A stretch of 64,000 nt of DNA, taken from Sipunculus nudus. Lineage: Eukaryota; Annelida; Sipuncula; Golfingiida; Sipunculidae. Positions 1 to 64,000 of the stretch are shown here, piece by piece. Position 1 is the first letter of the stretch; each line of letters starts with the position of its first letter. The stretch lies in assembly GCA_026874595.1 (NCBI GenBank), contig CM049316.1:24699839-24763838 (forward strand), in the 5' to 3' direction. The position numbers were made by a program, and so were the translations under genes. The notes below the pieces were generated by a model, which saw only the letters and a program-made list of their open reading frames with translations, had not been told where the DNA came from and made no database searches.

Positions 1-1080
1 TTATAGTTTTAACTTGTTTAGTTAAAATTTCCTTTTATTTTTTTCCAGGGTATTCAGGTTATATCATTTGGCAATGAAAATGTCAATACCTTATTCATTT
101 TTCTTGTGGTATTTGTGTGTGCCTCTTTTACTGATTCCGGAAGCGATGACTTATTTTCTCTGAATTTCAAACAAAAGTTGATAGTTAATCATATTCTCTT
201 TTTTTATTCTTGAATAACTTATTCGAGTCCAGTTGCCACGCATGCTACATTTCCCTTGGTATTTAAGTAGTTTGAACCTGATTCGGAGCTTTTGTAATGC
301 CATAGGTAAGTCCTATAGGTCCGTTCTTTTACATGTACGAGTACATGTTACATTCCTGCCCTGGACAATCATGCTTGGGGTTGGCTCATTAGGGAGTACA
401 AAACTGCATTGCGTCTGCTCACTGATTGGCATTATCAAAGGTTCCATTTGTAGTGCACGGCTTGCCTTTTCCGGAAAAAAACTTTCACAGGTCAGTTAAG
501 TCAGATGTTCTCCAATGGTTTCCTTGTATCAAGGAATTTCCCCATACATAGTGCTACGTTCGAGGCCTTGAAGACGAACAGGATAAAGCTATCCCTCTCA
601 AGACATTCGGAAGTGAAAATTCATTTATTGCTGGTAAAGCCTGGTATATCAGTATGGAATATTGAAGTCGCTCGCATGCAGGCTGATGGCTGTTTAACTA
701 AAGGGAAAAACTTACTAGATTTATTCTCGGTGAATATGTCAAAGTTTTTATTGATTAATTCTGTGAAAAAGTCATAGGTATTTACCAACCTTCAGAAGAA
801 TTTTTAATATTTCTAATACTTTATTGACTTGTCTAAGAGTATTAATGGTTCAATTGACGGTGCATTTTATGGTTGAATTAAGTATCTGGGATGCATATTA
901 CAATTCCATAATCCAATTGTGTGTAGATTCAGCCTTTGCGGAAGTACTAGTACGAATGGTTGATGTTTGTCAGCGAATTTTTAATGGGTAAGTATATGAA
1001 CACGCATAGAATAACACTTACATGTGATATTAATGATATAAAATTTTCCAATTTTATCGTAATATGGATAAATAATGTTC
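1..1080. other. No gene recognised
   Basis: AT-rich. Short open frames at 233-499 and 505-777 on the plus strand have no recognisable domain. A donor-like CATAG/GTAAGT occurs at 302-311 but no convincing exon surrounds it. Confidence 0.5.
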
Positions 1081-1830
1081 AGACGCAGGCTTCTAGGTCT
1101 CAGGAAAGTATGTTTAAAAGTAACAACCGGTACATAGATCAATGAATATCATACCTTATTTAACTGAACAGATAGTCTGAATTCTTCACGTACAGTCTAG
1201 GCCTTCACCTGAAAGGCATTATCACTTGTAAGGTTAAACGTTAATAGTACTTTAATACCTAAGATAAACGTGATCAGCCAAGGTACATCTACAGAGCACA
1301 TCTTCAAGCCATAATTAATTAGAACTTTTAAAACCGCCCAGTTTTTAAGTGCCGAAAATACTCACAGTCACACGGACTAAACTTGTGTATTAACATGTAC
1401 ACTCCCGAACAACAGGAGGGCATGTCCTGTCAGCTAGACTTGATTCGCTTGATTTATTATTAAGCAACACCATATATTACATGCGCGGAACAGCACAGCT
1501 GTATGTAAAAAAGTCCATGCATTACAAGTGGCACTTGATTTCAGTAAAGCTACCTGAACCTGTGTTAGTTAATCATTGACATTGGTTTTGATCACTTATT
1601 CTATAATTCCTATACAAGTATTAACCTCGCCCGGATTGTGATATATTCCTGCAGACTTTTTATTAAATTTGACCTATATTCGTGGACACACCTGTTTGTT
1701 CACCAGATGACTATATTACAAAGACATTTGGAAAGTAAAAGAATTAAAATGTATTGAGAGAGTGAAGCCTTTTTTTCTGCTAGTGTACTCCAAATAAATC
1801 GTTAATATGAATACTACTGTCATGGACACA
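1081..1830 (+). repeat. Diverged duplication, copy 1
   Basis: About 0.75 kb that recurs, with many small indels, at 2105-2818. Shared landmarks include GGCTTCT(A/T)GGTCTC, ATAGATCAAT(G/T)AATATCA, ACCTGAAAGGCA, TCTACAGAGCAC and ACTCCAAAT(A/G)AAT, all in the same order. Open frames in it are short and not conserved between copies, so it is probably non-coding. Confidence 0.7.
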
Positions 1831-2104
1831 CTTGGGCTGCTGATACATTTAATCAAGATCAAAATGCTATAGTTGTTACAAGGTATATGTCTAGGTGTAT
1901 GTTTTAAAATCATTGAGGGGATAACTATTACGGTTCGTATCCTGCATGCTGAAGGAAGGGTGCATGGACAGCAAACATGTCAACCCCATCGCCCACAGTT
2001 ACTGAATGTCCTCTTATTTAAACTTGATGTTTTCGGTCTTGTAAGTACATGCCGAACTACAAGTGTGCAGCCTGAATGGTTTACATATTTAATTTTAAAA
2101 AAAA

Positions 2105-2814
2105 TAATGCTCCCACGTAGGCTTCTTAGTCTCGGAGAAAGTATGTTAAAAATAACACCTGCACATAGATCAATTAATATCATACCTTATTTAAATAAGC
2201 AGTCTCGGTTCCTCACGTACAGCCCAGGACCCGTCACCTGAAAGGCAATTCCACTTGTAAGTTAAAACATTAATAGTACTTAAATACCCCAGATACACGA
2301 AATCAGCCCCGGTACTTCTACAGAGCACTTCATCTTCAAGATGGATGAAAGGTTTATACGGCCCAGTTGTTAAATACTGAAAAACACAATCACAGGGACT
2401 GGACTTTGGTATTATTACGTACATTCTCGAACAAAAGAAACTTATGTCCTGTTAGCTGGACTAGATCTGCTCTGTTGGTTATTACGCGACACTATATAAC
2501 ACATGTGCAGATAGCACAGCTCGAACTAAAACAAAGTCCAGGTATTTTTCGTGGCACGCGATTTGACTGACGCCAGGTGATTATGTGATAATATATTCTT
2601 TAAGATTGGATAATAATTCATCTATCATTTCTTCGGAAGTGTTACACTGCCTTGACTGTGACATGCTCCTTGGAATTTAAATTATGTTTGATTTACATTT
2701 GTGGTTATACCTTTTTTTCACCAAGGTGAACAGAGGTCAAAAAATAATTATTTTTGAGAAATTAAGCCTAAATATTACTCCAAATGAATAAGGATAAATA
2801 ATGTTGTCAAGGAC

Positions 2815-2818
<4 letters not shown>
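2105..2818 (+). repeat. Diverged duplication, copy 2
   Basis: Second copy of the 1081-1830 unit, offset by about 1.02 kb, ending where an (AT)n tract begins. See copy 1 for the shared landmarks. Confidence 0.7.

Positions 2819-2864
<46 letters not shown>
2819..2864. repeat. (TA)n microsatellite
   Basis: About 22 uninterrupted TA units marking the junction between the duplicated block and the LINE. Confidence 0.97.
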
Positions 2865-2867
<3 letters not shown>

Positions 2868-3333
2868 GAAAGTTTACCTTTACGATGTAGTTTCAGAATC
2901 TTTACAAATGAATTCTGATATAATAATCTTTCATCCCAGGGAAATTGTCTAAGTTTGCAGGTGCGCATCTCTTTCTCATAGTTCTGGCCCGCGTGACATA
3001 AATCCAAATTGCGATCCATATTTATCTGAGAAACAGACATTGGAATCATTGTTATCACCAAAATTCGGAAAACTAACAAACAAAACTGCATTTTGTGCAC
3101 GTTTTGCGAAACGATGACATCCGGTATCATGGTGGAATGGTGAGGGAGCCTCTGTGTTTGCGCTCTGCCTAAAGCAGGACTATTAAAAGTATTATGACCG
3201 GTATGACATGCAGGAGTAAAGCAACGAAAAGTCAAAGCAGTGAAAACATAGACAAGTACATAGAAAAACAAAAGGAAAAATATATAAAACAAGACAAAAA
3301 AAAACAGGAGGACAGGAGGACAATATAAACATC

Positions 3334-4150
3334 ATGGCGGAGTCAGTGGAGGGGTACCCGACAGGTCAGTCCTTACACACATGATTGAAAGTGCAATGTC
3401 AGAAATGAAAGCGATAGTTAGAAACACTAACAGTGGAAGAACCAGGATAAACAAATTTCATTCTGATATGTTGGAGAAGCTGGAGTTTCCAATATAAGAA
3501 AACAAGCAAATAAAGCACGCATTTCTGAACTTTAAACAAGTGTGGGCACAATCAGTGGGGAGGTGGATAAAGTGCAAAGAAACAAAGACAATGACAACAC
3601 AATGATAAAGGGATTTCAGAAGGAAGACACTGAGCTAAAAACTGAAATCTTAAATAAAGACAAGCAATTAGATTTATTGCAAAACAAGTTGAATGAGGAA
3701 CAGAACGAAATAGAACGCAGAAATAAAGAACGGAACCTACGTATTTTTTTGAGTGAGAGAAGAGGCAGCTACAGACAATTGCAAAGAAATGGTGACCATT
3801 AATATTACAGACTGAAAATTACTTAGCGATCTTGACAACGACGCTGTCAGACAAAGAACAGAAAACGCACATAGAACAGGACGTCCTGGCGAAAGCCAAG
3901 ACAAATCATCGTCAAAATGCACAAAGGCCAGACCGAAACGAAATTCTAAAACGAAGTAAAATATTCTTAACAGGCGGCATAAGGTTTGTTGAGGACTTAA
4001 CTATCATTGATTACAAACTGAGGCAAACATTAAAGCCAAGAATGGAAGAAGAATATAATAAAGACAACTAAGTGCGGTTTTGGAGGGGACAGCTGATCCT
4101 CAATGGAAAAGCCGTCCAGTGAAGCCTCCAAAAGGCCCTCTTGTACTCGT
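3334..4150 (+). pseudogene. LINE ORF1 remnant (RNA-binding coiled-coil protein)
   Basis: Frameshifted copy of an L1-type ORF1. A heptad-rich Glu/Lys/Leu segment (3542-3745) matches the trimerising coiled coil; the following RRM-like and C-terminal regions are in at least two other frames (AHRTGRPGE, then ILKRSKIFLTGGIRFVEDL, then RFWRGQLILNGK near 4072-4105). Family role: nucleic-acid chaperone that coats the LINE RNA. Confidence 0.75.
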
Positions 4151-4529
4151 GAAACCACGTATTCATTTTATTATGTAACTTATAATCCGCAAATGCAAGC
4201 AAACTGTGATACACAAAATGTTGACGACCACGTCATTCTTCGGCAGTTCTTGGTCCTTCTCGGGTATGACCGGATCCATTGATCGGGAAGGCCGGTAAAT
4301 GGCGTCATGGCGGCTACATACCTTAGGTCAAGGACACCACTCGCGTCGGAGCCTCACCTGAGCAACCAGGTATATTCCATGGCTTGGTGCTGGTGGTCAC
4401 GTGGTTAGCTCTAGCCATTATGGGAAGACAGCTTAAAAGAAACCTGTTGTTTGATATTATGTATGTTTAGCATAATCTCTCAAAATTAATTGTATCAGTC
4501 AGATATTGTAAATCTGTGGCCAAGGTGAT

Positions 4530-5103
4530 GTTGGTATTAGCAGTAACATTACTGTTTTTAAAAGTTTCCCGCTGTAGCTGCTTATTTATTCTGGGAGGAA
4601 ATTGGGCTTGGGCAACATGCACTCACACAATTTAAAACGATAAAATAACACTTGTTTACTGGAATAAAATTTAAGCCTGAACCTTCAAAATATGAGAACT
4701 GCATATTATTATCTAGACTTATAAATGAAACAGAAAGATACTCACCAGACTAGATAAAAGGACTGCTCTTTGGTAGTGGGTGGCTCTTCACCTGGGTAGC
4801 CGACATTGTCGTAAAACCAACCCCAAAGTGAAAAAGAAGCCAAATACCCTCTGCCTGCCACAGAAGGCAGGCATAGGGGTCCTCTGCTCGATGATCCAAG
4901 AGAGAGAGAATCGCCAGGGCAAGGGGGTTTTATCCCAGAGGGACAGAGGGCGAAGACCTTAGCTGCCTGTGATTGGCTCTGAGACATCTCTATATTGATT
5001 GTCAATCAGTGTTGATGCCCCTCCCCGGCAAGGTCAAAGGGCAAGAATGTTACACCGCAATGTTGACAATAAAATACTGGTCAAGCCTGTACAGCTTAAC
5101 AGT
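4530..5103 (-). other. Promoter-like, GC-richer block inside the LINE gap (possible solo LTR)
   Basis: Between LINE ORF1 and ORF2, the minus strand shows GAGCCAATCA (CCAAT box, about 4970-4980) followed by GGGATAAAAC (TATA-like, about 4930) and then a CT-rich leader. The block could be bounded by TGTT...AACA, as in an LTR, but the adjacent five bases do not match as a target duplication, so the solo-LTR idea is unproven. Confidence 0.25.
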
Positions 5104-5245
5104 TATACAGACATCAGAATCAGCAGGCTGTGTAGAGTTTGTGTTTACAAGGGAACAATGGTGTCAATACTTATCATATTTTATATTTTTCTTCTTAACT
5201 GTGATAAAAGCCTACAAAATATTTTCATTTTACTTTTCAGTTTGA

Positions 5246-7330
5246 CATAATTTCATTAAACTTTAGGGGGTTTAGCAGACTCTATTAAAAGGAGATAAAA
5301 GCAGGAAGTATATCATTGGTTCCATCTGGGCAAAGCTAACGTCATACTTTTACAAGAAATACACAGCACATTGAAACATAAACCACAGTGGCGAGCGAAT
5401 GGGAAGAAGAGATTCAGATTATTTTCTCGCATGGTAAAATTAACGCAAAGGGGGTGTGTATTTTGATTTAAAATTACATAAACTGTGAAATCCATGACAT
5501 CATTTGAAGCAAAGAGGGACAGTTTTTAATTTTAGATATTACAATAGAGCAGACATGTAGCAAATATATATGGTCCCAATCGGGACCGACCAACTTTTTT
5601 CATACATGTATGGAAAACATTTAATCTTTATCAAACGTTAACAGAAAAATAGGTGGAGATTTTAATTTAGTACTTAGATAGAAAAAGATAAAAGAGGAGG
5701 AAATCCTGTCACTCACAGAAAATCACAAGAAGTTATACACTCATGGATTGAAAATATGGATCTGATTGATATAGGCGAAACCAACATCCAAAGTCATTAC
5801 AATATAAATCGAAAAGATATAACTCAACTTTAATTTTTTGTAGATCAGATTTTTCCGCATAGCATAAGGTCTGTCAGCAAATGTAGAAAAGAAAACATTG
5901 ATAGGATCAGGTGTCAAAACTGATCACTCAACTGTAGGAGTTAATTTGAAACGAGAAATTAAACTGTAAACACTTTAATAACCGACATTATAGTACTTTT
6001 ATAAAACAAACTATATTAGAAACTAAAGAATTTAATCCAAACACTAATCCTGATTTGTTATGGGAAACTTTTAAATGCAAAATAAAGGGGGGGGGGACAA
6101 AAATTTATGTTGCTAAAATAAACAATAAAAGGATTCCTTGTCAGAATTGGAGAAAAGCTGACACAGTTACAGGAGCAATATAATTTAAAAATCTGACATT
6201 GAAATTTTAGAAGATACAAAAAATATAAATCTTCAAAATGAGAATATTTTAAAAGAAAAAAACGGGGAGCTATGTTCAAATGTAAAGAAATATGGCATAT
6301 GGACGGAGAAAAGCCATCAAAATACTTTCTGAATTTAGAAAATCTTGTTTTACAATAATGACAGTTAATAATAAAAGATAAAAAAAACATTAAAAATAAA
6401 TAAACACTATAAAACAGAAGCAGACAAAGTTTTGAAAGAAACAGATAATTTTTAAAAAATTTCTATAAATCTTACCAACTTAATTCATCAGAAAAGCAAT
6501 TTTTTTAATTCTTTAAGGATAGAGAGAATTTTAAAAAACCTCTCTGAAGAAGAACTGTTTAGCTGCGATCAAGAAATAGACTGAAAGAGAATTGTTAAGC
6601 TGCCTTAAAAACTTTCAAAATGGTAAGACTCCTGGCACTGATGGACTGTACAAATTATTTTGGGGAAGATATTAAATCAGAACTGATGGCATCCTTTTAA
6701 ATTCACTCTCTCTGGGAAAACTAAATATATCTAAAAAACAAAGCATTTTTACTTTAATTTTGACTATAATTATTATTAACTAAATGCATAGCGCTAAGAC
6801 TGCAGATAGTACTTCAAAGATTAATCCAACCAGACCAAACAGGTTTCTTACCAAATCGATACATTGGCGAAAACATAAACAGAATTTATAATTTAATGAC
6901 TTGCTATAAAAATGAAATAAAAGGCAATCTTATGTTAAAAAATGAAAAAAAAGTGTTCGATTTGTTGGAATGGTCATTTATACAAAAGCTTTTGAATTTT
7001 ATTCAATTTTGGAAACACCTGTAAATGGATTGAGATTCTCTTTTGTGATATTTCCTCTTGCGTTATTAATAATGGATGGGCTTCAAGTTTGTTTCCAGTT
7101 AGCAGAAGGGTAAGACTAAGTTGACCGCTTTCACCGTATTTGTATATTTTATGTGCAGAATTATTGGCAACAAGAATAAAGGAAAGCCCTGATATAGGTG
7201 GAATAAAGATAAATAATGTAGAACATGAGATATCACAATTTGCTGACGATAAAGTATTATTTTTTAAAATAATAAATAGGGCAACAGTAAATCAAATTCT
7301 AATGCCAATAGGAAGCCATTAGCATGAAAA
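5246..7330 (+). pseudogene. LINE ORF2 remnant (endonuclease and reverse transcriptase)
   Basis: APE-type endonuclease start (ISLNFRGFS; LLQEIHST) at 5246-5450, then a long decayed middle, then reverse-transcriptase blocks from about 6600 to 7300, ending with INNVEHEISQFADDKVLFF, whose FADD carries the two catalytic aspartates. At least several in-frame stops and frame changes interrupt it. The order and spacing fit L1/Tx1-type elements rather than CR1 or RTE, but the exact clade needs alignment. Confidence 0.75.
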
Positions 7331-7740
7331 AATGAAATAACAAGTTTAGGCATTAAGTGGACAAAAGGGCCAGTTACAATCTTGGCCGTCCATATTAATA
7401 ACATACTTGAAAGTCTATATCAACTTAATTACAAACCAGCACTGGAAGGCATTAAAAATATAATTAAAATCTGGTCAGGAAGGATTCTGACATCTTTAGG
7501 AAAACTAACAATCATCAAAGCAGAACCTGTGCCACAGAAACAATACCAAATGGCACTGTTGGCAGAACCACCGAAGAAATTTTAATAGTATTGGAAAGAT
7601 TTCTTTTTATTTTCTTATAGAACTCAAAAACAAATTAAATAAAAAGGACTACGGCCAAAGCAGCATATCATTATGGTGGACAGATTATGATAGAGTGTAC
7701 GTAAAAAAAGTAAGGCAACAAAATTAGCATGGGTAAACAG

Positions 7741-8940
7741 ATTATTTAAAGACTAGTTGAATCATGGTTGAAGATACGCTCCCGAGGCAGCGGAAATCTT
7801 GCGCTTCTAAATAAGCTACTGACTTTCCCGCTGCCTGGTTTGACCGTTTATGATACACTGCTGAAGCCTTAGAGTGCACGTTTCGTCCATTGGTTAATAA
7901 GTTACACTGTTTCTGGTCAAATGCCATAAAGCGTTCGAATGTCGTGACGACTCGCTGAAACTTAGGAAAAACTTCTGCATTGTTTTGAGTCTGTCCCATT
8001 GAAGTGTCTGGGCAGACGTGATTCCCAAAGGGCTCCGTTAGCCGTTTAGAGGCCAGAAGGGCTTTTATAGTTTTTGTATACCCTAGGTGCATGGGAGTAT
8101 GAGCAGTCGTTAATATACCCAAGTAAGGGTATAAGTGTAAAGTATAAGGCAACGTTCGGTCTGACGTGTATGAGTATCTGCGAAACCCGAGATTAAGGGT
8201 GAGCAATTAAGAAGAATCAAAGTTTTGCAAGGTTGCACCCAATTCTTCGTCTGAAGTAGGTCAATCCGTTTTCATAGTTTATGTCAATCATGTACATTTC
8301 CTTAAATAAACACCTATGGGGATATTTATTATCAAACAAACCAACAATTATCGCGCGGTCAAGGTGCCTTATTATAGAAAATGGCTCTATCGAATGACGT
8401 AATCATGGTGCATAGGCGGAAACCATATTAGCTTAAACATGTATAGTTTCGAAAAATGTTCAATGATCAGATGCAGCGAATTGAAAATGCAAAGTTATAG
8501 AAGAATTAACTTAATTGCGAATTTACACTGCCAAAGTCCAATACTTCTTTCCGCCCTCTTTGAGCGATATGCAACATTAAATGCACTGAAGCCTTTCTGG
8601 CTTCCACAGGACAGAAAAAAAATCACCTTCTAGAGATTGACTGGTATCAAAGTAAAACTCGTCATTGTATGATTTGCATGTGATGGCATTAAAGATAAAT
8701 TTAATGTATTTACAGGTGATATATTCAGGCAACCTCTTACGTCATACATTTCAACCTCTCTGACACCACAGGAACTAAAAAAAACACTTGAGAGGGTCAT
8801 TCGGTGCTGTTTAAAGTAAGTTTAAAGGCTCGTAAAGCAAAGAGTTTTTATTTAAAAGTTAAAATATTTTATTTATACTGAACAATCTGAATTGACCCTC
8901 CCTTATCCGTCAAATAGTGCCACCAGAGTTTTGAAATAAT
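7741..8940. other. No gene recognised; 154-codon open frame
   Basis: The longest open frame outside known repeats runs on the minus strand at 8206-7742 (154 codons). Its translation has no domain, signal peptide or membrane segment that I recognise, no splice support was found, and its composition is ordinary, so it is most likely a chance frame. Confidence 0.4.
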
Positions 8941-8945
8941 GATAA

Positions 8946-9273
8946 CTAGTGGCCCATGGGCCATGACGCTCAGCTGAATTCAAGGAATGTTGAACAATGA
9001 GCAAAATGACAGCGAGAGTGCAAAAAAAAAATCATGAATTTTGTGAAGAATCCTAAGAATTTGGTTTCAGTTGGCTTTTGGACAGATGACCACTTCATTT
9101 GAAGGTCTCATAAACAGAAAAAAATATGTAAAAATTAGAAAAAAATATACAGCTATTGCCACTAGTCTGCAGGAACTTATGAAACACTCCACGATCAACA
9201 TGCATGCAAACAATCATGGCAGTCAATGCATTCGTTATTCATATACTGGATCTTTTGTATCAATTTTTTTTAA
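8946..9273 (-). mobile_element. Helitron-like element, 3' terminal part (family A/K)
   Basis: Read on the minus strand it ends with the palindrome GGCCCATGGGCC (8951-8962) followed by A-CTAG at 8946-8949 and then T, the classical Helitron 3' end. The subterminal CTCAGCTGA follows at about 8968. The interior matches 27.9-28.2 kb (GTCTGCAGGAA, CATGCATGCAAA, CAATGCATT). It is cut at 9273/9274 by another Helitron-like element. Confidence 0.65.
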
Positions 9274-10510
9274 CTAGAATACGGGTTGTCGACAAGCGAC
9301 TACGTGTATCCGCCGAAATCTGAATGGGACGGGTGAATTGAGGCATGGATTGGAGGCAGGGGGAAATAGAGTGAGGTGTGTTGCATATTAGCATGGATGT
9401 CTGCAGCCGAAATGTGTATGTAGGTGGCGCCAACTACCTTAAAATCAAGAAAGCTATCCAAGTTGTATACATATGCAAAATTTTATGCGGATAAGTCAAA
9501 CCACTACTTGTATATGACTGATTTCAACCAAGAGCAGACAAACAAAAGGAGGCTGTGCAAAAATGGTTGCAGGTGGCGCCACCAATTTTGTATATGATTA
9601 AGACCTATGTGAGATATATACACATGCAAATCTTCAGGGGGATATGTCAAACCAGTCGTGAGATTTAAGCCTGAATGTCTGCAGCGTAAACATAAATGTA
9701 GGTGGCGCCACCTGCCACAAAATCGAGAAAGCTATCCAAGACGTTTAAATGTGCAAAATATTAGGCAGATAAGTCAAACCACTACTGAGGTATGAGTAAT
9801 TTTATCCCACGGCAGACAAACAGACGGACGCTGTGCAAAAATGGTTGCAGGTGGCGCCTCCAGTTTTGCATAAGATAAAGAGCTATGTGAGATCAATACA
9901 CAGGCAAAATATCAGGAGAATACAGCAAACCAGTCCTGAGATATAAGCCTGGATGTCTGCAGCATTAACATAAATGTAGATAGCCTCACCTGCCACAAAA
10001 TCCAGAAAGCTATCCAAGTTGTATAAATATGCAAAACTTTAGGCAGATAAGTCAAACCACTGCCGAGATATGAGTGATTTTATCCCACGGCAGACAATCA
10101 GACGGATTCTGTACAAAAATGGTGGCAGGTGGCGCCTACAGTTTTGCGTCTGATAAAGAGCTATGTAAGATCAATACACATGCAAAATTTCGTTAGGACA
10201 GCAAACCAGTCCTAAGATATAAGCCTGCATGTCTGCAGCGTAAACATAAATGTAGGTGGCGCAACCTGCCATAAAAATCCAGAAAGCTATCCAAGATGTA
10301 TAAACCTGCAAAATATTAGGCAGATAAGTCAAACCACTGCCGAGATATGAGTGATTTTATCCTACAGCAGACAAACAGACGGACGCTGTGCAAAAATGGT
10401 TGCAGGTGGCGCTACCAGTTTTGCGTATGATAAAGAGCTATGGGAGTTCTATGCACATGCAAAATATCAAAAGGATGTGTCAAACCAGTCTTGAGATATT
10501 AGCCCTTGTG
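9274..10510 (-). mobile_element. Helitron-like element B, copy 1, with expanded core
   Basis: Minus-strand 3' end at 9274: CTAG preceded by the hairpin GTCG-ACAAG-CGAC and the subterminal TGTATCCGCC. It is the same family as 30422-31057, but here the core unit is present about four times instead of once. The right end (TTTTGGCGGATACA) is missing, so this copy is truncated or its terminus has decayed. Confidence 0.7.
9395..10504. repeat. 278-bp tandem core array, four units
   Basis: Units start with G(G/A/C)ATGTCTGCAG at 9395, 9673, 9951 and 10227 (periods 278, 278, 276). Each unit contains two related halves, each carrying AGGTGGCGCCACC, then AGCTAT, then GTCAAACCA, so the basic repeat is about 139 bp. 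Confidence 0.9.
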
Positions 10511-12340
10511 TCAATGGTCGATTTAACCATACTGGTTTGTGCAAATTTTAATTTGTGTAATTATTATCAATTTTATACCAAAACACACTATATGCTGCAT
10601 GTGTTGTTAGAAGCTTAACTTATTGTTATAATATATTACAAACATATTTATTGTTGGTGTTCAAGTCCTTATTTTAAAATCTAAACCAGACATTTTCATG
10701 CATGGGTGCACAACGGATTTTTTTTGGTGCCATCTGTTTGTTGCCTGTTGGAAATTAAAATAAAGTTTATGGTGCTCGACATGTGTTATTGAGTTTTCAT
10801 TTTACTGCAGCACTTTTGTACGCAGTGAATATAATATAACCTAACCCCACTGGAGTTTGAGAATAGTCCCGAATGCTGCCAACGCATTCCCAAAGTCAAC
10901 AGTTGCAGGTAAAAGGACGCGGTATATTTAGGGCGCGTGATCTCAATGATAGTCAAGATTGGTAAGCATGTTCTCTCGAAAAATAAAAAAGAACCCTAAT
11001 TGCGACCGCGTTTTAACTCGTCGGTGCATGTGACAGCTTAAACAGAAGTCTATCCATCATTAAACCTAACAATCATTCGTGGCACCGTATCGTGTCCGCT
11101 AAGTAATTCACAGTTCTAACAGTGATTCCCAAAAATTATTAAATCTCTAATCGGCAGGAGTTATGCACAGTACCAGCTTGAACACAGAGTGAGTGCACCA
11201 TTCGTTAGAACAGTTGTGACTTAACATAAGGTTATAGGAAACATGATATTCTGTATCTGCGTCTCAAAGCAAAGCAGTAGGATATACATGCAAAGCATTG
11301 TAATACCGACGGAATTCACCTCGCCATTTTTCTTTCGTCACATATATTTCTGTTAATGTGCGATAATAGTTCTGCAATCTATTTTCCGTCGGCTACAACA
11401 TACATAGCTATAATCATAGTATTTTGCTATGGGTATTTCACTGCAGTTTCTCCTCTAGGAGGCTAATGAATATAATTATATGCCTGTATAACACCGTTTC
11501 AATCCATCACTTCATTCAATAGGACGATCCCACATTACGCACTAAACCCCGAGTTCTTTGGAGGATCTCCCTGTAATACCGAGCTCACCTAATCTCATTT
11601 GACATGAAAAGACCTTCCCTTAAAAAAACAGGTCAGGCCTGTGTTCTTCAGTGAGCAAACAAATCTAACAGTACAGGACTTTCCTGACATAGCCAAAGCA
11701 TCACATACATAGGTATTCTAAAATCGAGTCCCGACGCTACGAACTAACAAGCCCATGAATAAACACCGCTTCCTATGACGGTGTGCATTAAACTCAGCAG
11801 AGATATATTAAGTGTTGCATAGTTTCCTTATGGATAACTGTAAAATATACTATTACATATGCAAGACGTTGCTAAATATATTTGGCGCTGCTGCATAATC
11901 ATATATTCTTTGAAGAAACTGCTGTTAGCAAGTTATACTTCACGCCGAATAGATTATGTGAATATTATTGCACAGGATCACAACGTTAACAGTGACCATA
12001 AAGCGGATGGATGAATTCTTTAATAATAGAGTGATTTTGATTTTTTTCTATGCGGATTACTTTGCTATATATCATGCAGAATAGATACTGCGACTATTAA
12101 TGCATGAGACTAGAAACGTGTACCGTGAACTCATGCGGCTGTTTGTGTTTTGTTGGTGATGCGTTTTACTTCCGCTTTATGGCAGCTGTGTTAAGCGAGT
12201 GACACAGACCCACATGTTGGACGTGTATGGAGATTAGTCTAGTGAGATAATGAGATAAGTGAGGTGACAACCAACCTGGATTTTACATCAGACCATCATT
12301 ACAGAAGTTTATAACTGTGAGACAGCATTGAGAGAACAGT
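10511..12340. other. No gene recognised
   Basis: About 1.8 kb of ordinary AT-rich sequence with no recognised repeat, exon or RNA gene. Confidence 0.4.
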
Positions 12341-12420
12341 AAGAAAACCTTAATCAAATTGCTATACCATTGTGCTTTGTGTGCGGAAATTGTAACTTAA
12401 TATAAAGAGGGGGTTATTTG
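12340..12420 (+). repeat. Dispersed repeat R1, copy 1
   Basis: Contains ATACCATTGTGCTTTGTGTG and TAATATAAAGAGGGGG, shared with 13550-13735 and 16380-16505 (further copies), placing all three in one family. Confidence 0.6.
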
Positions 12421-12676
12421 AAATCGATATCCGATGTTGTAGCCGGGGCAAAGGTGTGAAAACCACAGCTAGCCCCGCAACGCTCGGCTACCTGTACCGC
12501 TAGCAAGCGACTGAGCAGTTGTTCTAAGAGCACTTGTGTGTTATCACCACATCTCGTTGTACTCAAGCAGGCATTGTTCGTCGGCTTGGGATAGCATGTC
12601 AGGCCAAATAATAGAGCAGTTTACTCGCACCAGCATTGGTGAGGTATCTTTTATTAAACGCTTGTGTTCGAGCAGG

Positions 12677-12817
12677 CTTACTTCGTTTTATAAGAATGTT
12701 TTCACTGAATAACAGCAAGTTTAAGTAGATGACACAATGGCTCTTAAGCTTAAACTTTGTGTCATCTACTTAAACTCGCTGTTATTCAGAGAAAACATTC
12801 TTAAAAAACGAAGTAAG
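12677..12817. repeat. Long near-perfect hairpin (61-bp arms)
   Basis: Left arm 12677-12737 and right arm 12757-12817 are near-perfect reverse complements (few mismatches), beginning CTTACTTCGTTTT and ending AAAACGAAGTAAG. The 19-nt loop itself contains the palindrome TTAAGCTTAA. No ORF. It could be a fold-back MITE or a small-RNA hairpin precursor. Confidence 0.9.
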
Positions 12818-13020
12818 AAGTTTAAATATGCAAAGTAGGTTAGGGTATTCATTAAGATTAAACCAACTTTAGATAACAGCATTATAAATTATCAATTTTA
12901 ATTGGTAGGCTCGGCGATCATTCAAAACATTTTATATTCCATTGCCTTACATTCGATTTGCGGGTGCCTCACAGGCGCCGCCTGTTGGCTATTAAAGAAA
13001 CTAACAGAGCTTCACCAATG

Positions 13021-13365
13021 GCGATGTAATTTGACCTATCCCTCCGGTGAATTTGATGTAAAAAGGGCACGCACGTATCCTAAAAGCAGGTTAGACAGAT
13101 CTTTGCCAAATTTCCTTTTAATCAATAAATCCAATATCTTTTATGTGTCCCGGTCTTCAATTACATAGATCGAAAAGAAACGCCTTGTTCCTTGGTGATG
13201 TCATTTGACCGTTCCTTTCAGTGACTTTGATGAAAAAAAGAGCACGCACGTATCCTTAGGCAGGTTAGACTGATCTTTGCCAATTATGCTCAGCAATAAT
13301 CCAGTATCTTTTATTTCCCGGTCGTCAATTACGAAAATCGAAAAGAAACACCGTGTTCCTCGGGT
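13021..13365 (+). repeat. 174-bp tandem duplication
   Basis: Two units starting G(C/T)GATGT(A/C)ATTTGACC at 13021 and 13195. Shared blocks include GCACGCACGTATCCT, CAGGTTAGAC and ATCGAAAAGAAAC. A decayed third start (GGTAAAATGG) follows at about 13364. Confidence 0.85.
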
Positions 13366-13497
13366 AAAATGGCATTAAGTTAGTCCTTTAACTGTTGTAC
13401 AAACTTGCCGCCAGAACCTTGTCCGCATTTCCGAATGTTCGTTTTTACGAAAAAACGCTTGTTCTTCGACGCGTTCGGAAAAACGGCGCTCTACTGT

Positions 13498-13505
13498 ATA
13501 TATAC

Positions 13506-13545
<40 letters not shown>
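13498..13545. repeat. (TA)n(TG)n compound microsatellite
   Basis: TATATACATATATATATA followed by about 14 TG units. Confidence 0.95.
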
Positions 13546-13549
13546 TAGC

Positions 13550-13735
13550 ACTGATCTGTAGCACTGCGAACACCCAGGGCTGTTAAGGTCAAACTGATTC
13601 ATGCATTTGCTTGAATCAAATTGTTATACCATTGTACTTTGTGTGCTGGAACTGTAACATAATATAAAGGTTTGGTAATCTGAAATCAATTTCAGATTAC
13701 CCCCCCCCCCCGATGATATAAAGAGGGGTTTAAAT
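13550..13735 (+). repeat. Dispersed repeat R1, copy 2, with palindrome
   Basis: Shares CACTGCGAACA(C/T)CCAGGGCTG and the AAACTGATTCAT block with 16380-16505. At 13674-13701 a 13-bp perfect inverted repeat (GGTAATCTGAAAT, two-base spacer, its complement) is followed by a poly-C run. Confidence 0.75.
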
Positions 13736-14580
13736 GGTGTTTTCACGAGGGCACAGGAACGCATTCGTATTTAAGTCTCCAAACATTCGGCAAACATGCG
13801 AGGGGGTTAGGAAACGTCGACAATCGTTCGCAGGAGTCACATTTTGTTCGGGCGGGAATTTTCAGAATAGTTTGAAATTTCTTGCGAACGTTTCCCGCTT
13901 CTTGGTCTTGATTTGTTCATGCTTTCTTCTCGAAAATGTCATATGCGCACGACATTCTCCCGACGTTCGTGATGTTCGCAAAATCATCGTGAAACCGTAA
14001 ACAGATTCCGACAGTTTGGAGAATTTCTCGCGAAAGCAGCGAAGTTCGTCCAATCATTACCATTAAGTGACTTATTCACGAACTGATCGCGAACTTCTTG
14101 AGAACAGATGACGTCGCAAAGAAGCAAACACGAACATTTCACGTCGGTCATAAGATAATATTGAAAGCTTAATATTAAAAGCTTCCTCTTCATACATGCT
14201 TGGCCAGTCAGGTCTGAGAGTTTGTTGGTGTATATTCTGAGCAAGGACTGATGCTGGCAATGCACTTCAATGCTTTTCATGGCATTTATACACTGCCCAA
14301 GTGTCGGTCGGAACTCGGGTCGCAAGATAATCGCGCGACATATGTACAAATGTCGCACGAATGTCGCAGGATGTTCATTTTTCGCGAAATATGCTTAAAA
14401 AGTTTGCATGTGTCGCGAAATGTCCGCACGAATGTTGCCGGATATTCGTTGGACATTCCTGTTGTTTGCATTTTAGTCGCATGTTTTTCGTGTACACTGA
14501 AAACGTAGGGGTGTTGAATCTCCCAATTATGACCCCCCAACTGGGAGTCGGAGGGTGGAAATGGCTATGGTTGTCATAGC
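13736..14580. other. CpG-rich non-coding block
   Basis: Rich in TTCGCG, TCGCGA, AATGTCGCA-type words on both strands, in sharp contrast to its AT-rich surroundings. The overlapping short open frames on both strands reflect the scarcity of TAA/TAG here rather than genes. A similar CpG-rich run abuts the palindrome at 16060-16160, so both may be parts of one decayed transposon. Confidence 0.45.
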
Positions 14581-15134
14581 ACAACACTGAACTGCTTCAA
14601 GTGAGTGCATGCTCACCCTCCCTGAAGTGTCAGGCCTTGAGCAGCTCCCTGGCAGCACGACAGCTAGCTTGGGCAAGGGCGCACGCTGACCACGCGTGAG
14701 CCGGGCCGGATGCGAGATACCTCACAGACTGCATGGGCCGGAACTAGGTCACGGGTGTATGTCTTATTCGGTAAGCTGAATTTTGTATAGTAGGGGGTCC
14801 TATGTATTATGATATATCTGTATATAAACTATACTATAGATGGCTAATTTTGTGGCTACAACAGGTTCTGTTAACTACAAATAATGTAACCAAGTACCCC
14901 AAAATACACCTATTAATAAAGCTAAATGTATGTACATCGAAAACTATCAAAACGTGGTGTAATGTGTACTCCTAAATCCTTACAGTGTGATTGTAACATA
15001 AAACAGCAGGTTCAGTACACACATATATATATGAATATTATGTGTAAGGGTTAATTTTCATATATAATATAAATTTACATTCCCAAGGGTCATGGTCATC
15101 TGTGAAGTAAATGTATTTTTCAAATATTTTGTAG

Positions 15135-15210
15135 ATTCTGTTCCTGGACCAATGAGCCTGGAGAAGGAGAATACAGCTAGTAGACATTGGGGAATCGCCC
15201 AACCTGCCAG
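15135..15210 (+). CDS. Candidate internal exon, unknown gene
   Basis: TTTTGTAG/ATTCTG at the left and CCAG/GTAACT at the right bound 76 bp with one open frame reading SVPGPMSLEKENTASRHWGI then AQPA. Splice sites are good and composition is richer in GC than the flanks. No domain is recognised and no partner exon was found, so it may be a remnant of a mobile element. Confidence 0.3.
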
Positions 15211-15244
15211 GTAACTATAAATTAATTTTTCCTAACATGTTGTG

Positions 15245-15248
<4 letters not shown>

Positions 15249-15302
<54 letters not shown>
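15249..15302. repeat. (AT)n microsatellite
   Basis: About 26 AT units. Confidence 0.97.
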
Positions 15303-15306
<4 letters not shown>

Positions 15307-15554
15307 GGTAGTGTTACCCTCCGATGTAAAGTGCTCTATGGCCTACAGACTAGGCCAGAGCGGTATAACTCTGAAGAAAAACAACACTGTTAATTCACAA
15401 CAGTCTGTGTCACGGGATGCGACCCGATCATCAGGTGAATGTGGTTAGAATGAAGCTAACAGCGTGGTTTGAAAAGCCGAGACTTTACGAGATTACGAGA
15501 TTATGCTTTGTGCGATTCGAGGCTGGGGGGGGGGCATGTGAAAGACTGACACTG

Positions 15555-15584
15555 ATCCTATTGTCCTTGGGTGCACAATAGGAT
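15555..15584. repeat. Short perfect inverted repeat
   Basis: ATCCTATTGT, ten-base loop, ACAATAGGAT. Stem is perfect; function unknown. Confidence 0.7.
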
Positions 15585-16175
15585 TGGTCGGGGTACACGT
15601 GCGATATGTTCATATATCGCTATATGATCGTCACGAGGGTAGCCGTGAACCCAACCTTTGAGTGGCAAACTACTTGCCAGAGAGGAAGCCGAGGTGGATG
15701 ACGATACAACAAAGCTCCACATTAACTATTTATGTGAACACTGAAATACACTCAGACAGAACCCTGTCAACATTGTAAGAAATAATCAGTCGTAAAACTG
15801 TTGCAGAAAAATACACGTATCACATGTTACACGACAACTTGGTCTTAATAAATATACGTTCTACTTGAAAATGTCTGTTATCATTATTATGTATATATAT
15901 ATATATATATATATATAGAGAATACGGATGAACCTGACAGGCCCATGACAACCCATAGGTTGTCACACCAAACATTTGACAACCCTTTCGATATTTTGAC
16001 AACCTGGGTTGTTGTTTTAGGTACACCCTTTTGACTACCCTTAAGTTATGTTCGGCAACGTTACACACGACATTCGCAGAAACGTTGTAAGAACTTCCGT
16101 ATGTTGGACTTTGCCATTTTTTCGACATTCGCGTCATTCGCGAATCGTTCGCGTGCCCCATGAATACCCCCTCTA

Positions 16176-16240
16176 AATATGAAATCAATTTCAGATTACC
16201 CCCACCCCCGGTAATATAAAGAGGGGGTAATATAAAATCA
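16176..16240 (+). repeat. Palindrome-associated repeat, half copy
   Basis: Contains AAATCAATTTCAGATTACCC and TATAAAGAGGGGGTAAT, matching 13682-13730. Next to CpG-rich sequence on its left, mirroring the 13.7-kb locus. Confidence 0.6.
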
Positions 16241-16318
16241 CTATGCATGTTAAGTAATTTTTGTGCAATTAGAATACGAAGCCAGGAATGCGTGTATTAT
16301 TTAGATACACACACCCAT

Positions 16319-16322
<4 letters not shown>

Positions 16323-16371
<49 letters not shown>
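16323..16371. repeat. (AT)n microsatellite
   Basis: About 24 AT units. Confidence 0.97.
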
Positions 16372-16373
<2 letters not shown>

Positions 16374-16379
16374 TATAAT

Positions 16380-16505
16380 ATATATATAAGCACTGAGCTG
16401 TGGCACTGCGAACATCCAGGGCTGTTAAGGACAAACTGATTCATTTCATTTGTTTGAATTAAATTGCTATACCATTGTGCTTTATGTGCGGGAACTGTGA
16501 ACTGT
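16380..16505 (+). repeat. Dispersed repeat R1, copy 3
   Basis: Matches 13550-13660 over about 120 bp, including GCACTGCGAACA, CCAGGGCTGTTAAGG and TATACCATTGTGCTTTATGTG-like sequence. Like copy 2 it sits immediately after an AT/TG microsatellite. Confidence 0.75.
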
Positions 16506-16649
16506 AGGCCAGAAGCAGCTACTCCTGTATTGTACATGTACTGACAAACATGGCAACCAAGCACGAGGTCAACCAATACCTGATCACACACACACACGCC
16601 AATTAAAATGCAACACAAAAATCCAAATATGTTGTACGTCAAATGGTAT

Positions 16650-16655
16650 TTTATT
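16650..16655 (-). terminator. Candidate polyadenylation signal of the SLC7-type gene
   Basis: AATAAA on the minus strand, about 940 bp after the transporter stop codon. I saw no other AATAAA on this strand between it and the stop codon. The stretch 16656-17590 has no ORF or recognised repeat, as expected of a 3' UTR, and a dispersed repeat (16380-16505) lies just beyond. Inference from position and hexamer only. Confidence 0.35.
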
Positions 16656-17590
16656 TAAGAACGGAAAATTAGATTTCTCTAACGTGCAGCTTCTCCTAAC
16701 AGGAACAACTTTTGGGTGAAACGCGTAACTTCACCTGAAACAAAGTATTGTTTGTTAGGCCATTAGTCTTGAAAATGTAGAGCTTTTATCTTACTTTGAC
16801 ATTATCAATATATAGAAGGAAAACTCTATATAACACATATCATAAATGACATTTTTTATAAGTACATTTTTAGTACTCCCTGAGGGAAAGGAATCTGCAC
16901 TGCGACCTTGCATTGCATATGTTCAAAGTAAAAATACCAGAAATATGATCTGTTAAGGCATAATAATTCACCGCGATGGAAACCTCAAATTGTAATATTA
17001 AAATAAAATTATAGTCGATTTATATCATCCTCATATGACGAAGTATTCATAATCTACGGCTGAAATATCAGACATGTTAAGCGTATATTCTCATCAAGCT
17101 AGAACAAGTCTGTCTCACATTGACTAATAACAGTAAACTGTTATGGACATTAGCTTTAGTGTACCATTGAGACATGTCCCCGTGTCAAACAACTTTACTT
17201 ATCGTATAAGGAAATTAAGACACTTCACAACCCGAGGGTAGAGAACCATCATAAAAATCTTGAAATGCTCTTCAAAGCATATATTTATCCCAATCCCAAA
17301 AAGTACCCTCCTTTCATATGTATATAATGTATAATGAGTTTTCATGTTCTTTTAGTTTGGAATACTCTTGAGCAGCATATGTCAATGTATAAAATAAATC
17401 ATATTAGTACATTTATGTGTCTTATGTATATTAAGTCTTAAAAAATGGCCGTTCCGTTTGCAGCGTGCACTGGTGTTTGCAGAAAAATTATTGGATCCCT
17501 TAAACACGAAGCTGAATGACTGTAACTTGCGAAAGGAAATATTAACTCATCACCATGCCAAGGTTGGTATATGATCTGTAAAATTGAAAT
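16656..17590 (-). other. Probable 3' UTR of the SLC7-type gene
   Basis: About 0.93 kb of AT-rich, ORF-poor, apparently single-copy sequence between the transporter stop codon and a downstream AATAAA. No similarity to the repeat families elsewhere in the window was noticed. The transcript end is inferred, not observed. Confidence 0.3.
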
Positions 17591-17767
17591 CTAACCTGAT
17601 AACTTGCTGAGAACTCGACCAGGGTATCTTTGAGTCAGAATGAAAACAGGAATTCCAGAGAGATAGAGACACAGTCCTATTCCGTACGTGACAGGTTTTT
17701 GGAAGATAGCCGTCCCGAAGAGAAACAAAAACACAATAACTGCGAAAATTGGTAAGACTATCGGCAC
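17591..17767 (-). CDS. SLC7-type amino-acid transporter, terminal coding exon
   Basis: Last recognised coding exon of an APC-superfamily (SLC7 light chain) transporter. It follows a CAG acceptor at 17768-17770, starts in phase 0 and reads 58 residues to a TAG at 17591-17593. The first part (VPIVLPIFAVIVFLFLF) is a hydrophobic helix and the second contains YGIGLCLYLSGIPVFIL, matching the family's last transmembrane helix with its LSG(L/I)P motif. The preceding exon ends in PRPIK, so the PRPIK-VP junction falls exactly where family members continue. Family knowledge: these proteins exchange large neutral or cationic amino acids at the plasma membrane as the light subunit bound to an SLC3 heavy chain. 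The tail after the last helix is only about ten residues, shorter than vertebrate relatives. CAG/GTTAG at 17592-17598 could instead be a splice donor to a further exon, which I could not find. Confidence 0.85.
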   Translation of the reverse strand: MPIVLPIFAVIVFLFLFGTAIFQKPVTYGIGLCLYLSGIPVFILTQRYPGRVLSKLSG

Positions 17768-18517
17768 CTGAATATAAAAAGATAGATCTGTTTATTAAAT
17801 GCTAAGAATTAAATTTTAAAAATGTATTTTTGAAATGTTAGGAATGTTGTAAGGAATATATATTAGAAACAATATATATCAATATATATAAATATTTATA
17901 TATATATATGTTTGTGTGTTAAACAAAACAACTAACATATATATTGACGCAAAAACGATTCACTACATAGAGCAAATTTGAAAAATCAATCAATATTTAA
18001 CAAACATTGCTTAAATATACAATACAGTGTTGACTTTTGTGTTGTATAGGAAAAGTAAAGATCAATTCCACAAATGTCAAATAAATTTTATTATATGTGA
18101 TACTCACACAAAAGCTTTAGATATGACGTTTGCAGTTATGTGATCAGTTAAAACATGTGTCCACTGTATTTCATATTTCCAGTCATTTCGATCAAATATT
18201 AGCCAGATGACAACAGTTTTGCTTAATAAAATGTTAATATTATGGAACATTTTAAAAGCATGTGTATAACTGGTTTTGAAATATGCATTAATACTCTAAA
18301 TCTACCGTCCTGAATAAGTAGCCAAAATGTATAAAAAGTATGATCATCTGACAAATGTACGAAAAAGGATAAATGTAGTTTTTTTTATAAAAAAAGTATA
18401 ATGTAAAAAAGTTTGAATCGGCATCACAGACAATAGCAAAATTTAACATTTCGCGAGATCTGTTTTTGCATCTCGTGTATGACTTTTATGATAATCATAA
18501 TGCTCCAATAACTTTAC

Positions 18518-18667
18518 CTTAATTGGTCTCGGAAGGTCTGGCCGTTTCCACCGGAGGTAGGGTACACAGAAAAATACTAACGTCGTACTAAATCGTAATA
18601 CGAAGCTGACGTATTCAATCAGTGCTAGAACGCTGCCCGTGAATATAAATATCACGCTCACTGTAAA
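18518..18667 (-). CDS. SLC7-type amino-acid transporter, internal exon
   Basis: A 150-bp exon of exactly 50 codons in phase 0-0. The acceptor is ttatacag (18668-18669 on the minus strand) and the donor is AAG/GTAAAG at 18517. The translation begins FTVSVIFIFTGSVLALIEYV and ends YLRWKRPDLPRPIK. The LRW-K-PD-PRP-(I/L)K motif is a hallmark of the cytoplasmic loop before the last two helices in y+LAT, LAT and b0,+AT proteins, and the upstream part is a transmembrane helix. The exon joins the neighbours on either side without a frame change. This is the most diagnostic exon of the gene. Which SLC7 subfamily it belongs to cannot be settled from the C-terminal half alone; the motif reads closest to the y+LAT/b0,+AT group. 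Confidence 0.88.
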
Positions 18668-19429
18668 CTGTATAACAGAAAACGAAGCACATCATAGTTC
18701 ACATTGTTTGACATATATATCTTCTACTACAGGATGGCGATTATGGAATTAATGTTAAAAACTCATATCAAGAAAGATATATTCCTTTTTTCTCATCTTC
18801 ACCGATTCATGATACGATATGAATATTCTTAATTCTACGGTGGATCGAATGGACACACAAAGAGAGGATTATTTTAGCGATAATTATCTTCTGCACATGC
18901 CATATATAAAGATAAGTAGAACATTAAGGCCTTCATCTTGGATCTTTAAAGAATGTTTACCCGTGACTTTAGATTATTTTCGCTCGATTTGCTCCGTCTG
19001 TGGAGCGGATATATACGTCACATTGTACTGCCACCTATAATGTACCGGTGCTTCTAAATTTACAAGCGGCGTAGGTATGAATGTAGTTAAGAGAATAATG
19101 TAGTCCTTTCAAATATGTTGGAAAAGAATCAATTAAAGGCATTTTACATAAACATATGTGTTTATTTTGTGGTAGGGACTCCACGGAATAAGTAATATTT
19201 TGTAAGCAGAAAGCGTTCTGTTAGAATGTAACAAATATTGATTTTAACATTTGGTAGTTGAGAAAAGTAGTCCCGGCCCTCCCACACTGCTTAACTGGCC
19301 GAGGCTCGAATAGAAACAACCTCTTACGGAAGGTACAGATACGTTAAGAACTGAAAAGATGCAGCAGCGACGCGACAGGAACAACAGTATGATCTTAAAT
19401 AGGAAATGATGTGCAATGTTGAAGTAAAA

Positions 19430-19745
19430 TAAAAGAGGAAATGATGAAGTAATTATGAAATGATAAATCAAATGAAAGAGGAAATTATGAAGAATTTATG
19501 AAATGATAAACCAAATGAATGAGGACATTATAAAGTAATTGTGAAATGCTGAACAAAAATGAAAGAGAAAATAAAGAAAGAGATATTTGATGATTAAATG
19601 AAAGAGGAAATGAAGTGATTGTGAAATGATGAACCAAACTGGGAGGAAATTTGAAGATATTGTGAAATGATTGGATAAAATGAAAGAGACAATGAAGTGA
19701 TACTAAACTGAGGAACCAAAATCTAAGAGGAAATGATGTATTGAT
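19430..19745 (+). repeat. Purine-rich intronic minisatellite
   Basis: Irregular repeats of about 40-60 bp built from GAAATGA, AAAGAGGAAAT and TGTGAAATGATGAACC-like words, almost free of C on this strand. Lies in the SLC7-type gene intron between the exons at 18667 and 20495. Confidence 0.75.
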
Positions 19746-20494
19746 GAGACCTCTTGGTCTTGTGGAATCCAACTGTGCATATGCAGTTTGTAAAATAAAT
19801 GTGGATCACTCTGAATGTTTATCTCAGTTTGAAAGATTTAATCTTTGTCCAAAGCAGGGGAAGCCACTTTAATTTTTACTACAAACATTCATCGGAAACA
19901 CTATATAAGAATAAAACATCTCGGACATAGCGGGAACCTGAATAAGTGAGAGATATAAGAGACATCTGTTCTTGAATTAGTGCTTTATGCGATAAAAAAA
20001 AATCATTTTGTAAATGCACTCTGAGCCACGGTATATCTCACTGACTGTGCAAATTTCTTTCTTTTACTTTCTTTCACAAGGGCGCTAGTTCCGGAAAACG
20101 TTTACTTTCAATGGTTTGAACGACCTTATATCGATATGCCTTACCAGTGGAACAGTTTATTACAGATTATAGTTTATTTACTGCGGACCTGCTTTCCTAG
20201 TTCCATTTAGGGAATGTCATTCTGTTGACTGCGGACCTATTTCCGTCTAACTAGAGGAAAATATAAAAAATGTTCACAGGGGACTGCCCCTTTAATTATA
20301 ACTTTAAAATTAGGACATAGATCCCTTTATCTCCTCTGTACAATTAAAACATACCACATAAAAATATCATAATTGGCTTGATTATTCCTTACTTAATAAT
20401 ATTAGATTTTCTAGATATTTAGAATTTCTACTTACCTTTTATAATATATGTATAAATCGGCCCTTGACGCAATTTTTTGTTGGATCGTACTCAC

Positions 20495-20591
20495 CATAAG
20501 GAGCAGGGTAACCCATGGTGACCTAAAGCGATGATGTAATAAAGACAGTGATGATGGAAGCAGTCCATCACGGGCTGCAGCAAACGGGATC
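20495..20591 (-). CDS. SLC7-type amino-acid transporter, internal exon
   Basis: A 97-bp exon bounded by TTGCAG (acceptor, 20592-20594) and ATG/GTGAGT (donor). The first base completes the Arg codon opened by the upstream exon; then 32 codons read IPFAAARDGLLPSSLSLL and end SPWVTLLLM. The segment AAARDG-LP aligns with the conserved (S/G)REGH-LP stretch of SLC7 light chains, where the (A/S)R-x-G loop follows the substrate-binding helix region. His and Arg replace parts of the more usual sequence, so it is a divergent member. The following intron (18668-20494, 1827 bp) contains the purine-rich minisatellite; the preceding one (20592-21213) holds the SINE and an (AT)n tract. Confidence 0.85.
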
Positions 20592-20739
20592 CTGCAATAC
20601 ACAATTACAGTGTTTATCTAAATGTGTCTGAGGATGTAACACAGCAGTATTAATATTTTATCTATTTTTAAGGAACGGTCCATGGCCTGTTGGTGGCACT
20701 GTTTATTAAATGAGAATGAAACAAACTATACAATAAGAA

Positions 20740-20948
20740 TATTATTATTGCTGTTTTATTATTATACGGTTTTATATGTCCATAGGTATACTCCAGAAAT
20801 CATAACTTGTCGCTAGGACATAAGAGTTAAATTCTGAATTTCTATAAAGATATTTCGTCACTATGACATTCAGGTACCAGCGGGGCTCGAACTGGGGACC
20901 TTCCGCTCGGAAGTCCTATGCCTTAACCACTAGGCTACGTCCTACCCT
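20740..20948 (-). mobile_element. tRNA-derived SINE (minus orientation)
   Basis: On the minus strand the head carries a pol III box A (TAGCCTAGTGGTT, 20937-20925) and box B (GTTCGAGCCC, 20892-20883) at normal tRNA spacing. A tRNA-unrelated body and an (AAT)n-type tail (to about 20740) follow, as in SINEs. The anticodon arm is not a clean tRNA fold, so this is not a functional tRNA gene. It sits in an SLC7-type gene intron. Confidence 0.75.
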
Positions 20949-21099
20949 CATTTTTTTCTTTCAATTTGGAAAAAGGGTTTTTTTATCCGATATTTATTGC
21001 TTTGATACATATTTAAGCACACTTGGTTAATACATTAACAGAGGGCCTCCCCTTTAATTAAAAAAATGGAAGCGATTGTATACATTAGAGGTAAAATAC

Positions 21100-21102
<3 letters not shown>

Positions 21103-21152
<50 letters not shown>
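21103..21152. repeat. (AT)n microsatellite in intron
   Basis: About 25 AT units, about 60 bp downstream of an SLC7-type exon donor site. Confidence 0.97.
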
Positions 21153-21156
<4 letters not shown>

Positions 21157-21213
21157 CGTATATACATGTATATATCAAATCCACGATTCAAGATGAATAT
21201 GCAGTGTACCCAC

Positions 21214-21317
21214 CGAGCTGATGATAAAATAAACACATTTAGTGAACCGATGGTAGACATGGCAACTAATACCGGCACAGCAGGCGCCAACGGCCCAAGA
21301 GCTTTCTTGGAAAATGT
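21214..21317 (-). CDS. SLC7-type amino-acid transporter, most upstream exon found
   Basis: A 104-bp exon (34 codons plus two bases) with acceptor attgcag at 21318-21320 and donor CTCG/GTGGGT. It reads TFSKKALGPLAPAVPVLVAM, then STIGSLNVFILSSA and the first two bases of Arg. This corresponds to the family segment TF...G..A..VP..VA(L/M)S..G..N......SR, a helix pair lining the transport path; the STIGSLN stretch matches the S-(T/C)-(F/I)-G-x-x-N motif of LAT proteins. Splicing to the 20591 exon regenerates an Arg codon (CG+G), strong evidence for a real junction. Exons for the N-terminal two thirds (including the W-YDGW-type motif) should lie further right on this strand. I did not recognise them in the window, so they may be beyond it or hidden in the repeats. 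Confidence 0.87.
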
Positions 21318-21899
21318 CTGCAATTATTCAGAAGAACATAATAATTTTCTTTCTTGAGAGGGTGTTAAAATGACCAGTAAAGCCTGGTGCATTCAGATAT
21401 ATATGTATGTCTATTATACAGTAGACTGGACATGTAAATCAATATAACATTTAGATCAGAACATGTAATGTGTAAAGACCCACCGAACGGATTAATTAAC
21501 GTTGGTTGTTGAACATACACCTGGTTCCTTATATACTTCTTACTTCATGACATGTTTAAGTAGAGGCGTAACCAGGGGTGCAGCAGAGGGTTGAGACCCC
21601 CCCCCCCCCCACCCTATTCTGACTCTGCACGGACAAACTGCCAGACGCTAGAAAATTATAGTGTGATAATGATTTTCAAAATTAGAAAATATCAGTCAAG
21701 TGTTTCAAAACGTCAGTTCTCTTTCATCTGCAATAATGTATGCAAAGAGGTGTATCCCGTTGAAGCTATATTTTTATCTGTTATGAGATAACTCAGGAAC
21801 TTAAGATAAGGAATCATGTATCGCAAACTAACGATTAATGTTGATTGTTATATACACAGCCATATTCATACTGATATGCGTGTGGACTAAGATCCCTGC

Positions 21900-24200
21900 A
21901 AACAATAATGCGTTCTAAAAACGTCCTCACAACGTTTTAGTTAGGTTCGGATAACATTATTTTGAAACGTTCTGTGCACGCAAAAATGTATGGTTTTATG
22001 TACGGACTGTGAACGTAAAATCAGACGTTCGTTGCCGTTGTTTTTATTACGTGTTTGCAACGTTTTATCAAGTCGTTGTAGTTATGTTAAGAATACGTCT
22101 AATAAACGTTTGCTCCTAGTACAATGCTAACGTGTAAGCAACATTTCTGTTAAAACGTTCTGTGCACGCAAAAATGTATGGTTTTATGTACGGTTTGTGA
22201 ACGTAAAATCAAACGTTCGTTGTCGTAGTTTTTATAACGTGTTTGCAACGGTCATAAAGTCGTTGTAGTAATGTTAGGAAAACGTCTGATAAACGTTCGC
22301 TATTAGTATAATGCCAACGTGTAAGCAACATTTCTGTTAAAACGTTCTGTGCACGCAAAAATGTATGGTTTTGTGTACGGACTTTGAACATAAAATCAAA
22401 CGTTCGTTGTCGTAGTTTTTATAACGTGTTTGCAACGGTCATCAAGTCGTTGAAATTTTGTTAAGAATACGCCTTATAAACGTTTGCTATAAGTATAATG
22501 CTAATGTGTAAGCAATATTTCTGTTTAAACGTTCTGTGCACGCAAAAATGTATGGTTTTATGTACGGTCTGTGAACGTAAAATCAAACGTTCGTTGTCGT
22601 TGTTTTTATTACGTGTTTGCAACGGTCATCAAGTCGTTGTAGTAATGTTAGGAAAACGTCTCATAAACGTTTGCTCCTAGTACAATGCTAATGTGTAAGC
22701 AACATTTCTGTTAAAACGTTTTGTGCACGCAAAAATGTATGGTTTTATGTACGGTCTGTGAACGTAAAATCAAACGTTCGTTGTCGTGGTTTTCAGTACG
22801 TGTTTGCAACGGTCATCAAGTCGTTGTAGTAATGTTAGGAAAACGTCTGATAAACGTTCGCTATTAGTATAATGCTAACGTGTAAGCAACATTTCTGTTA
22901 AAACGTTCTGTGCACGCAAAAATGTATGGTTTTGTGTACGGACTTTGAACATAAAATCAAACGTTCGTTGTCGTGGTTTTCAGTACGTGTTTGCAACGGT
23001 CATCAAGTCGTTGTAACTATGTTAAGAATACGCCTTATAAACGTTTGCTATAAGTATAATGCTAATGTGTAAGCAACATTTATGTTAAAACGTTCTGTGC
23101 ACGCAAAAATGTATGGTTTTATGTACGGACTGTGAACGTAAAATCAAACGTTCGTTGTCGTTTTTATTACGTGTTTGCGACGTTCATCAAGTCGTTGTAG
23201 TAATGTTAGGAAAACGTCTCATAAACTTTGCTGTTAGTATAATGCTAACGTGTAAGCAACATTTCTGTTAAAACATTTTGTGCACGCAAAAATGTATGGT
23301 TTTGTGTACGGACTTTGAACATAAAATAAAACGTTTGTTGTCGTTGTTTTTATTACGTTTTTGCAACGTTTCATCAAGTCGTTGTAGTTACGTTTAGAAT
23401 ACGTGTCATAAACGTTTGGTCTTTGTATAATGCTAACGTGTAGGAAACATTTCCGTTAAAACGTTCTGTGCACGCAAAAATGTATGGTTTTATGTACGGA
23501 CTTTGAACGCGAAGCCAAACGTTCTTTGTTGCGTTTTTATAACGTGTCCGCAATGTTTCATATAATCGTTGCAGTAATGTTGGGAATACGTCTAACCAAT
23601 GTTTGCTCTTAGTTATAATGATAACATGTAAGCCACGATTCTGTTAAAACGTTCTTAGCACATACAAATGTATGGTTTTTTTGTACGGACTTTGAATGTA
23701 AAACCAAACGTCCTTTGTCATCGTTTTTATTATGTGCCAGCAATGTTTCATTAAATCATTGTAGTTATGTTTGGAATACGTCTCACCGACGTTTTTTCTT
23801 AGGTATAATGATAACATGTTAGAAACGTTTCTGTTAGAACGTTCTTAGCACATACTAATGTATGGTTTTATGTACGGACTTTGATCGTAAACCCTAACGT
23901 TCTTCATAGTTTTTATTTCTTGTATGAAAAGTTTCACTTTATCTTTGTAGATACGCTGGGAATGTCTCATACATATTTGCTCTTAGTTTAATAAAGAGTT
24001 AGCAACATTTTTGATAACGTTCTTTGGTCACATAAATGTGGTTTTATCTACGGTATATTTAACGTAAGATAACACCTTCTTTGTCGACGATTTTCTCATG
24101 AATCTACAACGTTTCACAATGTTGTTGCAGTTACGTTGGGAATACATCCCATCAATGTTTGCTCCTAAGTATAATGATAACATATTAACGATATTCTTAA
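21900..24200. repeat. 187-bp satellite, about 12 monomers
   Basis: The anchor TGTATGGTTTT occurs at 21987, 22175, 22362, 22549, 22736, 22923, 23110, 23293, 23481, 23669 and 23859, with a decayed copy near 24037 (periods 187-190 with two shorter). Monomers in the first 1.5 kb are very alike; those after 23.5 kb are progressively diverged. Variant words repeat every third monomer, giving a 561-bp higher-order unit. Each monomer has about seven ACGT tetramers. Confidence 0.95.
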
Positions 24201-26536
24201 AACATAAAAAATGTATTGCTAAGGTACAAAAATACCGGAAAAGGGGAAAGTGCTCAATGCCTGTATACTCGATTTATCCTAATATTTGTTCACTGGAGTA
24301 AGTCCATTGAAAAATTGTCTATATCAAGTTAACATTAATTCTGTTAAACAGTTTCGAGTATTTTAACCAATATCTTGATGATTCAACAAGTTATCAACAT
24401 GTTGATAATTCTTATGATCTGTCACCGACCGTGTGAACCGGCATGATTAATCCACATACATTAATACATTTTAAAAGAAAGTACATTGTACTTTATTTAT
24501 ACAGCACAGAGTAGGCTTTCATAAAACTGGCAATACTTCAGCTTCTGATTAGACCGCAGGTGTATTTTCCATTTCAGTCTGTGGAAGACATTTTCAATGA
24601 AGTGTTAAAATTGATGAGTGCATGTGCATAGCTTTAATCATAAATCTGACCATGACACTGGTTTCCAGTCATATCTATTGTTTTCCGGCAAAAAATAGGA
24701 GATCATCCATTTGTCAAATCCATTTACCAACAGAAAGGTACCAACCAAACGTTCTCTTCATGTATTCAACAAAATACTAAAAGACATTAAAATTATTTAT
24801 TTATTTTACAACAGAGTCAGAGTACTTGTAGTACTCTCAGAGTTCAAGTATTTCTGTGTGATACCACTCTTGGTCCCTTTCAGCCTTTCTTCTTTCAGGT
24901 TTTACACGGCCTGTAAAAGAAAAGTATATATATATATATATATGTTCAATTACTTTAAATCGACTTCATCTATTTTGTATTCAGTAATTTCATAAAAGCA
25001 TTGTTAAAGTTGCTCGTACTCTTCAAGTATTGGGAACAATACAAATCCTATTTTTATGTATATTTATAGTCCAATACTTATTTAATGGCAGGAAAACATA
25101 GCATTCCTGCAAACTGTCTTACAGGACCCCCTTCCCCTTTATTCATGCATAATGACATACAGCGAACAACTATAGGTGTTTCCACACTGCAAAAGTCACC
25201 CAGGCATCATTCCAGCTGACTGATATATTGGTACTTGCTACAATATTTTTCGTACTGGTTGTCTTGAGGAACTCTACAAATTCTGTAAAATAAGCCAAAA
25301 AGGCCATAGTGACCTTATCACCCATGTGGTGATCCAATGATTACAATTAGTGCCCTGCAATACATCCAAATTCCACAGGTTGAGTGAATGAAAATTTGTA
25401 ACAGAAATTTAAACACATGGATCTCAACTTGTAATTAATGGATTAGTAATTTCAATAAATGAGTTAATACTATTCTGTCCAAAAAGTGTGAAATGGGCAA
25501 AATGATAATTTAAAAAAAATTGATATGGTCAATCTCTACCCAGGTCTGAAAAAAGAATGTCCGAGGTTAAAACCCATTGATTAACCATTAAGTACTAAAT
25601 AATATATGCTGAAACTTCAATTGCTTTTTCCGTTTGTGTTTTTTTACAAAACAAATGACGCTCATGGTTCATGACACTCAGCATGGTGACATGCTGACAA
25701 TATGTCCATGCACAGGCAACAAATTAAGATAATATAGGTGGTATCATCATTCATGCATATTAGCATAAGTTCATCAAGACTCATTAGCACACCAAATTTG
25801 ATGAAAATCCATCCAGCCATTTATGAGGAATCCGGCAATTTGTGTGTAATTTGCATTATTTCTGGGTGCTCAAACATGCTCCGCAACTCTTCACAGTGAC
25901 CTGATATTAGCATGACGCTATATCCCCATTAAAAATCTTGGACAAAATTCTGGGTTCCTCCCACCCTACTGCTACTTAATAGGCCATCATTGAGGTAATC
26001 AGTTGATACAGACCTGATCAGCAGTGTGATAATGATCCCAGTGGGGAGCCATTAATCACTGCCGAACTACTTTTTTTGGTTTGGGGTGGGGGGTTGAAAG
26101 GGACGGGGAGAAAAGCTTGTCAATTTTGCTTCATAAAGTTTTATGGAATACAAATGGGGGAAAATATTTTTGATCAAGACATGCTCAGGAGTCACAGAGT
26201 TTATTGTTTAGAGCAAGGGAAATAGAATGTGTTCCTAAAAGAAACAGTGTGGGTATCTAGATAGTGTAGAAAAACATGACTACATGGGACAATTATGATT
26301 GCACAAACTGGTCCCACAAATCATGCCAAACAGTGACAACTTTTGGAAAGAAGAAATACTGTGCACAATGCTTGAAATGACTTGGATCATGTTTACGACA
26401 CGTGGTTGCATTTTTAAATCAATGTCAACCCAATATGCATGGTATAGGTAGACTACAATGAGACCTAAATTATTTAGGTATGTTCGGTATAGAGACTTAA
26501 TTTGGATCTATAATGTCCTCAGTCAGCTTTATTTCC
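24201..26536. other. No gene recognised
   Basis: AT-rich. A possible decayed family-A end (ACAAATGACGCTCATGGTTC) is seen at 25650-25690. No exon or RNA gene recognised. Confidence 0.4.
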
Positions 26537-26744
26537 CAGGAGCAGATCAATGGGGAGGGTCCAGGGGGGCCCGGACCCCCCCCCCCCCCCCTTTTTCAGC
26601 CATTGCAACCTTTTTTTAAGGGTTTCCGACCTATTTTTGCGGCCTGGACCCCCCTTTTTCGAACCTGGGGACCTTTTTTTAGCTTTTGTCATTTGTCCTC
26701 TTGTGTTGGACCCCTCCTTTTCCTAAATCCTGGATCCGCCCCTG
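26537..26744. mobile_element. Small MITE-like element with diverged inverted ends
   Basis: The left end CAGGAGCAGATCAA and the complement of the right end CAGGGGCGGATCCA are diverged inverted repeats about 208 bp apart, the style of hAT-type MITEs. No clear target duplication. The interior has a poly-C run. A related GCGGATCCAG(T/G) fragment occurs near 58211. Confidence 0.4.
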
Positions 26745-27767
26745 TTTCTTAGGTAAGAAGGAGGAGATTATGATACAGGCAGGACCATAATGGATTATAG
26801 GGAGTTTATGTTGATATGGCATCAGATGAAGTATTAATAGTAAAACTATAGTGTTTTGTAGTTGTATTTTTGTATGTTTGTGTCTGAATTATGAGAATGA
26901 AAGCGAGGTAGTTAATGTTTAAGTTAGTACTTTGCAATGATGCAACAAATATATTCTAATTATGAGTTGTCTCAATGATATTAACTGATTATGTGTGTAA
27001 GCTGACACTGTATAAATGAATTTATAATAAACGTCAACGCAAAGTGCTGTGTTAATTCAAACAGCAATGTTGTTCTTTATTTCTTTTAAACTGTATTTAT
27101 CGCAATTTTAGAAGTTTTCATCCTATATCCCTGATTTCAAAAGTGCTAGAATATAGTACATAGTGTTTTACTGTATAATAATTTTAGGTTTACACTTTAC
27201 AAATGTACTTAGCTTATCAATTTCATATAGTATTGATTTTTTACGAGCCAATGTTTATCAGCTGAATATTTATATGCACAAGATACATACTTATTTATTA
27301 AAGGGTGTACTATCATGATTCTTTAGGTCTTTAGTGAAAAGTGATGCTCTTATGTATTAAAATATTTTAAAGTAAATTTATAACAATTCTGTAAGTTCTA
27401 GATCTTTGCAAGTGCTTGAATATAATATCTGTGACAGTGCTTCAATGTAGTTAGAACTATTTTTCTGTGAGATTTATGTATATTTATGTATTAATGTGTG
27501 TCTGCCTCATGATTGTGAATTATGACTATTAAAATGGTTTCGTTCAGTGTTAAGGGTACCCAATCACCTATAAAGCATGTTGAATTTACATGAAAAATAG
27601 CTTCCTCCCTTTAAAATAATTGTATTACATGTTCCCCCTGCCCTGAGACCATTTGCCTAAAAACAGTGGACTGGGTGCGATTGAAGGTGTCAACAAGAAC
27701 ATAGTGCGTTGAACTCTGTGCATAGCTGAGCCACGGCTTTCTCAGGAAAACTTTTGAGAAACCCTCA

Positions 27768-28450
27768 GAATGTCAAGTAAGAAGATTCTATGTCCAATGG
27801 TTATGAATTGTGCCCTGCTTTGGTATCAAATTTTCAATTATTCTGGGGTGAGCTTATAAGCCCCAAAGCAAGGAGAATATATGTAACTGAGACCTAATTT
27901 CTAGTTTGCAAGGAGAGTTTTTCATCAACCTCCCTGGATGTCAAGTAAGAAGATTCTAGGACCAACAGTTACGATTTGTGCCCTGTTAACAGATGACCAC
28001 ATATTTAAAGGTGTCAAAATAGAGAAAAAATGTGTTAAAATTAGAAAAAAAAATACAAGTGGCGCCACCAGTCTGCAGGAAATGATGAAACACTCCATGT
28101 TCAATATGCATGCAAAGAATCATGGTGATCAATGCATTAGTTGTTCAGATACTGGTGCTTTTGTATCAAATTTTTAATATCTGGGGGTGCTTCTGACATG
28201 GGCATAGCTCATAGGATATGGACAACAGTGACCTAGTTTCAAGTTTCAAAGGAGACTTTTCATGGACTTCCCAGGATGTCAAGTAAAATATTCTAGTTCA
28301 AGTAGTTATGATTTGTGCCCTGTTGACAGATGACTGCATCTTTAAATAAACAGTTGAAACACTCCATGATGAAGATGCATGCACAGAATCATGGTGATCA
28401 ATGCATTAGTGTTCAGATACTGGAGCTTTTGTATCACAATCTTTTATTAT
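27768..28450 (+). repeat. Tandem core of K-type Helitron-like element (168/338 bp)
   Basis: ATGTCAAGTAA(G/A)A recurs at 27770, 27938 and 28276 (steps 168 and 338, i.e. one and two units). Each is followed by a GTGCCCTG-containing segment, then GATGAC(C/T) and the CATGCA(A/C)A-AATCATGGTGATCAATGCAT block. Same family as 9060-9270 and 40600-40680. Confidence 0.7.
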
Positions 28451-29862
28451 TTGGGGGGGGGGGGGTTATTATTCCTCATGACCTCAGATTCAAGTTCTTA
28501 CATAAGTAAGTAAAGTATAAAATCCATGTCAACCCAAACTGGAGTTACCATCCAGAAACAAATTTTTGGATGGACAAACATGGTGATTACTGTAGGGCAG
28601 CCAGATGAAACCAAAGTTACTGTAATTATTGACCTGATTGTGTCAATACATTTTTTATTTTCAAAATAAAAGAAATGCATTAAAAACAAAAAAAAAATAC
28701 AGGCGGCAACACCTGTCCTCAGTAGAGGAAGAAACAGTCAAGATAAAAATCTCTCAGCTGAGTTTTGGAAAATTATTTCTTTGGGTTTTTTTTCATATAT
28801 ATTAGCATTTGTAAAACTAAGAGGAAAAGGCCCTGCTAAGATGAAACCTTATAAATTATAGAATATGGACATGAGCAAAGCATAATAATAAACATTAATT
28901 TATCAACTGAGATAAAATGCTGTAAAAATTTGGTATAAATTGCATATGCACTGTTTAATAAATGAAACTTGAGGCTTGAAACCATTAAATGATGCAACGA
29001 GGAATAAATAGGCCTAAGTGTTATATGAAAGGATACAGTTCATAGACAAACAATTAAGGGACCCACGGGTCACATCACTCAGCTGAATTTTGGAAAATAT
29101 TACCAAATGCAAAACAAAATTTGGTTTTTGATATATATATTAGCAGTTGATAAGCTATGAGTAAATGGCCCTGCTAAAATGAAACTTTTTTTTTTTAAAT
29201 TAAAGTAACTGACTTGAGCCAAAGTTTAATAATAAACATTAATATATCAACTGAGATAAATTGCTGTAAAAATTTAAATGAGCATACACAAAATTTAATA
29301 AGTATGTTTAAACAAGCCAATTAGGTATATATAAATTGCATTTGCACTGTGTTATAAACAAAACTGTTTAATGATGCAATAAGGCAAACATGGGCCTAAA
29401 TGTTATATGAAAGGATACATTTCATAAACGAAAGATGTGTGAATTTTATTAAATTTTATTTATCTTATTAAGGTTTCAATAGTTAAATAAATGGCAATAT
29501 GAGCTAAAAATTAATACCACGAATATTTGCCCAATATTTCTGATTTACAGTGTTATTCATATCAAAGCCCTGCCAACTTAATATATTAGAGCTATAAATG
29601 AAGTGCTACAAAGTATTTATATCTTATTTGATCTTAAATGTCAATGATCACTCACACTAGATCCAAATATTTTATCACATTTGAATGTTAGGATTCAAAT
29701 CCTGAATTTTTTTTAAATTCAAAATTGGTCAAGTTTCAACAAAAAATTGAATTTAGCATTGAAATTATGAGTCATCTTCTTTATAATCCTGCTGGTTGCT
29801 CAAAATATGTGATATTTTAAGATTTGTCTTGTTTATTGAACAGGCATGTCAACAGGATAGGG

Positions 29863-29863
<1 letters not shown>

Positions 29864-29904
<41 letters not shown>
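29864..29904 (+). repeat. (GA)n microsatellite
   Basis: About 20 GA units inside copy A4. Confidence 0.97.
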
Positions 29905-29907
<3 letters not shown>

Positions 29908-30421
29908 CTCTTTGTGGTAGTTACTCCAGACAGCCTGATCAAGACAGATGAGCTGCGGAGTGAAGCAGTTACATAACACTGCATACCACTGGCTTGATGT
30001 AAACAAATGACCCATGGGTCATGGCACTTAGCTTTTATTTTTGATCATAAGATATGATTTGGAAGAAGGATAAGACAAATGTTAGTTTTGTGTTGTAATA
30101 TATGCTGATTTATAAGGATGATGGCATTTAACTGAAGTTATGTAAAGATCTTGATAAAATCCTTGGAGAGGGAAGAGGGCTGGTGTCATTTATATTATTT
30201 ACATTTGGAAAAAGAGTGCTATTGTCACACAGGTTTTGACTTGGCCTAATAATTTTATCTACATTGCAGAAGAAGTATGGAAAAAAAAAAATGTCCACTA
30301 TAAGTCATGTTAACTATCATGCTTTTAACAACGTCCTAGTTTACAGTTATTCAATAATTACAGGTTACCTATGCCCCAGCACTAGCACAAATGATATAAG
30401 AGTTTAACTATTTATTAAAAA

Positions 30422-31057
30422 CTAGAATACGGGTAGTCGACAAGCGACTATGTGTATCCGCCAAAATCAGAGTAGGACGGGTTAAGTGACGCATGGATTG
30501 AGTGGCAAATTTAAGGGGAAATAGAGTTACATGTATTACATATTAGAATGGATGTCTGCCATGTAAACATGATTGTAGGTGGTGCCACCTGTTATTTGAA
30601 CGAGAAACTATCCAGGATGTATACGCATGCCGAATTCCAGGTGAATTAGTCAAACAACTGCAGAGATATGAGTGATTTTAACCCAAGGCAGATGAACAGA
30701 TGGACACTGTGCAAACATGGTTGCAGGTGGTGCCACTATTTTTTGTGTATGTTTCAAAGCTATCCAAGCCCTACATTTGTACAAAATTTTTTTCCTGATC
30801 GGTCAAACGGTTCCTGAGATATATGGGTTTATGTGTGGAAACAAACGGAAGCTGGGCAGAGAGGAAAGGTCAGAGGTCAAGGCCAATTGGTTAGGCACCA
30901 GTTCACTTGTGACCCGATAATTGGTGCAAGTTTTGGAAAAATCTGTCCAATAGTCTCACAGTAGTTCTCCGGAAACAAATGTGGCGGCCGCAGAACCCAG
31001 TCAAAAACATAGTATCCATAAAACTTTGTTTTGGCGGATACAATTATATAATAAAGA
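30422..31057 (-). mobile_element. Helitron-like element B, complete single-core copy
   Basis: On the minus strand it begins TC (31057-31056) and ends CTAG (30425-30422), lying between A and T of the target, as Helitrons do. The hairpin TAGTCG-ACAAG-CGACTA (30434-30450) sits 8 bases before CTAG. A perfect 14-bp subterminal inverted repeat pairs 30453-30466 with 31029-31042 (TGTATCCGCCAAAA). Removing it restores ...AAAAA/TCTAATTTCTGGCATG, as in the intact copy near 52230. It contains one core unit of the array at 9395-10504. Confidence 0.85.
30867..30879 (+). promoter_or_regulatory. DR1-type nuclear-receptor half-site pair in element B
   Basis: AGGTCA-G-AGGTCA: two perfect half-sites spaced by one base, the consensus bound by RXR heterodimers, HNF4 and COUP-type receptors. 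Sequence match only; no evidence of function. Confidence 0.35.
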
Positions 31058-32250
31058 TCTAATTTCTGGCATGTACATAGGAACTATATAGTGGAATATT
31101 TATGGTAAATATGAGGAAAACCAGATAAGTGGTTTTGATATTAGGCAGTCCTGAAGTGTGAAAATAGGTCTTTAATAAAAAATTGAGGTTTTTCCTTAAT
31201 TTCTCAAAGGAACAAAGTTGCAAAGACCCAGTTTTCAGCTTGGTAGTAGATCTTGAGGACATCTAGTATTATGCAGAATTTTGGATTCCTAGGTCTTACG
31301 GTTTCAAAACGTGCAACATCTATGGCCGGACAGACGGACGGTCAGACAGTGGACCACGACTATAGCTCAGATGACTAACAGTCAGCTGAGCTAAAAAAAC
31401 ATTTCTTGGCCAAGGTTGATTTTTATATTTATGCAAATAAATTAAAAATATTGCAAAATTCAGTTTTAATAAAGTCATTTCCATTTTTCATGGTTAGTGA
31501 GTAAATATATTTCCTGATTTTTTTACAAAGTGCATTATGTGTGAGCCCATGACTTAAAAAATATAAAGCAATACTGACATAATATCTGGTATGATTAGAG
31601 GAAATATATAGAGGAACATGAAATATGATCAAAAACAGATCAGTGGTTTTTATATCAGGCAGCCTTGAATTAAGTGCAACAATGGGTTTTTAATGGAAAA
31701 ATGAGGTTTTTCCTTAATATCTCAAAGGAATGAATGTCATAGTGACTCGATATTGGATATGGTAGGAGATTTTTTAGACATCTAACTGTATGCCAAATTT
31801 GGTTTCATAGGTCCAAGAGTTTTAAATTATGCCATGTTCATGGCCAGATGGCCAGACAGATGGACAAGGGACCATGACTAACAGTCAGCTGAGTGAAAAA
31901 TGTGTGTATGTAATCAAGTTTTCAATATTTAAATATAAGGCCATATGAGCGAAAAAATTAATCCCATATTCCTGATTAACTAAGTAAATAATAGTTTTAT
32001 TCATATCAGGGGCCAGTCAACCTTAAGAGAAATGAATGAAATGTAAATAAAGAATTATCTCTCACTAAATCTTAAAATATGTCGGTGAGCACTTACATAA
32101 GTTTCTAATATTTTATAACATTTGAATATGAGGATTCAAATCCTGCAAATTTTTCAAGTCTCAACAAAAAATGAATACAGAAATTATAAGAATATTCATC
32201 TTGTTTATTAGTCCTGTGTATTGAACGGGTGTGTTGGGGGAGGAGAAGTA

Positions 32251-33984
32251 CCAAGCATGTGCGAAAATGTTCAGTTTTAACCCAGCACATTGGTAAAACC
32301 CTTCGCATGTTTGTTGAATTTATGACGGCATGAATACAAGCATGGCTCGTACAGGTTACAATAGGCAGGCAGCTTGCATACAATACAGGAAATGACCCGT
32401 GTCCATGGAGACAGTGTTTCAGTTTGGGTTGTGAGCTCACATGTATACTACTGTTTTAATTCATCATTCTTAGCATGATATTGAGATTATGGGCAGAACG
32501 TTTACCACAATATGAATGCAACCTGATGCAAGACCACTGTGATGCATTCCTTGATATTACTTGTATCACAACTCGAGTAGGCTTACCAGCCCAATTATCC
32601 AATTGCCTACTGAGGCTGGTTGTCACAGCTAGGAAAATGATGGCAACCACTAATTTGCATCTTAGAGAATTTTATGCAATAAAAGTGTCAATGTACACGA
32701 TCTCTGATATAATACTGCTGAGTAAGATATTCTTCCTTAGGTCCTGAAACTGCAAAAATATTTTATCCAGACATGAATGTATGGTTCCCCTGTCATACTG
32801 CTGGACAAAAACATTGTACCCTAGTAGGTATCAATTTTTTTTTTTTTTTTTGGGGGGGGGGGACCTGATCTATTCTGTTGCACTGATATTGTAGTAATTA
32901 GATATTCAACCATGATACAGAGGGATTTACCAATACTCTCGGTTAGTAGATGTTGTTAGAAAGTATACTAAAACAGCTAATGATCGGTCTGGTTTATGTT
33001 AAGTGGTGAGGTATTTGCTTCTTCAAAAGCACATGCAAAAAGAATCACATATCATGCACCCTGGCTTGTGGAAACTGTGGGGGCTCTAGCTGCATATAAG
33101 GTTGCCAGTGGTCAGGGAAAGGAAAGGGAAAATATTATGTTTTCAAGGGCAGGGAAATGTCATGGAATTTCAAAAAAAAGTAATTGGATTTTCTGATGAT
33201 TGTATGCAAGGGAGAAGTCGGAATTTTAATGGCTTATATGGCAACTGCAGTTGATTATCCAACAGGAAGACCTTTTCATCTCATGAGCCAGGATTCAATA
33301 ATTTCATACTACATTTTCATTTTCCTTTCAAATATTGTTGTGTTATGTAAGTAGATTAAATCTTAAATCCCTTTGATTTTTGAACATAGATATTGACTGA
33401 TGATGCAGAGCATGGATACACAAAATGTATGCATATAGCACCAACCATCAATGAAAGGTCACCTGTTTCTTAGCAGTAATATAGAACTAATATTTAGTAC
33501 TAGTAAAACATTTTATGCAAGGACATGAATCTGACCAGGTAACAAACTAGAAAGGCAGAACACAGTGCAGTTACACTGATCCATAGAAGTCATTCATTGT
33601 TATTGTATGATAAATTTATAAACATGATTTATGCTAGATAACAAAGTGAATCTTTTTTTAAATGATACATTGTCATTCCAAATTTCTAGTTTCAGATTGC
33701 TTTGCTTTACAGTTACAATTTTTCAAATAAACATTTGGTTTGTGTTAGCAGTAGAATGACATTTCCTAGAGGGAATTTAAATTTTGTTGGTTAGTTTATC
33801 CCTGAAAATCAACTAAAAGTCCAGGAACAGTCAGGTAAAAGTCCAAGATTTTTTTCAGAGTTGACTGCTGGCAACCCTGTGAATAACTCACACAGACACT
33901 TTGTGATAAGAATCGAAAGAGGATGTCTGATTTAAATTGTAATCATTACACATCTGCATGATTTTACTGATATGGTGATTAAAA
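32251..33984. other. No gene recognised
   Basis: An open frame at 32475-32747 has no recognisable domain. A T-run followed by a G-run is at 32838-32861. Confidence 0.4.
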
Positions 33985-34505
33985 CAAGGGACCTGTTGGT
34001 CATTGTGCTATGCTAAAAATGACCTTAAAGGAAAAAACTAAAATAAAAACTAATGGAGATAAAGTCTAAGAGGAAAAGGTAGTATAAGGTGGGTATTGGT
34101 TAATATGATAGATTTGTACTGACAAGTAAGAAAATTGTTGCAAATAATACTATGTGATCTGACCATGTGTCTTCTAATGATGAAACTGAAACATTGTAAG
34201 CAGTTTTAAACATAAGATACATACCAACACCATGATCAGTGGTTGACTCCTTGATAAGTTGTTGACAGCTCAGCAGTTGACACGTGTGTTCAATTAAATT
34301 CTAATTTTTTTCTACACCTTTTTTTTCAGTTTTATATATTTTTTTTCAAATAACTAACAGCCCCGGTCCCCAGATGCAAGGTAGGGGTTTTCAATGGCGC
34401 TAAATGGTGGGAGTTACAACATCTCTGAATATACTTATTGGAAATAAAATTTAATTCAACAGTTAGTACAGGAAAAAACAGTTGATCCATGATTACTGAA
34501 TATAA

Positions 34506-35540
34506 CTAGAATATCAGCAGAAGCTGACAAAAGCCCTCAGCCAAAAAAAACAGTGTTTAGAGGTGGTAACAGTAACAAGTACTAAATATTTGTTCTCACA
34601 TGGATGTATATCTGTACATGTCTCAGTTATAAATTTAAAATGGAGAGGTATGTACCATGATTCATAACAATCCACCAAATGCTTCCTGAAATATAAGCTT
34701 CTCAGTTTTATTCTATTATAAGCTCTGTGACCTTGAAAAGTAGATCAAGGTCACCCATCTTCGAAGTTGACCGAGATTTTGTCCATATACATCTTCACCA
34801 AAGAAATAAAATTCCTATTGTGAATCATTTAAGAGATATCCCGCTCACAAGGACAAAGTTGAAAAATCCAAGAAAAATTCATTAAAAATCAGAAATTGTA
34901 GGTGACGCCCTCAAACTCGTGCAGCAGTTACAGACCATCAGTCCCTATGATCATAGTAAGTATTGTGAAAATCCACCGAATGGTTCCTGAGAAATAAGCT
35001 TCTAAATGTTTTATCTATAATCAGCTCTAAAACGTAGAAAAATAGGTCAAGGTCACCCATCTTCAAAGTTGACCGAGATTTTGTCAATATACATCTTAAC
35101 TGAAAAAATAATATTCCTACGGTGAATCCTTTTAGAGATATCCCGCTCACAAGCCCAAAGTTGAAAAATACAATAACAATTAATTTAAAATCAGAAATTG
35201 TAAGTGGCGCCACCAAACTTGTGTAGCAGGTACAGACTATCAGTCCCAATAATCATAGTAAGTTTTGTGAAAATCCACCAAATGGTTACTGAGTAATAAG
35301 CATCTAAGTGTTTTTCTATAATCAGCTCTAAAATGTAGAAAAATAGGTCAAGGTCACCCATCTTCGAACTTGACCGAGATTTTGTCGATATACATCTTTA
35401 CCGAGGAAATAAAATTCTGACGGTGAATCCTTTTCAAGATATCCCGCTCACAAGGTAAAAGTTAACGGACGCCGGACGGACGGACGGACAGCTTGGGTGA
35501 CGACAATAGCCCATCAGCCTAAGGGCTGAGGGCTAAAAAT
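34506..35540 (-). mobile_element. Helitron-like element C with 302-bp core array
   Basis: Minus-strand 3' end: hairpin TCAGC-AGAA-GCTGA (34514-34527), then ATATT-CTAG at 34509-34506, flanked by T. Perfect 11-bp subterminal inverted repeat AGCCCTCAGCC (34532-34542) with GGCTGAGGGCT (35524-35534). A GGAC microsatellite is at 35470-35490. Core units at 34671, 34972 and 35274. Confidence 0.8.
34671..35459. repeat. 302-bp tandem core array
   Basis: TCCACC(A/G)AATG recurs at 34671, 34972 and 35274 (periods 301, 302), the third unit incomplete. Conserved blocks include GGTCAAGGTCACCCATCTTC, TTGACCGAGATTTTGTC and GATATCCCGCTCACAAG. Units 2 and 3 hold AGGTCAAGGTCA (35044-35055, 35345-35356). Confidence 0.92.
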
Positions 35541-35942
35541 GGGTAGACTGACAGGGGAGACAAACAAAGCTGATCACTTTATTTCAAATTTGTCTGAGGC
35601 AGGAAAATAATGAATGTGAATTAGATCCTCACTTATTACTTTATCAATTTTCTTTGTTTCATCATTTTGATTTTCGTACATTTGCAATATAACATATATA
35701 TCTGGATCTATAAGTCAATTCAAATTTCTCAATATCATCATCATTTATCCTTAAGTTTGGTAATATAACATCACATTATGCACACAGGTGGATTTAATTT
35801 TTTTTTTAATGTTAACTTGGTTAAATTATTCAAGTGGAAATTAGTTTCTTTAAAGTGCCACAATAGCACAACATGGCATCTTGTGGATTACATTTGCGAT
35901 GAAATAACTTAAGTTTTGGAAATACAGTTCAAACAATAACAA

Positions 35943-36650
35943 CTAGAAAACACACACTCACAGTCACAAAATTGTTCAAAAACACTTTGTGCAGGCTTAA
36001 TCAGAGGACCTAATCTGCTGAACTCTGACCTCATGAAATATGCTTGAATTTTTATGAGAATGAAATTCAAGTGGGAAACTCTATTAGTGTTTATGTTTAT
36101 AGTGTTTCATGAAAATCCATAAGAATTTTGGTAAGTCACAATGGTGCCACCAAAGATTGGTGTCCTAATTAAATATGCGTGGATTTGACTGGGAATAAAA
36201 ATTAGGTGAGATATTTAATTGATTAATATTTCTGCTGAGATTGACAAAAATCCATCATATTCCTGCTAAGTTATCACGGCAACCCTTCAAAATAGCTCTG
36301 TGACCTCTGACCTCATTAAATATGTGGCCGGGGATTTGCCCTTAATCAAACTCGGGTGAGATAATCTATTGGTAAATAGTTATGGTTAGTTTCTTGAAAA
36401 TCCATCAAAGCCCTTGTCAGTTTTCGTGCTATTCCAATAATCCCAGGAAAACTTTTTAGTGTAACATATGAAATGTAAAAATTTTGTATAAAAAGATTTT
36501 AAAAATCAAAAAATCATTCAAGTATGACCAAAACCTTATCAGCTCTAGAAACCCATACGATGCACCTGCTACAACAATTAGGAGTAGATCTGAGTAAAAA
36601 TTGAGATATCTTAGGCATAAAAAAATAAAAGGTAAGGTCCTCAAGCACCG
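35943..36650 (-). mobile_element. Probable Helitron-like element E with about 140-bp core
   Basis: CTAG at 35943-35946 next to A, an inverted pair GAGGACCTAA (about 36004) / TAAGGTCCTC (about 36633), and three core units starting CCT(C/A)AT(G/T)AAATATG near 36031, 36164 and 36311. No clear terminal hairpin, so the boundaries are uncertain. Confidence 0.4.
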
Positions 36651-36930
36651 CCCGCGTCAATTTTAATACCTGGCATCAAACATTTTTCGGCAAGCATGTT
36701 CGTCAGTTGCGTATGTCTGTTTGTCTCTTTGGATGTTTGTTGCTTGCCGGAAATCTTCGATTTCGGCAAGCATGTTCGTCAATTGCCTATGTCTGTTTGT
36801 CTCTTTGGATGTTTGTTTGTTTGTCACGACTCTCCAGGCCACACTTTTGCATCAATCAACTTGAAACTTGCAGGCTTGATTGACAAACCGATTTCTAGGT
36901 GCCCTATTGTTTTTGGTCAACATTGCTCCA

Positions 36931-36949
36931 AGGTCAAGGGTCAAGGTCA
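36931..36949 (+). promoter_or_regulatory. Cluster of three nuclear-receptor half-sites in element D
   Basis: AGGTCA, GGGTCA and AGGTCA occur in 19 bases, two of them directly abutting. Sequence match only. Confidence 0.3.
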
Positions 36950-37659
36950 CGACAGGTATGGTTAACGGTTTTTGCACTATAACTTCGCCATAAATAGGCT
37001 TATCCACTTCTGCAATAGCTCATTTTTTTCGTCATCACCTGGCCTTTCTTTTGACATGTAGCTTACTTAAATTTGCCGTTACCATGGTTACATTTTTTGG
37101 GCAAAAATCATGGAAATTGGAAATAACACGACAATTTTTTGTAACTTTGTCAATTTTTAAGCTACAGACGTCTGGTTTTGGTCATTATGTACCTTATAGG
37201 CAGCTTGACATGATAAAACTGAAAGTCTTGCACCATTTCACGTCAAACAAGAGTCCTTGAGATTTCATTAAATATGACCTACAGGTTGCATTTTTTTTAA
37301 AATGGGTTTGAAATTGATATATTTTGTGTTATTTATAAATATCTCAAAATCAGTTTTTAATTTTTTGGAAATAGCCACCAGGGGGCGTGGTACCTGACAC
37401 ACTGTAACATATCATTTTTCTGCAATATCTAAAATAATTTTAAACATGGCACAATTTTTATCGTTGTATCTTAAACTAGGAACATTGGCTAATTCCTCCG
37501 CACATGTAGCTTTGTGCTGCCGTTACCATGGTTACCAAATTTGTGGGTTAAACTTGATGATCTGAAAATATGCAGTTTTTGGCTTCTATCTCGGTTAATA
37601 TTTATGTTTCAAGGGTCTAGTTTTTTGCATAAGGCTGCTTCCCCTTGGTTCTAAGTCAT

Positions 37660-38800
37660 TCAATTGCAAGTCACGTCAAATTTTGCTCGGTTTATCGTCA
37701 AACGAGAAAAAACGAGATTTCACGGAAATGCTTATAACTCGGCGACTTTTACAGCTACACAGGTCTAGTTTTCGGCATTTCATAACATATGACCAGCTTG
37801 ACACGCCAGAAAAGAAATCAGGCCAAATCTCGCACCATATCTCGTCAAGCGAGAAAAAAACGAGATATCATGGAAATGCTTATAACTAGGCGACTCTTAC
37901 AGCTACTCAGGTCTAGTTTTTGGCATTTGGTAACATTTGGCCAACTTGACATAGTAAAACTGCGATACTTGGCGAAATCTCGCACTATATCTGGTCAAAT
38001 GTGGAAAAACATGATTTCACAAAAATGCATATAAGTCGGCGACTTTCACGGCTAGACAGGTCTAGTTTTTGGCATTCATTAACATTTGGACGGCTTGACA
38101 TGACAAACCTGCAAGACTGGCCAAATCTCGCACCATATCTCGTCAAACGATAAAAAAGGAGATTTCACAGAAATGCTAATAACTTGGCGACTTTTACAGC
38201 TAGACAGATGCAGTTTTCGCCATTTCATAACATTTAGAGAGTTTGATATGACAAATCTACAAGACTGGCCAAATCCTGCACCATATCTCGTCGAACGAGA
38301 AAACATGAGAGTACACAGAAATGCTTATAACTCGGCGACTTTTACAGCTAGACGGATCTAGTTTTCGCCATTTCGTAACGTTTGGCCGTCTTGACATAAT
38401 AAAACTGCTCGTCTTGCCAAATCTCGTACTATATCTCATCAAGCGAGAAAAAAACATGATTTCACGCACGTAAATGCTTATAACACGGCGACTTTTGCAG
38501 CTAGACAGGTCTAGTTTCCGGCATTTTGTAATATTTGACAAACCTGACATGACAAAACTGGAAATCTCGCCAAAGCTCGCACCATTTCCCGTCAAACGAG
38601 AAAACACGAGATTTCATGCAAATGCTTATAACTCAGCGGCTTTTATAGCTAGACAGGTCTAGTTTTCGGCATTTCAAATCATTTGGCCAGTTTGACATGA
38701 CAAACCTGAAAACGTCTCACTGCTTCTTGTCAAACGAGTTTAACGGGATTTCATGAAAAAATTTTGAACTTGGTCCCTTTTACACTAGAAAGATATGCAG
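37660..38800. repeat. 148-bp tandem array, about eight units
   Basis: The AAATGCTTATAACTCGGCGA anchor recurs with starts at 37724, 37872, 38021, 38169, 38317, 38470 and 38618, plus a decayed eighth near 38757 (period 148-149; one step is 153 through a small insertion). Units share TCTCGCACCATATCTCGTCA and CAGGTCTAGTTTTCGGCATTT. Older, diverged units are recognisable upstream at 37060-37260 and 37580-37700. Confidence 0.95.
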
Positions 38801-40569
38801 CTGTTAAAGGTCAGCATGCATAAATAAACATATTATCCGTTTCTGCTGCCCCCACAATGTTGCTCATTCATATGACTGTTTCTACATGCACTCTCTGTCT
38901 ATCTGTCTTTATCATTTCCATTTCCGGCAAGCGCGTGACCTCTGGTCATCTTGTTTTGATTTTCATCTTTCAAGAAATTAAAATAATACAATTTTGATAC
39001 AATTTCCTTTGTTATGTAGTACTTTTACCTGTTTAGCAAAAACACCCTGTTATTTTCATACTTTTCCATGGTCATATGACATTTTCACTGAAACATACAA
39101 TAAATGGTAAAAGAAAAGAACGCCAACCTGCAGTGATTTCTAAAAAAAAGAGCCTGAGAACCATACCTTTTTATTTTGTTGGCCTTATTTAGATATTTTA
39201 TGTCGAATAAAATTGTTCACGGATGGACAGAGCAGAACACTATACCTGATATGAAATGCATCACTCAGAAGCACCCTACTGTTGCAGTTAATCTCAAATC
39301 ATATCTCATCCCACCCCCACAGCAATATCCCAGCCATATACATCAAGTGTAATGGAATAATTATCCCCTGGAAGTGGGGTATGCAGGCAATGCTGTATTA
39401 AATGAGTTCCAGTGACCAACAGTGGGCTGCTTAGAACTAAGTTAACAATGCAAGTGAATACAATAGAGCCCCCCAAAAAAAATCAAGAAAGAACCCTGTT
39501 TCTGAGCTTATATTTTCAAATTTCATATTTTAACAGATAAAACCCTTATGTGTACCTTCTGTCAAAAGCAAACCAGCAGTGTGTTTACAGGAATAAAATG
39601 TGCTATGGTCAAAGTTGTGCAAAATGGAAGGTGCTGATCGCAAACTTATATATGCTATAAACTTGAAGAATTTACAATATTTTGATCTAATTTATTTCAT
39701 ACAATTAAATCTTGATTAAATAAAGTGTCTCAAATTTTGGATTCGTAAGTCAATTTCAAAATGTGCCAGTCTAATGAACAGACAGACAGACGCACAGATG
39801 ACATACAATTCATCATAACTATAGCTCAGATGACATTAAGTCATCTGAATTAAAAATTGTAATGTATATCAACAGTTTTTACAATGTTAATGTTTTATAG
39901 AGATCTTTGGTTATTTTTATCATTTTCAACTTGAATAGTGTTGCACATGATGTCTCTTGAATTCACTGATTTTTCAGATCTATACTATTGTATATTGTAG
40001 TTCATGAAATACACTATTTCAAAACATCTTGAACAGGAATAAGCATGATGATAACCAAGAGATGAGATCATTCATACAACTCCATTTGAATGCTGATGTA
40101 TAGTGAAATAAAGGTATTTTCTGCCTGGACAAGTGTGATGATTTTTAAACTTTCCCATCACACTATTGCATAAAACTTTTTTTTTTACATTAAGGCCATA
40201 ACCAGGAATCAAAATGAGGTGATTTTGCTTTTGTTGCATTTTGCGTGAGGTTTACCACACATTTCAGGTATTTACCTGTCACTAAAATGTTTATCCCATT
40301 TGAGAAAACAATATGCAATACTTCAGAATTCACAAGAAATCCTATAAAGCCACATATTTGACATGAAGTTCAAGGTCATCAGTTTTAAAACTCCTGCCAA
40401 AACTTAGAGAAAAAATTGTATCAAACATGATTTAAAATTAAACTATACTAAAAACGACATGGTGTTAATAAGGTAATCAACAGATAATCATAGTGCTTCA
40501 AGGCATATTTTTGCTGTGAAGCTGACAGAATATTGATCATGTAAAACAGTTTTGACCTAGGTTCTTGGG

Positions 40570-40775
40570 AGATTTTCCAAGGTCCTCCCACAAGGTTTTC
40601 TATTTTGAGAAGTTCCTAGGTAGTGAGAAGTTTCTAGGTTGAATGGTTACAATCTGTGCCCTGCTATGAACTATGAACTGTTGTGCCCCAGATGAAAACA
40701 CAAAAGGAGAAATAGTGCTAAATAGTGATAGATATAGCTCAGATGACTTACAGTCAGCTGAGCTAAAAATAATGT
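40570..40775 (-). mobile_element. Helitron-like family A/K terminal fragment
   Basis: Ends with ATAGCTCAGATGACTTACAG and TCAGCTGAGCTAAAAA at 40732-40770. The preceding GGTTACAATCTGTGCCCTGCT segment matches the K-type core. The other end was not found. Confidence 0.5.
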
Positions 40776-41554
40776 CACTTGAGTATACCTTCAAGGTGTA
40801 TCCAGGTATTGTCATTTCACCTCGGTTGCTTTTAAGGAACCATAAATTTTCTGTAACTCCACCAGTAGAGCACTTCTGTAACCCCATCAGCGGAGAAAAC
40901 TGCAACAGGGTTCTGTGATAAGAATTAAAACAATATAAGTGACTCATATAAATTTAAAAATCACAAAAAAGAATATTCCAATAAATATACTTAATGTAAC
41001 AATGACTGTTCCAATCAATTTGAAATGCTGATCCGGTAAGAACTCACTCCAATAGGAGTTGATGTCAGACAAACCCATGATCTTTGTTTATGCTAGTAGG
41101 ATTGAAATTTGACCACTGGGACAAAATCCAATTAGAATATCCTAAATTAATTCTGATCTTACTTAAAGTAATTTACCAAAAAAGATACAAAATAAAAAAA
41201 AAGAAATTAATAATTCAAAATATCTTTAATTTAGTGAAGGGTGTATTTCAGTGCCATTTGTCAGAAACTATGAGAGTTTCCATTTGGTGATCTCAGTTCA
41301 TGCAAACCTGGAAAAAAGTCATGAACTCAAGAATTGGCTATACACATATACTAGCATGATCATTGTGTACAACATGTATGATGACAAATGGGAGCTGTTT
41401 CTCTTTAAAACAAATATATTTATATGAAAGAATGTCTGAAGAATTAACAGGAGAACTGTAAATATATTAATTATGAAAGGCTGTTCACACATACTTGCTG
41501 GTACGGTAAATTCGTCCCATGATTTTACATCTGGGATAATCCCACCATCCATTT

Positions 41555-41951
41555 GAACATACCCTTACAGAAATTTTGGGACATAAAGTGTGCTTAAAGT
41601 GTGCTTCATTTGTGCTTATTTTGTGCTTTCAGTGAAATGTTTCACTTGAAATGCTGTACAGAAATACTTTGAAAATGCTGAAACTGCATGTGCTTCTTTA
41701 GTGCTCCAAGTGTACTGATTCTGTGCTTCAGAAATACAATGTGCTGAAATTGCTGCTTTGGTGCTGCAAATAAACTGATTAACTGCTTTAATTGTGCTCC
41801 TAGGCCTGCTCAAATATTTTCAAAGTACCATTCAATTGTGATAACATTTATGCACACTGAACAATACCTCAAAGGTGTTTTTTTACATGCCTAAGTAGTG
41901 CTTAAACCATGCTCCATCTTTTCTCATGCTCATTTCTGCAAGGGTATGTTC
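41555..41951. mobile_element. MITE with 19-bp terminal inverted repeats and GTGCTT-rich body
   Basis: GAACATACCCTTACAGAAA (41555-41573) and its complement with one mismatch (41933-41951) bound 397 bp without ORFs. The interior repeats TGTGCTT/AGTGCTC words at least ten times. The target duplication is not obvious. Inserted at the boundary between two F units. Confidence 0.8.
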
Positions 41952-42413
41952 TGAGAACATCTGTATTAAAATAATTCCAACTATACCTTCAGGAATTGTC
42001 CAGGGTTGTCACTTCGAACATCTTTGTTGTTGAGTGTACATCACAGGCCTTTTTTGCATCCCAATCAAAGTATAATGTCTGCTGAGGAGTTCTGTGATAG
42101 GAATTAAAACAATGGTGGAAATTTCTTATATCAACTGAAGAATCACAAAAAAAATATTAACATAAATAAACTATATGTAGCAATTCCTACTCTGATCTGT
42201 TGGAGCAGAATCATTGATCCTGCAAGGCCAAACTCAGACGGGTTGTCACAAGACAAACTCTGATCCTTTTTTATTTTGCTATTAGGACTGCTGTTTCTAC
42301 TAAGACTAATCCAATTAGAGTGTCCTTAGACAAATTCTGACCTCATTGTAAATAACTTATTTTGAAGCAAATTACAGGTACAAAATCACAAAAGAAATTA
42401 GTCAATTATGAAA

Positions 42414-42910
42414 CTAGAGGTTGAAGGTCCTCAATTAGCTCCAGCTCCTAAAATGGCAGCCCATTGGGGACAGGGATCCATATTGAAAGTCAGATTGGTC
42501 TGAAATTTTTTACCATAAATAATCTAAAAGGGAAACAAATTAATAAAACAATCACAGGATTGTCTAAAACGTTATTGTAAAAAGATTTAAAGTATTTGAT
42601 TGGCAGCCATATATTTATGGATTCAACAGCAGTCTGAAATTTTAAAGCACACAAACCCTCAAGGGTGTCAATGTTCTGTCAAAATTTTGCATGAAAATCA
42701 CTTACTGAGGTCCAGTCTCCATAATAGGTATTAAGCAGGTCTGTAATTGGATAACAGGCACCATTTTGAACCATGAATTCTAGAAAGATCTCATTGAAAT
42801 ACTGCACTCGAAAGAAAGCATCCCGGATGGACAGAAAAGATAAGATGAAAGGATGGACAGATGGACAAGTCAATCACTATAATACACCCCTTTTCAAGCG
42901 GGGTTCTAAC
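42414..42910 (-). mobile_element. Helitron-like element G
   Basis: CTAG at 42414-42417 next to A, preceded on the minus strand by the near-palindrome TTGAGGACCTTCAA. A GGATGGACAGATGGACA microsatellite lies near the other end (about 42850). It interrupts an F unit: flanking sequence matches 41200-41235 when G is removed. The right boundary is approximate. Confidence 0.5.
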
Positions 42911-43330
42911 AACAAAAAAAGTAAATTCTGTTAAGGGTGTATTGCGGTGCAATTTACTAGAAATTATATATCAGTGTATCCTGCAGGTGAACTCAGCCTA
43001 TGGAAACCTGGCTGAAGTCTTGAACTCAAGAACAGGTAATATTCTACCAAGGTCATTGTGAGCAACATGATTGGAAGCTTAACAATGGGAAGCTCTTACT
43101 AGTTTATTTGTAAGGAGCAATCTTGGAAGAACTAAAAAGAGTAAATACATTACAAAAATTTCATCTATACCTTTGGGAATGATCCTGGACAGTCACTTAT
43201 TATCTCTGTTGCTTGAGTTCATCAAATTCCTTTTTCTGCATCTGAATTAAAGGATAGACTGTACTCAAAGTGTTCTGTGGTCGGTGCTAAAGAAATGTCT
43301 GCTACAAATATAAATTCAAAACGTCACATA

Positions 43331-44029
43331 GAAATATGAAAACTGAGCATTTCTTGCAGAGCATAAAAATGTATATATAATTACATACACACCTTGACAA
43401 TTATTATATATCCAACTTCAAGGGAAATAAGCAATTCTTCAAAAGCTAAGGGGTTCAGAATATTAATGAATTTCTGCATGAAGAATGCACTGCAATAACC
43501 ACTATAGAAGCTACTAATAAAATGTATGGTAATACCAGACCATTACCATATGAAAAACTAGCCAAGAAAAATTAAAATTTAAAAAAAAGCACCGTATTAT
43601 ATTATTCTTGCACATGATATTCACCCTAATATTTTTCAGATACAACATCAAACAAATTGCATGGTCAGGATTTCTCTGCTACACACACTTGCTTATACAC
43701 CCACACACAAAATACACTTATTCCTTTTACAAAAATAATATATAAAATATGCAGGGGATAACAACATGCTATGACGGGGGTTATCTGGAGGATACCGGAA
43801 GGGCAGTACTATATTTTGAGGACAGAATATCCCTACCAGCATATGTTGTATTCTCATCATTGCTTACAGTATATAACACAATACAAACTTATCATGCACA
43901 CCTGCAAGAGGCAACAAACAACACAACAAATACACATAAACAAACACCTCATATCACTAAAAACTAATACATACACCTTTATTGAGTAAAATGGAAAACA
44001 TAACAGTACTCCAGGCTGCAGGCTTATGA
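43331..44029. other. No gene recognised
   Basis: AT-rich sequence with short overlapping open frames in several frames at 43749-43990 and no domain. Confidence 0.4.
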
Positions 44030-44330
44030 TGAAAATGTTAATCACTCTCCAATCATTCAAGATCAAGTTCTGCTCTCTGGATTGGCACGGTCTCTGCTGC
44101 TGGTGTTGGTATAGGTTTGTATTCTGCCTGGCCTTTTTGGCTTTGGGTGCTGTGGCTCTCCTCAGGTCACCAGTATGGGTAAAACGCTGGTGGTCACGCG
44201 GCTCCCTGCAATGCTTGCATATATATATGGCATCACGTCTATACGCTCCATCAAATGTCAATTATGCTTTAGGAGCACAAAGGGCTGGAGCCTTGACTAC
44301 AGCCACCTGTAGCTGCTCAATAAAACATGT
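44030..44330 (-). pseudogene. Decayed coding fragment of unknown origin
   Basis: One minus-strand frame reads TCFIEQLQVAVVKAPALCAP, KA, a TAA stop, then LTFDGAYRRDAIYICKHCRE and PRDHQRFTHTGDLRRATAPK, AKKARQ... The text is protein-like (a CKHC Cys pair, regular basic residues) across a single stop, unlike the surroundings. I do not recognise the family; a mobile-element or host-gene remnant are both possible. No splice sites were established. Confidence 0.35.
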
Positions 44331-44497
44331 TCAGTCAGTCAGTGTACGTATATCTGCATATTTGCATGACCTTGACAAAAAAGGGCCAGGTCACTAGTTT
44401 TTTTATATTCTCAAAGAATTAGTTGACATGATTCATATAACAAAGATGAGTGGAAAATAGGTAATATACTTTAAAAGTTGTGGGTTTCACAATAATG

Positions 44498-44499
<2 letters not shown>

Positions 44500-44530
<31 letters not shown>
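44500..44530. repeat. (TA)n microsatellite
   Basis: About 15 TA units. Confidence 0.95.
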
Positions 44531-44537
<7 letters not shown>

Positions 44538-45587
44538 TATTTAGTCAAGGGTGGGCTTTTGTCCTATTCTGCAAGTTCAGGGATGGGCTTTTGTATGGAT
44601 GGGTTTTTGTCTGTCACACTAACTCAGTAACCACTAGATGGTTCATGGTCAAAACCTTCATACACCTACACCAAAACAACCATTGGGTGGATTATTTTGA
44701 TAAAATGTTGGTAAATCTATCTAAAAAAATATGTCAAATATAAAATTTGTATTATTTTATATCATTTATATATTTTTTATATTTCAAAGATATTTTGGTG
44801 GGATGTTTTAAATAGACATGGAGTCTATTAGAGTTATTGTATTATTATAACAATATCTTTCTGTTTGTGATATATCACGTACTATTACTATTACCACATA
44901 TTACCATCTGTTATTATTACTATTACTGGGCTATCAATTACTCTTATTATTACCTATACATGTGGGATGCTTCTACACCTCGCACAGCCAACAGTGCTAA
45001 ACATGCACTTTCATCACTTGTGTAAACTAAAATTAAAATATATTGTAGGCGATATATGACCTAGTTTTATTAACATTTTCTTATACGAAGTCTGTCATCG
45101 ACAGAAGGCTTATTATAATGCTTGACACCTTAATTATTTAAACATATTTAATGCTGTTCATTTTCATTTTGTAACCTTAACGATCAATATTTTCATTACA
45201 AATGTTACTTTATATTCTAATTAACAATGTATAAAGAACAAGACAATGCAATTTCCTTGCAAGGGATTAATTCAATTTTAACCTTATAAATCAGTCTTAT
45301 CATGCATTTTAAAAGTGAAGCATTTATTTTACCATACCAATACTACATAAAATATAACACAGACACATCCTTCTTCACATATTCATAAGCATAACTTATT
45401 GTAATGTTACAGAATGAAATTTCAGGTTCTATGGTTATCTTGTCATCTTCACAGTATTTCCACTGGATTTTCCAACCAAGTTTTACAAATTATGAAATTA
45501 CTGAGAGGAATGCAGGTTAATATTCAACCAATTGAAACTATTCTATTTGGAAACATATCAAACATTGATAACTATAACTATGTTCTT
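44531..45587. other. No gene recognised
   Basis: Very AT-rich with ATTATTACTATTAC-type simple sequence at 44835-44960. Confidence 0.5.
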
Positions 45588-46085
45588 AGAGGCCTCCGAG
45601 AGTCAGTGGTTGCGAGCTAGAGAACATATAAAGTAATATTATGAAGGTCTTACTGTTTTGAGAGGCCTCTGACAGTTCCAACAGTCACCAACAGTAAGCA
45701 TATCATCTGGTAGTATGAAGGTGTTACTCTCCTGAGAAGCCTCGAACAGTTCTGACAGTCACTGACAGTGAGCATATAATGTAGCAATATGAAGGTGTTA
45801 CTGTTCTGTGAGATCTCCTACAGCTCTGACAGTCACCAACAGTGATCATATAAACTAGCAATATGAAGGTCTTACTGATCTGATAGGCCGTCGACAGTTC
45901 CTGCAGGAAGCATATCCTCTGGTAGTATAAAGGTCTAAATGTTCTAAGAAACCCCCCCCCCCCCGACAGCTTTGACATTCAATGACAGTACAGACATAAC
46001 AGTGTGTATGAAGGTCCTACTTTTCTGACAGGCATCAATAGTTCCAACAGTCACCAAAAATAAGCATATGGCCTAGTAGTACACT
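45588..46085 (+). repeat. 74-bp minisatellite, about six units
   Basis: AT(G/A)AAGGT(C/G)(T/C)TA anchors at 45641, 45715, 45789, 45863, 45927 and 46008. Each unit carries GACAGTTC(C/T)-ACAGTCAC and AGCATAT. A poly-C run has expanded in the fifth unit (45952-45964). Confidence 0.85.
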
Positions 46086-46199
46086 TCATTTTGTCAATAA
46101 ATGCATATTTTAGCTTTATGAGTATGTTTACCTGTAACCAAGCATCAATCAGTGTATTTCAATTAAAAGACCTAACCATGAGTATCAGTCTATGTTACA

Positions 46200-47890
46200 G
46201 ACACACTGTACAGTGACACAGTGTGCTCATCTTGTATTTCAAGGGTTAGGGTTTCACTTATATCTATATGAGAGCCATATTTTTAATATTGTGACACAGT
46301 ATGCACATCTTGTATTTCAAGGGTTACAGTTTCAGCCATATCTATGTGACAGGCACATTGTACAGTGACACAGTGTGCTCATTTGTATTTCAAGGGTTAG
46401 GGTTTACCCATATCTATGTGAGAGGCACATGGTACAGAGACAGTGTGCTCATTTTGTATTTCAAGGGTTAGGGTTTCACCCATATCTATATAACAGCCAT
46501 ATTTTTAATATTGTGACACAGTGTACTCATCTTGTATTTCAAGGGTTAAGGTTTTACCTATATCTTTATGACAGCTGTATTTTTAATATTGTGACACAGC
46601 ATGCTCATCTTGTATTTCAAGGGTTACAATTTCAGCCACATCTATGTAACAGGCACATTGTACAGTGACACTGTGCTAATCTTGTATTTTAAGGGTTAGG
46701 GTTTTATCCATATATATGTGAGAGGCACATTGTACAGTGACACAGTGTGCTCATCTTGTATTTCAAGGGTTAGGGTTTCACCTATATCTATATGACAGCC
46801 ATATTTTTAATATTGTGATACAGTATGCTCATCTTGTATTTCAAGGGTTAAGGTTTACACTCATATCTATGTGACAGGCACATTGTACAGTGACATGGTG
46901 TGCTCATCTTGTATTTCAAGGGTAGGGTTTCACTCATATCTATGTAACAGGCATGATCTACAGTGACACAGTGTGCTCATCTTGTATTTCAAGGGTTAGG
47001 GTTTCACTCATATCTATGTGACAGGCACATTGTACAGTGAAACAGTGTGCTCATCTTGCATTTCAAGGGTTAGGGTTTCACTCATATCTATGTGACAGGC
47101 ACACTGTACAGTGACACAGGGTGCTCATCTTGTATTTCAAGGGTAGGGTTTCACTCATATCTATGTGACAGGCACATTGTACAGTAACACAGTGTGCTCA
47201 TCTTGTATTTCAAGGGCTAGGGTTTCCCCATATCTATGTGACAGGCACATGGTACAGTGACACAGTGTGCTCATTTTGTATTTCAAGGGTTAGGGTTTTA
47301 CCCATATCTATATGACAGCCATATTTTTAATATTGTGACACAGTGTACTCATCTTGTATTAAAGGGTTAAGGTTTTACCTATATCTTTATGACAGCTGTA
47401 TTTTTAATATTGTGACACAGCATGCTCATCTTGTATTTCAAGGGTTACAATTTCAGCCATATCTATGTAACAGGCACATTGTACAGTGACACAGTGTGCT
47501 CATCTTGTATTTTAGGGGTTAGGGTTTCACCCATATCTATGTGAAAGACACATTTCTCAGTGATACTCATTCACTTTGATTCAGCCTTTTGAAATCAGTT
47601 CGGAAAAAGCTAAACAAAAGGCCTATTGGCCAGCAATATACTATTGTGAGTAGTGTATTCATCTTGTATTTCAAGGGTTAGGGTTTTTTTCATGTCTATA
47701 TGACAGCCACATTGTATTGTGAAACGGTAAGCTTATCTTGTATTTCAAGGGTTAGGGTTTCACCTATATCAATATGACAGCCAATATGACAGCTTTCACC
47801 TGTATATATGTGACAGGTATGTTTTACTGTGACATAGTGTGCTCTTTGTATTTCAAGGGTTAGGGTTTCACCCATATCTATGTGACAGGC
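46200..47890 (+). repeat. 75-bp minisatellite, about 21 units, two unit types
   Basis: Consensus GTGCTCATCTTGTATTTCAA, GGGTTAGGGTTT, CACCCATATCTATGTGACAG, followed either by GCACATTGTACAGTGACACA (type A) or by CCATATTTTTAATATTGTGA (type B). Unit lengths are 72-78 bp. A block around 46425-46680 recurs at about 47250-47505, offset 821 bp. The last three units (47650-47890) are separated by about 90 bp of other sequence and an irregular spacer. Confidence 0.95.
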
Positions 47891-49729
47891 TAGAGGACAA
47901 AAATGGCGGGGTAAGGGTGGATGAGGGGGCTTTCTGGCATGACATCTCACCTTTATGGGTTCTGAAAGGGAGCTTTTTTCAAGCAAGGTACTTATTCTGT
48001 GACCCAGCCAAGATGTTTCAGACAAGTTCAAGTAATTGCCCAAAAGGGTTAAATAGGCATTGGTAACATAGCACAGTATTTCCATAGATCCTGTTATGAT
48101 CATGAGAAATTACCATTTTGACCATTTTCTAATGTTATAACCTAAGAAACGCTGAACTAACTATCAATTAGGCTACAAATAATGAATTCACACAAAGAAT
48201 ATATGATGTGAACTCATGAACCCAAACTGAAACTCTATCTCTATGGTAAAGATTCATTTGGTAACCTTTGTGAGCAAGGCTTTGTATTAATAAGGTCAGA
48301 ATTAAACAAATATGTTGAAGGGGTTTATCAGTGCTAAGTTAAAACAGAATTTTTCTAGCTCATGTCAGGTGCTGTTAAAAGTATACTGAAAAGCTGACAA
48401 TCGGTAAGGTGTATATCATGTGACAGTATACTTGTAGGCCGATGAGGTGTTGTCAGAACTGATGAAAATATTTGCATCCTTATAGAGCTTTGAAGGGTGT
48501 TCATCACTGAAGGATGTAACAGCACTCTGACTGCAAGCACACTGGTTGTAGACTCTCTAATGTCAGAGGGTGCTACATGGTGACAATTGGTTTTGATTAC
48601 CTAGGGCACTTTACTGACCAGAACAAGCAACAGCCATGAGATAGCAAAGTACTTGTATATATTCTATAGATTACTGGTCTTTGATGACTAAAAGCGGTAA
48701 AATTATACTGCACATGATTGTGCTCATTCAAGCATCAAGTTGGTTGACCTTGCTATTGTTAGGGGATATAACAGAGATCAGCCACCCCCCCCCCCCCCAC
48801 CCAACAGGATGTAGGGCAACACCATCTTTCATCTTTGCATATGAACTTACTATCTCAGTTTCAAATTTTATACATTATTATGGTTCTGTGTGTAAATAAA
48901 CAGTATGTATGTCCAGGTGTGTATGTTAACTATAGTAAGAAAGCATGAGCAAACAAACGTCTGATACTGTGCTGTGGCAACAATTCACAAACAAGAAGCT
49001 CATTCCCCCTCCTGTATTGGCACATACCATACTACGATAAGAAAACACTATATTTCATGTATATTTAACATGCCTGCAATGCCTGGTATGTAAATAGGCC
49101 CCTTTAATGCCTTACATACATTTAACACACATATCAACAGATAAAATGTACAGAATTTTAAGTGTAGACAGACATTTTCTTTTAATATGATAAGGTGGAG
49201 GGAAGGGCTTTTGTCCTCTTTGTGTTAGGGGCCTTTGTTTGTACATCCCTCCACCACCCCATAATCAAAAGAACTTTAATGTTTTTCACCACCCAAAAAG
49301 ATTATTTGCATATTTATTCATTGCACTAGGTAATAATGGCCACTCATTTGAAATCCAAATAAACCTTTCACTGACTTTGGGTGGTTTACATGATCTTAAG
49401 GAATAATTGCCCAACAGAACAAGTAAACCCTATCTGGCTGCTATTCCTTACCACATGAAATGGCAAAACTTGTAATTAATGATATTTCAACTAGCTTTTG
49501 AGTAAATTAAACCAATTCTGAACAAAACTATTTAGTGTAAAAATAAAAAAAAACACACCTGTGATAACACTGGCATCACACAAATGAAATGTATTCAAAT
49601 TAAAGCAACTTTTTGAATTGGGAATTTGAATTGAATAAAAATTATTTGAATTGAACTGATATTTTTCTCCAGCACATTAAACTAAATCTGAACTGAAGTT
49701 TCATAAAATTTCTTGAATTGTAATTGAAA
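47891..49729. other. No gene recognised
   Basis: Open frames on the minus strand at 48540-48355 look mildly protein-like but have no domain or confirmed splice sites. A poly-C run is at 48784-48798. Confidence 0.4.
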
Positions 49730-50920
49730 CAAGGGACCCATGGGTCACTGTGCTCAGCTGAAGATGGCCTTGAAGGTAAAAATCTAAAATAATATCAAAT
49801 GGAGATAAAATGAAAGAGGAAGAGGTAATATAGGCCAAGGTTGGTTTATATGATTGGTTGGTATTGATGACCAAGAAACTGTTGCAAATAATATTTTGTT
49901 ACCTGACCATGTGTTTCCTAATGTTGAAACTGATGCATGTGAGCAGTTTGTGAACAAAAGATCTGTACTGTTACCATGATCTGACGCACATTAGTTGGCT
50001 TTTTGATCAACTGTTGATATTTCAGTAGTCTACACATTTGTTCCATTGAAGCTATTTTTTTAAATATATATTATTAAATAAATATGTATTTTTTATTTTA
50101 TGAAATATATACAGTTGAAATATAACTTATTAACAACATACATACAGGGCAAACAAAGCCTGATCTCCAATTCTGCTGAGGCAGGAAAATAATGAACAAA
50201 TGTTTGTATTAGATCCTCATTTTTTTATCACATCAATTATTTTTTATTATAAGTTTATATTTCTATACATTTCCAAAATAACATATATCTGAATATAAAA
50301 GTTGATTCATAATTCTCAATTGCATCATCATAAATCACAATCTTGTCAGATAACACCAAATCATGAATATGTGTTTATTTATTTTTTACCACAAAAATAT
50401 ATCTTTTAAATCTGCAAAACAATAAATATATAAAAATAATACTTGATTTAGATTTCACAATTATAAACTGTGTCTTTATTTATCCATAATGTGCTTCATA
50501 TTTTATAAATTGAAGCATGCTGGTGGGTTTAATTATATTTGTTAAAATCATTTAAAAGAAAATTGATTTCTTTAAAAATGCTGCATTAACACAACATGGC
50601 ATCTTCTGGATTACACCTTGAATTACTTTTTCAAGGAAAGTTTCTGTATATTGGAGTGGAAACAGCATTATAATTCAGGAGATACAGTGAAAACAATAAC
50701 AATTACTGCACAACACTTAATTCATGGGTTGTTTTTTTTTTGGGGGGGGGATTGGGATGGTGATATGAGAATAACTGTGCGCCTGTCACAGCAGGGGATC
50801 TCCCCAAGTGACTGTAACAAATTAGAAACCCTGGCATGGCTGGCTTCCAGTGACCTGGAGTGGGACCCTGCATGTGTAATCTATAATCAAAGCAAATGAC
50901 TACAATAGAGCCTCAAGGAA

Positions 50921-52559
50921 CAAGGGACCCATTGGTCACATCGCTCAGCTGAATTTTGATAAATATTAGTAACTGCAAAATATTTTTATTTCTTTTGGTT
51001 TTTCATGTATATTATCATTAGAAAAGCTATGAGAAAATGGCCCTGCTAAAATGAAACTCTGTAAATTATAGAATAATGGACATGAGCTAAACCATTTAGT
51101 GATGCACCAAGGGAACAAATAGGCCTACAGTAAGTGTTATATAAAAGTAACATTTCATAAACAAATAATGTGTGAAGGAAATTAAGTTTTCAAAAGTTAA
51201 ATATATGGCCATATGAGTTAAAAATTAATCCCACAAAGTTTGACCAATATTCCTAATTTTAATACTAAGTTAACAGTGTTATTCACACCTAGGCCCCGCC
51301 AACTTTAAGAGATATGAATGAAAGGCTACAAAGTATTTATATTTTCTTAAATCTTGTCAATTAGCACTTACATTAGATCCTAATATTTGATCACATTTGA
51401 ATATTAGGATTAAATTCCTTAAATTTTTTTCTTAAAAAAAAAAAAAACAATATTGACCACGTCTCATCAAAAAGAATATATTTAATATTAAAATTATAAG
51501 ATTCATCTTGTTTATTAGTCCTGTGTATTGAAGGGGTGGGTGGGGGGAGGGGTCTCAGTTGTTACTGCTCGTTGCTGAAAAAATGTTAATTTTAAGATTC
51601 ATCTAGTTCATAGTACAGGTCTGTTAACAGAATGGGGGGGGGGGGGGGTTGCCAGAGAAAAAGGCTCCCTGTGGTATGGTCTTAACTGCGGACAGCCTGA
51701 TCAAGCTCAACTCAGTGGAGAGACTGCTTGCCCTGGTGATGGGATTGCATAACATTATGCCAACAGCCTGGGGAGCATAGAGATGTGCACTGAATGACCT
51801 ACAGTCACCTAAGTGGACTGCTTGACAATGTAAGGGAATACAGTAAGAGCCTCCAAAAAAATTAAATAACTAGCCTAATTTTGCAGCTTTTATTTTAAAA
51901 TTTCAGATTTTAACAGATTAAATCCTTATGTGTACATGCTGTGAAAATTAAATCCACAGTACTTACAGGAAAAAAACGTGCCGTGGCCAAAGTTGGGCAA
52001 AATTTAAGGTACCAATTTTATATTTTTGCCAATATTCAAAAAAATTTAACAGATTTTGATCTAATTTTTGTTATACAATTAAATTTTGATTAATTAAAGT
52101 TGTATTACTGGAAAAAAGTCCCTACCTTTAACACTTTTGGTCTTAAGTGACCGAATATCTTCCCTGATTTTTTTACAAAGTCCATTATGTTTCGGCCCAT
52201 AACTTTTTTAAATGAAACAATACTGACTTAATTTCTGGCATGTACATAGGAACTATACAGAGGAACATTTATGGTAAATATGAAGAAAACCAGATGAGTG
52301 GTTTTGATATTAGCCAGTCCTGAAGTGTGAAAATAGATCTCTAATAAAAAATTGAGGTTTTTCCTCAATATCTCAAAGTCCTATTGACCCAATTTTTGGC
52401 ATGGTAAGAGATTTTGAGGACATCTAACTGTATGCCAAATTTCAGATTCGTAGGTCCAACGGTGTCGAAACGTGCCAGTCTTACAGATGGACATCCGGAC
52501 GGACAATGGACCACAACTATAGCTCAGATGACTTATAGTCAGCTGAGCTAAAAATTCGA
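50921..52559 (-). mobile_element. Helitron-like family A, copy A7, complete (1639 bp)
   Basis: Best full-length copy. On the minus strand: A/TC start at 52559, subterminal GCTCAGCTGA near 52545-52536, complement of the GGAC microsatellite near 52500, then the palindrome GACC-AATG-GGTC (50937-50926) and CTTG (50924-50921) followed by T. Removing it joins GCCTCAAGGAA to TAACTAGCCTAATTTT, as in the uninterrupted locus near 51866. No ORF of note, so non-autonomous. Confidence 0.8.
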
Positions 52560-53134
52560 TAACTAGCCTAATTTTCAAGCTTTTATTTTAAAATTTCAAA
52601 TTAAAACAAATTTAATACTTATGTTTACATACTGTGAAAATTAAATCAATGGTGTACTTACAGGAAAAAGCGTGCCATGGTCAAAGTTGGGCAAAACTTT
52701 ACGTACTTATTTTATTTTTATGCTAATAACTTAAAAAATTTACAAAATTCAGAACCAAATACGGGTAAACAATTGAATCTTAATTAAACATAGTTATATA
52801 CTTGGGGAAAATAGACAATTTTCTGGCATACATGTACATAGGAACTATATAGAGGTATATTTATGGTAAATATGGAGGAAAAACAGATAAGTGGTTTTGT
52901 TATTAGACAGTCCTGAAGTGTGAAAATAGCTTTTTAATTAAAAGTTGTGGTTTTCCTTAATTTCTCAAAGGAACAAAGTCAAAAAGACCTAGTTTTTGGC
53001 TTGGTAGTTTTTTGTATTCCTAGGTCTTACGGTTTCAAAACTTGCCACGTCTACACAGGGACGGATGGACAGATTGACTAACAACAGACAATGGATCACG
53101 ACTATAGCTCAGATGACTTCCCTTACGAAAATGA

Positions 53135-53460
53135 AAAGTACTCACATATATGTGCCTTATATGTCCCTTATAAGGGCCTTATATGTCCCTTATAAGGGAC
53201 ATATATTCCCATATAAATGCTGTGTATGTGAGTTATATTTATTTTGCAGCTACATGTTTAGTCAGGCATTGTTATATGTGAGTTATAAGGGAGTTGTATG
53301 TTTTTTATTTGCCAGTTAAAAAAAAAAAAAAAGTTATAAGGGAGTTGCGCATGAGGCCATTCTGTATATTTCATTTATATGTGACTTGTATGGGAGATAT
53401 AAGGGAAGTGCACATGAAGGAGTTCTGTATATGTCAGTTATATGTCAGTTATAAGTTTAT
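53135..53460. repeat. Left subterminal array of element H
   Basis: CCTTATATGTCCCTTATAAG repeats exactly (53153-53202) and is followed by looser GTTATAAGGGAGTT and ATATGTCAGTTAT units. Confidence 0.85.
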
Positions 53461-56400
53461 ATACTTTGAGGCTTACTGTTCTACAAGATAGGACTTACAC
53501 ATTTTCCAAGGGAACACAAATGCTGCAGAAACTTCTAAGTCTCAGCTCCATTATTGTTCTGAGAAAATGAATTTTAATTGAATAATCAATACTGAAGAAG
53601 TATGTTAAAATGGGTATCAAAATAACCAGCTTCCTCAGAACTTTATGTTTATTAGAAAAATAATACTATAAATAAAGATTTTTTTTTTCATCTGATTTAT
53701 ACTTTAAGAGGTGTAAACTATAGTAACCATGCATCCAGAAAAACATCATTTTCTCAAAATACAATACATAAAATTAATTTAACTATATTTCACGTTGTTT
53801 ATGATAACCGCCATTGATAATTATAAGAAACAGTAATTCTTTTGGAATGTTGTGTATATTAAGTACTTCAGCATCCAAATGCAATTGATAACTACTTCAT
53901 AAATACAGAACAAAGGTTACTCAGATGTAGTGTGCCACTGACCAATTATGGTCACATAAGCATTAACCTAATATCATATTGGTTTTAGAAACAGCTAGAA
54001 CAACCACGCTTTCCAGCTGTAAAATATATTGCCAAAACTCAACAGCATTGATCAAAGCATATGTACTTAAAAAAAATATGTGTCTGCATTCTTATTGTGA
54101 CAATAACCAGCATTCTTCAGGTGCACTAATCAGTAATTTTCACAAGTATATGTTACACCCCCCCCCCCCCCAGCAGACAAGCTTGCTGTACAGGCACTCT
54201 CTACAATTGACCTTTGACCTTACTGTACCCTGCCCTGGAATTGTGCATGGTTATGTCACATGGATGCTTTACAGGCTGTGCACATCAGCAGGACAAAGGC
54301 ATGCAGATTCAGTTACATCTGAATCAGTGATAACATCCGGTAATAGTTAAGGAGTACCAATACACACTTTGAGTGACAAGTTCTTTGTCAAGCAGAAGGG
54401 GAATGTATCGCTGAAAATGTCTCATTGGTGAGTAATCTTGCATTACTTCAGTTATTTTTGCATATTAAACCAGTGATTGCATAAAGATGACTTAACCCAT
54501 CTTGGTTTGCCCTGCAAAAACACAATCTGTGCGTTTCAAGATAACATTTCCTAATTGGTGGCCCATTTTACAAAATACAACATTTTTGGACAAAAAGCTG
54601 ATGCTGTTGCCCCTGTAAAAATGACAATTTGCATGTTCTATACTACAACAGGAACTGAGCTAAGAACAAATCCTTTTCACTGGTGCTATTTGCAATTGGG
54701 TGTGGAAAAATCAAGAGTAAACAGCAGGCCCCAAATTTACATATTGATGTAATTTCTGAATGTCCCCAACCTGTGAAGAGATTATGAATCAACCTACATA
54801 AAGCTTCATCAGATCAGCATACAAATGTTATGAGTACCACATACTACCATTTAATTTGTTGGACCTTTGGCTATTGACCATGTTCTTATTTAGCTGAACT
54901 CTGGGTCATGAAAAGAAAAAGCTTCTACACATAAAGCCCTACAAGGTAATGATGTCCTCTTCATTTTCGAAATTGACTTGAATTTTTCTGTCTTGCTAGA
55001 GTGCATAAAAGTTATAATATGGTAAAAAATTATTATTTATATAATGCTCATAAGTTTTTCTTTCAGCCAAAGTAAACATTAAACACTGTTGATCATTGCT
55101 GATTTTACAGCCACTGTCTCAATTTGGGTGAATGCTTTTTACAAAATTGAAGAGGGGTTTAATGTACTCAACCAAAACATTACAGCTAATCAAATATTTT
55201 TTAACTATTGGGGTCTATCACACAAAAGCTCCTAAATTAAGCTTTAATTTGGTAATATGCCTTTCTACTTGTCATTTCCATATACTGTAAACACCACTTA
55301 ATTTACAATTTTAAACATAAACACACTATGTTTGATAACAATCCATAAGCCATTCATATGTAGAATTTAATCTGAATGTGACATCAGAAGGTCAAGAACA
55401 CTCTTACATAGGTTATGAGCACTTTAACTTTAATGGGCTTGGTCCTGTGACTTTTTTTTCATTTGAGGTTTCTTTTGAAATGTTCACTTTCATTACAAAA
55501 GGAAAAGGCATAATGATTTGGGAATTCGTTTCACTAAGGATCAGATGATTGCATCATATACTATTTTGATTCCCAAAGAGAAATCAAATTCAATTTACAG
55601 GGCAATCAAAAGTGGATTTTTTGCCACCTTGAATAATTTCTTTTTAAGTAGTAGTGCCATTTCACCTTGAAAGGGTCAAGACATCATTTTGAACATTACT
55701 GACCACCAAGATATCACTGATGTACTGTTTTAGTTAAATGATATGATGTGAGGTCCTGTTTTATGTTTATTTGTCTACTTAAATTTCAAAATAGGCATGG
55801 CTCAATGTTCATAATTATTTAATTCCAACAACCTTTGTTTCTATGATTTGTAATGGTTTCTTTACTTTTCATACAACCAGTATGAAGAAATGGTGCTGAA
55901 AGTATAAGGAAAACCTAAATATGTCCAGCCCTTGCAAGAATTTTCTGGTAAGCATATTCAGTTTATCATATAAAGTAACATTTAAATCTTTAAGCAAATG
56001 GGCAATATTATGATTTATAGGGTTTTTTTTTATCTAATAGCTGGACCATACAATATTTGAAGTGCAAATTTAGTGTTTAACATTATGGTGATAGGGATAT
56101 TCATATGACTGCTTACATGTTAAAATTGTTTCAACTGAGTAACCTACTTTCTGAGCCTATGAGCATCTTTAGGCCACAATGTCTATCCTGTGACCAGTAT
56201 ATTTGATAATCTTTAATGTTTGTATATACTCTGTATAACTAGAAAACTCTTCCTGTGTTAGTAATTGATAAGTCCAACTGTATTTTCTTATAATCCTTAA
56301 TTTTAAACAGGCATATTTCCAGAACACTTAAAACCCCTTTATAGAGAGTAGATTTACTTTCAGTGAAATCTTTTCTTTTTTTTACTTGTGTTGCCTCCAG

Positions 56401-56974
56401 AAAATTTAAATGTTAAAAAGCACTACTAAGCATCAATGTCAAAAGTTTATCTTTAAACTTATTTGATTAAATAATTTATGTGAGCAGTAATGACTATATG
56501 TGTATACTTAGACTGGTAACATTTGTTTTTGCAGGTCAAACAGGAGGGGACTGAAAAGGATTTAGTGTGTGGCAAGGGTGTATATTTCCTTTCAGCCTTA
56601 ATTCCCTAAAATGACAACTATCTCCTATCTGACAGCACCAGGGAGTTTTAAAAATCTTATGAAAATATTATTTTCAGTTAATAAATGTGTAAATAAACAT
56701 TTATTTTGGATATTTTGTTTTCATACTTTTTTGTTTCATGTGTTTATACATCCATATGACTGAATGAAGTTGATGACCCCCGGTGTGATCGAGGCCAGCT
56801 TTAATTTCAAGGAACTGCACAGTGAAGGAAGCTCACCACACACACACAGACCTTAATTACTATTGTCTACCATAATTTCTTGTGGAATAAAGAAAAGAGT
56901 AAACACCATTCAAAACAGAACAACAGACATAATTGAGCTAATGACAAACAGCACAGAAGGTGCATACACTGGAC

Positions 56975-57352
56975 TTATATGTGAGTTATATGTCACTTAT
57001 AAGGGACATATATGGCACTTATAAGGCACATATATGGCACATATATGGGAGTAATAAGGCACATATATGGGAGTTATAAGACATATATTGGACATATATG
57101 GGAGTTATAGGGGACATATATGGGACATATATGGGAGTTATAGGGGACCTATATGTGGAAGCCTTATAAGTGACATATAAGGCCCATATATGTTACATAC
57201 AAGGCTCCTATCCAATTTGCATATCAAATATATATACCAGACATATATTTGACATATATTGGTGCTATAAGGTTGGACATAAGGGACATATATGGCACAT
57301 ATATGTACCTTATATGTGCCATATAACTTTCACATATATGGCACTTATAAAA
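56975..57352. repeat. Right subterminal array of element H
   Basis: About 25 tandem words of the type GGACATATATGG(C/G)A and GGGAGTTATAAGG, overlapping palindromes around ATATAT and TTATAA. Related in sequence to the array at the left end. Confidence 0.85.
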
Positions 57353-57385
57353 ATTTTCGGTAAGGGTTATAGTCAGCTAAAAATT

Positions 57386-58265
57386 GAATTGACTCCAAGT
57401 CCGTTATCAAAGATGACAAAGCAGTGTTTTAAACGTATGTCTCAGGAGAGGCATTATACATGGCTATGCCCTGTTTCCCAATCCTAATTGATACATTAAA
57501 TAAAAATACGGTTTCAAGAAACATTATGGAGAGAACCAAACTTGAGACAACAGATGAATAGTACCCTAGCTTCTGTGGCATGTATGTACATTTGAATGTG
57601 ATGACATTTTTTATTCCACTGCATTGGACATCTTGAGGGTGGAAAAAGAAGTGGTTAACTTTACAATACCTGTATTAGAAGGATGCACGGCCTATGTTCC
57701 TCAGGCATGTCCATAACTGATAATACCATGTCCTTGTCCCTGTACTCTCTTCTGGTTACTGATACGCTAAGGCCCCATATATGAAGTAACTTTGAGCAAA
57801 GGAAGACCATGCAAATATTTAAAAAATGCTAAAAAAGATGTAGCTTATCTTATTTAAAAATACTATTTTCTTTCATGAATATGGATTGTAACCACAAGGA
57901 ATCAAGAAGCTATGTGTTACCGTCAATGTTGCTGCACCTCATAACTAAATCATACTGGTCTTCTCTAGCATTCCCCTGCAGTGATCTGACATTCTGGCAA
58001 CATTAGAATCTGAAATGGGAGAGACAACTAAGTAATCAAGTAAAGATTATAACTCAAATTATATTAAAAGTCAGAGGAACTACTTTCAACAATTTGATTA
58101 TTATTTTATTGTTTTGATTATAATAATAATTCATTCTGAAGCTTCATTAGAGGTGAAAAAAGGTAACATTTTATATTTATGTTTATATATGGTTATAGAT
58201 ATAAAGTTGCGGATCCAGTTATTCAAAATCAGGGGGTGAGGGGGCGTTTTGTTTAATATATACAC

Positions 58266-58342
<77 letters not shown>

Positions 58343-59616
58343 TGTATATACATATATATATATATATATACATATGTAAAAGTATATGTATATATATATA
58401 TTTTAAGGCTATGAAAATTATAAATATTTGTTTTTATTAAAGGTCTGATTCTGCACTTAGGCAACCATTAAAAAACGAGAAGCTTATTCCTAATCATGGA
58501 CAGGATTATACAAACTGAAGCATACTATTATAAGATGAAAACACTATATTACAGGTATATTTAAAAAGATTTGTTTGCATTACAGCCCTGTAGCTAGATG
58601 TTATGATACTGGCAAAGAGCAGACTGTTCACTGAATTCAACCAAACTTGACTGAAAATTGACTAAAATTAACTAAAACTGACTGAAATTGACCGAAAGTG
58701 ATCATTGACCTTAATTTCATCAAATGCACTGTTGCATAGTTTATCACTACTAATTTTGATTTGTTCTGATGAATATTGATACGTACAAGTATCAATATTC
58801 TTCAAAAGACCAATTTATGAGAGCATAAAATTCAGGCGAGAAACTGAAAGGGTAGGGGTTTAAGATTTTCTTTCACAGAGACTATTTTAAAAAATCAATC
58901 ATTTTTATTCTTATGTTTCTTCAGACAGATAATGTCAATTTTATTTTAAATTTAATATTGTAAAATAAATTATAAGTGTTTGTGGAGTCTATAAATGTGT
59001 TCAGATAATGGCTGAATGTCCAATGTATAGATTATTTGCATTTGACAGGTTTCTCTCAAATTAATATATATGTGTGTGTGTGTGTGTGAGAAGAGAAGTC
59101 AGCATGAAATGAAAATCATAAATCAAAAGGAATATTATCATTTTTAACAAATGGTATGTCAGTGTGCACAAAATATATTTAAAATAAATGGCCATGCAGT
59201 ACATGTTGCAAACTGCATGTTACACTGTTGGATTTCATAACCAAACTAATATGTTGGAGAGGAAATACTTAAATATAATGAGTCTAATGGTACATTTGGT
59301 TATTTGGCAGAAAGACAGTTAGTATTAAGTTAAGAGTCCTTTTTTATTTAAAAAAAAAATAAATATTGAAGTATTATAGTAAAATATCATAAGTTGACAG
59401 CATATTGCTGTTCAGATGAAATGCCTAGCATATATAAAAGCAGGTGTAACAGACTGCTTAAAACACATGAGCAGCAGTACATGACTTGGAGTGGTTTCTA
59501 TGTTTATCCTGACCTGAGCAGGGAATCATGATTATCACCAGATATATCTTAGTTCTATAAATGCTAAAAAATAGAAAAAAGAAATGTTTATTTTGCATTT
59601 TCTAAAATTTTACAAA
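57386..59616. other. No gene recognised
   Basis: AT-rich; contains the long (AT)n tract at 58269-58345, AACTGAAATTGACCGAA-like short repeats at 58645-58700 and a small (TG)n tract near 59072. Confidence 0.5.
58269..58345. repeat. (AT)n microsatellite
   Basis: About 36 AT units, the longest in the window, followed by further short AT runs to 58400. Confidence 0.97.
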
Positions 59617-59618
59617 AT

Positions 59619-59650
59619 GCGCTGAGTGCTGTGACCAATGGGTCCCTTGT
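59619..59650 (+). mobile_element. Helitron-like family A 3' terminus, opposite orientation
   Basis: GCGCTGAGTGCTGTGACC then AATGGGTCCCTTG/TTTT: palindrome GACCAATGGGTC and CTTG followed by T. It is the only family-A terminus seen in plus orientation. The body to its left is too decayed to delimit. Confidence 0.6.
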
Positions 59651-59979
59651 TTTTAATGTATTTTTCAGGGTTTGCAGGTTTTACCCACTACTTAGGGTTG
59701 GCACAATCTTCCTGGAGGGAAGGGAAGGGATGGAAAGAAATATTTTCTTTCGGAAGGGAAGAAATACTTTCTTCCCACAATTTCTTCCCAGGGAAGAAAT
59801 AAGATTCACAACATACCTGTATTTCAGGTTGTTCAAATGTCATTTTGGCTTGTTATATCAGTGCAAATCAGAATGATTGATTTCACACCCTTTGGTAAAT
59901 AAAGGACATGCAAACAAACCATGTGGATGGGACTGGTGTGTCATTTTATTATGGGGCTGGATGATGTAGTCTTCAGCTG

Positions 59980-60300
59980 AGTAATCAAGATGAATTCAAC
60001 TTGAGTCCACTCAGTCCATTGGTGTTGTTGTTGCTGAAGGCTTGTCTTGAGCTGTGTGATTAGGATGAACTCAAAATGAGTACATATCCTTCAGGGGTGG
60101 AGGTCGGCTTGTACAGTTGAGCTGGTTTTTAGTTAAGTAATAAGGATGAACTCAACTTTAGTTCATAACCTTCAGGGGTGGAGGTCGGCTTGTACAGTTG
60201 AGCTGGTTTTTAGTTAAGTAATTTGGATGAACTCAACATTAGTTTATACCCTTCAGGGATGGAGGTCGGCTTGTACAGTTGAGCTGGTCTTTAGCTTAGT
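59980..60300 (+). repeat. 81-bp tandem repeats, three units plus a partial
   Basis: CTTCAGGG(G/A)TGGAGGTCGGC starts at 60089, 60170 and 60251; each unit continues TTGTACAGTTGAGCTGGT and ends in a GATGAACTCAAC stretch. A diverged partial unit precedes them. Confidence 0.9.
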
Positions 60301-60384
60301 AACTGGCAGTCCAGCCATGTCTTCTGGTAGCTCACCTACTCCATCCAACTTATCAAGGTCATCAACTCGACACAGGCCTACCAG

Positions 60385-60765
60385 CTTCTGTGGCTCAGGG
60401 GTAGAGTTCAGGACTCGAAGCCAGGAGATCATGAGTTTGAATCTAAGCCAGGCGGTGAGATTTTATCACGGTTGGCTCCCACCCAGGGTTAGCGCTGTGA
60501 AAGCTAAATGGGGAGACTTTGCCTAACAGTCATGTTTCACTGAAAAATGAGTGCACCTTTCGGGGGTTCCTTGGTGTTGTGACCAAGCAATGGGGATGAC
60601 AAACACCAAGGACCCGCAGGAGTGTTACACCGAGCCCTGTTGACACCAGGATAACTGGGTATAAGCCCCTGTCATGTAGTCCAGAATAGAACTCTGCAGA
60701 TGTACTTAGTAATAGTTAAGCAAGCATAAGGTTACCTCCACTAAATAAAAAATGTAAAAAAAAAC
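60385..60765 (+). mobile_element. tRNA-derived SINE-like unit (plus orientation)
   Basis: Box A TGGCTCAGGGGTAGAG (60391-60406) and box B GAGTTTGAATC (60433-60443) are 42 bases apart, as in a tRNA. A body of about 300 bp and an A-rich tail (60743-60764) follow. The anticodon arm is not convincing, so not a functional tRNA gene. Confidence 0.6.
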
Positions 60766-61405
60766 TCCACTGGACAGCAGCAGCGAGTTATAGATTTGTT
60801 GGCAAAGCGTAACCATGAGTACATCACAGCTGCCATACAGCCTTCAGACAAAGTCTGCACCATATCCAGCTTCTACTTCTCAGCTATGTCTTTGCCTGCT
60901 GTATCCTGGTAAATGGGAATAAAGAATGGGAGCCCTACTCTACCTGCAGGGTTTGCGGAGTTAGTATTGAACCTCCACACAGCATATGCATCCTCCGTAT
61001 CCATAAAACGGGCGGTCTCAACCATGGGTGTGGTTCAGTCAAAACTTCGAAAAGGTTCATTGTGGAACATACAAACAAGCTTGTATCTACTTACAGGATG
61101 CTGCGTAGAAACCATGTTTTGGACTATTGGATTCACTGTGTTCTATGAAATATAAGTCTTAACTATCTGAGTGTGTAAATATTGAACAACAATGTGTGCT
61201 TAATGAACAACTGATATATATTATTCAGTGGTTCTCTGTATATATGCTTATTTACTATGTTATATATTATTAATAAAAGGTTGTGGGAACCTGTGGGAAA
61301 AAGAGTTTCTTCCCTGACTTTTTTTTCTTCCCAGAAATTTCCTTTTCTTCCCTGAGAAGGGGAAAATACCTATCTTCCCAACAGGTTTGCCAACCCTGTA
61401 CTTAG

Positions 61406-64000
61406 TACAACGGTAAAAACCTGGGTTTAACCCAGGTTGGGGAAAAATAAGTTTTACCGGGGTTTTACCAAAGTTTTCATAAAAAATTTCATCAAAGTTT
61501 AAATAAAATGCTCCTTTTTTTTCATACTCGATGAAAATTGACACAGGTAACATGTAAACAGGTAAACAACCAATTCATTTAATGTTTTTATCATGGTCAA
61601 TTTCGGTCAATTTTACTCCATTTCAGTGAATAGTCTGTCCCAGCCAAGGACAGACTATTCTGTTCTACCTAGCCCTAGCACCTGTGCTCTCTTACTACGC
61701 TAAGCTGTGCAAGAGCCCTAGAAGATGATTTGAGGAAACTGGTGACATTCCACATGACAATTAAATTCTAATATTTCGTCTAAAAATGTCATATTCGTTA
61801 GGAAATAAAGATATTCTAATCAAATACGCATATAACATACCATTTAGACAGTGTTTGTCCACTTCAAATGTTGATTAGAAGAATATGTATTATCCTATAT
61901 AAACGGTGATACACAGGGAACGATGTGTGCTCTGGGTTTCCCCCAGCCACAGCTGGCCGGCAGCCGCCTGTGTAACCAGTGGTAACGGGCCGTGTTGGCT
62001 CAGTGAGCAAAGGTCAGGCAGTTCATTGTTTCAGATTCTGAGACAGTTTCAAGAGCAAGGGTTGCAAAGTTTTAAAAGTGAGTCTTGTTTACATACTAAA
62101 ACATAATATTTATCTGAATTTCTTGGTCATTCGAATAAAGTACTATATCTCACTCAGATTACTTACAGTTTCCTTGTCATAAACGCAATATTTGATTTTA
62201 CACGATTTTTTTCCGACAAGGGTTTGAAGTTCTCCAGTTTACTCTGAAGCTTTTTATGCGGTATCCAGAGTCCTGGATACCGCCGCATTTAATGCAGTTA
62301 TGTTCTACCCTGCACTTCTAGGGATATGGTCTTTGACTATGTCCGGGTTGGCTGTAATTGCCCTAAACCTTTGTGGTGGAATCAACAACTAGGATTTTCC
62401 TTTCATGCGTAATTGTTTATGCAGACAGCTAGCAGCGCGAATTGGAATATTGTGTCTTTGGACGAGGCAATCTAAACCAAAGACATACATTCATAAAACT
62501 TGACCTGAGCGATAATAAAAGATCGAAGAAACTTTCTTATCATATGGTCATTATTACTCAATTTGAAGAGAATATTTTTATGGGTTTTCGCATACCTAAG
62601 AAAACAGTGATGTGCCTGAAGACATTAGCTGGTTACATTGGCCTAGATGTGCCTATTGTCATACTATATACTTACCGAAGGAGCTAACGACCACGTCCTG
62701 CCTGCCCGCAGATTCATATTTCCCGCCAGCACAAAGTAAATGCCGAAATCGTAACCTCCTATCATATCCAAATATTTTCTTTTAAACTTGGACGATAGGT
62801 GCTTTGAAACTTTTTACCCGCCAAATTCACAAGTTTGTTACGCCTGTAGACATGGGTAGGAAAATATATATGAAAAAGTGTCAGGTTCATTTTATTTATC
62901 GTCTATTTATAAGCCACCTTCCCCAGATGGAACCACTCTCCACATCATGAATAATGACTTAGAATGACACACACACACACACACATCTCGTTGTCCATGC
63001 AATCACATAAATTATAGCAACAGGTTATAAGTAAAAAGCCATATGTATTGTATTTAATAAAGTCCCCCCCCCCTTATAAATAGGCCAATGTCTGATCCAT
63101 ATGAACTTTTTTTATAAGAGCAAAATATGGATGTCATATAAAAGCGGAAATGTGCCATATACGAAACAATAAAAAAAATTATCTTCATTTTGAGAGGAGG
63201 CTAGCAACACACAGTGACACATAGGCCTTCATCAAACATTGGTTATGTATTACGCCCACAATTAAGGAAAATTATGTTCAAATATACATCACTGAGTGCT
63301 GGTATAGACCATAAAGTTATATAAATAAAGTGTCAACTTATCTTAAAGTTAGGGTTGGGGAATTGAATCAGGTATAATGTTTTAAAAATAAGATATATCA
63401 TGTTTCCAGTTTAGGTTTAATTAATTCTAATCCAGATTTATCTTTATAATGTATAAATCATTAAAATTTTCTTAAAAATAAATGACATTTTCAGACTAAA
63501 TTTAATAAAATTATACTATAAATACTGTCATGAAGCACTACAGCGATTTTTAACAAACATTTAATTTTTCAACAAGGACAATGACACACGAACATGACAT
63601 AAGACATAAAGATACCCTTGTTACAAATAAAACCAGAACTAAAAATAAGACAGCAGACAACTAACTGAAAAACATTATATGACAACAAAAGTCATAAATG
63701 AACTGACCAATTCATTATTGACAAAATTTCACTCATAGTCACCAAGGATTGATTTGCTACAAAATTTTATTAATACATATAAAGACAAATGTCTTCATAT
63801 AAACTGTTATATCTGTAACAAACACAAAAAAAAACCCTTAAAATAGATTACAAACTGTTACTTCAGTAACTCAGGTGGATAATCTTCCCAGTTTCTCACT
63901 AATTTTCCTCAATAAATCATATAATCTCATATTTTGTGAAATGTATAACACATAACCTGCATATTATGTATTATGTATGTATATTTCTATATGTGTCACA
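61406..64000. other. No gene recognised
   Basis: AT-rich, with a (CA)n tract at 62970-62984, a poly-C run at 63064-63073 and an 81-codon open frame at 62442-62687 without a recognised domain. GC-richer sequence at 61920-62010 was examined for a tRNA and did not qualify. Confidence 0.4.
62256..62287. repeat. Short inverted repeat
   Basis: GCGGTATCCA, six-base loop, TGGATACCGC; the stem extends with a two-base bulge to ATGCGG/CCGCAT. Confidence 0.7.

Follow-up and report, generated by a model that had tools for sequence, protein, structure and literature searches.

The 4,247-bp element at positions 53120-57366 of the window (the whole 64,000-nucleotide stretch of Sipunculus nudus DNA analysed here, G000:C11:24699839-24763838) is very probably a non-autonomous DNA transposon of the CACTA/EnSpm superfamily, of the animal TRC type. 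Three features together lead to this assignment: terminal inverted repeats beginning with CCC, a 2-bp target site duplication (18 of 21 paired insertions) and a Transposase_21 domain (PF02992) in a full-length copy at C12 that has the same ends. The C12 gene is known from pieces. Repeated subterminal motifs, a feature of plant CACTA/EnSpm elements, are also present.

Boundaries and subterminal arrays of the window element

The element is a discrete insertion in the window sequence. Its inverted ends read CCCTTAC(C)GAAAAT, as the preliminary description had stated, and neither CCCTTACGAAAAT nor CCCTTACCGAAAAT has a further exact match anywhere in the window. Insertion-free copies of the flanking repeat occur in the window at 52232-52544, 31063-31387 and 40733-40759, with a further uninterrupted, more diverged copy at 39754-39849. 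The empty site at 52232-52544 reads ...GATGACTTATAGTCAGCTGAGC... (longer extract GATGACTTATAGTCAGC), and those at 31063-31387 and 40733-40759 are similar. Since the empty site has a single TT and the element has TT on both sides, one TT became two. These uninterrupted copies bear out the earlier claim of a 4247-bp insertion with TT on each side and a clean empty site. The repeat at the four places, which ends about GACTATAGCTCAGATGACTTAYAGTCAGCTGAGCTAAAAA and has self-complementary parts, is the target of the window element; similar sequence borders the inserts in two other copies, L081 and L082.

The description of the element as coding-free also holds. Its longest ATG/GTG/TTG frame is 123 aa, and a Pfam search with the six read-through frames of 53460-56970 gave nothing better than a match with E 0.11.

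Dense palindromic arrays had been noticed at both ends, and word counts agree with this. The left 341 bp contain 5 CWTATAWG words and the right 406 bp contain 17, while the 3.5-kb core is free of them. The 59.75 kb of window sequence outside the element has 5 such words. Dinucleotide shuffles (1,000 for each array) gave means of 0.10 (maximum 2) on the left and 0.45 (maximum 3) on the right. Neighbouring WTATAW words are exactly 11 bp apart in 23 of 39 spacings over both arrays and 22 bp apart in 4 of 39. The 11-bp phase is clearer in the right array (11 bp in 16 of 25, 22 bp in 2 of 25) than in the left (7 of 14 and 2 of 14). The layout is kept in the independent copies L080, L081 and L082, which have 5-8 CWTATAWG words on the left, 17-19 on the right and 0-1 in between.

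Table 1. Features of the element and its target site in window coordinates.
Feature	Positions	Strand	Basis
Left TT of the 2-bp target site duplication	53118..53119	.	empty-site comparison
Left terminal inverted repeat CCCTTACGAAAAT	53120..53132	+	independent copies likewise begin CCC
Left subterminal array: TATA-centred palindromes with partial 11-bp phasing (15 WTATAW, 5 CWTATAWG)	53120..53460	+	kept in L080-L082; diverged form in the C12 coding copy
Interior of the standard 4.2-kb form, non-coding	53461..56960	.	frame and Pfam negatives; whole element 86% identical to L080
Site of a non-LTR-like retrotransposon piece in longer copies of the window lineage; window copy without the piece	56912..56925	.	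copy comparison
Right subterminal array with predominant 11-bp phasing (26 WTATAW, 17 CWTATAWG)	56961..57366	+	word counts; layout kept in L080-L082
Right terminal inverted repeat CCCTTACCGAAAAT (reverse complement)	57353..57366	-	186 genomic right ends with <=2 mismatches
Right TT of the 2-bp target site duplication	57367..57368	.	empty-site comparison

A coding copy with the same ends

With all 25 candidates scored, the genome contains 7 PF02992 matches. The match at C12:5842402-5842803 (51.8 bits) lies in a 549-aa open frame without stops; Transposase_21 was confirmed there with E 2.8e-14, together with DUF1258 at E 1.4e-9. It is located 10.5-11 kb to the left of an exact family right end at C12:5853357, the flank of which begins with TT. 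Reading C12:5838900-5841300 placed the left end at C12:5839470, with GGCTT before the junction and CCCTTACGAAAAC after it. The pattern TTCCCTTACNNAAATG, which hits 56 places compared to 21 for the reversed control, had missed this end, as its 13th and 14th bases differ. The coding copy thereby measures 13,888 bp (C12:5839470-5853357) and has TT on both sides, a 2-bp match expected by chance in about 7% of mispairings. Longer relatives had been proposed as the place to look for an internal transposase, and this copy contains one; the window copy is without PF02992.

The left array of the C12 copy is homologous to the first 533 bp of the 4.2-kb element (72%, E 5e-83) and aligns with 4.2-kb elements from base 1 at 72-75%, and the last 58 bp of the copy are identical to those of the window element. 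Used as a genome query, the C12 left end finds itself once at 100%; the other 39 of the best 40 of 428 candidates are at 73-75%, 37 of them from base 1. The 4.2-kb interior has no match in five sampled interior pieces of the C12 copy, and in the sequence read, co-linear similarity between the two is confined to the left ~1 kb (element positions 1-551 and, weakly, 907-970). This suggests that the 4.2-kb form could be derived by internal deletion, for the left ~1 kb at most. On the opposite strand of the C12 copy we found open pieces with splice-like borders (L084 and L085). They have no Pfam match, and they suggest a putative second gene.

In the genome as a whole, 37 places are transposase-like (all 62 candidates scored). 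The C12 place is the only one of these within 15 kb of the 228 family ends collected from partial lists, with a chance expectation for any such place of 0.18. The next nearest, both weak, are C8:28055389 at 20.6 kb and C16:3852123 at 37 kb from collected ends. Further Transposase_21 genes at G000:C8:57457989, C2:44916520 and C5:65958723 have open frames of 858-973 aa, are 40-49% identical to the C12 piece and all lie more than 60 kb from the 228 ends. A tblastn search of the transposase piece in plasmids gave no match.

The preliminary description had proposed a non-autonomous derivative of an undescribed DNA transposon superfamily. A separate superfamily of this kind would have the C12 transposase between two of its ends by coincidence or nesting, which is consistent with only 1 of the 37 transposase-like places falling between collected ends and with the C12 left end being a singleton among the best 40 of 428 candidates. 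Against this, the C12 ends are correctly oriented with TT on both sides, the left array is homologous from base 1, the last 58 bp are identical, and the ends and the duplication length independently fit the TRC elements as published in PMC1636069. We therefore consider this alternative improbable. Independent insertions uphold the first part of the proposal, a non-autonomous DNA transposon; the undescribed superfamily was rejected, as the sole coding copy found contains PF02992. Likewise, no family was thought to combine such ends, duplication and arrays, and here the CCC repeats and the 2-bp duplication match animal TRC elements as described in PMC1636069 and PMC4298943.

A mobile family and one passively amplified insertion

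The proposed genome search for the inverted 14-bp ends found 196 places with the left pattern and 186 with the right pattern at <=2 mismatches, and none for either reversed-pattern control. Compared by eye, 13 of the 14 right ends read have a flank unlike the right flank of the window copy, which L033 has. The right end of L040 is GGA, not GGG, and L039 sits inside sequence resembling the left-flank repeat of the window copy, at another point. All six diverged left ends begin with CCC and have other flanks, one of which L048 and L049 have in common. Among four further left ends, also compared by eye, L058 and L059 have other flanks and L060 has the main flank, while L057 adjoins the right end of another element. 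L057 (G000:C6:70601092) begins directly after GGTAA of that right end and appears to have inserted into the terminus of a member of its own family.

Pairing drew on the first 100 of the 196 left and the first 100 of the 186 right matches. A partner right end within 25 kb was found for 59 of the 100 listed left ends (on 58 right ends), and 41 had no partner among the matches listed. Of these pairs, 38 are 4,169-4,259 bp long, 10 are shorter and 11 are longer (one of them of the window lineage), giving a modal length of 4.17-4.26 kb for paired ends among the matches listed. Apart from L081, L082 and the window lineage, the longer pairs span 6.9-14.6 kb. L080 is an independent 4.2-kb copy, 86% identical to the window copy over the whole length. 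The longer copies L081 (6.1 kb) and L082 (6.5 kb) were considered as carriers of a transposase and rejected: their inserts have no Pfam match better than E 0.038, and the insert junctions carry the GCTCAGATGAC/GCTCAGCTGAC repeat. Independent insertions confirm that the family is mobile.

An exact 2-bp duplication is found in 18 of the 21 paired insertions compared to 30 of 420 mispaired combinations (7.1%). The duplicated sequences are AT, TA, AA, AG, TG, AC, GT, CA and TT. Two of the three remaining pairs have altered ends, and the third, C3-2930027, has AGA on both sides, as would suit a duplication of 3 bp. Accordingly, the duplication of the family is 2 bp of variable sequence; a fixed TT target, after the TT duplication named in the preliminary description, is refuted by these nine different sequences. 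The length of 2 bp would also suit a derivative of ISL2EU/PHIS or Tc1/mariner, but ISL2EU is described as duplicating AT (PMC4482050) and Tc1/mariner in general TA (PMC10045372), each of which accounts for only 3 of the 18 matching pairs, and such an origin is highly unlikely.

The window copy itself has a different recent history. In the 1.43-Gb genome (153 contigs), the 40 best of 432 candidates from a left-end search were scored, and the 20 best-scoring other copies were compared as 10-kb stretches. All 20 have the left flank of the window copy, and all 19 with the right end inside the stretch have its right flank; the right end of L016 is beyond its 10-kb stretch. Nested insertions and gaps aside, the 20 copies align with the window at roughly 94-98% along the fetched DNA. 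Two copies extended to 30 kb match the window co-linearly (~96%) from 46189 up to its last position, and one another over 23 kb (94%). From the common flanks and the extended co-linearity it follows that the window copy is one insertion amplified passively inside a repeat of >20 kb, and the left flank common to 20 of 20 close copies makes the window empty site one amplified event. Window positions 46189-64000 and beyond are part of this dispersed repeat, which is rich in satellite arrays (74-bp units within the window, periods of about 340 and 315 bp beyond it).

A retrotransposon piece, or part of it, is present at element position 3793-3806 in 12 of the 20 close copies (L011, L013, L015, L016, L018, L019, L021-L023 and L025-L027). 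In L026, the copy tested for the domain, the piece contains a reverse-transcriptase domain (RVT_1, E 2.2e-33). The 14-bp overlap at 3793-3806 looks like the target duplication of the piece, which we read from its sequence as probably non-LTR. Its internal deletions at recurring points are useful for ordering the amplification. The extra 2-4.5 kb of longer window-lineage copies is this piece, and a transposase there was rejected.

If the 4.2-kb stretch were immobile and no more than a conserved segment of a larger repeat, the same left flank in 20 of 20 and the same right flank in 19 of 19 close copies would be explained. For the family, this reading is refuted by independent copies whose flanks differ and which have 2-bp duplications; it can hardly be correct for the element, and it is true only of how the lineage of the window copy recently multiplied. 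Trapped in a large repeat, an insertion can thus mimic a recent transposon burst.

Relation to known elements and a possible mechanism

Animal TRC elements of the CACTA superfamily are described as having inverted repeats that start with CCC and a 2-bp target duplication (PMC1636069), within the 2-4 bp given for CMC elements overall (PMC4482050). CMCT lineages are reported to end in CA..TG in most cases (PMC12730594), whereas the present termini are CCC..GGG as in TRCs. As presented in PMC1636069, SmTRC1 of Schistosoma mansoni and the Tribolium and Aedes TRCs resemble the present family in their CCC inverted ends, inverted repeats of 10-54 bp and truncated copies. Transposase_21 is common to these elements and the present coding copy. 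For SmTRC1, the same source gives a 2-bp target duplication in 7 of 14 copies, as in the present family, and a tandem-repeat region that can be likened to the arrays described here. Points of difference from the elements of that source are the ends, which here read CCCTTACSGAAAAT, the length of the coding copy (13.9 kb, compared to 4.5, 5.2 and 9.2 kb there), a coding-free 4.2-kb form as the most frequent among the pairs listed, and palindromic arrays at both ends that largely keep an 11-bp phase. Spongebob / EnSpm-4N1_HM of Hydra, assigned to TRC/CACTA in PMC4298943, is alike in CCC ends and 2-bp duplication and differs in end sequence.

For plant CACTA elements, PMC2613891 describes TNPA binding to subterminal repeats and deletion forms that can be moved in trans. 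En/Spm and soybean Tgmt* as described there are alike in having short inverted repeats, subterminal motifs in direct and inverted orientation and trans-mobilised deletion forms. The arrays of Tgmt* are unequal between the ends, as here, with 12 stem-loops on the right and 2 on the left. Unlike the present family, Tgmt* has a 3-bp duplication and CACTA ends, and the likeness of its motifs is one of layout.

By analogy with the plant TNPA sites, the arrays of the TRC-type element would be sites for an accessory protein. A C12-type transposase would bind the 13-14-bp inverted ends, and an analogue of plant TNPA, possibly from the second gene of the long copy, would occupy the palindromic words of the arrays. 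With a spacing of 11 bp, many of these sites would lie on the same side of the helix, and the proteins bound there could pair both ends for cut-and-paste transposition. The window copy would supply cis sites only; it was probably moved in trans and later multiplied passively within the larger repeat.

We infer that a transposase of the C12 type moves the 4.2-kb copies. The analysis found a single coding copy with family ends. Its left end differs by about 25% from those of the non-coding copies; it may therefore not be their direct helper, and may instead be a relative of the true helper. More tentatively, and with considerable doubt, the family could represent an animal branch of CACTA/TRC whose two phased arrays of palindromic CATATATG/CTTATAAG TATA words in 11-bp steps serve as filament-like sites for a dedicated accessory protein. 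This protein would come from a spliced second gene of the 13.9-kb copy, and the whole would be an independently arisen counterpart of the plant TNPA system.

Finding the coding partner thus places a striking 'orphan' element in a known superfamily. With hundreds of ends, one coding copy found and conserved phased arrays, the family offers an animal case for testing what subterminal arrays do in CACTA transposition, a role described for plants.
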